From positions 1 to 34,360 of IMG/VR virus record IMGVR_UViG_3300042905_001989: 34,360 nucleotides of DNA; one strand, 5' to 3'. The DNA comes from a virus. Positions 1 to 34,360 of this stretch are shown in pieces. The translations under genes and the position numbers were made by a program. How positions within the stretch are numbered: the first letter of the stretch is position 1; every line of letters starts with the position of its first letter. The notes below the pieces were generated by a model. The model was not told the DNA's origin and did not search any database. It was given only the letters and a program-made list of their open reading frames with translations.

Positions 1-101
1 TTTTTGTAGATGGGTCTTTAAGAACAGAAACTTTAAAAATTGGAAATAGGACAGTTGGGACTACATTTCTTTTTGGCTATGAAGTATTATATTTAATATA
101 A
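1..101 (+). CDS. 3' end of the large tail tip/fibre gene (duplicate of 34234-34334)
   Basis: This is the carboxyl end of the 2283-residue tail protein that fills 27483-34334, repeated because the circular contig overlaps itself. It ends at the TAA at 99-101. The full gene is annotated at its right-hand copy. It is not a separate gene. Confidence 0.93.
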   Translation, partial: FVDGSLRTETLKIGNRTVGTTFLFGYEVLYLI

Positions 102-127
102 TTAAAAAAAACAATTTAAACAAAGAA
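1..127. repeat. Left copy of 127-bp terminal direct repeat (circular contig overlap)
   Basis: Bases 1-127 are identical to 34234-34360. The repeat begins inside the 3' end of the last tail gene and runs into the intergenic leader of the next gene. It therefore has no biological boundary of its own. An exact 127-bp overlap is what a de Bruijn assembler using k=127 leaves on a circular molecule. It most likely marks circularity or circular permutation rather than a genuine terminal repeat. The true circle is about 34,233 bp. Confidence 0.95.
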
Positions 128-132
128 CAAAC

Positions 133-492
133 ATGGGTTACATTTGGGATGTAGAGCCAAAGTCATTTACAGACGAGGTAGGAGAAACAAGAACAATAGT
201 CGGCATAATGTGCAGTGCAGTTTCAGCAGTGGAATACAGCAGAAACGAATTTAAAGTAAGGGATTTATGGATTGCGTTCGTGCAAGATTCAGGCTCGCTG
301 TATAACGCAAGATATTTTTCAAGTAATGACTTGGTGCAAAAATTGGTAGCAGGAGGAGAAACAGAAGAGGAGGCAACTTTAAATGTTAAGTCTATTTTAA
401 AAGGGCTTGATTACGGAACACTTGACGAAATAGAATTAAATGCTGAAATATTGGCTTCAATGTATGGCTACGTTTTAGTAAAATCAAATTAA
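133..492 (+). CDS. Unknown protein following the tail fibre gene
   Basis: This encodes 119 residues that I do not recognise. The protein is soluble-looking and acidic, with no signal peptide or membrane segment. Its start follows an A-rich leader (AAACAAAGAACAAAC) typical of translation starts in this genome. On the circle it lies about 30 bp downstream of the huge tail gene and just before the lysis block. A tail-associated role, for instance a fibre chaperone or a small virion protein, is possible by position only. No promoter is seen in front of it, so it is probably co-transcribed with the tail genes. Confidence 0.75.
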   Translation: MGYIWDVEPKSFTDEVGETRTIVGIMCSAVSAVEYSRNEFKVRDLWIAFVQDSGSLYNARYFSSNDLVQKLVAGGETEEEATLNVKSILKGLDYGTLDEIELNAEILASMYGYVLVKSN

Positions 493-505
493 AATGCTAC
501 TTTTG
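474..505 (+). promoter_or_regulatory. Bacteroidota-type promoter before the lysis block
   Basis: TACTTTTG at 498-505 matches the Bacteroidota -7 consensus TAnnTTTG. TTTA at 474-477, 20 bp upstream, is a 3-of-4 match to the -33 TTTG. Transcription would begin near 510, leaving a leader of about 16 nt before the ATG at 526. It would drive the lysis genes down to the terminator at 2557-2585. Confidence 0.6.
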
Positions 506-525
506 TAGAAACTAAAATTTAATTT

Positions 526-882
526 ATGACAAACAGAGAAGCAAAAGAAAAGTGTATCATTGCAAGCTTATTAAGTTATTCTAATCAAGTCGGATTACTA
601 ACGGCATTGCAGTTAAGAAAAAACCAAAGTCAGATAGCTGAAAAGATTATTGCTGATGAAAATGAGATAAAGAAAATTTCGCAGGAAAAGGAAAGCAAAG
701 ATGAAGAAGAGGCATTGGAAGTTTTTTTAAACAAAGAGTTTGAAGGGAATTTCTTTTATGTGAATATAAACGAAATTGGCAATATCAAAGGAGAGGTTAT
801 AAGCCTACAAAACGGAGGACAAGTAGATGCTAAATGGGCAGCGGAAAATTTAATAGGTAGTATTATAATTGTACCGGAATAA
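526..882 (+). CDS. Unknown protein, first gene of the lysis transcript
   Basis: This encodes 118 residues that I do not recognise. Residues about 28-65 are rich in Lys, Glu and Gln and look helical, probably coiled coil. The C-terminal half is more beta-like and ends in hydrophobic IIIVPE. There is no clear membrane segment. It is the first gene behind the promoter at 474-505. Its stop overlaps the endolysin start by one base (TAATG), which indicates translational coupling. A role in lysis or as a late virion accessory factor is inferred from position alone. Confidence 0.75.
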   Translation: MTNREAKEKCIIASLLSYSNQVGLLTALQLRKNQSQIAEKIIADENEIKKISQEKESKDEEEALEVFLNKEFEGNFFYVNINEIGNIKGEVISLQNGGQVDAKWAAENLIGSIIIVPE

Positions 883-1349
883 TGTTAAGCACTCAACAAA
901 TTATATCAATCTTTGGCAAAGCAGGTGATGACAGAAACTTAATCACTGTAACTATGCCATATTCAAGGCGTATTGCTTGGGATTTAAAGGCATTTACCAA
1001 TAAGATGCAATGTCACAAATTAGTCGCTCCGGTGTTTCAAAAGATTCACACCGAGATATTGGAGCATTACGGCATTGAGGAAATTAAAAGGCTGGAGATT
1101 GATATATTTGGTGGGTGTTATAATTTTAGGAAAATGCGAGGTGGTTCGGATTGGTCAAGGCATAGCTGGGGCATTGCAGAAGATTTAAACCCGATTAAGA
1201 ACGGGTTGAAAATTAAGGCAGATAAAGCACAATTTGCCAAAAAAGAATATAGAACTATGATGGACATATATTATGCAAATGGGTTCATTAATCAAGGGCT
1301 TGAAAAAGGTTTTGATTTTATGCACTTCGAATTTAAAGAGTTTAAATAA
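882..1349 (+). CDS. Endolysin, M15-family D-Ala-D-Ala carboxypeptidase-like
   Basis: This is a 155-residue peptidoglycan peptidase of the zinc M15 type. The signature SxHxxGxAxD is present as S92, H94, G97, A99 and D101. The second histidine cluster, MHFE, is at 147-150. H94, D101 and H148 would bind zinc and E150 lies beside the last ligand. The length is normal for a single-domain phage endolysin. There is no signal peptide, so it would rely on a holin. The holin candidate starts directly after its stop codon. Family and role are firm. The exact cross-link cleaved is not readable from the sequence. Confidence 0.88.
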   Translation: MLSTQQIISIFGKAGDDRNLITVTMPYSRRIAWDLKAFTNKMQCHKLVAPVFQKIHTEILEHYGIEEIKRLEIDIFGGCYNFRKMRGGSDWSRHSWGIAEDLNPIKNGLKIKADKAQFAKKEYRTMMDIYYANGFINQGLEKGFDFMHFEFKEFK

Positions 1350-1745
1350 ATGGTAACAAAAGAGCAGGTATTTGGCAAGTTGGTAGACGCGTTTATTACG
1401 TTGAGCGTACCAGCCACAACCTTTGCATTTTTAGCTGAATATAATATTGCTCATGCTATTGTCGGGGCAGGCGGTCAAGCTATTGCCATTGGCTCAAGAA
1501 AAGTAAGCGAATTTAGGAAGAAAGGCAAAAGCAAAGAAGAACCAGTTTGGTACTGGGTTGCATCAATTACGTTGGGTGCAATTTTAGCTTACATCAGCAC
1601 ACCGTTTATTTCATCGCGGTTTAATCTTCCAGAGTTATTGGTTGGTTTAGGTATGGGATCCATTGCACAATTTACTTGGGATATAATATTAGCATTTAAA
1701 GATAGTGTAATTAAAACCATAGGCAATGGAGAAAATAATGAATAA
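1350..1745 (+). CDS. Putative holin
   Basis: This 131-residue membrane protein starts immediately after the endolysin stop. Hydrophobic stretches at about 10-50, 68-87 and 93-115 could form three membrane helices, separated by a basic loop near residues 50-65 (RKVSEFRKKGKSKEE). The C-terminus is charged. Size, topology and position next to the endolysin fit a holin that releases or triggers the enzyme at the inner membrane. There is no family signature that I can name, so the call is topological. An alternative is another phage membrane protein. Confidence 0.6.
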   Translation: MVTKEQVFGKLVDAFITLSVPATTFAFLAEYNIAHAIVGAGGQAIAIGSRKVSEFRKKGKSKEEPVWYWVASITLGAILAYISTPFISSRFNLPELLVGLGMGSIAQFTWDIILAFKDSVIKTIGNGENNE

Positions 1746-1944
1746 GCTAATTAGCGAAGATACTTACTTGGTGTTTGTTTCGATTCTGTTGATAGTTTTG
1801 TCGTTGGGTGGTATGATTTACTACCAAAACAAATATAAGAGGTCAGAGGGCATAATTAAGGCAGTAATACAAGAATCAGTTAAAGAAGGGGTTAATAAAG
1901 ATTCTTTAAAGAAAGCGGTTTATAATTGCGATAAAAGTAAATAA
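1738..1944 (+). CDS. Small single-pass membrane protein in lysis block
   Basis: I chose the ATG at 1738, preceded by GGAG, rather than the in-frame ATG at 1726. The product is 68 residues with one hydrophobic helix at about residues 10-28, followed by a basic, hydrophilic tail. It overlaps the holin gene by 8 bp and the next gene by one base (TAATG). Antiholin, pinholin or lysis-regulator roles are all possible. No function can be assigned from sequence. Confidence 0.6.
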   Translation: MNKLISEDTYLVFVSILLIVLSLGGMIYYQNKYKRSEGIIKAVIQESVKEGVNKDSLKKAVYNCDKSK

Positions 1945-2111
1945 TGGAATCAAAGGTTTGGGAGTATGCATCGATTATCTTGTTTGGAAGCATAGCACTG
2001 GCAGATTTAAAAGATATTGATTTATGGTTATTGATATTGAGTAGGATTGCAGCAACAGTTTTTTTTGTGGTTCGCACAATTTGTTACATCAAAAAAATTA
2101 AAAAGACATGA
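1944..2111 (+). CDS. Very small membrane protein in lysis block
   Basis: This encodes 55 residues starting MESKVWEYAS and ending in a basic IKKIKKT tail. The centre (about 10-48) is hydrophobic and could form one or two membrane helices. Its start overlaps the previous stop (TAATG) and its stop overlaps the next start (ATGA). Such tight coupling supports a real gene. It is probably part of the lysis machinery. No family is recognised. Confidence 0.6.
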   Translation: MESKVWEYASIILFGSIALADLKDIDLWLLILSRIAATVFFVVRTICYIKKIKKT

Positions 2112-2524
2112 TTTGGAAGTATTTAAAAATGACTAAAGTAATTACCTATATTGTAATAGGTATATTCATCATTATTAGTTTTTTTAGTTTTTGGAATTAT
2201 ATCACAGTCAACAACAGGAAGTACAAGAAATTGTTAATTGAAAGAGACACTTTAGTTGTTCACAAAGCAAAATTAAATAAATGGGCTAATGATACGCAAA
2301 GGATTCTTCATGAGACGATGCAGGCAAAGAAGACCAATGATTCATTATTCCAGATATTAGTACAGGATCAAAGCAAAGATATAAAGGCAAAAGCCAAAGC
2401 GATAGAAAAATATAAGAATGGTTTGATTTGTAAAGTTCCGCAAAAAATCAAGGTCGGATTTATGAAACATAGGACGGTATTGGTGGAGGTGAATTGCGAT
2501 AGTTTAGAAAAGACATTACGTTAA
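2108..2524 (+). CDS. Membrane-anchored coiled-coil protein, inner-spanin-like
   Basis: This encodes 138 residues. A hydrophobic helix at about 9-28 is followed by a long charged segment (about 38-105) likely to be coiled coil, and a C-terminal region with Cys residues near 108 and 130. An N-terminal anchor plus periplasmic coiled coil is the layout of inner-membrane spanins, which join the two membranes after the wall is cut. It lies at the end of the lysis block. No outer lipoprotein partner was seen nearby, so the spanin call is tentative. The gene ends 32 bp before a terminator. Confidence 0.5.
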   Translation: MIWKYLKMTKVITYIVIGIFIIISFFSFWNYITVNNRKYKKLLIERDTLVVHKAKLNKWANDTQRILHETMQAKKTNDSLFQILVQDQSKDIKAKAKAIEKYKNGLICKVPQKIKVGFMKHRTVLVEVNCDSLEKTLR

Positions 2525-2556
2525 TCATTTTTTAAATTTTATTATTCATTTTAAAG

Positions 2557-2585
2557 ATAGGGCTAATTTAGTCCTATTTTTTTTT
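2557..2585 (+). terminator. Rho-independent terminator after lysis block
   Basis: The stem ATAGGGCTA / TAGTCCTAT (2557-2565 with 2569-2577) has nine pairs, one of them G-T, and a 3-nt loop. A run of T to 2585 follows directly. It ends the lysis transcript, and a promoter element follows within 31 bp. Confidence 0.82.
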
Positions 2586-2615
2586 GTTAATAAAAATAAA
2601 TCAAATTATTTTTTG

Positions 2616-2623
2616 TACTTTTG
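2616..2623 (+). promoter_or_regulatory. -7 element TACTTTTG, possibly a leaderless start
   Basis: TACTTTTG matches TAnnTTTG exactly. The last G is only four bases before the ATG at 2628, so transcription may begin at or very near the start codon. I see no good -33 TTTG at normal spacing. The nearest TTTG, at 2583-2586, is 29 bp away. Confidence 0.5.
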
Positions 2624-2627
2624 TCAA

Positions 2628-2882
2628 ATGAAAAAGTATAAGATAAATGACGATGTACGATTAATAGTTAATCAGTACATGGAATTGATTAAAAAAGGGG
2701 TTTCAATGAAACGTTTGGCTGATGATACAGGCATAAGTTATCATTACTTCTACAAGATGCTGGTGGAGCATTCGATGCCAGTGTTTAAAACTCAAAAAAT
2801 GAAAGACAAGGCAAATGTATTTTTGGCTCGGGAAGATGTAAAGGAAATTTTAAAAATGAATAATAAATTATTAAACAAATGA
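2628..2882 (+). CDS. Small putative helix-turn-helix protein
   Basis: I chose the ATG at 2628 over an upstream TTG at 2613, because the TTG lies in the promoter element. The product is 84 basic residues. Residues about 24-46 (GVSMKRLADDTGISYHYFYKML) have the spacing of an HTH: helix, Gly-containing turn, recognition helix. It is the first gene after the lysis terminator and is coupled to the next gene by ATGA. It could be an early regulator of transcription. The partner site is unknown. Confidence 0.65.
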   Translation: MKKYKINDDVRLIVNQYMELIKKGVSMKRLADDTGISYHYFYKMLVEHSMPVFKTQKMKDKANVFLAREDVKEILKMNNKLLNK

Positions 2883-3202
2883 CAAACATAATTGAATTAA
2901 CAGAATGTGTAATTGACTTTGAAAACTTTGAAAGTTCGGATTTTGAAAACGGGATTAATATAAAAGTGTATTCAGACACACGTGATTTAGTTCTTTACTA
3001 TGAAATGAATGAAGAAATGGATGCAACTATTTTTGGGTTGTGGATAGAATTTGGTAAAGAAAAAGAAAAAACAATAATGCTTGATGCACCAATTAATGAT
3101 TTAGAGTTATTTGCGAAATCAATTTTAGCTCATATTGACATAGTTCGAGAAAATTATGGTGAACAAATAAAAATCCAGAATCATTTGGGGTCTTTAATAT
3201 AA
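2879..3202 (+). CDS. Unknown acidic protein
   Basis: This encodes 107 acidic residues, with no membrane helix or signal peptide and no motif that I recognise. It overlaps the HTH-like gene by ATGA, so the two are translationally coupled. The C-terminal part (about 70-100) looks helical. Phage early regions often carry such small acidic proteins, some of which are anti-host factors. That role is only a guess here. Confidence 0.7.
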   Translation: MTNIIELTECVIDFENFESSDFENGINIKVYSDTRDLVLYYEMNEEMDATIFGLWIEFGKEKEKTIMLDAPINDLELFAKSILAHIDIVRENYGEQIKIQNHLGSLI

Positions 3203-3213
3203 GTACAAGAATT

Positions 3214-3387
3214 ATGAAAGAAAAAGAATTGGTATTAGCTCCATACTCTGGAAGTAATGGTATAATGATTTATTGTAAGAATTGTGGTTGTGAATTTGAG
3301 GAAACATCTGATGGTTATTATCAGCCAATAAAATATGAAAGTGATAAATACAATCGAAAATGTAGAAAATGTTTAAGACAATTATAA
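3214..3387 (+). CDS. Small zinc-ribbon protein
   Basis: This encodes 57 residues starting MKEKELVLAP. Cysteines at 21, 24 and 26 (CKNCGC) and at 50 and 53 (CRKC) form a typical zinc-ribbon pair. The ATG lies 12 bp after the previous stop. Zinc ribbons of this size usually bind nucleic acid or protein. No more specific role can be given. Confidence 0.65.
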   Translation: MKEKELVLAPYSGSNGIMIYCKNCGCEFEETSDGYYQPIKYESDKYNRKCRKCLRQL

Positions 3388-3405
3388 AATAAAATTTATA
3401 AAATT

Positions 3406-3633
3406 ATGATTATAGAAAAAAATTTAGATATTGGTGAACATGAATTACCATTAAATGATATAATTTATTATATATTAATTGGAATGAAGGAAGGAAGGTA
3501 TAATATTCATTATTGTAATTTGCGTATTATAGAACAAATTGAGTACTGTAAGAAAAGAAATGAAATATTTGAAAGACGGGAAAGAGAAACCACATATCAA
3601 GCGAGAGTGGAGTGGAATAGATTAAGGGATTAA
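3406..3633 (+). CDS. Unknown small protein, possibly frameshifted at its end
   Basis: This encodes 75 residues that I do not recognise, rich in Ile, Tyr, Glu and Arg, with a charged C-terminus. It ends at 3633. An open +1 frame continues directly from there to a stop that overlaps the methyltransferase start by ATGA, so the original protein may have been about 25 residues longer. Confidence 0.6.
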   Translation: MIIEKNLDIGEHELPLNDIIYYILIGMKEGRYNIHYCNLRIIEQIEYCKKRNEIFERRERETTYQARVEWNRLRD

Positions 3634-3703
3634 CACTATTTTAAAAAAGTTACCATATTCGTTAACTGATGTAATTGAAGACTTTGAACGTGAAATATTA
3701 TGA
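3626..3703 (+). other. Out-of-frame coding-like extension leading into the methyltransferase
   Basis: Between the stop of the preceding gene and the methyltransferase start, the +1 frame is open and reads like protein (KKLPYSLTDVIEDFEREIL). Its TGA at 3701-3703 overlaps the methyltransferase ATG at 3700, the same ATGA coupling used throughout this genome. There is no ATG within it. It may be the displaced C-terminus of the gene at 3406, through a mutation, an assembly error or programmed shifting. Confidence 0.4.
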
Positions 3704-4722
3704 GAGTAGTAAGCCTTTTTAACGGAATGAATACTGGACGCCAAGCATTAGAAAATGTAGGAATAAAAGTAGAAAAGTATTATTCAAGCGAAATTAAGCC
3801 TTATGCTATTGAATTAACTCAATATCATTTCCCTGATACTATTCAAGTTGGCGATGTAACCAAATGGAGAGAATGGGATATTGATTGGAAAAGTATTGAT
3901 TTAATATTGAGTGGATCACCTTGTCAGGACTTGTCAGCTGCAGGTAAACGTGCAGGTATAAACGGCAAAAAGTCAAGTTTGTTTTTTACGTTTGTTGACA
4001 TATTGAACCATACAAAATCATTAAACCCAAAGGTTTTATTTCTTCAAGAAAATGTGGGTAGTGCTTCAAAATTAGATGTTGGAATTATGTCAAGAGCATT
4101 AGGAGTTTATCCGGTAAGGATTAACTCAAGTTTAGTGACAGCTCAATTACGAGACAGATATTATTGGAGCAACATAAGGACAAAAGAAGATGGGATGTTT
4201 GGTGATATTGTTACCGACATTCCACAACCTAAAGACAAAGGAATAATGTTTAAGGATATTATTACAGATGGTTATGTTGATACCAATAAGCATAATGCTT
4301 TATTACAATCCATTAGTAGATCATGCACAAGTCAAGAATCTATGAAAAAAAGAATTTTGTCAGTGCCGGGAATGATTAACTTAATTTATGAAATGCAAGA
4401 TGAATTAAGATGTAAAACAAATACTTCTAAAGGCTATGATGTAGTTACAGAAAATGATTGTTTGGATTTAAGTTTTCCAACTTCAACAACTCGAAGAGGT
4501 AGAGTAACAAAAGGTAAATCACCTTGTTTGATGGAAAGTTCAAATAAACTTTATTCTTACAAAGATGGAATAGTTAGAACTGTAAATAAGGTCGAAATGT
4601 GCAGGCTTCAGGGGTTTCCTGATGACTATTGCGATATCCTTTCAACTGCAAAAGCAGGAAGTCTTTTAGGCGATGGTTGGACGCTACCAATAATAGAACA
4701 TATTTTTAAATTTATAAAATGA
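3700..4722 (+). CDS. DNA cytosine-C5 methyltransferase, DNMT3-like architecture
   Basis: This 340-residue AdoMet-dependent enzyme methylates cytosine C5 in DNA. Motif I is VSLFNGMNTG (4-13). The catalytic motif IV is SGSPCQDLS (71-79) with nucleophile C75. Motif VI is ENV (117-119). Motif VIII is QLRDRYYW (149-156). Motifs IX-X are RLQGFPDDY (302-310) and LLGDGWTLPII (322-332). The FNGMNTG, RDRYYW and LLGxxWxxPxIxHxF segments resemble DNMT3-type enzymes more than classical Dcm/HhaI types. All catalytic motifs are intact. No restriction enzyme lies beside it, so it is an orphan, probably protecting phage DNA from host restriction. Its stop overlaps the next start (ATGA). Confidence 0.92.
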   Translation: MRVVSLFNGMNTGRQALENVGIKVEKYYSSEIKPYAIELTQYHFPDTIQVGDVTKWREWDIDWKSIDLILSGSPCQDLSAAGKRAGINGKKSSLFFTFVDILNHTKSLNPKVLFLQENVGSASKLDVGIMSRALGVYPVRINSSLVTAQLRDRYYWSNIRTKEDGMFGDIVTDIPQPKDKGIMFKDIITDGYVDTNKHNALLQSISRSCTSQESMKKRILSVPGMINLIYEMQDELRCKTNTSKGYDVVTENDCLDLSFPTSTTRRGRVTKGKSPCLMESSNKLYSYKDGIVRTVNKVEMCRLQGFPDDYCDILSTAKAGSLLGDGWTLPIIEHIFKFIK

Positions 4723-5042
4723 AAGACAGATTTGAAGAAGCCAAAAGGCTTATGTATTTAGCCCTCTTAAGCCAGTCGCTGATAGACGAAATTGATGATG
4801 GTATAGGATTGTTTAAGATGAAGACAAAACAGCGAGCAAAAGCATTATTAGAAGACCTTATGATTTTAATGAATAAAGACCTTGGGAGTGAAGGAGCAGT
4901 TGACCAGCTTGTGAATCTTACGGTATGGCATAAACAAATGTATAATATCTTGATTGCAACAGGCGAATTGTCCAGATTGGAACAGCAATGTTTTGAGCAA
5001 GATTGGAATGCGTTGATAACTAAATATAAGTTGAAAGCATGA
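4719..5042 (+). CDS. Unknown helical protein coupled to the methyltransferase
   Basis: This encodes 107 residues predicted mostly helical, without membrane segments or known motifs. It overlaps the methyltransferase by ATGA and may also overlap a 41-codon ORF by ATGA. Co-translation with the methyltransferase suggests a related early function. I do not recognise the family. Confidence 0.7.
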   Translation: MKDRFEEAKRLMYLALLSQSLIDEIDDGIGLFKMKTKQRAKALLEDLMILMNKDLGSEGAVDQLVNLTVWHKQMYNILIATGELSRLEQQCFEQDWNALITKYKLKA

Positions 5043-5164
5043 TCCAAACGCAACACATTGAAAAAAAAAGTATCTCTATATACTGCTTTAGCGGAAAAAA
5101 TGAAAAAAATAAAAATTACAAAAAATCGGGTTTCAATGTGTTGCAAGTGTTGCGGAGCTTATAA
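5039..5164 (+). CDS. Possible 41-residue ORF over the palindromic region
   Basis: The start overlaps the previous stop (ATGA), as is common here. The product is 41 residues, rich in Lys, Asn and Ser. Both arms of a 14-bp inverted repeat lie inside it, so the DNA may be constrained for another reason and the ORF could be accidental. No motif is seen. Confidence 0.3.
   Translation: MIQTQHIEKKSISIYCFSGKNEKNKNYKKSGFNVLQVLRSL
5050..5144. repeat. 14-bp perfect inverted repeat, candidate origin or operator
   Basis: GCAACACATTGAAA at 5050-5063 is exactly the reverse complement of TTTCAATGTGTTGC at 5131-5144, with a 67-bp A-rich spacer. Its core CGCAACA occurs again nearby: at 5049-5055 (+), as TGTTGCG at 5148-5154 (-), and at 5230-5236 (+). 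The cluster sits directly upstream of the primase-helicase gene. Iterons and palindromes next to a primase fit a replication origin or an operator. Neither is proven. Confidence 0.55.
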
Positions 5165-5191
5165 CTTATTATAAATTAGGTAGTTATAGAC

Positions 5192-5215
5192 AACACTTTA
5201 TTTTTTTAAAGTGTT
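5192..5215 (+). terminator. AT-rich hairpin between early genes and primase
   Basis: AACACTTTA at 5192-5200 pairs perfectly with TAAAGTGTT at 5207-5215 across a T6 loop. Only a short, weak T-run follows (TTTT from 5214). It could be a weak terminator, or part of the same origin or operator cluster as the inverted repeat at 5050-5144. Confidence 0.4.
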
Positions 5216-5318
5216 TTAGAAGTGTATCACGCAACAGGTTTGATTTTTTTTTAAGTAATTCTATTTTTTATTTTACCTAAAAAGGTATATTTTTATTTTT
5301 TAAAACTAAAATTTAACA

Positions 5319-7649
5319 ATGATTACTATTTTTAAAACACTTTACGGCAGTAAGGATGTACCTTACCATGTAACCATGGAAAAGGTAATAGACCGAATAA
5401 AAAACGGTTCCTCCGCTGCAACAATTCAAGCCATAGCAGATGCAGAAGATAAAGAGACAAAGCAAAAGTTAAAACTTACTTTACCTTGTATCCTTTTTGC
5501 AGGCAATTTTTCAGAAAGAAACTCGAACTCCTTAATTAAGCATTCAGGGCTTTGTGTTCTTGACTTTGATGGAATACCATTGGATGAGATTAAATCATTT
5601 AAAGAAGTATTAAAACAAAATGAGCATATTACTTTAATCTTTAAAAGTCCCAGAGGTAATGGCTTAAAAGCCGTTATTAAAATTCCTGAAGCAAATAAGG
5701 AAAGCCACAAAAAGTATTTTAAAGGTTTTGAAAATAAATTCAATTACGATTACTTCGATTCGGCTTGCTCAAACATTGATAGGGTATGTTTTGAATCTTA
5801 TGATCCGGACTTGTATTACAATCCAAATGCCAAAGTATTTGAATGTAACATTGAAAACGATGAAGGCTATCAAATGACAGAGAAAGTTCCTTTACTCCCG
5901 ATTGATAGTGAAGAAGAAATAGTAAATCGTTTGATGAAATGGTGGGATGCAAAATATGGTTTTGTTGCTGGCGAAAGAAATAAAAATATTTACGTTTTAG
6001 CTTGTGCTTTTTGTGAATATGGAGTAAGCCAAGATTATGCTATTGGATATATTAACAACAATATTGTTATTGGAGACTTTCCAGAGAAAGAGGCTATAAC
6101 TGCAATTCGGTCCGCATACAAAAAGATGACATTTGGAACAAAGTACTTTGAAAATGAGCAGAAGATTAATAAAATCAAAAGTTCGTTTAAAGACTTAAAG
6201 AAAAATGAAATTATAAACAAGTTTGGCATTGACGATTCTACCTACACCGAAATTAAAGAGGAAGTTGATCATGACTTCTTTTGGTATTATACCGAAGAGA
6301 AAAAACCAAAATTAAAAATAGATTCTTTGCTGTTTAAGAATTTTTTAGAAAGGCATGGGTACAAAAAATTTTTCCCGCATGAATCAAATAATCCTACATT
6401 GGTTTATATTGAATCAAACAAGGTCGAGGAGACTTCATCAGACAAGATTAAGGACTTTGTATTAGAATATCTATTAAGCAAGCGAGAGAACGAAGTATGG
6501 AACTATTGCAGCACTTCCTCTAAGTTATTTTCGGATGATTACCTGACTATGTTAAGCACCATTGAATTAATGATGCTCAAAGATGAAAAAGACAAATCTT
6601 ACATAGCATTTAGAAATGGCATATTAGAAGTAACAGGAGACAAAATAGAACTAAAAGATTACATTGATATTGATGGATATATCTGGAGAAACCAAATAAT
6701 TAATAGAGAGTTTAAAAGGACATTGAATTATGAGAATGATTACAAAAGCTTTATTGGGAATATTTGTAAGGATAGGGCAATAGAATCTGTAATCGGGTAT
6801 CTACTTAGCACCTATAAGGATAACACCAATAATAAAGCTATAATATTAAACGATGAAGTAATAAGCGAAAATCCTGAGGGTGGCACTGGCAAAGGGTTAT
6901 TTATTCAGGGCATTAAACAGATCCGAAAGGTTGCCATATTGGATGGTAAAACTTTTGATGACAAGAAGTCTTTTCCATACCAAACAGTTCAGCAAGACAC
7001 TCAAATCCTTGTTTTTGATGACGTAGTTAAGAATTTTAACTTTGAATCTAAATTTAGTCTTGTTACTGAAGGCATGACATTGGAACGAAAGAACAAGGAT
7101 GCAATCAAGTTAACAGTTAAGGAAAGCCCGAAAATGGTAATCAGCACCAACTATGCAATAAAAGGAGAGGGAAACAGCCACGACAGAAGAAGATTTGAGA
7201 TAGAATTTGCCCAGCATTACGGAAAGAAAAACACACCTTTTGATGAGTTTAAGAGGCAAATCTTTGACGACTGGACAGTTAATGATTTTACGCATTTCGA
7301 TAATTACATGGTCTTTTGCTTGCAATCTTATTTAAGAGATGGATTAATGCAACAGGATGCTAAGAACATTAAACTAAGGAAGTTTATAGCAGAGACTTCG
7401 ATGGAGTTTTACGAATGGATCAATGACAGCGAAAACTTTAGAAGTAATACACGAAACAATAAGGGCAAAGCTTATGAAGCATTTGTGAATGAATATATTG
7501 ACTACAAAAAACTATCAAGGAAAAGATTTCATATTTGGGTCGAAAAGTATTCAAATTACAAAGGATTTATATTTTCAGAAGGAAATACACAGGGCGAAAG
7601 GTGGTTTATGGTTACAGACGTTAATACATTGGAAGATGCACCATTTTAA
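5319..7649 (+). CDS. Primase-helicase: BT4734-like primase domain plus SF3 helicase
   Basis: This 776-residue protein probably initiates and drives phage DNA replication. The N-terminal ~190 residues match the BT4734/VirE-type primase-polymerase domain found in Bacteroidota, with LDFDG (81-85) and SPRGNGLKAVIKIP (from 110). Residues about 200-270 look like a primase C-terminal helical domain. The C-terminal third is an SF3/D5-like helicase: Walker A GGTGKG (521-526, K525), Walker B LVFDD (564-568), sensor STN (609-611), then an arginine-rich SHDRRRF. The length is normal for such fusions. The gene follows the palindromic region. A 7-of-8 -7-like TATATTTT lies at 5286-5293. The helicase gene behind it overlaps its end by 14 bp. 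Confidence 0.9.
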   Translation: MITIFKTLYGSKDVPYHVTMEKVIDRIKNGSSAATIQAIADAEDKETKQKLKLTLPCILFAGNFSERNSNSLIKHSGLCVLDFDGIPLDEIKSFKEVLKQNEHITLIFKSPRGNGLKAVIKIPEANKESHKKYFKGFENKFNYDYFDSACSNIDRVCFESYDPDLYYNPNAKVFECNIENDEGYQMTEKVPLLPIDSEEEIVNRLMKWWDAKYGFVAGERNKNIYVLACAFCEYGVSQDYAIGYINNNIVIGDFPEKEAITAIRSAYKKMTFGTKYFENEQKINKIKSSFKDLKKNEIINKFGIDDSTYTEIKEEVDHDFFWYYTEEKKPKLKIDSLLFKNFLERHGYKKFFPHESNNPTLVYIESNKVEETSSDKIKDFVLEYLLSKRENEVWNYCSTSSKLFSDDYLTMLSTIELMMLKDEKDKSYIAFRNGILEVTGDKIELKDYIDIDGYIWRNQIINREFKRTLNYENDYKSFIGNICKDRAIESVIGYLLSTYKDNTNNKAIILNDEVISENPEGGTGKGLFIQGIKQIRKVAILDGKTFDDKKSFPYQTVQQDTQILVFDDVVKNFNFESKFSLVTEGMTLERKNKDAIKLTVKESPKMVISTNYAIKGEGNSHDRRRFEIEFAQHYGKKNTPFDEFKRQIFDDWTVNDFTHFDNYMVFCLQSYLRDGLMQQDAKNIKLRKFIAETSMEFYEWINDSENFRSNTRNNKGKAYEAFVNEYIDYKKLSRKRFHIWVEKYSNYKGFIFSEGNTQGERWFMVTDVNTLEDAPF

Positions 7650-8880
7650 ATTAAGAGATTACCAGCAGGAAATAGCCAATAAGGCTTTAAGTATATTGAA
7701 AGCCAAAAAGATTGTTTACCTTAACATGGAGGTTAGAACAGGTAAAACTTGTACTTCATTAGAGGTGGCTAAAAACTACGGGGCTAAAAAGGTTTTATTC
7801 TTAACAAAGAAAAAAGCCATCGGATCAATAGAAAGCGATTACAAAAGCTTTGGGCATAGTTTTGAAATTCAAATTATTAATAATGAATCATTACATAAAG
7901 TAACTGACAAAGATTTTGATTTGGTAATTTCAGACGAACACCACAGGAATGGAGCTTATCCTAAAATGAATATTGCTACAAAATTTATTAAAGAAAGGTT
8001 TTCACATTTGCCAATGATTTTCCTTTCCGGTACGATTTGCCCAGAATCATATTCGCAGATTTATCACCAATTTTCAGTTTCTAATTATAGTCCTTTTAAT
8101 GATTATACGAACTTTTATAAATGGGCTAAGGACTTTGTAAATATTAAAAAGAAATATGTATCTTACGGTGAATTAAACGATTACAGCGATGCAAATATAG
8201 ATTTGATACAAAAGTACATCAATCCTTATATTATAAGTTTTACGCAAAAGCAGGCTGGCTTTACAACAGAGGTAAAAGAAAATATTTTAACAGTTCAGAT
8301 GAAACCACAAACTTATGAGATAATTAAGAAGCTAAAGAAAGATTTAATAGTAGAAGGGAAAGACGAAGTAATATTGGCGGATACAGGTGTAAAGTTTATG
8401 AGTAAAGTTCACCAGCTTTATTCTGGAACTGTAAAGTTCGAAAGTGGAAACTCAATGATTATTGATGATTCAAAAGCAGAGTTTATAAAAGAAAGGTTTT
8501 CTGGAGTTAAAATAGGCATATTTTACAAGTTCAAAGAAGAGTACAACCTTTTAAAAAAAGTATTTGGCGAGAACTTATGTAACACAGTCGAAGAGTTTGA
8601 TAGCACAGATAAGAATATCGCTTTGCAAATTGTTTCAGGTCGAGAAGGCATAAGTTTGAAAAACGCCAAATATTTGATATATTTCAATATTGATTTCTCA
8701 GCAACATCATATTGGCAAAGCAGAGATAGGCTTAGCACGATGGAAAGGCTTAAAAACGATGTATTTTGGATTTTTGCTGAGGGTGGTATAGAGTTCTATA
8801 TTTACAAGGCTGTAATGAACAAAAAGGATTTTACACTTCAATTTTTTAAACAATATGTTAGAAAGCAAGATACAAGCTAA
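7636..8880 (+). CDS. SF2 DNA helicase
   Basis: I chose the ATG at 7636, preceded by GGAAG, because the longer upstream frame merely overlaps the primase. The 414-residue product has RTGKT Walker A (34-38, K37), the DEHH box (100-103) as motif II, an SGT motif near 130, and QSRDRLSTMERL near 360 as motif VI. It resembles the SNF2-like helicases that phages pair with VRR-NUC nucleases, and such a nuclease gene overlaps its 3' end by 26 bp. It would translocate on or remodel DNA in replication or recombination. Confidence 0.87.
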   Translation: MHHFKLRDYQQEIANKALSILKAKKIVYLNMEVRTGKTCTSLEVAKNYGAKKVLFLTKKKAIGSIESDYKSFGHSFEIQIINNESLHKVTDKDFDLVISDEHHRNGAYPKMNIATKFIKERFSHLPMIFLSGTICPESYSQIYHQFSVSNYSPFNDYTNFYKWAKDFVNIKKKYVSYGELNDYSDANIDLIQKYINPYIISFTQKQAGFTTEVKENILTVQMKPQTYEIIKKLKKDLIVEGKDEVILADTGVKFMSKVHQLYSGTVKFESGNSMIIDDSKAEFIKERFSGVKIGIFYKFKEEYNLLKKVFGENLCNTVEEFDSTDKNIALQIVSGREGISLKNAKYLIYFNIDFSATSYWQSRDRLSTMERLKNDVFWIFAEGGIEFYIYKAVMNKKDFTLQFFKQYVRKQDTS

Positions 8881-9094
8881 GATAATAAAGCGGTTTACTG
8901 ATGCAGGTTATATGGTAATTAAATTAATCAAAACATCAAAAAACGGAATCCCAGACTTAATGGCTTTAAAAGATGGTAAGGTTTTATTTGTGGAGGTTAA
9001 AAGACCATTGTTGGGCAAATTGTCAAAGGTTCAGGAATACAGGATAAAGGAATTGAAAGAATATGGATTTGAAACATTAATATTAACAGAATGA
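8855..9094 (+). CDS. VRR-NUC family nuclease
   Basis: This 79-residue single-domain nuclease has a PD-(D/E)XK-type active site: E3 and Q7 in the first helix, GIPDLMAL with D34, EVK at 47-49, and Q60 in the following helix. This is the compact VRR-NUC layout common in phages. It overlaps the upstream SF2 helicase by 26 bp and the next gene by ATGA. The pair probably works together on branched or recombining DNA. Confidence 0.9.
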   Translation: MLESKIQAKIIKRFTDAGYMVIKLIKTSKNGIPDLMALKDGKVLFVEVKRPLLGKLSKVQEYRIKELKEYGFETLILTE

Positions 9095-9369
9095 ATTACA
9101 ATAAAGAAAAACAAGAGATAGAAACTTTGGAGAATCACAAAGCATTCTACAAAACAATCAAGCAAATATGCGAAATGGATTTTGTTCTTTCCGGATCCAA
9201 GCCAATGAATCACATTTGTAGCCTGCAGGACAAAATAGGGGTTTTCATTAAAACAGAAAAAGGTTTAAAGTTAGCAAACAAAGACCAGCGATTAAGAGAT
9301 GCGGAATTTGCTGACAAATGGTTAGAAAAAGTAAGTTTAGATTTAATAGATTCAGGAATATCATGGTAG
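9091..9369 (+). CDS. Unknown protein in replication operon
   Basis: This encodes 92 charged residues that I do not recognise, with helical character and Cys near 27 and 43. It overlaps the nuclease gene by ATGA and the next gene by 7 bp. Tight coupling places it in the replication/recombination operon. Confidence 0.7.
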   Translation: MNYNKEKQEIETLENHKAFYKTIKQICEMDFVLSGSKPMNHICSLQDKIGVFIKTEKGLKLANKDQRLRDAEFADKWLEKVSLDLIDSGISW

Positions 9370-9620
9370 AAGAAAAACAAGCAAACAAAGTTAATCAATT
9401 TGCAACAAAAGGAAATAGGAATTTCCCAAAGGAAGATTTTACAAGAAATCATAAGAAATCAAAAGTAAAGTCAATAGCAGATCCAAGATTAGAAAAAATC
9501 AACATTTTGCTATCACACCAACGCAGAGGGTGTTTAAACAAAACAATAGAATTGCACCAGCTGGATATAATGAAAGCAAGGTGGGAAAGAGATGGTTATA
9601 CCTTAACAGTAATAAACTAA
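9363..9620 (+). CDS. Small basic protein in replication operon
   Basis: I chose the ATG at 9363, which overlaps the previous stop. A longer frame from 9318 only duplicates coding space. The product has 85 residues. The N-terminal half is strongly basic and probably disordered; the C-terminal half (about 44-85) looks helical, ending WERDGYTLTVIN. A nucleic-acid-binding role is plausible but not shown. Its stop overlaps the next start (TAATG). Confidence 0.6.
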   Translation: MVEEKQANKVNQFATKGNRNFPKEDFTRNHKKSKVKSIADPRLEKINILLSHQRRGCLNKTIELHQLDIMKARWERDGYTLTVIN

Positions 9621-9790
9621 TGCTAATAAAAGATATTCAAGACGTGGAGGTTAGAAAGCTGGCATTAATAAGGCAGCAAGCTTATAAAGGCAAATCAAAC
9701 ATAGAACAACCATTATTAACTGCATTCCTTTTTAGTTCAACTCCAGAGGGTGGTTCTTTTTGGAGGAAAGTAAAGAATAAAAAAAAATAA
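9620..9790 (+). CDS. Small phage protein with C-terminal TPEG..FW motif
   Basis: I chose the ATG at 9620 because it overlaps the previous stop (TAATG); an earlier frame from 9530 overlaps the neighbour. The product has 56 residues ending with FLFSSTPEGGSFWRKVKNKKK. A TPEG-x-x-FW ending is seen in many small phage proteins of unknown function. The C-terminus is basic. It is the last gene before the promoter element at 9823-9830. Confidence 0.6.
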   Translation: MLIKDIQDVEVRKLALIRQQAYKGKSNIEQPLLTAFLFSSTPEGGSFWRKVKNKKK

Positions 9791-9822
9791 TCGTATTTAT
9801 TTTTTTAATCAAATTTTTGTTT

Positions 9823-9830
9823 TAATTTTG
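9823..9830 (+). promoter_or_regulatory. -7 element TAATTTTG
   Basis: TAATTTTG matches TAnnTTTG exactly. It lies three bases before the ATG at 9834 and 119 bp before the gene at 9950. If used, the transcript would be nearly leaderless for the first ORF or have a long leader for the second. No convincing -33 TTTG is seen at normal spacing. Confidence 0.45.
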
Positions 9831-9833
9831 GGC

Positions 9834-9944
9834 ATGGATAAAGCAACACGAAATAATTTAATTCAATTTGGAATTGGGTTAATTATAACGCTTACTTTAA
9901 TCGGTGCGTTAACAGGTATTATTTTAAAATTTTTAAACAATTAA
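9834..9944 (+). CDS. 36-residue single-pass membrane peptide
   Basis: The product begins MDKATRNNL and then has a continuous hydrophobic helix (about residues 11-33, with GIGLIITLTLIGAL). A short hydrophilic N-terminus plus one helix is typical of phage membrane micropeptides. It is too short for family assignment. Position between a promoter element and the next gene supports it moderately. Confidence 0.5.
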   Translation: MDKATRNNLIQFGIGLIITLTLIGALTGIILKFLNN

Positions 9945-9949
9945 AACAA

Positions 9950-10177
9950 ATGAAAAAAGAACTTAATTTAATTATGGAAATATTAGATAATTCCATAAGT
10001 TTTCAACTTCATCATATTTCATACAGGATTGATGGAGGTTACTTAGAAGTCTATTCTAAGGATTCAAGACATTTTAGTGCTACTAAGTTAATAGGCACTA
10101 TAGAAGGTATTGATCATGTTGGCTGTTATATGGAGTACAATGAAAAGTTGGACAAGGTAGTATTAGTAATATTTTAA
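9950..10177 (+). CDS. Unknown small protein upstream of SSB-like gene
   Basis: This encodes 75 residues with no motif that I recognise. Alternating hydrophobic and polar residues suggest a small beta-rich domain. The A-rich leader (TTAAAACAA) fits starts in this genome. It lies 11 bp before the SSB-like gene. Confidence 0.65.
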   Translation: MKKELNLIMEILDNSISFQLHHISYRIDGGYLEVYSKDSRHFSATKLIGTIEGIDHVGCYMEYNEKLDKVVLVIF

Positions 10178-10188
10178 ACAAAAATAAA

Positions 10189-10503
10189 ATGGGAGCATTA
10201 GGTAGCATTTATATTAAAGAAGAGATATTAGAAACTCTTTTAAAAACAATCAGAGCAAAAAAAGAGAAAGGATTATCTATTACTTTCTCTATTGACGACA
10301 AGACCAACCAATACGGTCAAAATGTTTCAGCTTATGCAACTCAAACAAAAGAGCAAAGAGACGCTAAGGCAAAGAAGTACTACGTTGGTAACGGTTCATT
10401 AGTTTGGACAGACGGCACTATTAAGGTAGCAGAGAAAGTTGACAAGAACCAACAACAATCTGCACCTGCTGTTGTGGCAGAAGATTCAGATTTGCCCTTT
10501 TAG
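10189..10503 (+). CDS. Single-stranded DNA-binding protein-like
   Basis: This encodes 104 residues. The end, EDSDLPF, is the acidic, Phe-terminated tail by which SSB proteins dock replication partners. The body carries a run of beta-type residues with NQYGQNVSAYATQTKEQRDAK and YYVGNGSLVW, which I associate with small phage SSB-like proteins in Bacteroidota. Placement among helicase, nuclease and ERF genes fits. A full OB-fold cannot be verified by eye, so the family remains probable. Confidence 0.7.
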   Translation: MGALGSIYIKEEILETLLKTIRAKKEKGLSITFSIDDKTNQYGQNVSAYATQTKEQRDAKAKKYYVGNGSLVWTDGTIKVAEKVDKNQQQSAPAVVAEDSDLPF

Positions 10504-10528
10504 AATGGCAAAATAATTTATTTTCCTT

Positions 10529-10559
10529 TTTGGATATTCTAACTTTATTTGTATATTTG
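10529..10559 (+). promoter_or_regulatory. Consensus Bacteroidota promoter for the HNH-like gene
   Basis: TTTG at 10529-10532 and TATATTTG at 10552-10559 are separated by 19 bp: both elements match the consensus exactly. The expected start near 10564 leaves a leader of about 14 nt before the ATG at 10578. It also feeds the downstream ERF gene. Confidence 0.78.
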
Positions 10560-10577
10560 TGTATAAAATAAAAAAAC

Positions 10578-11117
10578 ATGAATTATACAAGTAAAGTTTG
10601 TTTTAAGTGTCTAAAAGACAAAAAAATAGAAGAATATTATGTTCATAAACAAATGGCTGATGGGCACTTAAATAAGTGCAAAGAATGCACAAAAGCGGAT
10701 AGCCTTAAAAGAGAGAAAGACTTGAGCAATAATCCAGAATGGGTTGAAAAAGAAAAAAAAAGAGGTAGGGAGAAGTATTATAGACTGCAATACAGGGAAA
10801 CTCATAAGCCTAGTAAAGAACAAAGAAAAATAAGTACTAATAAATATTTATTAAAATATCCAGAAAAGGCAAGAGCAAAAAGTAAGACTACTAACTTAAA
10901 ACCTGTTATTGTTGGAAACCATTTACACCATTGGAATTATTGTGAAGGTTTTGAAAAAGACGTTATTGAGTTATCACCTTTTTACCATTACGGTCTTCAT
11001 AGATATATTGTATACGACCAAGAAAGAATGATGTATAGAACTTCAGATACTAATGAACTGCTCGATACTAAAGAAAAACATATTGAGTATTTTAATTTAA
11101 TTAAAAATAAAATTTAA
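10578..11117 (+). CDS. HNH-like endonuclease-type protein with N-terminal zinc finger
   Basis: This encodes 179 residues. Cysteines C8, C11, C34 and C37 form a CxxC-x22-CxxC zinc site around a DG turn, as in many phage HNH-type proteins. A basic linker follows (about 50-105). The C-terminal part has HLHHWNY (115-121) and HYGLHR (137-142), plausible remnants of an HNH-like nuclease core. It has its own consensus promoter and sits between the SSB-like and ERF genes, as an inserted homing-type gene would. Catalysis is not certain: a classical HNH triad is not fully evident. Confidence 0.6.
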
Positions 11118-11130
11118 AAATCAATCACTT

Positions 11131-11703
11131 ATGAGCATATATAAAAAATTGCACGAAATCCAAAAAAAAATAAATGGATTGAGCAAAGATAAAGACACCA
11201 AAAGTCAATATAATCCAAACGGATATAAATACGTGACTGGTGACAAGGTTCTAACACAAATAAAGCCCTTGATGAATACATTGGGGCTTCTTTTAAAGCA
11301 AGAGGTATTGTCTATTGAAAACACTAGGCAAGACTATAATGTAAAAAGTGGTCAAAAGTCTGAAATAAACTCAAAAGTAATGATGAGATTTACTTGGGTG
11401 GACATTGAGACTGGGGAAAAAGACGAAAACCTTTTTGGAGCAAATGGTCAAAACGACTGGGATAAGGGTGTAGGTTCTGCTTTAACTTACGGTGAGAGGT
11501 ATTTTCTTTTAAAGTATTTTCATATTGCTACCGATGAGGATGATGTCGATAATCCTGACAGAAAAACAAAAGAACCTATTACAAAGCCAACTATAACAGA
11601 TGATAGGTTTGAAAAGGCTTTGATTGCAATATCGGAAGGCAAAGCCAAGAAAAGTGATTTAGAAGCATTTGAGTTAACACCAGAACAAAAAGCAAGACTA
11701 TGA
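11131..11703 (+). CDS. erf: ERF-family single-strand annealing recombinase
   Basis: This 190-residue protein anneals complementary single strands in phage recombination and end repair. The ERF signature is clear: a helical start (IYKKLHEIQKKI), YKYVTGDKVLTQIKPLMNTLG, and GVGSALTYGERYFLLKYFHIA followed by acidic DEDDVDN near 140-150. The C-terminal tail (about 155-190) is shorter than in P22 Erf. An SSB-like gene lies two genes upstream, a usual partner. The stop overlaps the next start (ATGA). Confidence 0.87.
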   Translation: MSIYKKLHEIQKKINGLSKDKDTKSQYNPNGYKYVTGDKVLTQIKPLMNTLGLLLKQEVLSIENTRQDYNVKSGQKSEINSKVMMRFTWVDIETGEKDENLFGANGQNDWDKGVGSALTYGERYFLLKYFHIATDEDDVDNPDRKTKEPITKPTITDDRFEKALIAISEGKAKKSDLEAFELTPEQKARL

Positions 11704-12137
11704 GAAACCCATTAGCAATATACAATGATTTTAGCCCGCTTTACGAGATCAGTAAGGCGGAGCTTAAAAGTCTTGCCAAAGAACAGGCAGACTACATTTT
11801 AGAATCTGGATCAAGCGAGAAGGCATTTGCCTTTCTTAAAAAAATATCAGAATTGATTGATAAAGTAGTTGATGGAATCAAAGATAATGCAATAGAAGAA
11901 GTAAGGAAAGGAAACAATCATGCTCATGGCGTAAAAATGACCGTAGCAGGGAAAACTACCTACGACTACTCGAACGATGCTGTATGGTCAGATTTGAAGG
12001 TAAAAATCAAAGAGCGTGAAGACTTCCTTAGGTCAATAAAGTTTTTCATTGATGTAGTTGACGAAAACACTGGCGAAGTTACAAGAGTAATGCAAGCAGG
12101 AAAGAAGGTCACAGATTACATTAAATCTGAATTTTAA
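11700..12137 (+). CDS. Unknown protein coupled to ERF
   Basis: This encodes 145 residues. The N-terminal two thirds look helical; the C-terminal third contains VKMTVAGKTTYDYSNDAVWSDL and KIKEREDFLRSI, a pattern I associate with uncharacterised proteins next to phage annealing recombinases. Its function is unknown. It overlaps the ERF gene by ATGA and a 25-codon ORF by TAATG, so it is part of the recombination unit. Confidence 0.72.
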   Translation: MRNPLAIYNDFSPLYEISKAELKSLAKEQADYILESGSSEKAFAFLKKISELIDKVVDGIKDNAIEEVRKGNNHAHGVKMTVAGKTTYDYSNDAVWSDLKVKIKEREDFLRSIKFFIDVVDENTGEVTRVMQAGKKVTDYIKSEF

Positions 12138-12214
12138 TGTTAGAATTAATTATCTTAATCATAGTAGCTGACTTAGTAATAAGTTGGCTGCTATCAGACA
12201 AAAAAAATAAATGA
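12137..12214 (+). CDS. 25-residue membrane micropeptide
   Basis: Its start overlaps the previous stop (TAATG) and its stop the next start (ATGA). The product MLELIILIIVADLVISWLLS then KKNK-type basic end is a single hydrophobic helix. Double coupling supports a real gene despite the length. Confidence 0.45.
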   Translation: MLELIILIIVADLVISWLLSDKKNK

Positions 12215-12315
12215 AAAAATATTTTGAAGACCCAGCAGAAAACACGAACCCATGGTTTCTGTTATCGTTTTTTTTATTCTCAATCATTTGCATACTTTTA
12301 AAGGCATTAATTTAA
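12211..12315 (+). CDS. 34-residue membrane micropeptide
   Basis: The product has a polar N-terminus (MKKYFEDPAENTN) and a hydrophobic helix (about 15-33). It is coupled to the previous ORF by ATGA. It is the last plausible coding sequence before the long noncoding region. Function unknown. Confidence 0.45.
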   Translation: MKKYFEDPAENTNPWFLLSFFLFSIICILLKALI

Positions 12316-12321
12316 AACATC

Positions 12322-12578
12322 AAGTCCGAGAGACCATTTTTGCAAACGGTTAATTTCGGGCATGATACAATTTCAGTCGTATTTTCGGCTGCGATTGCAA
12401 AGGTCGGAGACGACAGTAAAGTTCTTTTAACCGCAAACCAAATGCGAAACAATCAGAGGGGGAAATCCGAATAGTTATAGGGCGAAAGTACGCTGATAGC
12501 TAATACCAAGTTAGCGAGGTTTCAAAGTTGGGTGTAACTTTCACGACACTTGGAAATTGTCTTTGCGGTTAAAAATTT
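12322..12578 (+). ncRNA. Highly structured noncoding segment
   Basis: No plausible gene lies here, but base pairing is dense. TTTGCAA (12339-12345) pairs with TTGCAAA (12395-12401), extended by GACC/GGTC, enclosing the hairpin CAGTCG/CGGCTG (12374-12391). TTTTAACCGCAAA (12425-12437) pairs perfectly with TTTGCGGTTAAAA (12562-12574). That stem encloses AGTTAT/ATAGCT (12473-12501) with inner GGCG/CGCT, and CCAAGT/ACTTGG (12506-12553) with inner AAAGTT/AACTTT. CGGTTAA at 12347-12353 could compete for the same partner. With the downstream modules it forms a unit of about 650 nt ended by a terminator. It resembles large ornate phage RNAs in size and position only; family not established. Confidence 0.6.
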
Positions 12579-12708
12579 GGTCAGGTGGCGGAAAAGTATA
12601 GACGCTAAAAAACTGCAATGAGGTATGTCCAATCCTCACATTAAACAAAAAGGGTATCAACGCAGGAGTGCGGAAGATTTGCAGGTTCACAATCCTGCCT
12701 TGACCGCA
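12579..12708 (+). ncRNA. tRNA-Leu-like element A (aberrant)
   Basis: The 7-bp acceptor is GGTCAGG (12579-12585) with CTTGACC (12699-12705). A D-stem GCG/CGC lies in TGGCGG...TAGACGC. A T-stem GCAGG/CCTGC (12681-12685 with 12694-12698) has an 8-nt loop instead of 7. In the middle, TGAGG/CCTCA (12619-12638) forms an anticodon-like arm with a 10-nt loop, and CGCA/TGCG a variable-arm-like hairpin, but extra linkers of 10-20 nt separate them. At about 127 nt it cannot be a standard tRNA. It is a decayed tRNA or a tRNA-like module. GCA follows; CCA is not encoded. Confidence 0.55.
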
Positions 12709-12758
12709 AAGCTGACAACCCAGTGATTGATGTGTGAGGCTAGCACATAAGTTGTTTT

Positions 12759-12914
12759 GGTCAAGTGGCGGAATTGTTTGGCGTTGGGATAAAAACTGAG
12801 GCCTGAGACATTGGTAGACGCACACAGTATTAATAAACAAAGAAGTGATTTATATAGGCGTAAATATAAAGAAACAGTTATATAAATACAGGTTCAAATC
12901 CTGTCTTGACCGCA
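12759..12914 (+). ncRNA. tRNA-Leu-like element B (aberrant)
   Basis: The acceptor GGTCAAG (12759-12765) pairs perfectly with CTTGACC (12905-12911). The T-arm ACAGG-TTCAAAT-CCTGT (12888-12904) is canonical. The D-arm can be read as GCGGAATTG...GTAGACGC, with about 35 extra bases in the loop bounded by ATTG repeats. A hairpin TTTATAT/ATATAAA lies where a long variable arm would be. No proper anticodon arm can be drawn. The ends are close to element A, so the two are diverged copies. Preserved ends with an expanded middle suggest selection on the tRNA-like shape rather than decoding. Confidence 0.55.
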
Positions 12915-12943
12915 ACACGTATTTTCAGGTTTATTAGCTAAGA

Positions 12944-12975
12944 TTGGGGCAGGTTCTGCTTGCTCCAACTTTTTT
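12944..12975 (+). terminator. Strong terminator closing the noncoding region
   Basis: TTGGGGCAGG (12944-12953) pairs with CTTGCTCCAA (12959-12968) over all ten positions (two G-T), loop TTCTG, followed by C and T6. This is the best rho-independent terminator in the window. It sits after the tRNA-like elements, so the region is transcribed rightward. Confidence 0.88.
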
Positions 12976-12999
12976 AAATGATTTAAACAAAAAACAAAA

Positions 13000-13197
13000 A
13001 TGGACAATATCAAATTAACATCAGTAGTTCCACAGGAACAAAACACTATCTCTTTTGTGCAAGATAATGCTGGAAGAGAAATTTTAAAACTTTGTGAAAA
13101 TGGAGATATTTTCGTAAAAGGTAAACTTGCAGAAAATGACAAAGAAGTTGTTGATGCTTTAAGAGAATTTCTCAAAGGACAAGGTTTCCTAAAATAG
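13000..13197 (+). CDS. Unknown small protein
   Basis: This encodes 65 residues. The C-terminal two thirds (EILKLCENGDIFVKGKLAENDKEVVDALREFLK) read like a small conserved phage/Bacteroidota domain of unknown function. The leader AAACAAAAAACAAAA is typical here. It begins 25 bp after the strong terminator, and no promoter consensus is visible between them. It ends just before the first attC-like site and could itself be a cassette gene, though its upstream boundary is not clear. Confidence 0.7.
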   Translation: MDNIKLTSVVPQEQNTISFVQDNAGREILKLCENGDIFVKGKLAENDKEVVDALREFLKGQGFLK

Positions 13198-13198
13198 C

Positions 13199-13333
13199 AT
13201 ATAACGCCCGATGGCTTTGTGTCCGTTTGGGAATTTGAAATACAAAACTTTAAAATTATTACAAATGCAAAATAAAGAACAAAAAGACGAATTAAGCACA
13301 TCAGCCCAAATGGCACAAAACCATTTGTTGTGC
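13199..13333. repeat. attC-like recombination site 1
   Basis: R''-like ATATAAC (13199-13205) opens the site and R'-like GTTGTGC (13327-13333) closes it. Inside, L'' at 13213-13231 pairs with L' at 13305-13322: 16 Watson-Crick pairs, one G-T, one mismatch and one unpaired T at 13222, similar to the extrahelical bases of attC sites. The segment AGCACATCAGCCC (13295-13307) recurs exactly in site 2. Its outer arms do not pair well with each other, as expected when R'' and R' come from different cassettes. Confidence 0.6.
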
Positions 13334-13474
13334 GATGTTAATGATGAAGATGATTTTGAAGATGAAGAAAGCACTCCACCCGACTATTATGTGTGTATGT
13401 GTTGTGGCAACGTTCAAAGTCATTCATATAGTTGCAATAAGTGTGCTGGACCAATGTCTGAGTGCTGGTATTAA
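13265..13474 (+). CDS. Zinc-ribbon protein in cassette 1
   Basis: I chose the ATG at 13265, an A-rich context, over a start at 13211. The product has 69 residues. The N-terminal ~20 residues are translated from the attC-like site; an acidic stretch follows (DVNDEDDFEDEE), then a zinc ribbon with cysteines in CMCC and CNKC (PDYYVCMCCGNVQ ... CNKCAGPMSECWY). The cassette itself starts at 13328, so its native start may have been TTG at 13328 or lost; the present ORF may be a fusion through the site. Function unknown. Confidence 0.55.
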   Translation: MQNKEQKDELSTSAQMAQNHLLCDVNDEDDFEDEESTPPDYYVCMCCGNVQSHSYSCNKCAGPMSECWY

Positions 13475-13478
13475 TATC

Positions 13479-13608
13479 GCACAACGGTAAAATATTGGCG
13501 AAGGCAGGGAATTGAAGTACTACTGCTGAATTTCGCATTAAAGTTAAATAAATGTACTTCTATTGGTTTTAGCACATCAGCCCTGCTTTTGCCAATATAA
13601 TGTTGGGC
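13479..13608. repeat. attC-like recombination site 2
   Basis: R'' is GCACAAC (13479-13485) and R' is GTTGGGC (13602-13608), the latter a full match to GTTRRRY. They pair at 6 of 7 positions. The L''/L' stem, ATATTGGCGAAGGCAGGG (13492-13509) with CCCTGCTTTTGCCAATAT (13581-13598), pairs over all 18 positions with two G-T. Spacers between R and L arms are unequal (6 and 3 nt). An inner GAAGTAC/GTACTTC pair lies in the loop. The total of 130 bp is within the usual attC range. Confidence 0.68.
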
Positions 13609-13620
13609 GTAGTTTTTATT

Positions 13621-13947
13621 ATGAACACATTTGAATATGCAATAAATTTCTGTTCTAATTTCCCAGACCAAAATACACCTAAAAATGGTGGTGAATATTA
13701 CTTTGAAAGTTCAAATAATATGTCATTTGCAACGGAAGTTCAAAGCGACTTATTTAAACCTCTTGATTATGGTGCAATATTTTATTTTACAAAATTTCAG
13801 AAGGTTTTGATTGATGGTGTTTATGAAAATAAATATGGTCAATTTGCCGGATATTGGTATAAAAACGGCACATATCGTACTCGCAGAATAGAAGAAGTAA
13901 AAAAACTAAATGACACACAAGTCTTGTCTATTGGGTTGTTGCCTTAA
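13621..13947 (+). CDS. Unknown protein of cassette 2
   Basis: I chose the ATG at 13621 because the earlier in-frame ATG at 13600 lies in the recombination core site. The product has 108 residues, rich in Phe, Tyr and Asn, with no membrane segment and no known motif. It fills the cassette between R' (13602) and R'' (13954), as single cassette genes do. Function unknown; cassette proteins are commonly orphan. Confidence 0.65.
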   Translation: MNTFEYAINFCSNFPDQNTPKNGGEYYFESSNNMSFATEVQSDLFKPLDYGAIFYFTKFQKVLIDGVYENKYGQFAGYWYKNGTYRTRRIEEVKKLNDTQVLSIGLLP

Positions 13948-13981
13948 AATTACGCCCAACAAGCATATTTACGCATAAAAA

Positions 13982-14200
13982 ATGAAAACAACAATGAAAC
14001 CAAGCCAATACCAAAAAGACCTAATAGCCAAAATCTCCAGCGAGATAGCAGGCTGGGCAAGCACTAATGACATTGATAGTTCAAGCCATTGGAATCTGAT
14101 ATGCGAGTTCTGTGAAAGCCTTGAGCTACAAGAAAATGACGAGAAATGGTTAATCTACTCATTGGAAGAAATCATAGACTTAATTAAACGAACAAGATGA
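13982..14200 (+). CDS. Unknown small helical protein
   Basis: This encodes 72 residues with several acidic helices and no recognised motif. An alternative start is the ATG at 13994. It begins 22 bp after the truncated attC-like half site and overlaps the next gene by ATGA, so it belongs to the following operon rather than to the cassette. Confidence 0.65.
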   Translation: MKTTMKPSQYQKDLIAKISSEIAGWASTNDIDSSSHWNLICEFCESLELQENDEKWLIYSLEEIIDLIKRTR

Positions 14201-14442
14201 AACAAGAATTTAAAACTTGCACGGATTGCAACATAAGTTATAACATAGACAACTTTCCTTCGGGCAAAAGAAAGTGTACGGATTGCTTTAGTGCTAACAG
14301 GAAGATAGTGAGGCAAGAGTTGGCAGAGAGAAATGGGTGTAGAAACTATGCCCACTACTTGAAGATGAAAAGAATAGAAAAAATCAACAAAGATAAAAGT
14401 CAAGTAGCGTGGGCTGAAAATCTTTTAAAAACTTATTTATGA
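14197..14442 (+). CDS. Small zinc-finger protein
   Basis: This encodes 81 basic residues. CTDC at 8-11 and CTDC at 27-30 form a zinc site around a short hairpin (NISYNIDNFPSGKRK), a layout shared with the N-terminus of phage HNH-type proteins, but there is no nuclease domain. Coupled to both neighbours by ATGA. Nucleic-acid binding is likely; the specific role is unknown. Confidence 0.7.
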   Translation: MKQEFKTCTDCNISYNIDNFPSGKRKCTDCFSANRKIVRQELAERNGCRNYAHYLKMKRIEKINKDKSQVAWAENLLKTYL

Positions 14443-14762
14443 TAAATATATTGATGGTAATTTTAGTCTTAAACTCCAGCCACAAGGTTTCGTTTTATAG
14501 CGACCCGTTCCACGGCAGGAAAACAGCCAACGGTGAAGTGTTCGACAAGAACAAGCTAACGTGTGCTGCTTTAAAACACTACAAGTTTAGAGATAGATTA
14601 AAAGTAACTAATCTAAAAAATAACAAGAGTGTAATAGTAACAGTAAATGATAGAGGTAATTTTAAAAAGTACGGCAGAACCTTGGACTTGTCCGAGGCAG
14701 CATTTAAGAAAATAGGAAATTTAAAAAGGGGAGTATTAACAGTTAAAATTGAAAGATTATGA
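14439..14762 (+). CDS. RlpA-like double-psi beta-barrel protein
   Basis: This encodes 107 residues. After a short hydrophobic start (MINILMVILVL) that may act as a signal or anchor, the RlpA-like barrel is clear: SFYSDPFHGRKTANGE (18-33), AALKHY, VTVNDRGNF (67-75) and GRTLDLSEAAF (79-89), ending GVLTVKIERL. The conserved Asp of VNDRG is present. Bacterial RlpA is a septal lytic transglycosylase acting on glycans without peptides. In a phage it could help wall entry, lysis or septum interference. It is coupled to neighbours by ATGA and is far from the lysis block. Confidence 0.82.
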   Translation: MINILMVILVLNSSHKVSFYSDPFHGRKTANGEVFDKNKLTCAALKHYKFRDRLKVTNLKNNKSVIVTVNDRGNFKKYGRTLDLSEAAFKKIGNLKRGVLTVKIERL

Positions 14763-15061
14763 CAAAAGAAAAGTACGGCATTGAGCTTATTGGCAAAGGA
14801 ATGTGGGTTTGGGATGATGATATTACAAAGGCAAAATTTAGAATGAGCGTAACAGGTAAAACTACATACGCATCAGACACAAACCCAAACGAGCCAAAAC
14901 AGCCAAAGGTGGGAGACATAGGCTACTTCTGGGATGATGAGGAAAGTTACCTTTGTAGTGTTTTAAAAAAAATAGTCCATGATGGCAGACCAGCTTACTA
15001 TTGTAGCTTAGGTTTGTGGTTTACCAATTTTTCAAAAGAGAAACAACCATGGATGAAATAA
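14759..15061 (+). CDS. Unknown protein, paralogue 1
   Basis: This encodes 100 residues. It shares KYGIE, MWVWD-DI, TNPNEP, VGDIGYFWD and the end NFSKEKQPWMK with the next gene, so the two arose by tandem duplication. Aromatic residues are abundant. Function unknown. It overlaps the RlpA-like gene by ATGA. Confidence 0.72.
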   Translation: MTKEKYGIELIGKGMWVWDDDITKAKFRMSVTGKTTYASDTNPNEPKQPKVGDIGYFWDDEESYLCSVLKKIVHDGRPAYYCSLGLWFTNFSKEKQPWMK

Positions 15062-15086
15062 AAAACAATTTAAAATAAATAAAAAA

Positions 15087-15470
15087 ATGAGCAACGAAGA
15101 AATTAAGAAAAAGTACGGAATTGAACCCATAATGAAAGAAATGTGGGTGTGGGATTACGATATAAAAAAAGGGGCAAGATTAGAATTTGTCCTTTTTAAG
15201 GAAGTCAATAGAGACCCAGAATACACATTATTATATTTTACATGGCATAAAAATTCAACGGTGGGTATAAATACAAACGTTTCAGAAACAAACCCGAACG
15301 AGCCACAAGAGCCACAAGTGGGAGATATTGGCTATTTTTGGGATTTCCAAAACGCTTATGCTTACGGTGCATTGATAAAGATTTATCAAAACCAAACCCA
15401 TAAATATGCGGCTTGCACCAATTCCTTTTTTATTAACTTCTCGAAAGAGAAACAACCTTGGATGAAATGA
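15087..15470 (+). CDS. Unknown protein, paralogue 2
   Basis: This encodes 127 residues, the longer copy of the preceding gene: same start and end blocks, with an extra ~20-residue insertion in the middle (about 30-55). It has its own A-rich leader (AAATAAATAAAAAA), and overlaps the next small ORF by ATGA. Function unknown. Confidence 0.72.
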   Translation: MSNEEIKKKYGIEPIMKEMWVWDYDIKKGARLEFVLFKEVNRDPEYTLLYFTWHKNSTVGINTNVSETNPNEPQEPQVGDIGYFWDFQNAYAYGALIKIYQNQTHKYAACTNSFFINFSKEKQPWMK

Positions 15471-15598
15471 AAATAAACGAAGATTTATTACAGAAAATAT
15501 TGCAGATTAAACAAAACGAAAAGAAACCTTTAAAAAGAGGCTTTAAAACGTGGCTTAAATACATTTACAATTACAAAAGCGAAAGTTTGTCTCTATGA
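15467..15598 (+). CDS. Small basic protein, 43 residues
   Basis: The product MKINEDLLQKILQIKQNEKK... is basic and helical. Its start overlaps the previous stop (ATGA). Its last 28 bp overlap the 3' end of the convergent minus-strand gene. Function unknown. Confidence 0.5.
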   Translation: MKINEDLLQKILQIKQNEKKPLKRGFKTWLKYIYNYKSESLSL

Positions 15599-15741
15599 AT
15601 GGAGAATCTATTGCCTTTGACGTTTTGGACGATACATACATCACCATGCCAGCACAGGATGGTAACGATGTCACCAGCGGAGGCATATTTTAAATCCTTT
15701 TTGTAGGAAACCTTATCTTCTAAAACTTTGTATTTTTGCAT
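15571..15741 (-). CDS. Lone minus-strand small protein
   Basis: I chose the ATG at 15741; a longer frame from 15861 only adds low-complexity sequence across a hairpin. The product has 56 residues: MQKYKVLEDKVSYKKDLKYA then SAGDIVTILCWHGDVCIVQN, ending RFSIHRDKLSLL. The AGD-V-I---HGDV-IV---G-RFS pattern looks like a small conserved phage beta domain of unknown function. A minus-strand TATATTTG at 15815-15822 could drive it. Confidence 0.6.
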   Translation of the reverse strand: MQKYKVLEDKVSYKKDLKYASAGDIVTILCWHGDVCIVQNVKGNRFSIHRDKLSLL

Positions 15742-15786
15742 AAAAAAACTTGCTATCTTAATTAAAATAGCAAGTATGTTTTTTTT
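15742..15786. terminator. Bidirectional terminator-type hairpin
   Basis: ACTTGCTAT (15748-15756) pairs perfectly with ATAGCAAGT (15767-15775). A T8 run follows on + (15779-15786) and a T7 run on - (15742-15748). It would end the rightward accessory transcript. On the minus strand it lies between the promoter-like element and the start codon at 15741, as an attenuator would. Confidence 0.7.
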
Positions 15787-15814
15787 AACCTTAAAATATA
15801 TAACAATGAAAAGA

Positions 15815-15822
15815 CAAATATA
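15815..15822 (-). promoter_or_regulatory. Minus-strand -7 element TATATTTG
   Basis: On the minus strand the sequence reads TATATTTG, an exact TAnnTTTG match, 73 bp upstream of the minus-strand start codon. No -33 TTTG at normal spacing is seen. Confidence 0.4.
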
Positions 15823-15849
15823 ATAATTAATTTTACATAAAAATGAGTT

Positions 15850-16305
15850 ATGGGATTTCAAAAGGGGAACGAATATTATAAACTAAGAGATACTGATGGT
15901 AGGGAATGTATTTATGATAACCCTAAACAATTAGGAGAAAAAGCTAAGGAGTATTTCGAATGGGTACTAAATAACCCGTTTATTGAAATTGATTACAAAG
16001 GTAAAGATGCCATAAAAGTAGAAATGCCTAAAATGCGTCCTTTTTCAAAGGGTGGACTTTGTACTTTTCTTGGTATTGTTGAAAATACATTTAAAAATTA
16101 CAAAAAAAAGGATGATTTTTTGCTTATCACTACACACATAGAGCAAATTATAGACACACAACAGTTTGAAGGAGCAGCTGCTGGACTTCTAAACCCGAAC
16201 ATAATTGCTCGTAAGTTAGGTCTTATAGATAAGACTGATGCTAATATATCTGGCGAAGTATCAATAGTTTGGCACGAACAAAAAACTTACGACAGTGAGG
16301 CTTAG
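15850..16305 (+). CDS. terS: Terminase small subunit
   Basis: This 151-residue protein recognises phage DNA for packaging. Residues about 56-125 (RPFSKGGLCTFLGIVENTF ... QQFEGAAAGLLNPNIIARKLGL) match the DNA-packaging gp3-like terminase small subunits: helical DNA-binding region, then a conserved segment ending in the NIIARKLGL block. The large-subunit gene overlaps its last 11 bp, the usual arrangement. It opens the virion gene block after the hairpin at 15742-15786. Confidence 0.87.
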   Translation: MGFQKGNEYYKLRDTDGRECIYDNPKQLGEKAKEYFEWVLNNPFIEIDYKGKDAIKVEMPKMRPFSKGGLCTFLGIVENTFKNYKKKDDFLLITTHIEQIIDTQQFEGAAAGLLNPNIIARKLGLIDKTDANISGEVSIVWHEQKTYDSEA

Positions 16306-17605
16306 TAAAAAACAAACTATTGCCTTAGATTATTTAGAAGATAATCAAACTATTGAATTACTTTTTGGCGGTGGAGCGGGAGGTGGAAAGTCAATACTTG
16401 GGTGCTATTGGCAAATAAAACAAAGATTGAAATATCCTGAAACAAAAGGATTAATTGGTAGAGCCTCATTAAAAACTTTAAAAGAAACCACTTTGCAATC
16501 TTTCTTTTTTGTAGCAAAAGAACAGGGGTTAAAGGCTGGCACACATTACAAGTATAATCAGCAGTCTAATATTATTTACTTTACAAACGGTAGCCAAATA
16601 TTATTAAAAGACTTATTTCTTTATCCAAGTGATCCCAACTTTGATGAACTTGGTTCGTTGGAAATCACAGATGCATTCATTGACGAATGCAACCAAATTG
16701 TGGAGAAAGCTAAAAATATCGTTAAGTCAAGAATAAGGTATAATTTAGACCAGAATAATTTAATACCAAAAATCTTGATGACTTGCAACCCTGCAAAAAA
16801 TTGGACATATTCCGAATTTTACCAACCAGCAAAAAAAGAAACTTTAGCAGAAAATAAAAAGTTTATTCAAGCGTTACTAAGTGACAATCCAAATATATCA
16901 GAACATTACCGTAACAACTTACTTACCTTGGATGAAAATTCAAAACAAAGATTATTGTTTGGGAACTGGGAATATTCAGATGACCCGACTATTTTAATAC
17001 CTTATGAAAATATTTTAAATTCATTTACAAATACATTTGTAGAAAAAGGCGAAAAGTACATAGTTGCAGATATAGCTCGATTTGGTCGTGACAAAACAGT
17101 GATAGGTGTATGGAGTGGTTTTAGATTGTTTAAGATAGTTACAATAGCTAAAAGTGGATTAGACGAAGTAAAAGAAGTATTAGAAAGATTAAGGATTGAA
17201 AACCAAATACCATTAAGCAATATAATAGTAGATGAAGATGGAGTAGGTGGTGGCGTTGTTGATTTTGTAAAGTGCAAAGGGTTTGTTAATAATTCAAGTC
17301 CATTGGAAGTAAAAGGAATAAAACAAAATTATGCTAATTTAAAATCACAATGTTATTTTGGTATAAGTGATAGAATAAACTCTAATCAAGTTTATTTTGG
17401 CGTTGATGGAGAACACAAACAAGCAATTGAAGAAGAACTCCAGCACGTCAAGCAGAAGAACATGGACAAAGATGGCAAAAAAAGTGTTTTATCAAAGGAC
17501 GACATAAAAGAACAGTTAGGGCGTTCTCCAGATTATGCCGACATGATAGCCATGCGATATTGGTTTGAATTAAAGGGAAAATACAACCTTTGGGATATTT
17601 CGTAA
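16295..17605 (+). CDS. terL: Terminase large subunit
   Basis: This 436-residue packaging motor has an N-terminal ATPase and a C-terminal nuclease. Walker A is GGGAGGGKS (25-33). Walker B is AFIDEC with D130-E131. The RNase-H-type nuclease aspartates are visible as VADIARFGRD (D259), IIVDEDGVGGG (D313) and PDYADMI (D413/D416). The length is normal. Overlap with the small subunit gene is 11 bp. A consensus promoter for the portal gene overlaps its 3' end. Confidence 0.95.
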   Translation: MRLSKKQTIALDYLEDNQTIELLFGGGAGGGKSILGCYWQIKQRLKYPETKGLIGRASLKTLKETTLQSFFFVAKEQGLKAGTHYKYNQQSNIIYFTNGSQILLKDLFLYPSDPNFDELGSLEITDAFIDECNQIVEKAKNIVKSRIRYNLDQNNLIPKILMTCNPAKNWTYSEFYQPAKKETLAENKKFIQALLSDNPNISEHYRNNLLTLDENSKQRLLFGNWEYSDDPTILIPYENILNSFTNTFVEKGEKYIVADIARFGRDKTVIGVWSGFRLFKIVTIAKSGLDEVKEVLERLRIENQIPLSNIIVDEDGVGGGVVDFVKCKGFVNNSSPLEVKGIKQNYANLKSQCYFGISDRINSNQVYFGVDGEHKQAIEEELQHVKQKNMDKDGKKSVLSKDDIKEQLGRSPDYADMIAMRYWFELKGKYNLWDIS

Positions 17606-17621
17606 TTAAATTATACATTTG
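17589..17621 (+). promoter_or_regulatory. Consensus promoter before the portal gene
   Basis: TTTG (17589-17592) and TACATTTG (17614-17621) are 21 bp apart; both match the consensus. The start near 17626 leaves about 13 nt before the ATG at 17639. It gives the head genes their own transcript, starting inside the end of terL. Confidence 0.75.
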
Positions 17622-17638
17622 CATTTAAAACATTAATT

Positions 17639-19027
17639 ATGGGGGCTTTAAAGTGGTTAGGGTTAAATAGAAAGAAGGCTATTGAGGTGCAAGACCCGCA
17701 AGTGGTCAAAATTGTTTATAACGGAGATTTTGGCGGTTATAGACCTTTGGTTTATTTCGGAGACGAAACGCAAATATACATAGACCATGGATTTTTAGGC
17801 AATCACGTTATATTTACCATCACAGACTGGGTGGCTCGTAAAATGGCATCAGTCAGCCCGATTGTTTACAGGGTAAAGAACAAGACAGCTCTAAAGCAAT
17901 ACAAAGCTTATCAATCTAATTTCAATGTCAAGAATATTGCCAAAATTAATGAGTTAAAGAAAAAAGCTTTTGAAACGGTAGAACTGGAGGATCACCCATT
18001 AGTTGAATTGCTTAATAAGCCAAACCCGACACAGAACTGGGATGAGTTCGTTTACGGATATTTAGTTTACAAAAAATTTGTAGGGCGTTGTTTTATCAAA
18101 GGTTCAAGGGTAGAAAATAGCGTTAGAACAAAAGGATTTCAGCAGATATACTTACTACCTGCCCAGCACATAATTTCGGAATCAGGAGAGGGAGCGACAG
18201 TAATAGCCAACTATGCAGACAAAAGGCAACCTCTTAATAAGATAGCAACAGAGGAAGTTTGTGTAATAAAAACCTTTTCACCAGTTGCTGGAGGTTTTGA
18301 TGGCACTTCGATATTTAAGTCAGCCAGAAAGCTATTGCAAAAATCATCGGATGCCTTAGACGCAGAAACTGAAACCATGCAGAACAGAGGGGCAAAGAAA
18401 ATAGTTTTCCCAAATCTTACACCAGACCAGCTTAGTTCTATAAGTATGCCGAGCGATAGCCAAGAGAGCAACGCAAACGAGAAGCTAAGGAAAACTATTA
18501 AGGAAGCAGGAAACGGAGGCATAGCGTTAAATTCTATACCTTTGGGTTCACTTGACCTTGGTTTAAGTCCAATCGATTTAAATATACTTGCATCAAAGAG
18601 TGTGGATGATAAAGCATGGTGCAGTTTGTTTCACGTAAACTCAATGGTGGTGCTTAATGACCACGAATCGGCAAGTTACGACACAATGCAACAGGGCAAA
18701 GTTTCAAGTGTAACAGATGGCGTAATACCAGAACTTGAAGCATTAAAGAACGGATTAAATTCGTGGTTATGCCCAAGTTATGGCGAAGACCTTTACATTG
18801 ATTTTGATTACACAGAGTTTCCCGAGATGTACGAGGAACTGTTTAAGGTTGCTGAAAGGTTGATGAAAACAGAATCGGTAACTATTAATGAAATCAGAGA
18901 CGTCATCAAGTACGATGCCTATACAGGTGAAAATGCGGACAAGATTTTAGTAAGTGGTAGCAAAAAGATTCTTGATGATATTATGTTTGATTTGCCACAG
19001 GTACAAGGTTCTAACTTAAATCTATGA
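17639..19027 (+). CDS. Portal protein, HK97 type
   Basis: This 462-residue protein forms the dodecameric DNA channel at one capsid vertex. The sequence has the HK97 portal features: DHPLVELLNKPNP (from about 120), a mid-region with YLLPAQHI and FSPVAGGFDGTSIFKSARKLL, then the ALNSIPLGSLDLGLSPIDLNIL region and HVNSMVVLNDHESASYDTM, before a C-terminal helical segment. It follows terL with its own promoter, and its stop overlaps the MuF-like gene by ATGA. Confidence 0.92.
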   Translation: MGALKWLGLNRKKAIEVQDPQVVKIVYNGDFGGYRPLVYFGDETQIYIDHGFLGNHVIFTITDWVARKMASVSPIVYRVKNKTALKQYKAYQSNFNVKNIAKINELKKKAFETVELEDHPLVELLNKPNPTQNWDEFVYGYLVYKKFVGRCFIKGSRVENSVRTKGFQQIYLLPAQHIISESGEGATVIANYADKRQPLNKIATEEVCVIKTFSPVAGGFDGTSIFKSARKLLQKSSDALDAETETMQNRGAKKIVFPNLTPDQLSSISMPSDSQESNANEKLRKTIKEAGNGGIALNSIPLGSLDLGLSPIDLNILASKSVDDKAWCSLFHVNSMVVLNDHESASYDTMQQGKVSSVTDGVIPELEALKNGLNSWLCPSYGEDLYIDFDYTEFPEMYEELFKVAERLMKTESVTINEIRDVIKYDAYTGENADKILVSGSKKILDDIMFDLPQVQGSNLNL

Positions 19028-19923
19028 CCAAGCAAGAGAAAGTATTATTATCAAAGGCAATTCAAAGGGAACTTATTAAGGTAGAAAAAAAAGGTTATAG
19101 AATCTTTTACAATGCTTTAAAAGAATCAGCTGAAAGAGTAATGCCATATTACGAACAGAGGGGCGTAATGGACACATTATTCTCTTTGAATGTACTTTTA
19201 GATACAGAGCCAATCGCAAAGGCTTATGAAGAGTTCTATTCACAATCAATGACCAGCTTATTAGTTTCTAATCTTAGGATAATGATTAGGCAAGTTGGAG
19301 GCAAATTAAACAAAGATGCAATCCAAGATATTAATATAGGGTTTAGAAGTGAAGAGATAATTGCACAGACAGCAGACGAAGCTAAAAAGATGGGGCTTGG
19401 TGCAAACATTGTAAAAATCAATGATTACACCCGAGCGTTAATAAAAAAAGAAATTGAAGATGGTTTAGCCTTAAACCTAACCAAAGACCAAATAGCCCGA
19501 AACATCAAGAAAGTTACAGAAGGCACTATTTCAAAGATGCGAGCGTTACGGATAGCACGAACAGAAACCACACACGCCAATAGTAAGTCCACCAAAGTAT
19601 TATCGAACGGAATCCCATTTAAACAAAATAAAATTTGGATTCCACGACTTGATGGCAGGGAAAGACCAGAGCATGGAGCAATGATGGGTAAGCCTGCAAT
19701 TCCCAAGAACGAATTGTTTTTAGTCGGTGGTGAATACATGGAATATCCAGCAGATCCAAAGCATGGTGCAGGTGCTTCAAATATTGTGAATTGCAGGTGT
19801 AGCGTTCATTACATACCAATAGCACCAACGGAGGAGGAACAGGCAATAACTGAAAGACCAAGTGTTTTGAATTACCTTAGAAATCTACTGAAAGGACTTC
19901 TGTTAAAAATAATTTTAAATTAA
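19024..19923 (+). CDS. Head morphogenesis protein, SPP1 gp7/MuF-like
   Basis: This 299-residue minor head protein is delivered into or bound near the portal. The MuF/gp7 domain is visible near 175-260: RALRIARTETTHANSKSTKV, KIWIPRLDGRERPEHGAMMG, GEYMEYPADPKHGAGASNIVNCRC. The N-terminal part is helical. The C-terminus (about 280-299) is short and hydrophobic. Coupled to the portal gene by ATGA. Confidence 0.9.
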   Translation: MTKQEKVLLSKAIQRELIKVEKKGYRIFYNALKESAERVMPYYEQRGVMDTLFSLNVLLDTEPIAKAYEEFYSQSMTSLLVSNLRIMIRQVGGKLNKDAIQDINIGFRSEEIIAQTADEAKKMGLGANIVKINDYTRALIKKEIEDGLALNLTKDQIARNIKKVTEGTISKMRALRIARTETTHANSKSTKVLSNGIPFKQNKIWIPRLDGRERPEHGAMMGKPAIPKNELFLVGGEYMEYPADPKHGAGASNIVNCRCSVHYIPIAPTEEEQAITERPSVLNYLRNLLKGLLLKIILN

Positions 19924-19940
19924 TCGTTTTTTTAATGCAC

Positions 19941-19969
19941 AAAAAAAACTACCGACAAAGTCAGTAGTT
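19941..19969 (-). terminator. Terminator for the minus-strand HTH gene
   Basis: AACTACCGAC (19947-19956) pairs with GTCAGTAGTT (19960-19969) with one mismatch and a 3-nt loop. On the minus strand it is followed by T8, so it ends leftward transcription from the HTH gene at 19995-20174. The plus-strand T-run is poor. Confidence 0.72.
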
Positions 19970-19994
19970 ATTAAATTTACCTTAACAATTAAAA

Positions 19995-20174
19995 CTATTT
20001 TTCCAACCTATTACTTCTTTTCACTTGCCCAAGAGTTACCATTTCTTTCGGGTTCTTTCCATAATGCAACCTTGCATTCTTACAGTAACGTTTTGCCGTA
20101 TTAATGGCAATATCGAAGTAATCAGCAACCTGCTGGGATGTCACAGTTTTATCTTCTCTTTCTTCTTGGGTCAT
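19995..20174 (-). CDS. Minus-strand small HTH protein inside the head gene cluster
   Basis: This encodes 59 residues starting MTQEEREDKTVTSQQVADYF and continuing DIAINTAKRYCKNARLHYGK, basic at the end. Residues about 11-35 form a helix-turn-helix: the VTSQQVADYF helix, DIAIN turn and TAKRYCKNAR recognition helix. It is opposite in strand to the neighbouring head genes, with a consensus promoter upstream and a terminator downstream. It is a self-contained unit (a moron) and probably a small transcription regulator or a host-fitness gene. Its target is unknown. Confidence 0.75.
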   Translation of the reverse strand: MTQEEREDKTVTSQQVADYFDIAINTAKRYCKNARLHYGKNPKEMVTLGQVKRSNRLEK

Positions 20175-20196
20175 ACTTTTAAGAAAACTTAAAGTA

Positions 20197-20228
20197 CAAA
20201 AATAGCAATTTAGGAATCGCTACACAAA
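20197..20228 (-). promoter_or_regulatory. Minus-strand consensus promoter of the HTH gene
   Basis: On the minus strand TTTG (20225-20228) is followed after 20 bp by TATTTTTG (20197-20204), both exact matches. The start near 20192 leaves about 18 nt before the start codon at 20174. Confidence 0.75.
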
Positions 20229-20278
20229 TTAAACTATTCCTTTTGTCGTTTTTTGTGTAAATATTTTTTTTTGCACAA

Positions 20279-21025
20279 ATGAAAAGTAAAGGTATAAATG
20301 GTGATATTCTTGATTTATCAGGGCGGACAGTAGTAGCCTATGTGTCTAAGTTTGGCAATATAGACTTGGATGGTGACATGATAATGAAAGGAGCCTACAC
20401 CAGATCCATTAATGCCAGAGGCAAAAGCGGAACAGATGAACTTTTCCATTTAAGCAATCATAGACCTTCACCCGAATTTGTTTTATCCAAGCCAGAGTTT
20501 GAAGAAGATTCATTTGGTTTAAAGATGACTTCTAAAATAGTAGATACAACGCATGGCAATGATATTCTAAAATTATATCAAGCTGGTTTAGTTTCCCAGC
20601 ATTCAGTAATGTTTTCAGTGCCAAAAGACAAATGGGAAACCAAGAAGTCCGGAGATGGCACAGAATATACTTCAATAACAGAAGCTAAATTGTACGAAGG
20701 TTCAACAGTGGTTTGGGGTGCAAATCCAGAAACACCAACAGTAGAATTAAAATCATTATACAAAAGCCATTTTGATAATAATATAATCACAGCATTTGAA
20801 AGAATGCAAAAGCTAACTAAGGCACTAAAAAAGGGAACGTTTACGGATGAGATGTTTCCATTATTGGAGTTACAGTTAGAGTTTACCAAGAACTTTATTC
20901 TTGAAGAAATTGAAGCAATTAAAAGCACTCAGACCGTAACAGCACCTGAATCGCTTGAAACAGTGGAGGTTTCTAAAGATGAATCAATAGTTAAATTTTT
21001 AAAAGAATTAAATAAAGAATTATAA
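20279..21025 (+). CDS. HK97-type prohead protease
   Basis: This 248-residue serine protease cleaves the scaffold part of the capsid protein during maturation. Family features: DLDGDMIMKGAYTRS (29-43), FHLSNH (56-61) supplying the histidine, and GLVSQHSVMFSV (103-114) with the active serine (S106 or S109). A charged C-terminal third (about 180-248) is typical. Its stop overlaps the capsid start (TAATG). A TATTTTTT at 20262-20269 is at best a weak -7 element. Confidence 0.88.
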   Translation: MKSKGINGDILDLSGRTVVAYVSKFGNIDLDGDMIMKGAYTRSINARGKSGTDELFHLSNHRPSPEFVLSKPEFEEDSFGLKMTSKIVDTTHGNDILKLYQAGLVSQHSVMFSVPKDKWETKKSGDGTEYTSITEAKLYEGSTVVWGANPETPTVELKSLYKSHFDNNIITAFERMQKLTKALKKGTFTDEMFPLLELQLEFTKNFILEEIEAIKSTQTVTAPESLETVEVSKDESIVKFLKELNKEL

Positions 21026-22278
21026 TGAGCGAAGAATTAAATTCAGCAAAAACAGAATTACTTGAAAAGGTAAAAGGTTTGGTAGAGAAAGCCAAAGGAG
21101 ATGCCACAAACGATGCCAGTGCAAAGATTGAAGCTAAGGCGGTGGAATTGGCTGCAAAGATTGAGAAGTCGGCTGACAAGGCAGAATTTGACAGTTTTAA
21201 AGATGCCATTGCAAAACAAGTAGATGCTTTGGAATTGAAATTGAAGAACAATGCAGAAAGCAAAACAAAAGAGGTTGTTTCAGTAAAACAAGCGATTTTA
21301 AACGCTATTGAAGAGCAGAGAGAATCAATAGATAAGATAGTAAAATCAGATGGCAAGCAAACAGAACCTTTGTACCTTAAGGCAGTTGTCACAATGGGAC
21401 TTGACAACACCATTGAAGCTGGTTCAACTTTCCAAACGATTACGCAAAACACAGGCATTGTTTCTGTAATTAGACAGAGACAAGAAAGATACTTGGCGAA
21501 CGTTTCGGTGGGTTCAACAACAGCAAAACACGCCCTTTGGGTTGAAGAAGAAGGACAAGACGGAACTCCAATCTTTATAGGTGAAGGAGATGCCAAAACT
21601 CAAATTTCTGTTCTTTACAAGGAGAAAACAATGCCAGTCGGTAAGATTGCCGTTTACGGTAAAGTTACAACAGAGATGTTGGCAGATGCTGGGCAGTTGG
21701 CTTCATACGTTCAAAACAACTTGTTAAAGAGAGTTTCAGTAGTAACTGAAAACCAACTATTGACTGGTGATGGTACTGGTGATAATTTGAAAGGTTTGAA
21801 GACTTATGCAACTACTTTTAGTGCAGGTGCTTTGGCTTTGGCGGTTGATAATGCCAACGAGTTTGACGTATTAAACGCAATGGCTTTACAAGTTGAGATT
21901 GCTAATGGCATTCCAACAGCGGTGTTTGTACACCCAAGCACAATAGCGAAAATGAAAACTTTGAAGTCAAGTTCAAACGAGCCGCTTTACAAGCAGTACA
22001 CAGATTTCGCTGGTGACATGGTTATCTATGGCATGAGAGTAATAGCAACAACAGCGGTAACTGCTGGAGAGTTTATCGGTGGTGACACTTCGGTGGCTAA
22101 CGTATTGTTTAGAGAAGGTCTTTCAATTCAGATAGGCATGGATGGCAACGACTTTACGCAAAACAAGAAAACTATTCTTGTAGAGCAAAGATTGGTACAA
22201 TTCGTATCTGCAAACGATACACCGGTAATTGTAAAAGGTGTATTTAGCACGGCAAAAGCTGCACTCGAAACTGCTTAA
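21025..22278 (+). CDS. Major capsid protein, HK97 fold
   Basis: This 417-residue protein builds the icosahedral shell. The first ~110 residues are Lys/Glu/Ala-rich and coiled-coil, as in the scaffold (delta) domain removed by the protease. The HK97 fold follows: MGLDNTIEAGSTFQTI, HALWVEEEGQDGTP, KIAVYGKVTTEML, QLLTGDGTGDNLKGL, AVFVHPSTIAKMKTLK, GMRVIATTAV and NVLFREGLSIQI. A hairpin terminator follows, as often for capsid genes. Confidence 0.93.
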   Translation: MSEELNSAKTELLEKVKGLVEKAKGDATNDASAKIEAKAVELAAKIEKSADKAEFDSFKDAIAKQVDALELKLKNNAESKTKEVVSVKQAILNAIEEQRESIDKIVKSDGKQTEPLYLKAVVTMGLDNTIEAGSTFQTITQNTGIVSVIRQRQERYLANVSVGSTTAKHALWVEEEGQDGTPIFIGEGDAKTQISVLYKEKTMPVGKIAVYGKVTTEMLADAGQLASYVQNNLLKRVSVVTENQLLTGDGTGDNLKGLKTYATTFSAGALALAVDNANEFDVLNAMALQVEIANGIPTAVFVHPSTIAKMKTLKSSSNEPLYKQYTDFAGDMVIYGMRVIATTAVTAGEFIGGDTSVANVLFREGLSIQIGMDGNDFTQNKKTILVEQRLVQFVSANDTPVIVKGVFSTAKAALETA

Positions 22279-22287
22279 TCATAACAC

Positions 22288-22316
22288 AAGGGGAGGATTA
22301 ATTTCCTCCCTTTTTT
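22288..22316 (+). terminator. Terminator after the capsid gene
   Basis: GGGAGGA pairs with TCCTCCC around TTAATT (about 22291-22310), extendable outward by a G-T and A-T pairs, followed by T6 (22311-22316). It would set capsid mRNA apart from the tail genes. Confidence 0.85.
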
Positions 22317-22328
22317 AAAATTTAAAAT

Positions 22329-22475
22329 ATGTTTGAAGTAAAAAAAGAATTTAACGGTTACAAGGTAGGAGACAAAGTAAATTTTAAGTCTTACACTGCA
22401 CATGACCTAATTAAAGAAGGGTATATTACCCAAGCAGAAAAAGTAGTCACAAAAGAAAGAAAGCTAACGAAATGA
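22329..22475 (+). CDS. Small structural-region protein
   Basis: This encodes 48 residues: MFEVKKEFNGYKVGDKVNFK then SYTAHDLIKEGYITQAEKVV. The G-Y-x-V-G-D-K-V and A-x-x-L-I-x-x-G-Y pattern also occurs in the small protein at 23307, so both are probably from one small family common near phage connectors. Function unknown. Coupled to the next gene by ATGA. Confidence 0.6.
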   Translation: MFEVKKEFNGYKVGDKVNFKSYTAHDLIKEGYITQAEKVVTKERKLTK

Positions 22476-22993
22476 CAAGGACGATATTAAATAGTTGTAC
22501 ACAAACCGAAACAGGCAACGAACTTATTACTTTGAGTGAGGTTAAATCTTACTTAGGCATAAGTACTTCGGTTCATGATACACTGTTAGCAATATTGTTG
22601 AAATCAGGAAGGCAAGAAGTTGGTTTATACATTAAACAGGCATTAGTAACCACGAGCGTAGAGGCTCAATTCGAAAGCGTAAATGAATACTTTAACCTTC
22701 CAATTATACCGTTACAGGGAAATATTACAGTCGTTGATATGGACAATGCATCGGTTTCTTTTACTGTAGGAGGTGGAAATAATCCAAAGGTTAAGTTAAC
22801 ATCAAAGGACCCAATCAAAGTGACATATACAGCAGGTTATGCAAGTTTGACTGATAACCTTAAAATGATAGTTATTAAGAAGGTAGGAGAGGATTTCGAG
22901 TTTAGAACAGGCATAACATTAACGACAAGCAATTTACTCCCAAACAACTGGAGAGAATCGGCTTTAAAATATAGAAGTTCATGGCTGATGTAG
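22472..22993 (+). CDS. Head-tail connector (gp6-like adaptor)
   Basis: This 173-residue protein forms the adaptor ring under the portal. The N-terminal ITLSEVKSYLGIS...HDTLLAILLKSGRQEVGLYIKQAL is the typical start of gp6-like adaptor proteins; a beta-rich insert and a C-terminal helix follow. It overlaps the next connector gene by 13 bp. Confidence 0.85.
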   Translation: MTRTILNSCTQTETGNELITLSEVKSYLGISTSVHDTLLAILLKSGRQEVGLYIKQALVTTSVEAQFESVNEYFNLPIIPLQGNITVVDMDNASVSFTVGGGNNPKVKLTSKDPIKVTYTAGYASLTDNLKMIVIKKVGEDFEFRTGITLTTSNLLPNNWRESALKYRSSWLM

Positions 22994-23310
22994 TTTTAAA
23001 CTTTGGAGACCTTAGAGACCAAATCGGCTTTTATACGGTAACACCAACGGCAGATGGTGGCGGAGGTTATACCAGCACTAAAACTTTGTCTCTTGAAATA
23101 TTGGCTAAAATAGTACCTAATGGCAGGGCAAAAATTGATGGTCAAGGAATACAGATATTTCAGGAAGTTTTTGATGTTTGGATTAGAAACGAGGTAACGA
23201 TTAACGATACTATGCTGGTAAGATATAATTCTAAGGATTACAGAATATTATTCGTTGAAAATGTAGAAAATAGAAATAAGATTTTAAAACTTAGAATTGC
23301 AACAAAATGA
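22981..23310 (+). CDS. Head closure / head-tail joining protein
   Basis: This 109-residue protein belongs to the SPP1 gp16-like head-closure group: LRDQIGFYT, DGGGGYTSTKTL, WIRNEVTINDTMLVRYNSKDYRI and a final beta strand pair. It would close the channel and dock the tail. Order after the adaptor supports the call. Confidence 0.85.
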   Translation: MADVVLNFGDLRDQIGFYTVTPTADGGGGYTSTKTLSLEILAKIVPNGRAKIDGQGIQIFQEVFDVWIRNEVTINDTMLVRYNSKDYRILFVENVENRNKILKLRIATK

Positions 23311-23483
23311 AAGTAACAGCACTGAAAAATATTGATTCATTAAAATATGGTTTTGTGGGTCAGGGAGAAGAAAAAGAAGTGGATGAGGAAATAGCATTAA
23401 TTTGGATAAAACAAGGTTTAGCACATGGCACAGATAACAGTGAAGGGGATGCAGGCACTAAAGGCAAAACTAAGAAACCTTGA
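23307..23483 (+). CDS. Small connector-region protein
   Basis: This encodes 58 residues starting MKVTALKNID; it overlaps the previous stop by ATGA and the next gene by 59 bp in another frame. The YGFVGQGEEKEVDEEIALIWIKQGLA part resembles the small protein at 22329. Its C-terminal basic tail is read through the start of the next gene. Function unknown. Confidence 0.55.
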   Translation: MKVTALKNIDSLKYGFVGQGEEKEVDEEIALIWIKQGLAHGTDNSEGDAGTKGKTKKP

Positions 23484-23844
23484 CGCTCAAGTAACCACAA
23501 GGACTAAGTTTGCAGTTGCTAAAGCTACTCAAAACATACAACTAAAAGCTGTTTTAATCGTTCCGGTAGATAAAGGAAAACTAAAACAAAGCATAAAATC
23601 AAAAATTGATAAAAACGGATTGATAGGCAGAATTTCAGCGACAGAAGATTATGCACCTTATGTAGAGTTTGGAACAGGACAGTTTGTAAAAGTTCCGAAA
23701 GGTTTTGATGAAATGGCGATGAGTTTTTTTGTTAACGGCAAAGGTAGAATGAAACCAAGACCATTTTTGATTCCAAGCTGGGCGAGTGAAGTTCCAATTT
23801 TTAAAGCAGATTTAAAAAAGATAATTAAAGATTTGAGGTTATGA
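23425..23844 (+). CDS. Tail completion protein, HK97 gp10-like
   Basis: This 139-residue protein shows the HK97 gp10 motif: VPVDKGKLKQSIKSKI (about 51-66), YAPYVEFGTGQF (77-88), and KPRPFLIPSW (about 112-121). It likely acts at the neck or tail terminator. It is coupled to the next gene by a 4-bp overlap. Confidence 0.88.
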   Translation: MAQITVKGMQALKAKLRNLDAQVTTRTKFAVAKATQNIQLKAVLIVPVDKGKLKQSIKSKIDKNGLIGRISATEDYAPYVEFGTGQFVKVPKGFDEMAMSFFVNGKGRMKPRPFLIPSWASEVPIFKADLKKIIKDLRL

Positions 23845-24278
23845 AATGGGCAGGATATGAATTACGGAAAGCTTACGTCACAGCGATAGGGAACTCCATA
23901 ACAAGTTCGGGAAACGTTGTAAAAGTTTACGACATGGAAGCACCGATAAATTCACCAAGACCATTTATAATTTTAGGTTCATACGTTCAGACAGAAGACC
24001 AAAACTCTAAGGACAATTTCGGAGGAACTGCAACGTTAAATATAGAAGTTAATACAGAGGTTATTCCAACGTATGGAGGTAGGAAACAAGCGGACGATAT
24101 ATTAAACGCAGTTTTAACAATCGTTAATCCAAGCAGAGACACAATAAATTTAACAAGTACAATATTTAATTTTGTCAGTTTAGAATTAAGTGGTAGTTTT
24201 GATGGGTTTAATGATGGTAATAGTGAAACGAATTACAGGACAGTAGCAATTTTGCAACATAAATTTTTTGAAAAATAA
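23841..24278 (+). CDS. Tail terminator-like protein (DUF3168 type)
   Basis: This encodes 145 residues. PRPFIILGSYVQTEDQNSKD, NIEVNTEV and a DIL-type helix, then a last beta pair (YRTVAILQHKF), fit DUF3168-like tail terminators, which cap the tail tube. Position between gp10-like and tube genes is canonical. The call rests on pattern and order. Confidence 0.75.
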   Translation: MKWAGYELRKAYVTAIGNSITSSGNVVKVYDMEAPINSPRPFIILGSYVQTEDQNSKDNFGGTATLNIEVNTEVIPTYGGRKQADDILNAVLTIVNPSRDTINLTSTIFNFVSLELSGSFDGFNDGNSETNYRTVAILQHKFFEK

Positions 24279-24287
24279 TATAATACA

Positions 24288-24710
24288 ATGCCAAGCGGAA
24301 AATTTAACGGAAAAGACATGAAGGTTTACACCGTTTCGGGTGGAACAGAAACCTTAATAACGGATACAGATTCGAGTGAAATTAGTTTCACGATGTCTCC
24401 GATAGACACTACAACCAAAGATTCAAACGGTTGGAGAGAAGTGATAGCAGGTTTAAAAGAAGGTTCAATTTCTATTAGTGGAATGGTCAACTTTTCAGGC
24501 ACAAACCAAGTAGATCAACTGGTAGATGCTTTGGTTAATAGCACACAGTTAACTGTTAAGTTTAAGACCACAACCACAGGAGATACAACTTACCAATGGG
24601 CATGCTTTGTTACAAGTGTACCTTTGACATTTGGACAGGACGAAGCAGCGACATTTACTTGTGATTTAACTCCGACAGGAAGTCCGACTATTTCAACAGT
24701 AGCAGCATAA
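24288..24710 (+). CDS. Major tail tube protein (TP901-1-like)
   Basis: This 140-residue protein polymerises into the tail tube. Features: GKFNGKDMKVYTVSGGTETL at the N-terminus, ISFTMSPIDTTTKDSNGWRE, EGSISISGMVNF, and a last beta hairpin (AATFTCDLTPTG). Its size is slightly short for the family. The following genes are the tail chaperones. Confidence 0.87.
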   Translation: MPSGKFNGKDMKVYTVSGGTETLITDTDSSEISFTMSPIDTTTKDSNGWREVIAGLKEGSISISGMVNFSGTNQVDQLVDALVNSTQLTVKFKTTTTGDTTYQWACFVTSVPLTFGQDEAATFTCDLTPTGSPTISTVAA

Positions 24711-24711
24711 T

Positions 24712-25074
24712 ATGAAGGGATTAGTAGAGTTCAAAAATAGCGAGGGAGAAGTTAAACTGACGTGCTTATTTGGTATGATGGCAATTATGGATTTTTGCGA
24801 AGACAGAAAATTGTCATTTAATCAGTTTGAGGAATCTTTGCGAGACAATACGGACACGATTCAATTAATGAAAAATTTTATGTCATTAATTTATTTTGCT
24901 GCAGTTAATTATTCTGTTTACAAAAAAGAAGAATATACTTTGTCGCAAAAAGAAACTTTTTTGTTAATTGACGTAGAAGGGCTTTTAAACGAAAGTAATA
25001 TTGCTATTATGACAACGGCTTTATTTTCAGGTTTCGCAAAAGTTGAACAAAAAAAAACAAAGGTGAAAGCATAA
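24712..25074 (+). CDS. Tail assembly chaperone, short form (gpG-like)
   Basis: This 120-residue helical protein sits between tube and tape measure genes, the place of chaperones that coat the tape measure during tail assembly. Its last codons pass through A9, where a -1 slip would extend it. No catalytic motif is expected. The family is assigned by position, size and the slip site. Confidence 0.82.
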   Translation: MKGLVEFKNSEGEVKLTCLFGMMAIMDFCEDRKLSFNQFEESLRDNTDTIQLMKNFMSLIYFAAVNYSVYKKEEYTLSQKETFLLIDVEGLLNESNIAIMTTALFSGFAKVEQKKTKVKA

Positions 25075-25361
25075 GAGAAAGTCACTTTGACATTTTATTA
25101 TTTTGTTACGGGGAACTCGGACTAAAAGGAAGTGAAATAATTGAGCTTACTTTGTTCGAGTTCTTTATGCTTAGAGAGGGATATAACAGAAGAGAGGAAT
25201 TAAAATGGGTGCATACAAGGGAATTAATGACGATGATTAATAATACAAGTATGGGATGCAAACCAATAACACCTGAAAAGATTAAACCTTTAAATTTAGA
25301 TAGCAGAATCCAACATAATGAAAGTGCAAGTATTGATTTATTTAAAAACATGGTAAAATAA
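24712..25361 (+). CDS. Tail assembly chaperone, -1 frameshifted long form (gpGT-like)
   Basis: Ribosomes slipping -1 on A AAA AAA at 25050-25056 would skip the stop at 25072-25074 and read NKGESIRESHFDILLFCYGE, through EFFMLREGYNRREELKWV, to the TAA at 25359-25361. The downstream frame has no ATG near its start but is clearly coding-like. It overlaps the tape measure start (TAATG). The -1 chaperone fusion is a conserved feature of long-tailed phages. Confidence 0.8.
25050..25056 (+). promoter_or_regulatory. -1 ribosomal frameshift site (A AAA AAA)
   Basis: The 0-frame codons CAA AAA AAA ACA give the slippery heptamer A_AAA_AAA inside an A9 run (25049-25057). Sequence after the shift is open for about 300 bp. 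No clear downstream pseudoknot could be drawn. Confidence 0.78.
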
Positions 25362-27490
25362 TGGCGGCAGATTTAGAAGTTAGTATCGGCGTAGATGTTG
25401 ATGAGTTAAATAATGGCTTAAATTCAGCAAGCAAAAAATTTGAAGAGTTTGGTAAAAAAATGACCAGCATAGGCTCGGCAATGTCATTGGCGATTACCAC
25501 ACCTTTGCTTTTGATTGGCAAGCAAATGATTAAGTTAGCTTCCGATTCACAAGAAGCTACTAATAAGGTCGAGGTTGCTTTTGGCAAATCAGCGGATGCG
25601 GTAAAAGAATTTGCAAGTACATCATTAACTCAATTCGGTATCGCTAAAGGTTCAGCAATGGACATGGCTTCGACTTATGGAGATATGTCGACTTCTATGG
25701 GTCTAACGCAAGAACAAGCCGCAAGTTTATCGACTTCTTTAGTAGGCTTAGCTGCAGATTTGGCTTCATTTAAAAATATAGGAATAGAGCAAGCAAATAC
25801 AGCCTTAAAAGGCATATTCACAGGCGAAACAGAATCTCTTAAAACTTTAGGAATAGTAATGACAGAAGCCAATTTAAAGGCTTATGCTTTATCAAAAGGA
25901 TTCAAAGGAAATGCAGAAGATTTAACACAGGCTGAAAAGGTTTTACTTAGGTATAATTATGTATTGGCAAACACCACAAATTCACAAGGTGATTTTGCAA
26001 GAACTGGAGGAGGTGCGGCAAACCAAATGAGAATGTTTGGAGAATCTTTAAAAGAAATAGGAGACACTTTTGGAACAACTGTTTTACCATCATTTACAAA
26101 AGGAATAACTCTTGTAAATAACTTTATGAAAGAGTTTGCTAAATTAGACAGTGAAACAAAGAGAAATATAATTATAGGTTCAGTTTTTGTGGCTGCAATT
26201 GGACCAACTTTAGTGGCAATAGGAGCATTAATAACGGCAGTGAAAACAATAGGCGTTGCCATTGCGGCACTTAATCTTCCAATCATAGCAGTAATAGCTT
26301 TAATTGCTGCTCTTGCTTATGGTGCAAGTGAAAACTTTTCTACACTAAAGACAAATTTACATATTCTTAATAGAGAGTTTTATAATTTTGAACGGTCTAT
26401 GGTTAGGCTTTTAAGGCTAATCAACGGTAAAGAATGGACAAACAATCGCTTAATGGAATTGCAAGAAGAACTTGTAAAGCGTTCTGATGCAATTAACAAT
26501 ATAGGGTTTGGAAAAGGAATACAAAAATTTGTTGCAGAAATAAAAAAGGCTAATGCTTCCATGACTGGCTTACTTGATTTTACAGGAAAGACAAGCGGCA
26601 AAGTTGAAACAGGAGTTACAGAAAAGCAAATAAAGGATGCTGGTTATAAAAGACTTGAAGCATTTAAAAAAATGCACTCCGATGAGATGAGGGAAAGGGA
26701 TAAGCAGTTTTCTGAAAGGCTAAAGAAAGAAAGAGAATATGCTTTAGAAATGGAGAAAGTTTTAAGCTTAGAAGACTTGCCAGCAGTAAATCCTATATCT
26801 TTAAATTTCAGCGAAGAACAATCATTAAATATTACAGGATTAAAAAGCGACTTAGGTCAAGAGATTGGAGGATTAAGCGATTTTTTATTAAATAATTGGA
26901 ATAATTTAAGGTCAAGATTTAGCGAATTAAATTTACCAGAGTTCCCAAGTAATCAGAAAATTTTTGAGAAATTAAAGATAGATTGGACAGATGGAATTGA
27001 TGATGCGGAATCAGAAATGATTGAAGGTTTCCTTAAAATGCGAGATGTACTTAAAGGAGTAATGGATATTGTTTCAAACACTTTAGGTGATACTTTTTCA
27101 GGAATTTTTGAATCAATGTTTGATAAAGATGTTAAATTTGACTTTAAGAAAGTATTATCGTCTTTTATGAAGTCATTGGGTCAATTTGCAATATCTATGG
27201 GTGCTGCTATTTTAGCAGTCGGTTTAGGATTAAGTGCTTCAGCTGTTGGAGTTGCCGTTGCAGGAAAAGAAGTAGCGGCAGGTCTTGGATTAATAGCATT
27301 AGGAGGTGCATTAATGGGCGGAGGTTCTGCAATAGGTAAAACTAATAGCAGTTCTGTTAATACATCAACAGGAGCAAGAAATATTGTACCAAACTTCAAT
27401 CCATCAGGATTTAACAACACCGTAAAATTCGAGATTCAAGGCAATACATTAGTAGGGGTATTAAATAACGTAAATAGAGCAAATGGCTAA
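25361..27490 (+). CDS. Tape measure protein
   Basis: This 709-residue protein sets tail length and helps DNA entry. The N-terminal ~190 residues (ELNNGLNSASKKFEEFGKKM ... GIEQANTALKGIFTGETESLKTLGIVMTEANLKAYA) match TP901-type tape measures. Hydrophobic segments lie at about 267-325 and about 605-650 (QFAISMGAAILAVGLGLS and following). The middle is helical and charged. At roughly 1.5 A per residue the tail would be about 105 nm, a siphovirus. It overlaps the next gene by 8 bp. Confidence 0.92.
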   Translation: MAADLEVSIGVDVDELNNGLNSASKKFEEFGKKMTSIGSAMSLAITTPLLLIGKQMIKLASDSQEATNKVEVAFGKSADAVKEFASTSLTQFGIAKGSAMDMASTYGDMSTSMGLTQEQAASLSTSLVGLAADLASFKNIGIEQANTALKGIFTGETESLKTLGIVMTEANLKAYALSKGFKGNAEDLTQAEKVLLRYNYVLANTTNSQGDFARTGGGAANQMRMFGESLKEIGDTFGTTVLPSFTKGITLVNNFMKEFAKLDSETKRNIIIGSVFVAAIGPTLVAIGALITAVKTIGVAIAALNLPIIAVIALIAALAYGASENFSTLKTNLHILNREFYNFERSMVRLLRLINGKEWTNNRLMELQEELVKRSDAINNIGFGKGIQKFVAEIKKANASMTGLLDFTGKTSGKVETGVTEKQIKDAGYKRLEAFKKMHSDEMRERDKQFSERLKKEREYALEMEKVLSLEDLPAVNPISLNFSEEQSLNITGLKSDLGQEIGGLSDFLLNNWNNLRSRFSELNLPEFPSNQKIFEKLKIDWTDGIDDAESEMIEGFLKMRDVLKGVMDIVSNTLGDTFSGIFESMFDKDVKFDFKKVLSSFMKSLGQFAISMGAAILAVGLGLSASAVGVAVAGKEVAAGLGLIALGGALMGGGSAIGKTNSSSVNTSTGARNIVPNFNPSGFNNTVKFEIQGNTLVGVLNNVNRANG

Positions 27491-30400
27491 GGCATTAAAA
27501 TATTTCTTTGAGTTTTCAGATATTGACGCAGACGATTACAAAGTAGAGATTTGGGTTGAAGGTTTTGCAGGCACAGCAACAGAATTAATTGCAGGAGGTA
27601 ATCCACTAACACGAACCTACAACAAAGACGTTGGCGAGAAATATCTTGGTGGAATTGTTCCATCAGTTATTAGCATTGAAGCCATTTCAAATGCTTCTTT
27701 TCATGCGGTGGACTTTACCGGTCAAAATTATGGCGATGCGGTAGCAGTTGTTTACAAGAATACTGTTTTGCAATATAATGCTATTATTGTTCCTTTTGAA
27801 GGCTCGGATTCAGATTTAAATGATGGTATTTATTCTGTTAATTTAAGTGCGGAATGTGGATTGGTAAATTTAAAAACTATAACTTTTTTACCATCGGGAA
27901 CAAGAAAGAAGTTATTAGATATAATAATACAATGTATTAACAATATTCCATACGTTAACAGTTTTGGGTATTCAGTAGTTGATAATGTAGATTTAAGGGA
28001 TGCAGATTTAAATAAGCCATACTATTACGAATCGTTTATAGAAGATAAGTTCTTCGAGGGGTTAAGTTGTTATGATGTTATTAATAGTATAATTCAGCAA
28101 TACGGACAATTTACTTTTACAGATGGAAGATGGGATATTAAAAACATTGCAGAAATATCTAAAGTAAATAGCGTAAAAAGGACTTATAGTAATGCTGGAG
28201 TTCTTCAAGCAAGCACAACATACACAAGACCAGATGAGAGCGTAACAAGGATAGCAGGTGGCGATTTTGGGCTTATGTTCAGCCAAAAGAGCGTAACTAT
28301 TGAAAAGACTAAATCCATATCAAGAAGTTTAAATGCAAATGCTAATTTTGAAAATACAAGCGGTTGGACTTTTGAGGGGATTGCACCATTGTTATTTGAA
28401 ATTACAAATGGCTATTTAACAAACAAAGGGAATACTTGGTTTACTCAACCGAGTAATTTGCCTGACAGTTCTTATGTACAAAGTCCAGCAACAACTTACT
28501 TTCCTTTTAAAAGTAGTTTTGAACTTACACCTAAACAGGAGATAAAGATTAAGTTTAAATCTACAAAAGGTAGTTATATAAAAAATTTAAGGCTGCAAAT
28601 AATAGCCGTTCAAGATTTAGATGCCAATTTTTATTATTTAACAAATGAAGGGAGTTGGTATAGAGCAGTAGCAGGAGTTAATACACCTATTTATGCAGCA
28701 GATTTTAAAGATAATGTTGAAGAAGTAATAACAGTACCTCAAGTTCCTTTTCTTTTACCGGACACACCTCCAGTTCTTTCAAACGTCATACCAGTTTATG
28801 GTGAATTTATGCCATTCCCATATCTTAACGCTGTTTCTGATTTGCCTTATAAAATTTATGTTAGGGTATTTATGCCAGAAAGGTTAGGAGACGATTTCCC
28901 AGCAGGTTCAACAGCTTTACGCTCAACAACTCAAATAGATTATATTAACATAGTAGTAGAAGATGTTAATAACAATGCCTTAAATGGTTTTACTAAAAAG
29001 TTCGGAGTATCAACTCAAAAAGATAGAAGTGGAGATTTAACCATAAAACTTGGTGTAGGTTATCCATCGTTTCCGGTTGCTTATGATTCTTTGTTTTTTA
29101 ACGGATCATCAACAAAGCCAATAACACTGTACAATTCTTTACCTATTGAAGAATTTATTGCTGATTCTTATTTGAGTGTTTTATCTCAAAGACAAAAGTT
29201 TTATCAAGGTACAGTAATTGCCAATATTGAGTTTGGAGACTTATTAGATATTGATGGCGAAAAGCACAGAATACATAATTATGAATACAACTATAAATTA
29301 AAGCAGGCAAATATTAAGACAATCGGATTGGGAGTTAATGCTGATACGATTGAGGAACTACCAGTTTACGATTCGGATGTTAATTTAGATATTGATTCTA
29401 TTCTTAATCAAGTTGATATTGATATGAATAGAAAGTATGGAGACAACCTTAATTTAAAGTTTGTTGACAAAAATATTCAAATTAATACTTTAGCCGATGG
29501 GCAAAAGAGTTTAAGCCTTAGACAAGATTTTAGAATCAGCAGGTTATATTCAACGGACGTATTTTTAAGAACTGCAAGCGATGGAAGCATTCAAGACGTT
29601 GCAGAAGATACGGAAGGAAATTTCACGTTGATAAAGCCAGCAAAAGATGGTACTTATGCCTTATTAGAAGACATTGAGGATTTAGCTTGGTTACAAGAAG
29701 GCAATACAGCAACAGTAGCGACTAAGAAGCTGGGAACACTTGATAACTTTGATTTTAACATAATCAGGAACAATATTAATATTGGACAAATTAAGTCCAC
29801 AGGATTAGACCTTTTAGATAATAGATTAGACGTTGGAGCGGTTCAGTATAAAGTGGCAACGGCTCAAACTGTTGGCGTTGCTAAAACTGTTTGGAACGAT
29901 ACTTTTGGAACATTAGAATTTGGTTTAAAAGGAGGAAATGTTAATTATCGTTTAGGTCAAAGTTCAATTGTTTATGTTAAGAGTGCTGACAATGCAGGGC
30001 TAACAAAAGGAACGGTAGTTTATACAGCAGGAAGTGATGGCATTAATAAGACTGTAAGGTTAGCACAGGCAAACGCAGAAAGTACAAGCAGTAAAACATT
30101 TGGTATTATAGCGGAAACCGTAACGGGTGGAGGTAAAGCATTTTGCACAACCTTTGGGAATATTGAGGGCATAAACACCTCCGCATTTGCCGAAGGTGCA
30201 ACGATCTATTTAAGCCCGACAGTTGCAGGAGGTATGACAACAACAAAACCATCAGCACCCAATCACATGGTGGTAGTTGGATTTTGTTTAAGAAGCCATG
30301 CAACGCAGGGGGTAATATTTGTAAAGGTGCAAAACGGCTTTGAACTTGACGAAATTCACGATGTAGCCATTGGTACGTTGGCGAACAATAACCTTTTAGC

Positions 30401-33400
30401 TTACGAGGCAAGTACAAGTTTATGGAAGAACAAGACTTTTGCGGAGTTAGGATTATCATCAGGAACCGGAACGACAAACTTTGTAACTAAGTGGTCAAAC
30501 GCAACGGGAGGGTTAACAAATAGCCTAATATTTGACAACGGCACAAACGTAGGAATAAACAATGTTTTGCCTACTTATAATTTAGATATAACAGGAACAT
30601 TGCACAGCACAGGCAATGCTATTTTTGACAGCAACGTAGGAATTGGAAGTATAAGCCCAGCAACAAAATTGCACGTGGTAGGTCAGGTTTCAGCAAGTTT
30701 GGGTAGTTTAGCTAATCCAGCGTATTCGTTTATTGGAGACTTAAACACAGGATTATACAGTCCAAGTGCGGATGCTTTAGCTTTAGTAACAAACGGTATT
30801 AATAGACTTAATATATCAAGTGGAGGTGATGTTAATATCGGATCAGGTGCAGGTACTAACTCTTTAATTGTAAATAAAAGTATTACAGGAGGCACCGAGG
30901 TTTCTGGTATAAGGTCAAGTGGACAACTACAATCAGATGTTACAACAAGTGGATTCTTTTTTAGAGCTGTTATTAATCAAGCAAACTATGCAATTACTTC
31001 CATAATAGGTTATGAATCACAAGTAGGTACTATAAACGGTACTGGAACAAACTTAATTAATTTTAGGGCAAGTGCTAACAATGCTGGTTTTACAAATGTT
31101 TACGGATTTCAAAGTACTATTGCATCTGGCACTAATAGATACGGAGCTTTTTTTAACGGCACAGCACAAAACCATTTTAGAGGCAATGTTGGTATAGGTA
31201 TAGGAAAGACAGTGCCAGCGGTTGAATTAGACGTAGCTGGCACAATAGCAACGACTAATTTTAGAATGACATCTGGGGCAGCGGTTGGGCGAATTTTGCA
31301 ATCAGATGCGAGCGGAAATGCTTCATGGGTAACTCTTAACACAAGTGGATACTTAGGCACATGGAACGCAAATACAAACAACCCAACCATAGCAGACGGA
31401 ACAGGAACAGCAGGGCAATTCTATATTGTAACGGTTGCAGGGACTTGGAATAGCTTAACTTTTGCGGTCGGAGACCAAGTATATTATAACGGCACTATTT
31501 GGCAAAGGATACCAAGCTCATTTACATTACCAGTTGCTACGGCTTCGGTTCTTGGTGGTGTGAAGATAAGCACAGGACTTACAATTAATGCAGGAGGTGA
31601 TTTGTCAGTAAGTTACGGAACAACCTCCACAACGGCGGCAAGTGGAGACCATACTCACACGTTTGGCGGAGACCTAACAGGAACAGGCGGAACAGGAACT
31701 ATTGCATTGACATTGGCGACAGTTAACAGCAACATTGGACAGTTTACAAAGGTAACAATTAATGCAAAAGGTTTAGTTACTGCAGCAGAAAACCCGACAA
31801 CGTTAGCAGGCTACGGCATAACAGATGTTTATACTAAAACAGAATCGGATGCAAGGTATGTATCTTTAACTGGTAGCTACTCAAATCCAACATGGATAAC
31901 TGCTTTAGCTTACAGCAAGCTTACAGGAGTGCCATCAACATTTGCACCATCAGCACACACGTTAGATTCACATTCAAACGTTACGATAAGTTCAAACCTT
32001 GCAGGAGAGGTTTTAAAATGGGATGGTACGGCTTGGGTTAATAATACCTTAGCGGAGGCAGGTATTCAAGCCACATTAGGAGGCACAGGATTGGTATTAT
32101 CTACAGCTGGTATTATTACTTATATCACTGATAATTCAACAAATTGGAACACGGCATTTACTGATAGAAATAAATGGGATGGAGGGGCAACAGGATTAGT
32201 TGCTGCGACAGGTAGAACTTCGCTTGGTTTAGTAATTGGAACAGATGTTCAGGCTTATGACGCAGATTTGCAAGCTATTGGAGCGTTAGCTGGAACAAGT
32301 GGAATATTAAGAAAAACGGCGTTAAATACTTGGTCATTAGATACGGCTTCTTACTTTACAACTCCTACAGGGCTAACAACTAATTATGTTTCGAAATGGA
32401 ATGGTACAGCGTTTGCAAACAGCCAAATATTTGACAACGGAACTAATATTGGTATAGGTACAACAAGCCCAACTTATAAAGTTGACATTGTTAATGCAAC
32501 AGGAATTATATTAAGACATTCGGAAACAATTAACACAACTGGAGCATTCAGAATTATAGGAGGTAGTTATACCAATAACGGTATGACTGGTTTTATATTT
32601 GGTGCGAACATTAATAACAATACAATACAATATGGAGGAGGAACAGGATTAGCAGAACCAGCAACGCAGCATCAGTTTTACGTGGGAGCATACGGAACTA
32701 AAGCAGTAGGAACGGAAGTAATGAGAATTGCCAATAGTGGTTTTGTAGGAATTAATACAACAACTCCAGCCTATACACTTGATGTTTCGGGAAATATAAG
32801 AACAACGAATCTACTAATTACAAGTGGTGCAACAAGTGGCAACTTCTTAAAGTGCAACAACGTAAACGGTACAAGTGTTTGGAGTTCTGTAACGACAAGT
32901 GATATAACCAATCTAAGTAGCTTTACAGGCTTCGATTCGAGGTACTTCACAGAAACAGAATCAGACGCAAGATTTGTGGCTTTGGCTGGAAGTTACGTAA
33001 ACCCGTCATGGATTTCATCATTGGCTTGGACAAAGCTTACTGGAGTACCTGCAACGTTTGCACCATCAGCACACACACACGCAGCAGTGGATATTGTTTC
33101 GGGTGTCATTGCAACGGCTCGCTTGGGTTCGGGTACTGCATCAGCAACAACGTTCTTGAGAGGAGACCAAACTTGGGCGACATTGCCAGCACCTACACTT
33201 ACAAGTACAAGAATAGGCTTTGGAAGTGGCTCAGACCTTCTGACAAGCAGTGCAAACTTTGCATTTGAAGACGATAGGATTATCAGCATCAAAAATGGTG
33301 GTACAAGTAAAATTGAAGTAGCCAGATTTGCTGGTACAAACAACTATGGACTATATGTTACAAGCGGTAATTTGGAATTACAAAGTTTAACCGGTGGCAC

Positions 33401-34334
33401 TGTTGTTTCAAAGTCAAACCACAATTTTGAGGGTCGTATTTTGCTCAATAATGCCGCAGGAACAGCAGGTCAAGTTTTGACAAGTCAAGGGTCAGGAGCA
33501 AATCCGACATGGACAACTGTTAGCGGTGGCACACAGAATTTAGATGCTGTTTTGGGCGTTGGTAATACTGCAATAAATAAGCAGATAATATTAAACGGCA
33601 CAAACAGTGTATTTGATAGTGCAGCAATTATGTTCTATAAAAACGGAGCGGAAAAAGGGAAACTACACTACGACAATCAGTTTGTAGAGCGTTTACGTTT
33701 ATCATCAACTTCAATAATACAGATTGAATCTTCAGTGAGTGTAGGTTTGTATGGAACAAGTACAATTATTGGTAGTTTGTCAGGAACAGGCACAAGAATG
33801 GTTGTGGCTGATGCAAGCGGTGTTTTATCTACGCAAGCAATACCAAGCGGTGGTACATTAGCAGCTACACAAATAGCATTTGGAAGTGGAAGCAATACAG
33901 TAACAAGTAGTGCTGATTTTACTTATTCCAATGGTTCAGTCGTGATGACTAATAATTTAGCCTCAAATGTTAACATTATTCGGATAAATGGACAAGATGG
34001 ATATGATAGGAACATATTCTTTGCTGAAGTTGGACTAACCAACAACGGTGGTTTTGTAGGATTTAGAGCAGGAGTAGATGGAGCTGCTGACCCAACAATG
34101 CTGACAATGCAGACTGTTAACGGTGGTACGGTTATGGGTGGAGTTGCTATACATAGACAAAATGGGCATGTTTATATCGGACAAAGCCCAAATTCAAAAG
34201 CATGGAACAGTGCAGAATTAAATTCTAACGAGCTTTTTGTAGATGGGTCTTTAAGAACAGAAACTTTAAAAATTGGAAATAGGACAGTTGGGACTACATT
34301 TCTTTTTGGCTATGAAGTATTATATTTAATATAA
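27483..34334 (+). CDS. Giant tail tip / receptor-binding fibre protein
   Basis: This encodes 2283 residues, the largest gene. The first ~650 residues look like the tip/baseplate hub portion of Bacteroidota siphoviruses (FFEFSDIDADDYKVEIWVEG start; EDKFFEGLSCYDVINSIIQQY near 190). From about 950 on it is low-complexity, Gly/Thr/Ser/Asn-rich fibre with repeats: VGIG-type LDVxG blocks near 1022, 1052, 1236, 1656 and 1755, FVTKW/YVSKW blocks near 998 and 1634, and two copies of TESDARxV-...-LTGVPxTFAPSAHT near 1450 and 1821. No S74 chaperone domain is seen at the end. Hub and fibre seem fused in one chain, probably for host recognition. Confidence 0.82.
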   Translation: MAKALKYFFEFSDIDADDYKVEIWVEGFAGTATELIAGGNPLTRTYNKDVGEKYLGGIVPSVISIEAISNASFHAVDFTGQNYGDAVAVVYKNTVLQYNAIIVPFEGSDSDLNDGIYSVNLSAECGLVNLKTITFLPSGTRKKLLDIIIQCINNIPYVNSFGYSVVDNVDLRDADLNKPYYYESFIEDKFFEGLSCYDVINSIIQQYGQFTFTDGRWDIKNIAEISKVNSVKRTYSNAGVLQASTTYTRPDESVTRIAGGDFGLMFSQKSVTIEKTKSISRSLNANANFENTSGWTFEGIAPLLFEITNGYLTNKGNTWFTQPSNLPDSSYVQSPATTYFPFKSSFELTPKQEIKIKFKSTKGSYIKNLRLQIIAVQDLDANFYYLTNEGSWYRAVAGVNTPIYAADFKDNVEEVITVPQVPFLLPDTPPVLSNVIPVYGEFMPFPYLNAVSDLPYKIYVRVFMPERLGDDFPAGSTALRSTTQIDYINIVVEDVNNNALNGFTKKFGVSTQKDRSGDLTIKLGVGYPSFPVAYDSLFFNGSSTKPITLYNSLPIEEFIADSYLSVLSQRQKFYQGTVIANIEFGDLLDIDGEKHRIHNYEYNYKLKQANIKTIGLGVNADTIEELPVYDSDVNLDIDSILNQVDIDMNRKYGDNLNLKFVDKNIQINTLADGQKSLSLRQDFRISRLYSTDVFLRTASDGSIQDVAEDTEGNFTLIKPAKDGTYALLEDIEDLAWLQEGNTATVATKKLGTLDNFDFNIIRNNINIGQIKSTGLDLLDNRLDVGAVQYKVATAQTVGVAKTVWNDTFGTLEFGLKGGNVNYRLGQSSIVYVKSADNAGLTKGTVVYTAGSDGINKTVRLAQANAESTSSKTFGIIAETVTGGGKAFCTTFGNIEGINTSAFAEGATIYLSPTVAGGMTTTKPSAPNHMVVVGFCLRSHATQGVIFVKVQNGFELDEIHDVAIGTLANNNLLAYEASTSLWKNKTFAELGLSSGTGTTNFVTKWSNATGGLTNSLIFDNGTNVGINNVLPTYNLDITGTLHSTGNAIFDSNVGIGSISPATKLHVVGQVSASLGSLANPAYSFIGDLNTGLYSPSADALALVTNGINRLNISSGGDVNIGSGAGTNSLIVNKSITGGTEVSGIRSSGQLQSDVTTSGFFFRAVINQANYAITSIIGYESQVGTINGTGTNLINFRASANNAGFTNVYGFQSTIASGTNRYGAFFNGTAQNHFRGNVGIGIGKTVPAVELDVAGTIATTNFRMTSGAAVGRILQSDASGNASWVTLNTSGYLGTWNANTNNPTIADGTGTAGQFYIVTVAGTWNSLTFAVGDQVYYNGTIWQRIPSSFTLPVATASVLGGVKISTGLTINAGGDLSVSYGTTSTTAASGDHTHTFGGDLTGTGGTGTIALTLATVNSNIGQFTKVTINAKGLVTAAENPTTLAGYGITDVYTKTESDARYVSLTGSYSNPTWITALAYSKLTGVPSTFAPSAHTLDSHSNVTISSNLAGEVLKWDGTAWVNNTLAEAGIQATLGGTGLVLSTAGIITYITDNSTNWNTAFTDRNKWDGGATGLVAATGRTSLGLVIGTDVQAYDADLQAIGALAGTSGILRKTALNTWSLDTASYFTTPTGLTTNYVSKWNGTAFANSQIFDNGTNIGIGTTSPTYKVDIVNATGIILRHSETINTTGAFRIIGGSYTNNGMTGFIFGANINNNTIQYGGGTGLAEPATQHQFYVGAYGTKAVGTEVMRIANSGFVGINTTTPAYTLDVSGNIRTTNLLITSGATSGNFLKCNNVNGTSVWSSVTTSDITNLSSFTGFDSRYFTETESDARFVALAGSYVNPSWISSLAWTKLTGVPATFAPSAHTHAAVDIVSGVIATARLGSGTASATTFLRGDQTWATLPAPTLTSTRIGFGSGSDLLTSSANFAFEDDRIISIKNGGTSKIEVARFAGTNNYGLYVTSGNLELQSLTGGTVVSKSNHNFEGRILLNNAAGTAGQVLTSQGSGANPTWTTVSGGTQNLDAVLGVGNTAINKQIILNGTNSVFDSAAIMFYKNGAEKGKLHYDNQFVERLRLSSTSIIQIESSVSVGLYGTSTIIGSLSGTGTRMVVADASGVLSTQAIPSGGTLAATQIAFGSGSNTVTSSADFTYSNGSVVMTNNLASNVNIIRINGQDGYDRNIFFAEVGLTNNGGFVGFRAGVDGAADPTMLTMQTVNGGTVMGGVAIHRQNGHVYIGQSPNSKAWNSAELNSNELFVDGSLRTETLKIGNRTVGTTFLFGYEVLYLI

Positions 34335-34360
34335 TTAAAAAAAACAATTTAAACAAAGAA
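34234..34360. repeat. Right copy of 127-bp terminal direct repeat (circular contig overlap)
   Basis: Identical to 1-127. It covers the last 101 bp of the giant tail gene and the following 26 bp of leader. It should be removed once when the genome is circularised. Confidence 0.95.

Follow-up and report, generated by a model that had tools for sequence, protein, structure and literature searches.

A 34,360-bp virus record from IMG/VR, referred to here as the window, carries a 755-bp insert (13205 to 13959) that in our judgment is quite probably made up of two minus-strand attC cassettes, placed site-specifically at an attI-like G^TT site by a recombinase acting in trans, most likely one from a phage with a full integron. 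Somewhat less firmly, but still with the balance clearly in favor, we take many phages of Bacteroidota type (host inferred) to carry complete noncanonical integrons with inverted cassette genes and the window to be a satellite insertion from that pool. The observations behind this reading are the structure of the sites, their polarity, the precise empty site in related phages, the association of arrays with a recombinase gene and an attI-like motif, and the lack of an IntI-specific domain in that recombinase.

Both sites in the window are attC-type, far beyond chance. A covariance model (R1), trained on 44 sites from other phages with the record itself excluded, gave full-length matches at exactly two places when both strands were searched: attC site 1 at 13198 to 13334 (matched from 13334 to 13198; 82.6 bits, E=1e-14) and attC site 2 at 13478 to 13609 (matched from 13609 to 13478; 78.2 bits, E=8e-14). 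The third-best match across the 34 kb scored 15.5 bits (E=0.48). A model of a shorter class of phage sites (R2) found no match in the record, and an Rfam scan returned no match to an attC family. R1 had no match in the relatives L002 to L005, which lack the insert, or in 20 further relatives. Sites resembling attC site 2 were found in five phages (L028, L029, L030, L034, and L036) and in a Bacteroidota metagenome-assembled contig (L037).

The two sites follow the attC plan, an imperfect palindrome of the form R''-L''..L'-R' with a G^TT core. A preliminary description of the window had pointed to paired stem arms, a shared repeat, a consensus core and complementarity between the cores of each cassette, and all of these held up. 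The arms of site 2 (13492 to 13509 and 13581 to 13598) pair at 18 of 18 positions, comprising 16 Watson-Crick and 2 G.T pairs, and the 13-mer AGCACATCAGCCC occurs in both sites, at 13295 and 13571. GTTGGGC at 13602 fits the GTTRRRY consensus; GTTGTGC at 13327 and GTTATAT do not fully fit it. The leading core of each cassette is complementary to the cassette's own trailing R'', with 15 of 16 positions matching between 13327 to 13342 and 13470 to 13485, and likewise 15 of 16, 11 of them contiguous, between 13601 to 13616 and 13946 to 13961.

The limits of the insert were set by comparison with relatives (L002 to L007) that we found through a 65-amino-acid phage gene at 13000 to 13197 (plus strand; phrog_16927). 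The locus spanning 13000 to 13205, which consists of this gene followed by the insertion target TAGCATATAAC (GTTATATGC on the minus strand), is conserved in all six. L003 has the two flanks in direct contact, TAGCCTATAAC running into AGGCATATTTACGCATAAAAAA (the junction is also given as TAGCCTATAAC followed by AGGCATATTTACGC), while in the window TAGCATATAAC precedes the insert on the left and GCCCAAC at its right end is followed by AAGCATATTTACGC. The same empty site, exact to the base, was seen in L002, L004, and L005, which supports the earlier proposal of G^TT-type insertion of integron cassettes. Because the two insert ends have nothing in common but the bases AAC, which read GTT on the minus strand, the units are read on that strand, with crossover points at 13959/13960, 13484/13485, and 13204/13205. 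Among isolate phages, the record had only weak, short matches at the DNA level.

Read in this direction, the first unit has the order G^TTGGGCG..ORF2 antisense..CGCCCAAC-attC2-..CCG^, and it is followed by ^TTGTGCG..ORF1 antisense..CGCACAAC-attC1-..GGGCG^TTATATGC and phage DNA. Cassette A (13485 to 13959, minus strand, 475 bp) thus begins with the leading core TTGGGCG and contains ORF2 in antisense, its own R'' (CTACGCCCAAC), and the attC 2 hairpin before ending in ACCG; its boundaries follow from the G^TT rule and the empty site. Cassette B (13205 to 13484, minus strand, 280 bp), bounded from the empty site, begins with TTGTGCG and contains ORF1 in antisense, its own R'' (CATCGCACAAC), and the attC 1 hairpin, ending in GGGCG. 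These limits replace the earlier ones of 13328 to 13602 and 13603 to 13960, which had been drawn with plus polarity; as the polarity is minus, the R'' and R' of that description were swapped. We rejected the plus-strand reading: its right flank lacks the needed G^TT, the start of ORF1 would lie outside its cassette, the array would end without a final core, and R1 matches the minus strand only.

Both cassette genes are oriented against the attC polarity. ORF1 (cassette B, 13310 to 13474, plus strand) likely encodes 54 amino acids from an inferred ATG start at 13310, which places the start codon within the attC of the same cassette and the whole gene within cassette B. The predicted protein is cysteine-rich and by eye resembles a zinc ribbon. 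No Pfam match was found for ORF1; residues 40 to 86 of the longer frame match phrog_31291 (function unknown; E=2.5e-7). ORF2 (cassette A, 13621 to 13947, plus strand; 108 amino acids) had no relative in Pfam, PHROG, or the viral contigs.

Several further features of the record were noted. It carries terminase, portal, major head, and tape-measure genes. An intergenic element, TATAAC-NNN-ATATTTACGCATAAA, recurs behind small genes in L002 (5959 and 6199), L005, and L003, and the insert sits in one copy of it. Between 12578 and 12912 lie two sequences that resemble tRNAs interrupted by large insertions, GGTCAGGTGGCGGAA...TTGACCGCA and GGTCAAGTGGCGGAA...TTGACCGCA, possibly split or intron-bearing phage tRNAs; the stretch from 12759 to 12912 (about 154 nt) matched the Rfam tRNA model with 30.7 bits (cutoff, 29) and was missed by ARAGORN. 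A perfect 13-bp inverted repeat, TTTTAACCGCAAA/TTTGCGGTTAAAA (12425 to 12437 and 12562 to 12574), flanks 124 nt that look structured, and a weak Rfam match to the Bacteroidetes FopS sRNA lies at 15739 to 15815 on the minus strand (32.3 bits, below the cutoff of 56).

As the preliminary description had stated for an integrase, no tyrosine recombinase (PF00589) was found in the 34-kb record; since the record is linear and may be incomplete, a recombinase could lie beyond its ends. With at least two nearby attC sites and no integrase, the insert corresponds to a CALIN in a record that may be partial. The relative L006 holds a different cassette behind the same phage gene and, directly after its second cassette, a gene for a 268-amino-acid tyrosine recombinase. 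There, the homologue of the 13000 to 13197 gene itself sits behind a short attC-like hairpin, and the insertion locus may thus be the remnant of an array.

Relatives of the L006 recombinase are encoded at 171 IMG/VR loci, the best 80 of which were fetched for array analysis. A scan for AAC-hairpin-GTT structures yielded 189 sites in 59 loci, 184 of them 5' of the recombinase gene, compared with 2 in shuffled sequence. After dereplication, a 9-mer from the site core had its reverse complement downstream at 108 of 156 sites, versus 9 of 156 for a control 9-mer, and an alignment of 37 short-class phage sites (A2) showed compensatory change in 13 of 14 pairs. Using R1 and R2, both built solely from phage sites, we found attC sites beside the recombinase gene at 47 of the 48 loci that remained after dereplication and had 1 kb or more of upstream sequence. 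In total, 198 of 201 array sites lie upstream of the gene and all 201 are on the minus strand; because training sites are included in the 201, the test lies in strand and side and not in the bare number. Terminase or head genes were present on several of the array contigs in the subset examined.

Cassette genes in these arrays share the orientation of the recombinase gene (93 of 97, dereplicated) and run against the attC polarity in 60 cases and along it in 8; in arrays of the sampled Bacteroidota chromosomes, 21 genes run along and 2 against. One cassette is common to two phages, with 83% identity, unrelated flanks, and AAC-exact ends on both sides, and it is the one clear case found of transfer between arrays. 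Near-identical recombinase-bearing phages provided few usable pairs for precise gain or loss. Pfam matches among 102 cassette proteins were confined to eight families; two of these are DNA methyltransferase families, and others correspond to a Lar restriction-alleviation protein and an exonuclease. PHROGs added HNH endonuclease and other methyltransferase matches, and methyltransferases were foremost among the PADLOC matches. Judged by these similarities, some cassette genes (methyltransferases and the Lar-like protein) look like counter-defense genes. The phage arrays also contain a third attC class of about 56 nt (L039, 2295 to 2350; L054, 3963 to 4018; and others). In L195 (17251 to 17385) and L196 (5692 to 6115), attC-type sites lie far from the recombinase on contigs where a recombinase array is present as well; these distant sites are secondary insertions like that of the window.

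The motif AACTA[TG]NNTATAT marks the array end next to the recombinase at 38 of 49 loci, in most cases with about 50 bp separating it from the start of the gene; across all 572 kb it occurs 48 times. Its position at the integrase end suggests that this conserved motif is likely attI. When all 1,436 AAC sites of the 34-kb record were scored against a matrix of the phage attI motifs, the insertion target (13203 to 13205) ranked top, a score to which the left flank, with its resemblance to an R box, contributes.

The recombinases themselves differ from IntI. The L006 protein scored below the cutoffs of both NF040815 (172.6 bits; cutoff, 220) and the integron integrase model TIGR02249 (155.4 bits; cutoff, 265). 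Of 51 phage recombinases, 50 showed the catalytic motifs, and the distance from the first catalytic Arg motif to HxLRH is 85 to 87 residues in the 51 proteins, compared with 86 to 96 in Bacteroidota chromosomal relatives, 94 to 100 in XerC/D, and 133 to 134 in canonical IntI. Alignment to VchIntIA (2A3V) showed a stretch of IntI without a counterpart in the phage recombinase; by spacing and model score alike, the IntI-specific domain is absent. A tree of 79 proteins placed IntI in a clade of its own (100/100) and clustered the phage recombinases (83/91) among Bacteroidota recombinases without the insert. The closest recombinases from isolates share 39% and 37% identity. The attC model had no matches in the Ingeline, Freya, and P12002L phages, so these closest isolate recombinases come without demonstrated arrays of this kind. 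IntI is the defining component of integrons, and its specific domain has been described as necessary for integron recombination (PMC9668308). Lacking that domain and falling outside the IntI clade, the recombinase loci look like phage-borne non-IntI integrons: to judge from their sequences, they appear to function like integrons, yet stand outside the IntI-defined family.

In the donor phage integron that we propose, the gene for an Xer/IntI-like tyrosine recombinase lacking the IntI-specific domain would be preceded, at a distance of about 50 bp, by an attI-like site and accompanied by a cassette array. Cassettes excised from such an array would be inserted at attI or attI-like sites, such as the G^TT site behind the small phage gene at 13203 to 13205. 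The phage recombinase would act on attC sites as folded single strands, and for the window it would have been supplied in trans by a coinfecting or resident phage. Inversion of the genes relative to attC would allow them to be read in the direction of the phage, fitting phage transcription. The window thus looks like an integrase-less offshoot of phage integrons.

It was proposed earlier that the phage picked up the cassettes, possibly through a host integrase. The first part stands; a phage enzyme is more likely than one from the host, because the window genes run against attC polarity and the target is like the phage attI motif. A chromosomal Bacteroidota integrase, either a no-insert recombinase or a canonical IntI, might nevertheless have inserted the window cassettes, with the phage arrays being a separate matter; we hold this to be a minority possibility that deserves attention. 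Chromosomal arrays that fit the model lie 3' of related recombinases, the attC site 2 family also occurs in contig L037, and canonical IntI was present in 8 of 24 sampled Bacteroidota genomes with a no-insert recombinase. Since the sites at one canonical IntI locus (L211) also fit the phage-trained model, the enzyme at work could have been a host IntI. Against a chromosomal enzyme speak the gene orientation, which is the rule in phages and rare in chromosomes, and the resemblance of the target to the phage motif.

A further possibility is that the attC sites are genuine, that an ordinary phage integrase lies beside them by chance, and that a standard IntI moves the cassettes. This accords with the definition of integrons by IntI (PMC9668308) and with the ability of IntI1 to use phage attC sites (PMC9892861), but we consider it improbable given that arrays are one-sided at 47 of 48 loci, that the conserved motif keeps a near-fixed distance from the gene, and that in 16 of the 24 sampled genomes with a no-insert recombinase no IntI exceeds the curated cutoff. 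That the hairpins are merely terminators or other structural repeats in an ordinary accessory-gene island seems very improbable. Hairpins and accessory genes are, as general knowledge has it, frequent in phage intergenic regions, and no tool result here favored this idea; core complementarity, compensatory changes, fixed polarity, and exact G^TT boundaries argue against it, and the empty site and the model matches contradict it. If the phage recombinase works as proposed, attC recombination does not need the IntI-specific domain, and phages own a dedicated means to gather and shuffle small genes; viruses, it seems, possess their own counterpart of the system by which antibiotic resistance genes spread in bacteria.

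The window alone adds to a known kind, since CALINs in phages, a Polaribacter phage among them, have been published: Qi et al. 2023 (PMC9892861) describes them in TJE1, P12002L, and PH101 and reports that five of six phage attC sites tested with IntI1 worked. As in the window, the attC cassettes there sit in phage genomes that lack an integrase. They differ in that P12002L gives no match to our attC model and in that the accessible part of that report mentions neither a tie to a phage recombinase family nor reversed cassette genes. In a search of published, mainly open-access papers for viral or non-IntI integrons, that study was the only close one, and none of the papers described phage integrons whose integrase lacks the IntI domain. 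Integrons of this non-IntI kind in phages, with their cassette genes reversed, look like a new variety. IntegronFinder recognizes IntI by its IntI-specific domain (PMC9668308), and with this domain as the search criterion, a non-IntI class would go unnoticed or would register just as CALINs; IntegronFinder 2.0 found very few complete integrons in Bacteroidetes (PMC9024848).

Classical integrons (class 1 and Vibrio) share with the phage loci the attC plan, the G^TT crossover, a leading core complementary to its own R'', and an attI that adjoins the integrase gene, with the array running away from intI; unlike them, the phage loci have recombinases without the IntI-specific domain, outside the IntI clade, and cassette genes against attC polarity. 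Bacteroidota chromosomal arrays, such as that in L037, have a related no-insert recombinase and fit the same attC model, but lie mostly 3' of the gene, often with longer recombinases (345 amino acids or more). The archaeal integrons (PMC9668308) likewise extended integrons to a new kind of carrier, although archaeal IntIs retain the IntI-specific domain.
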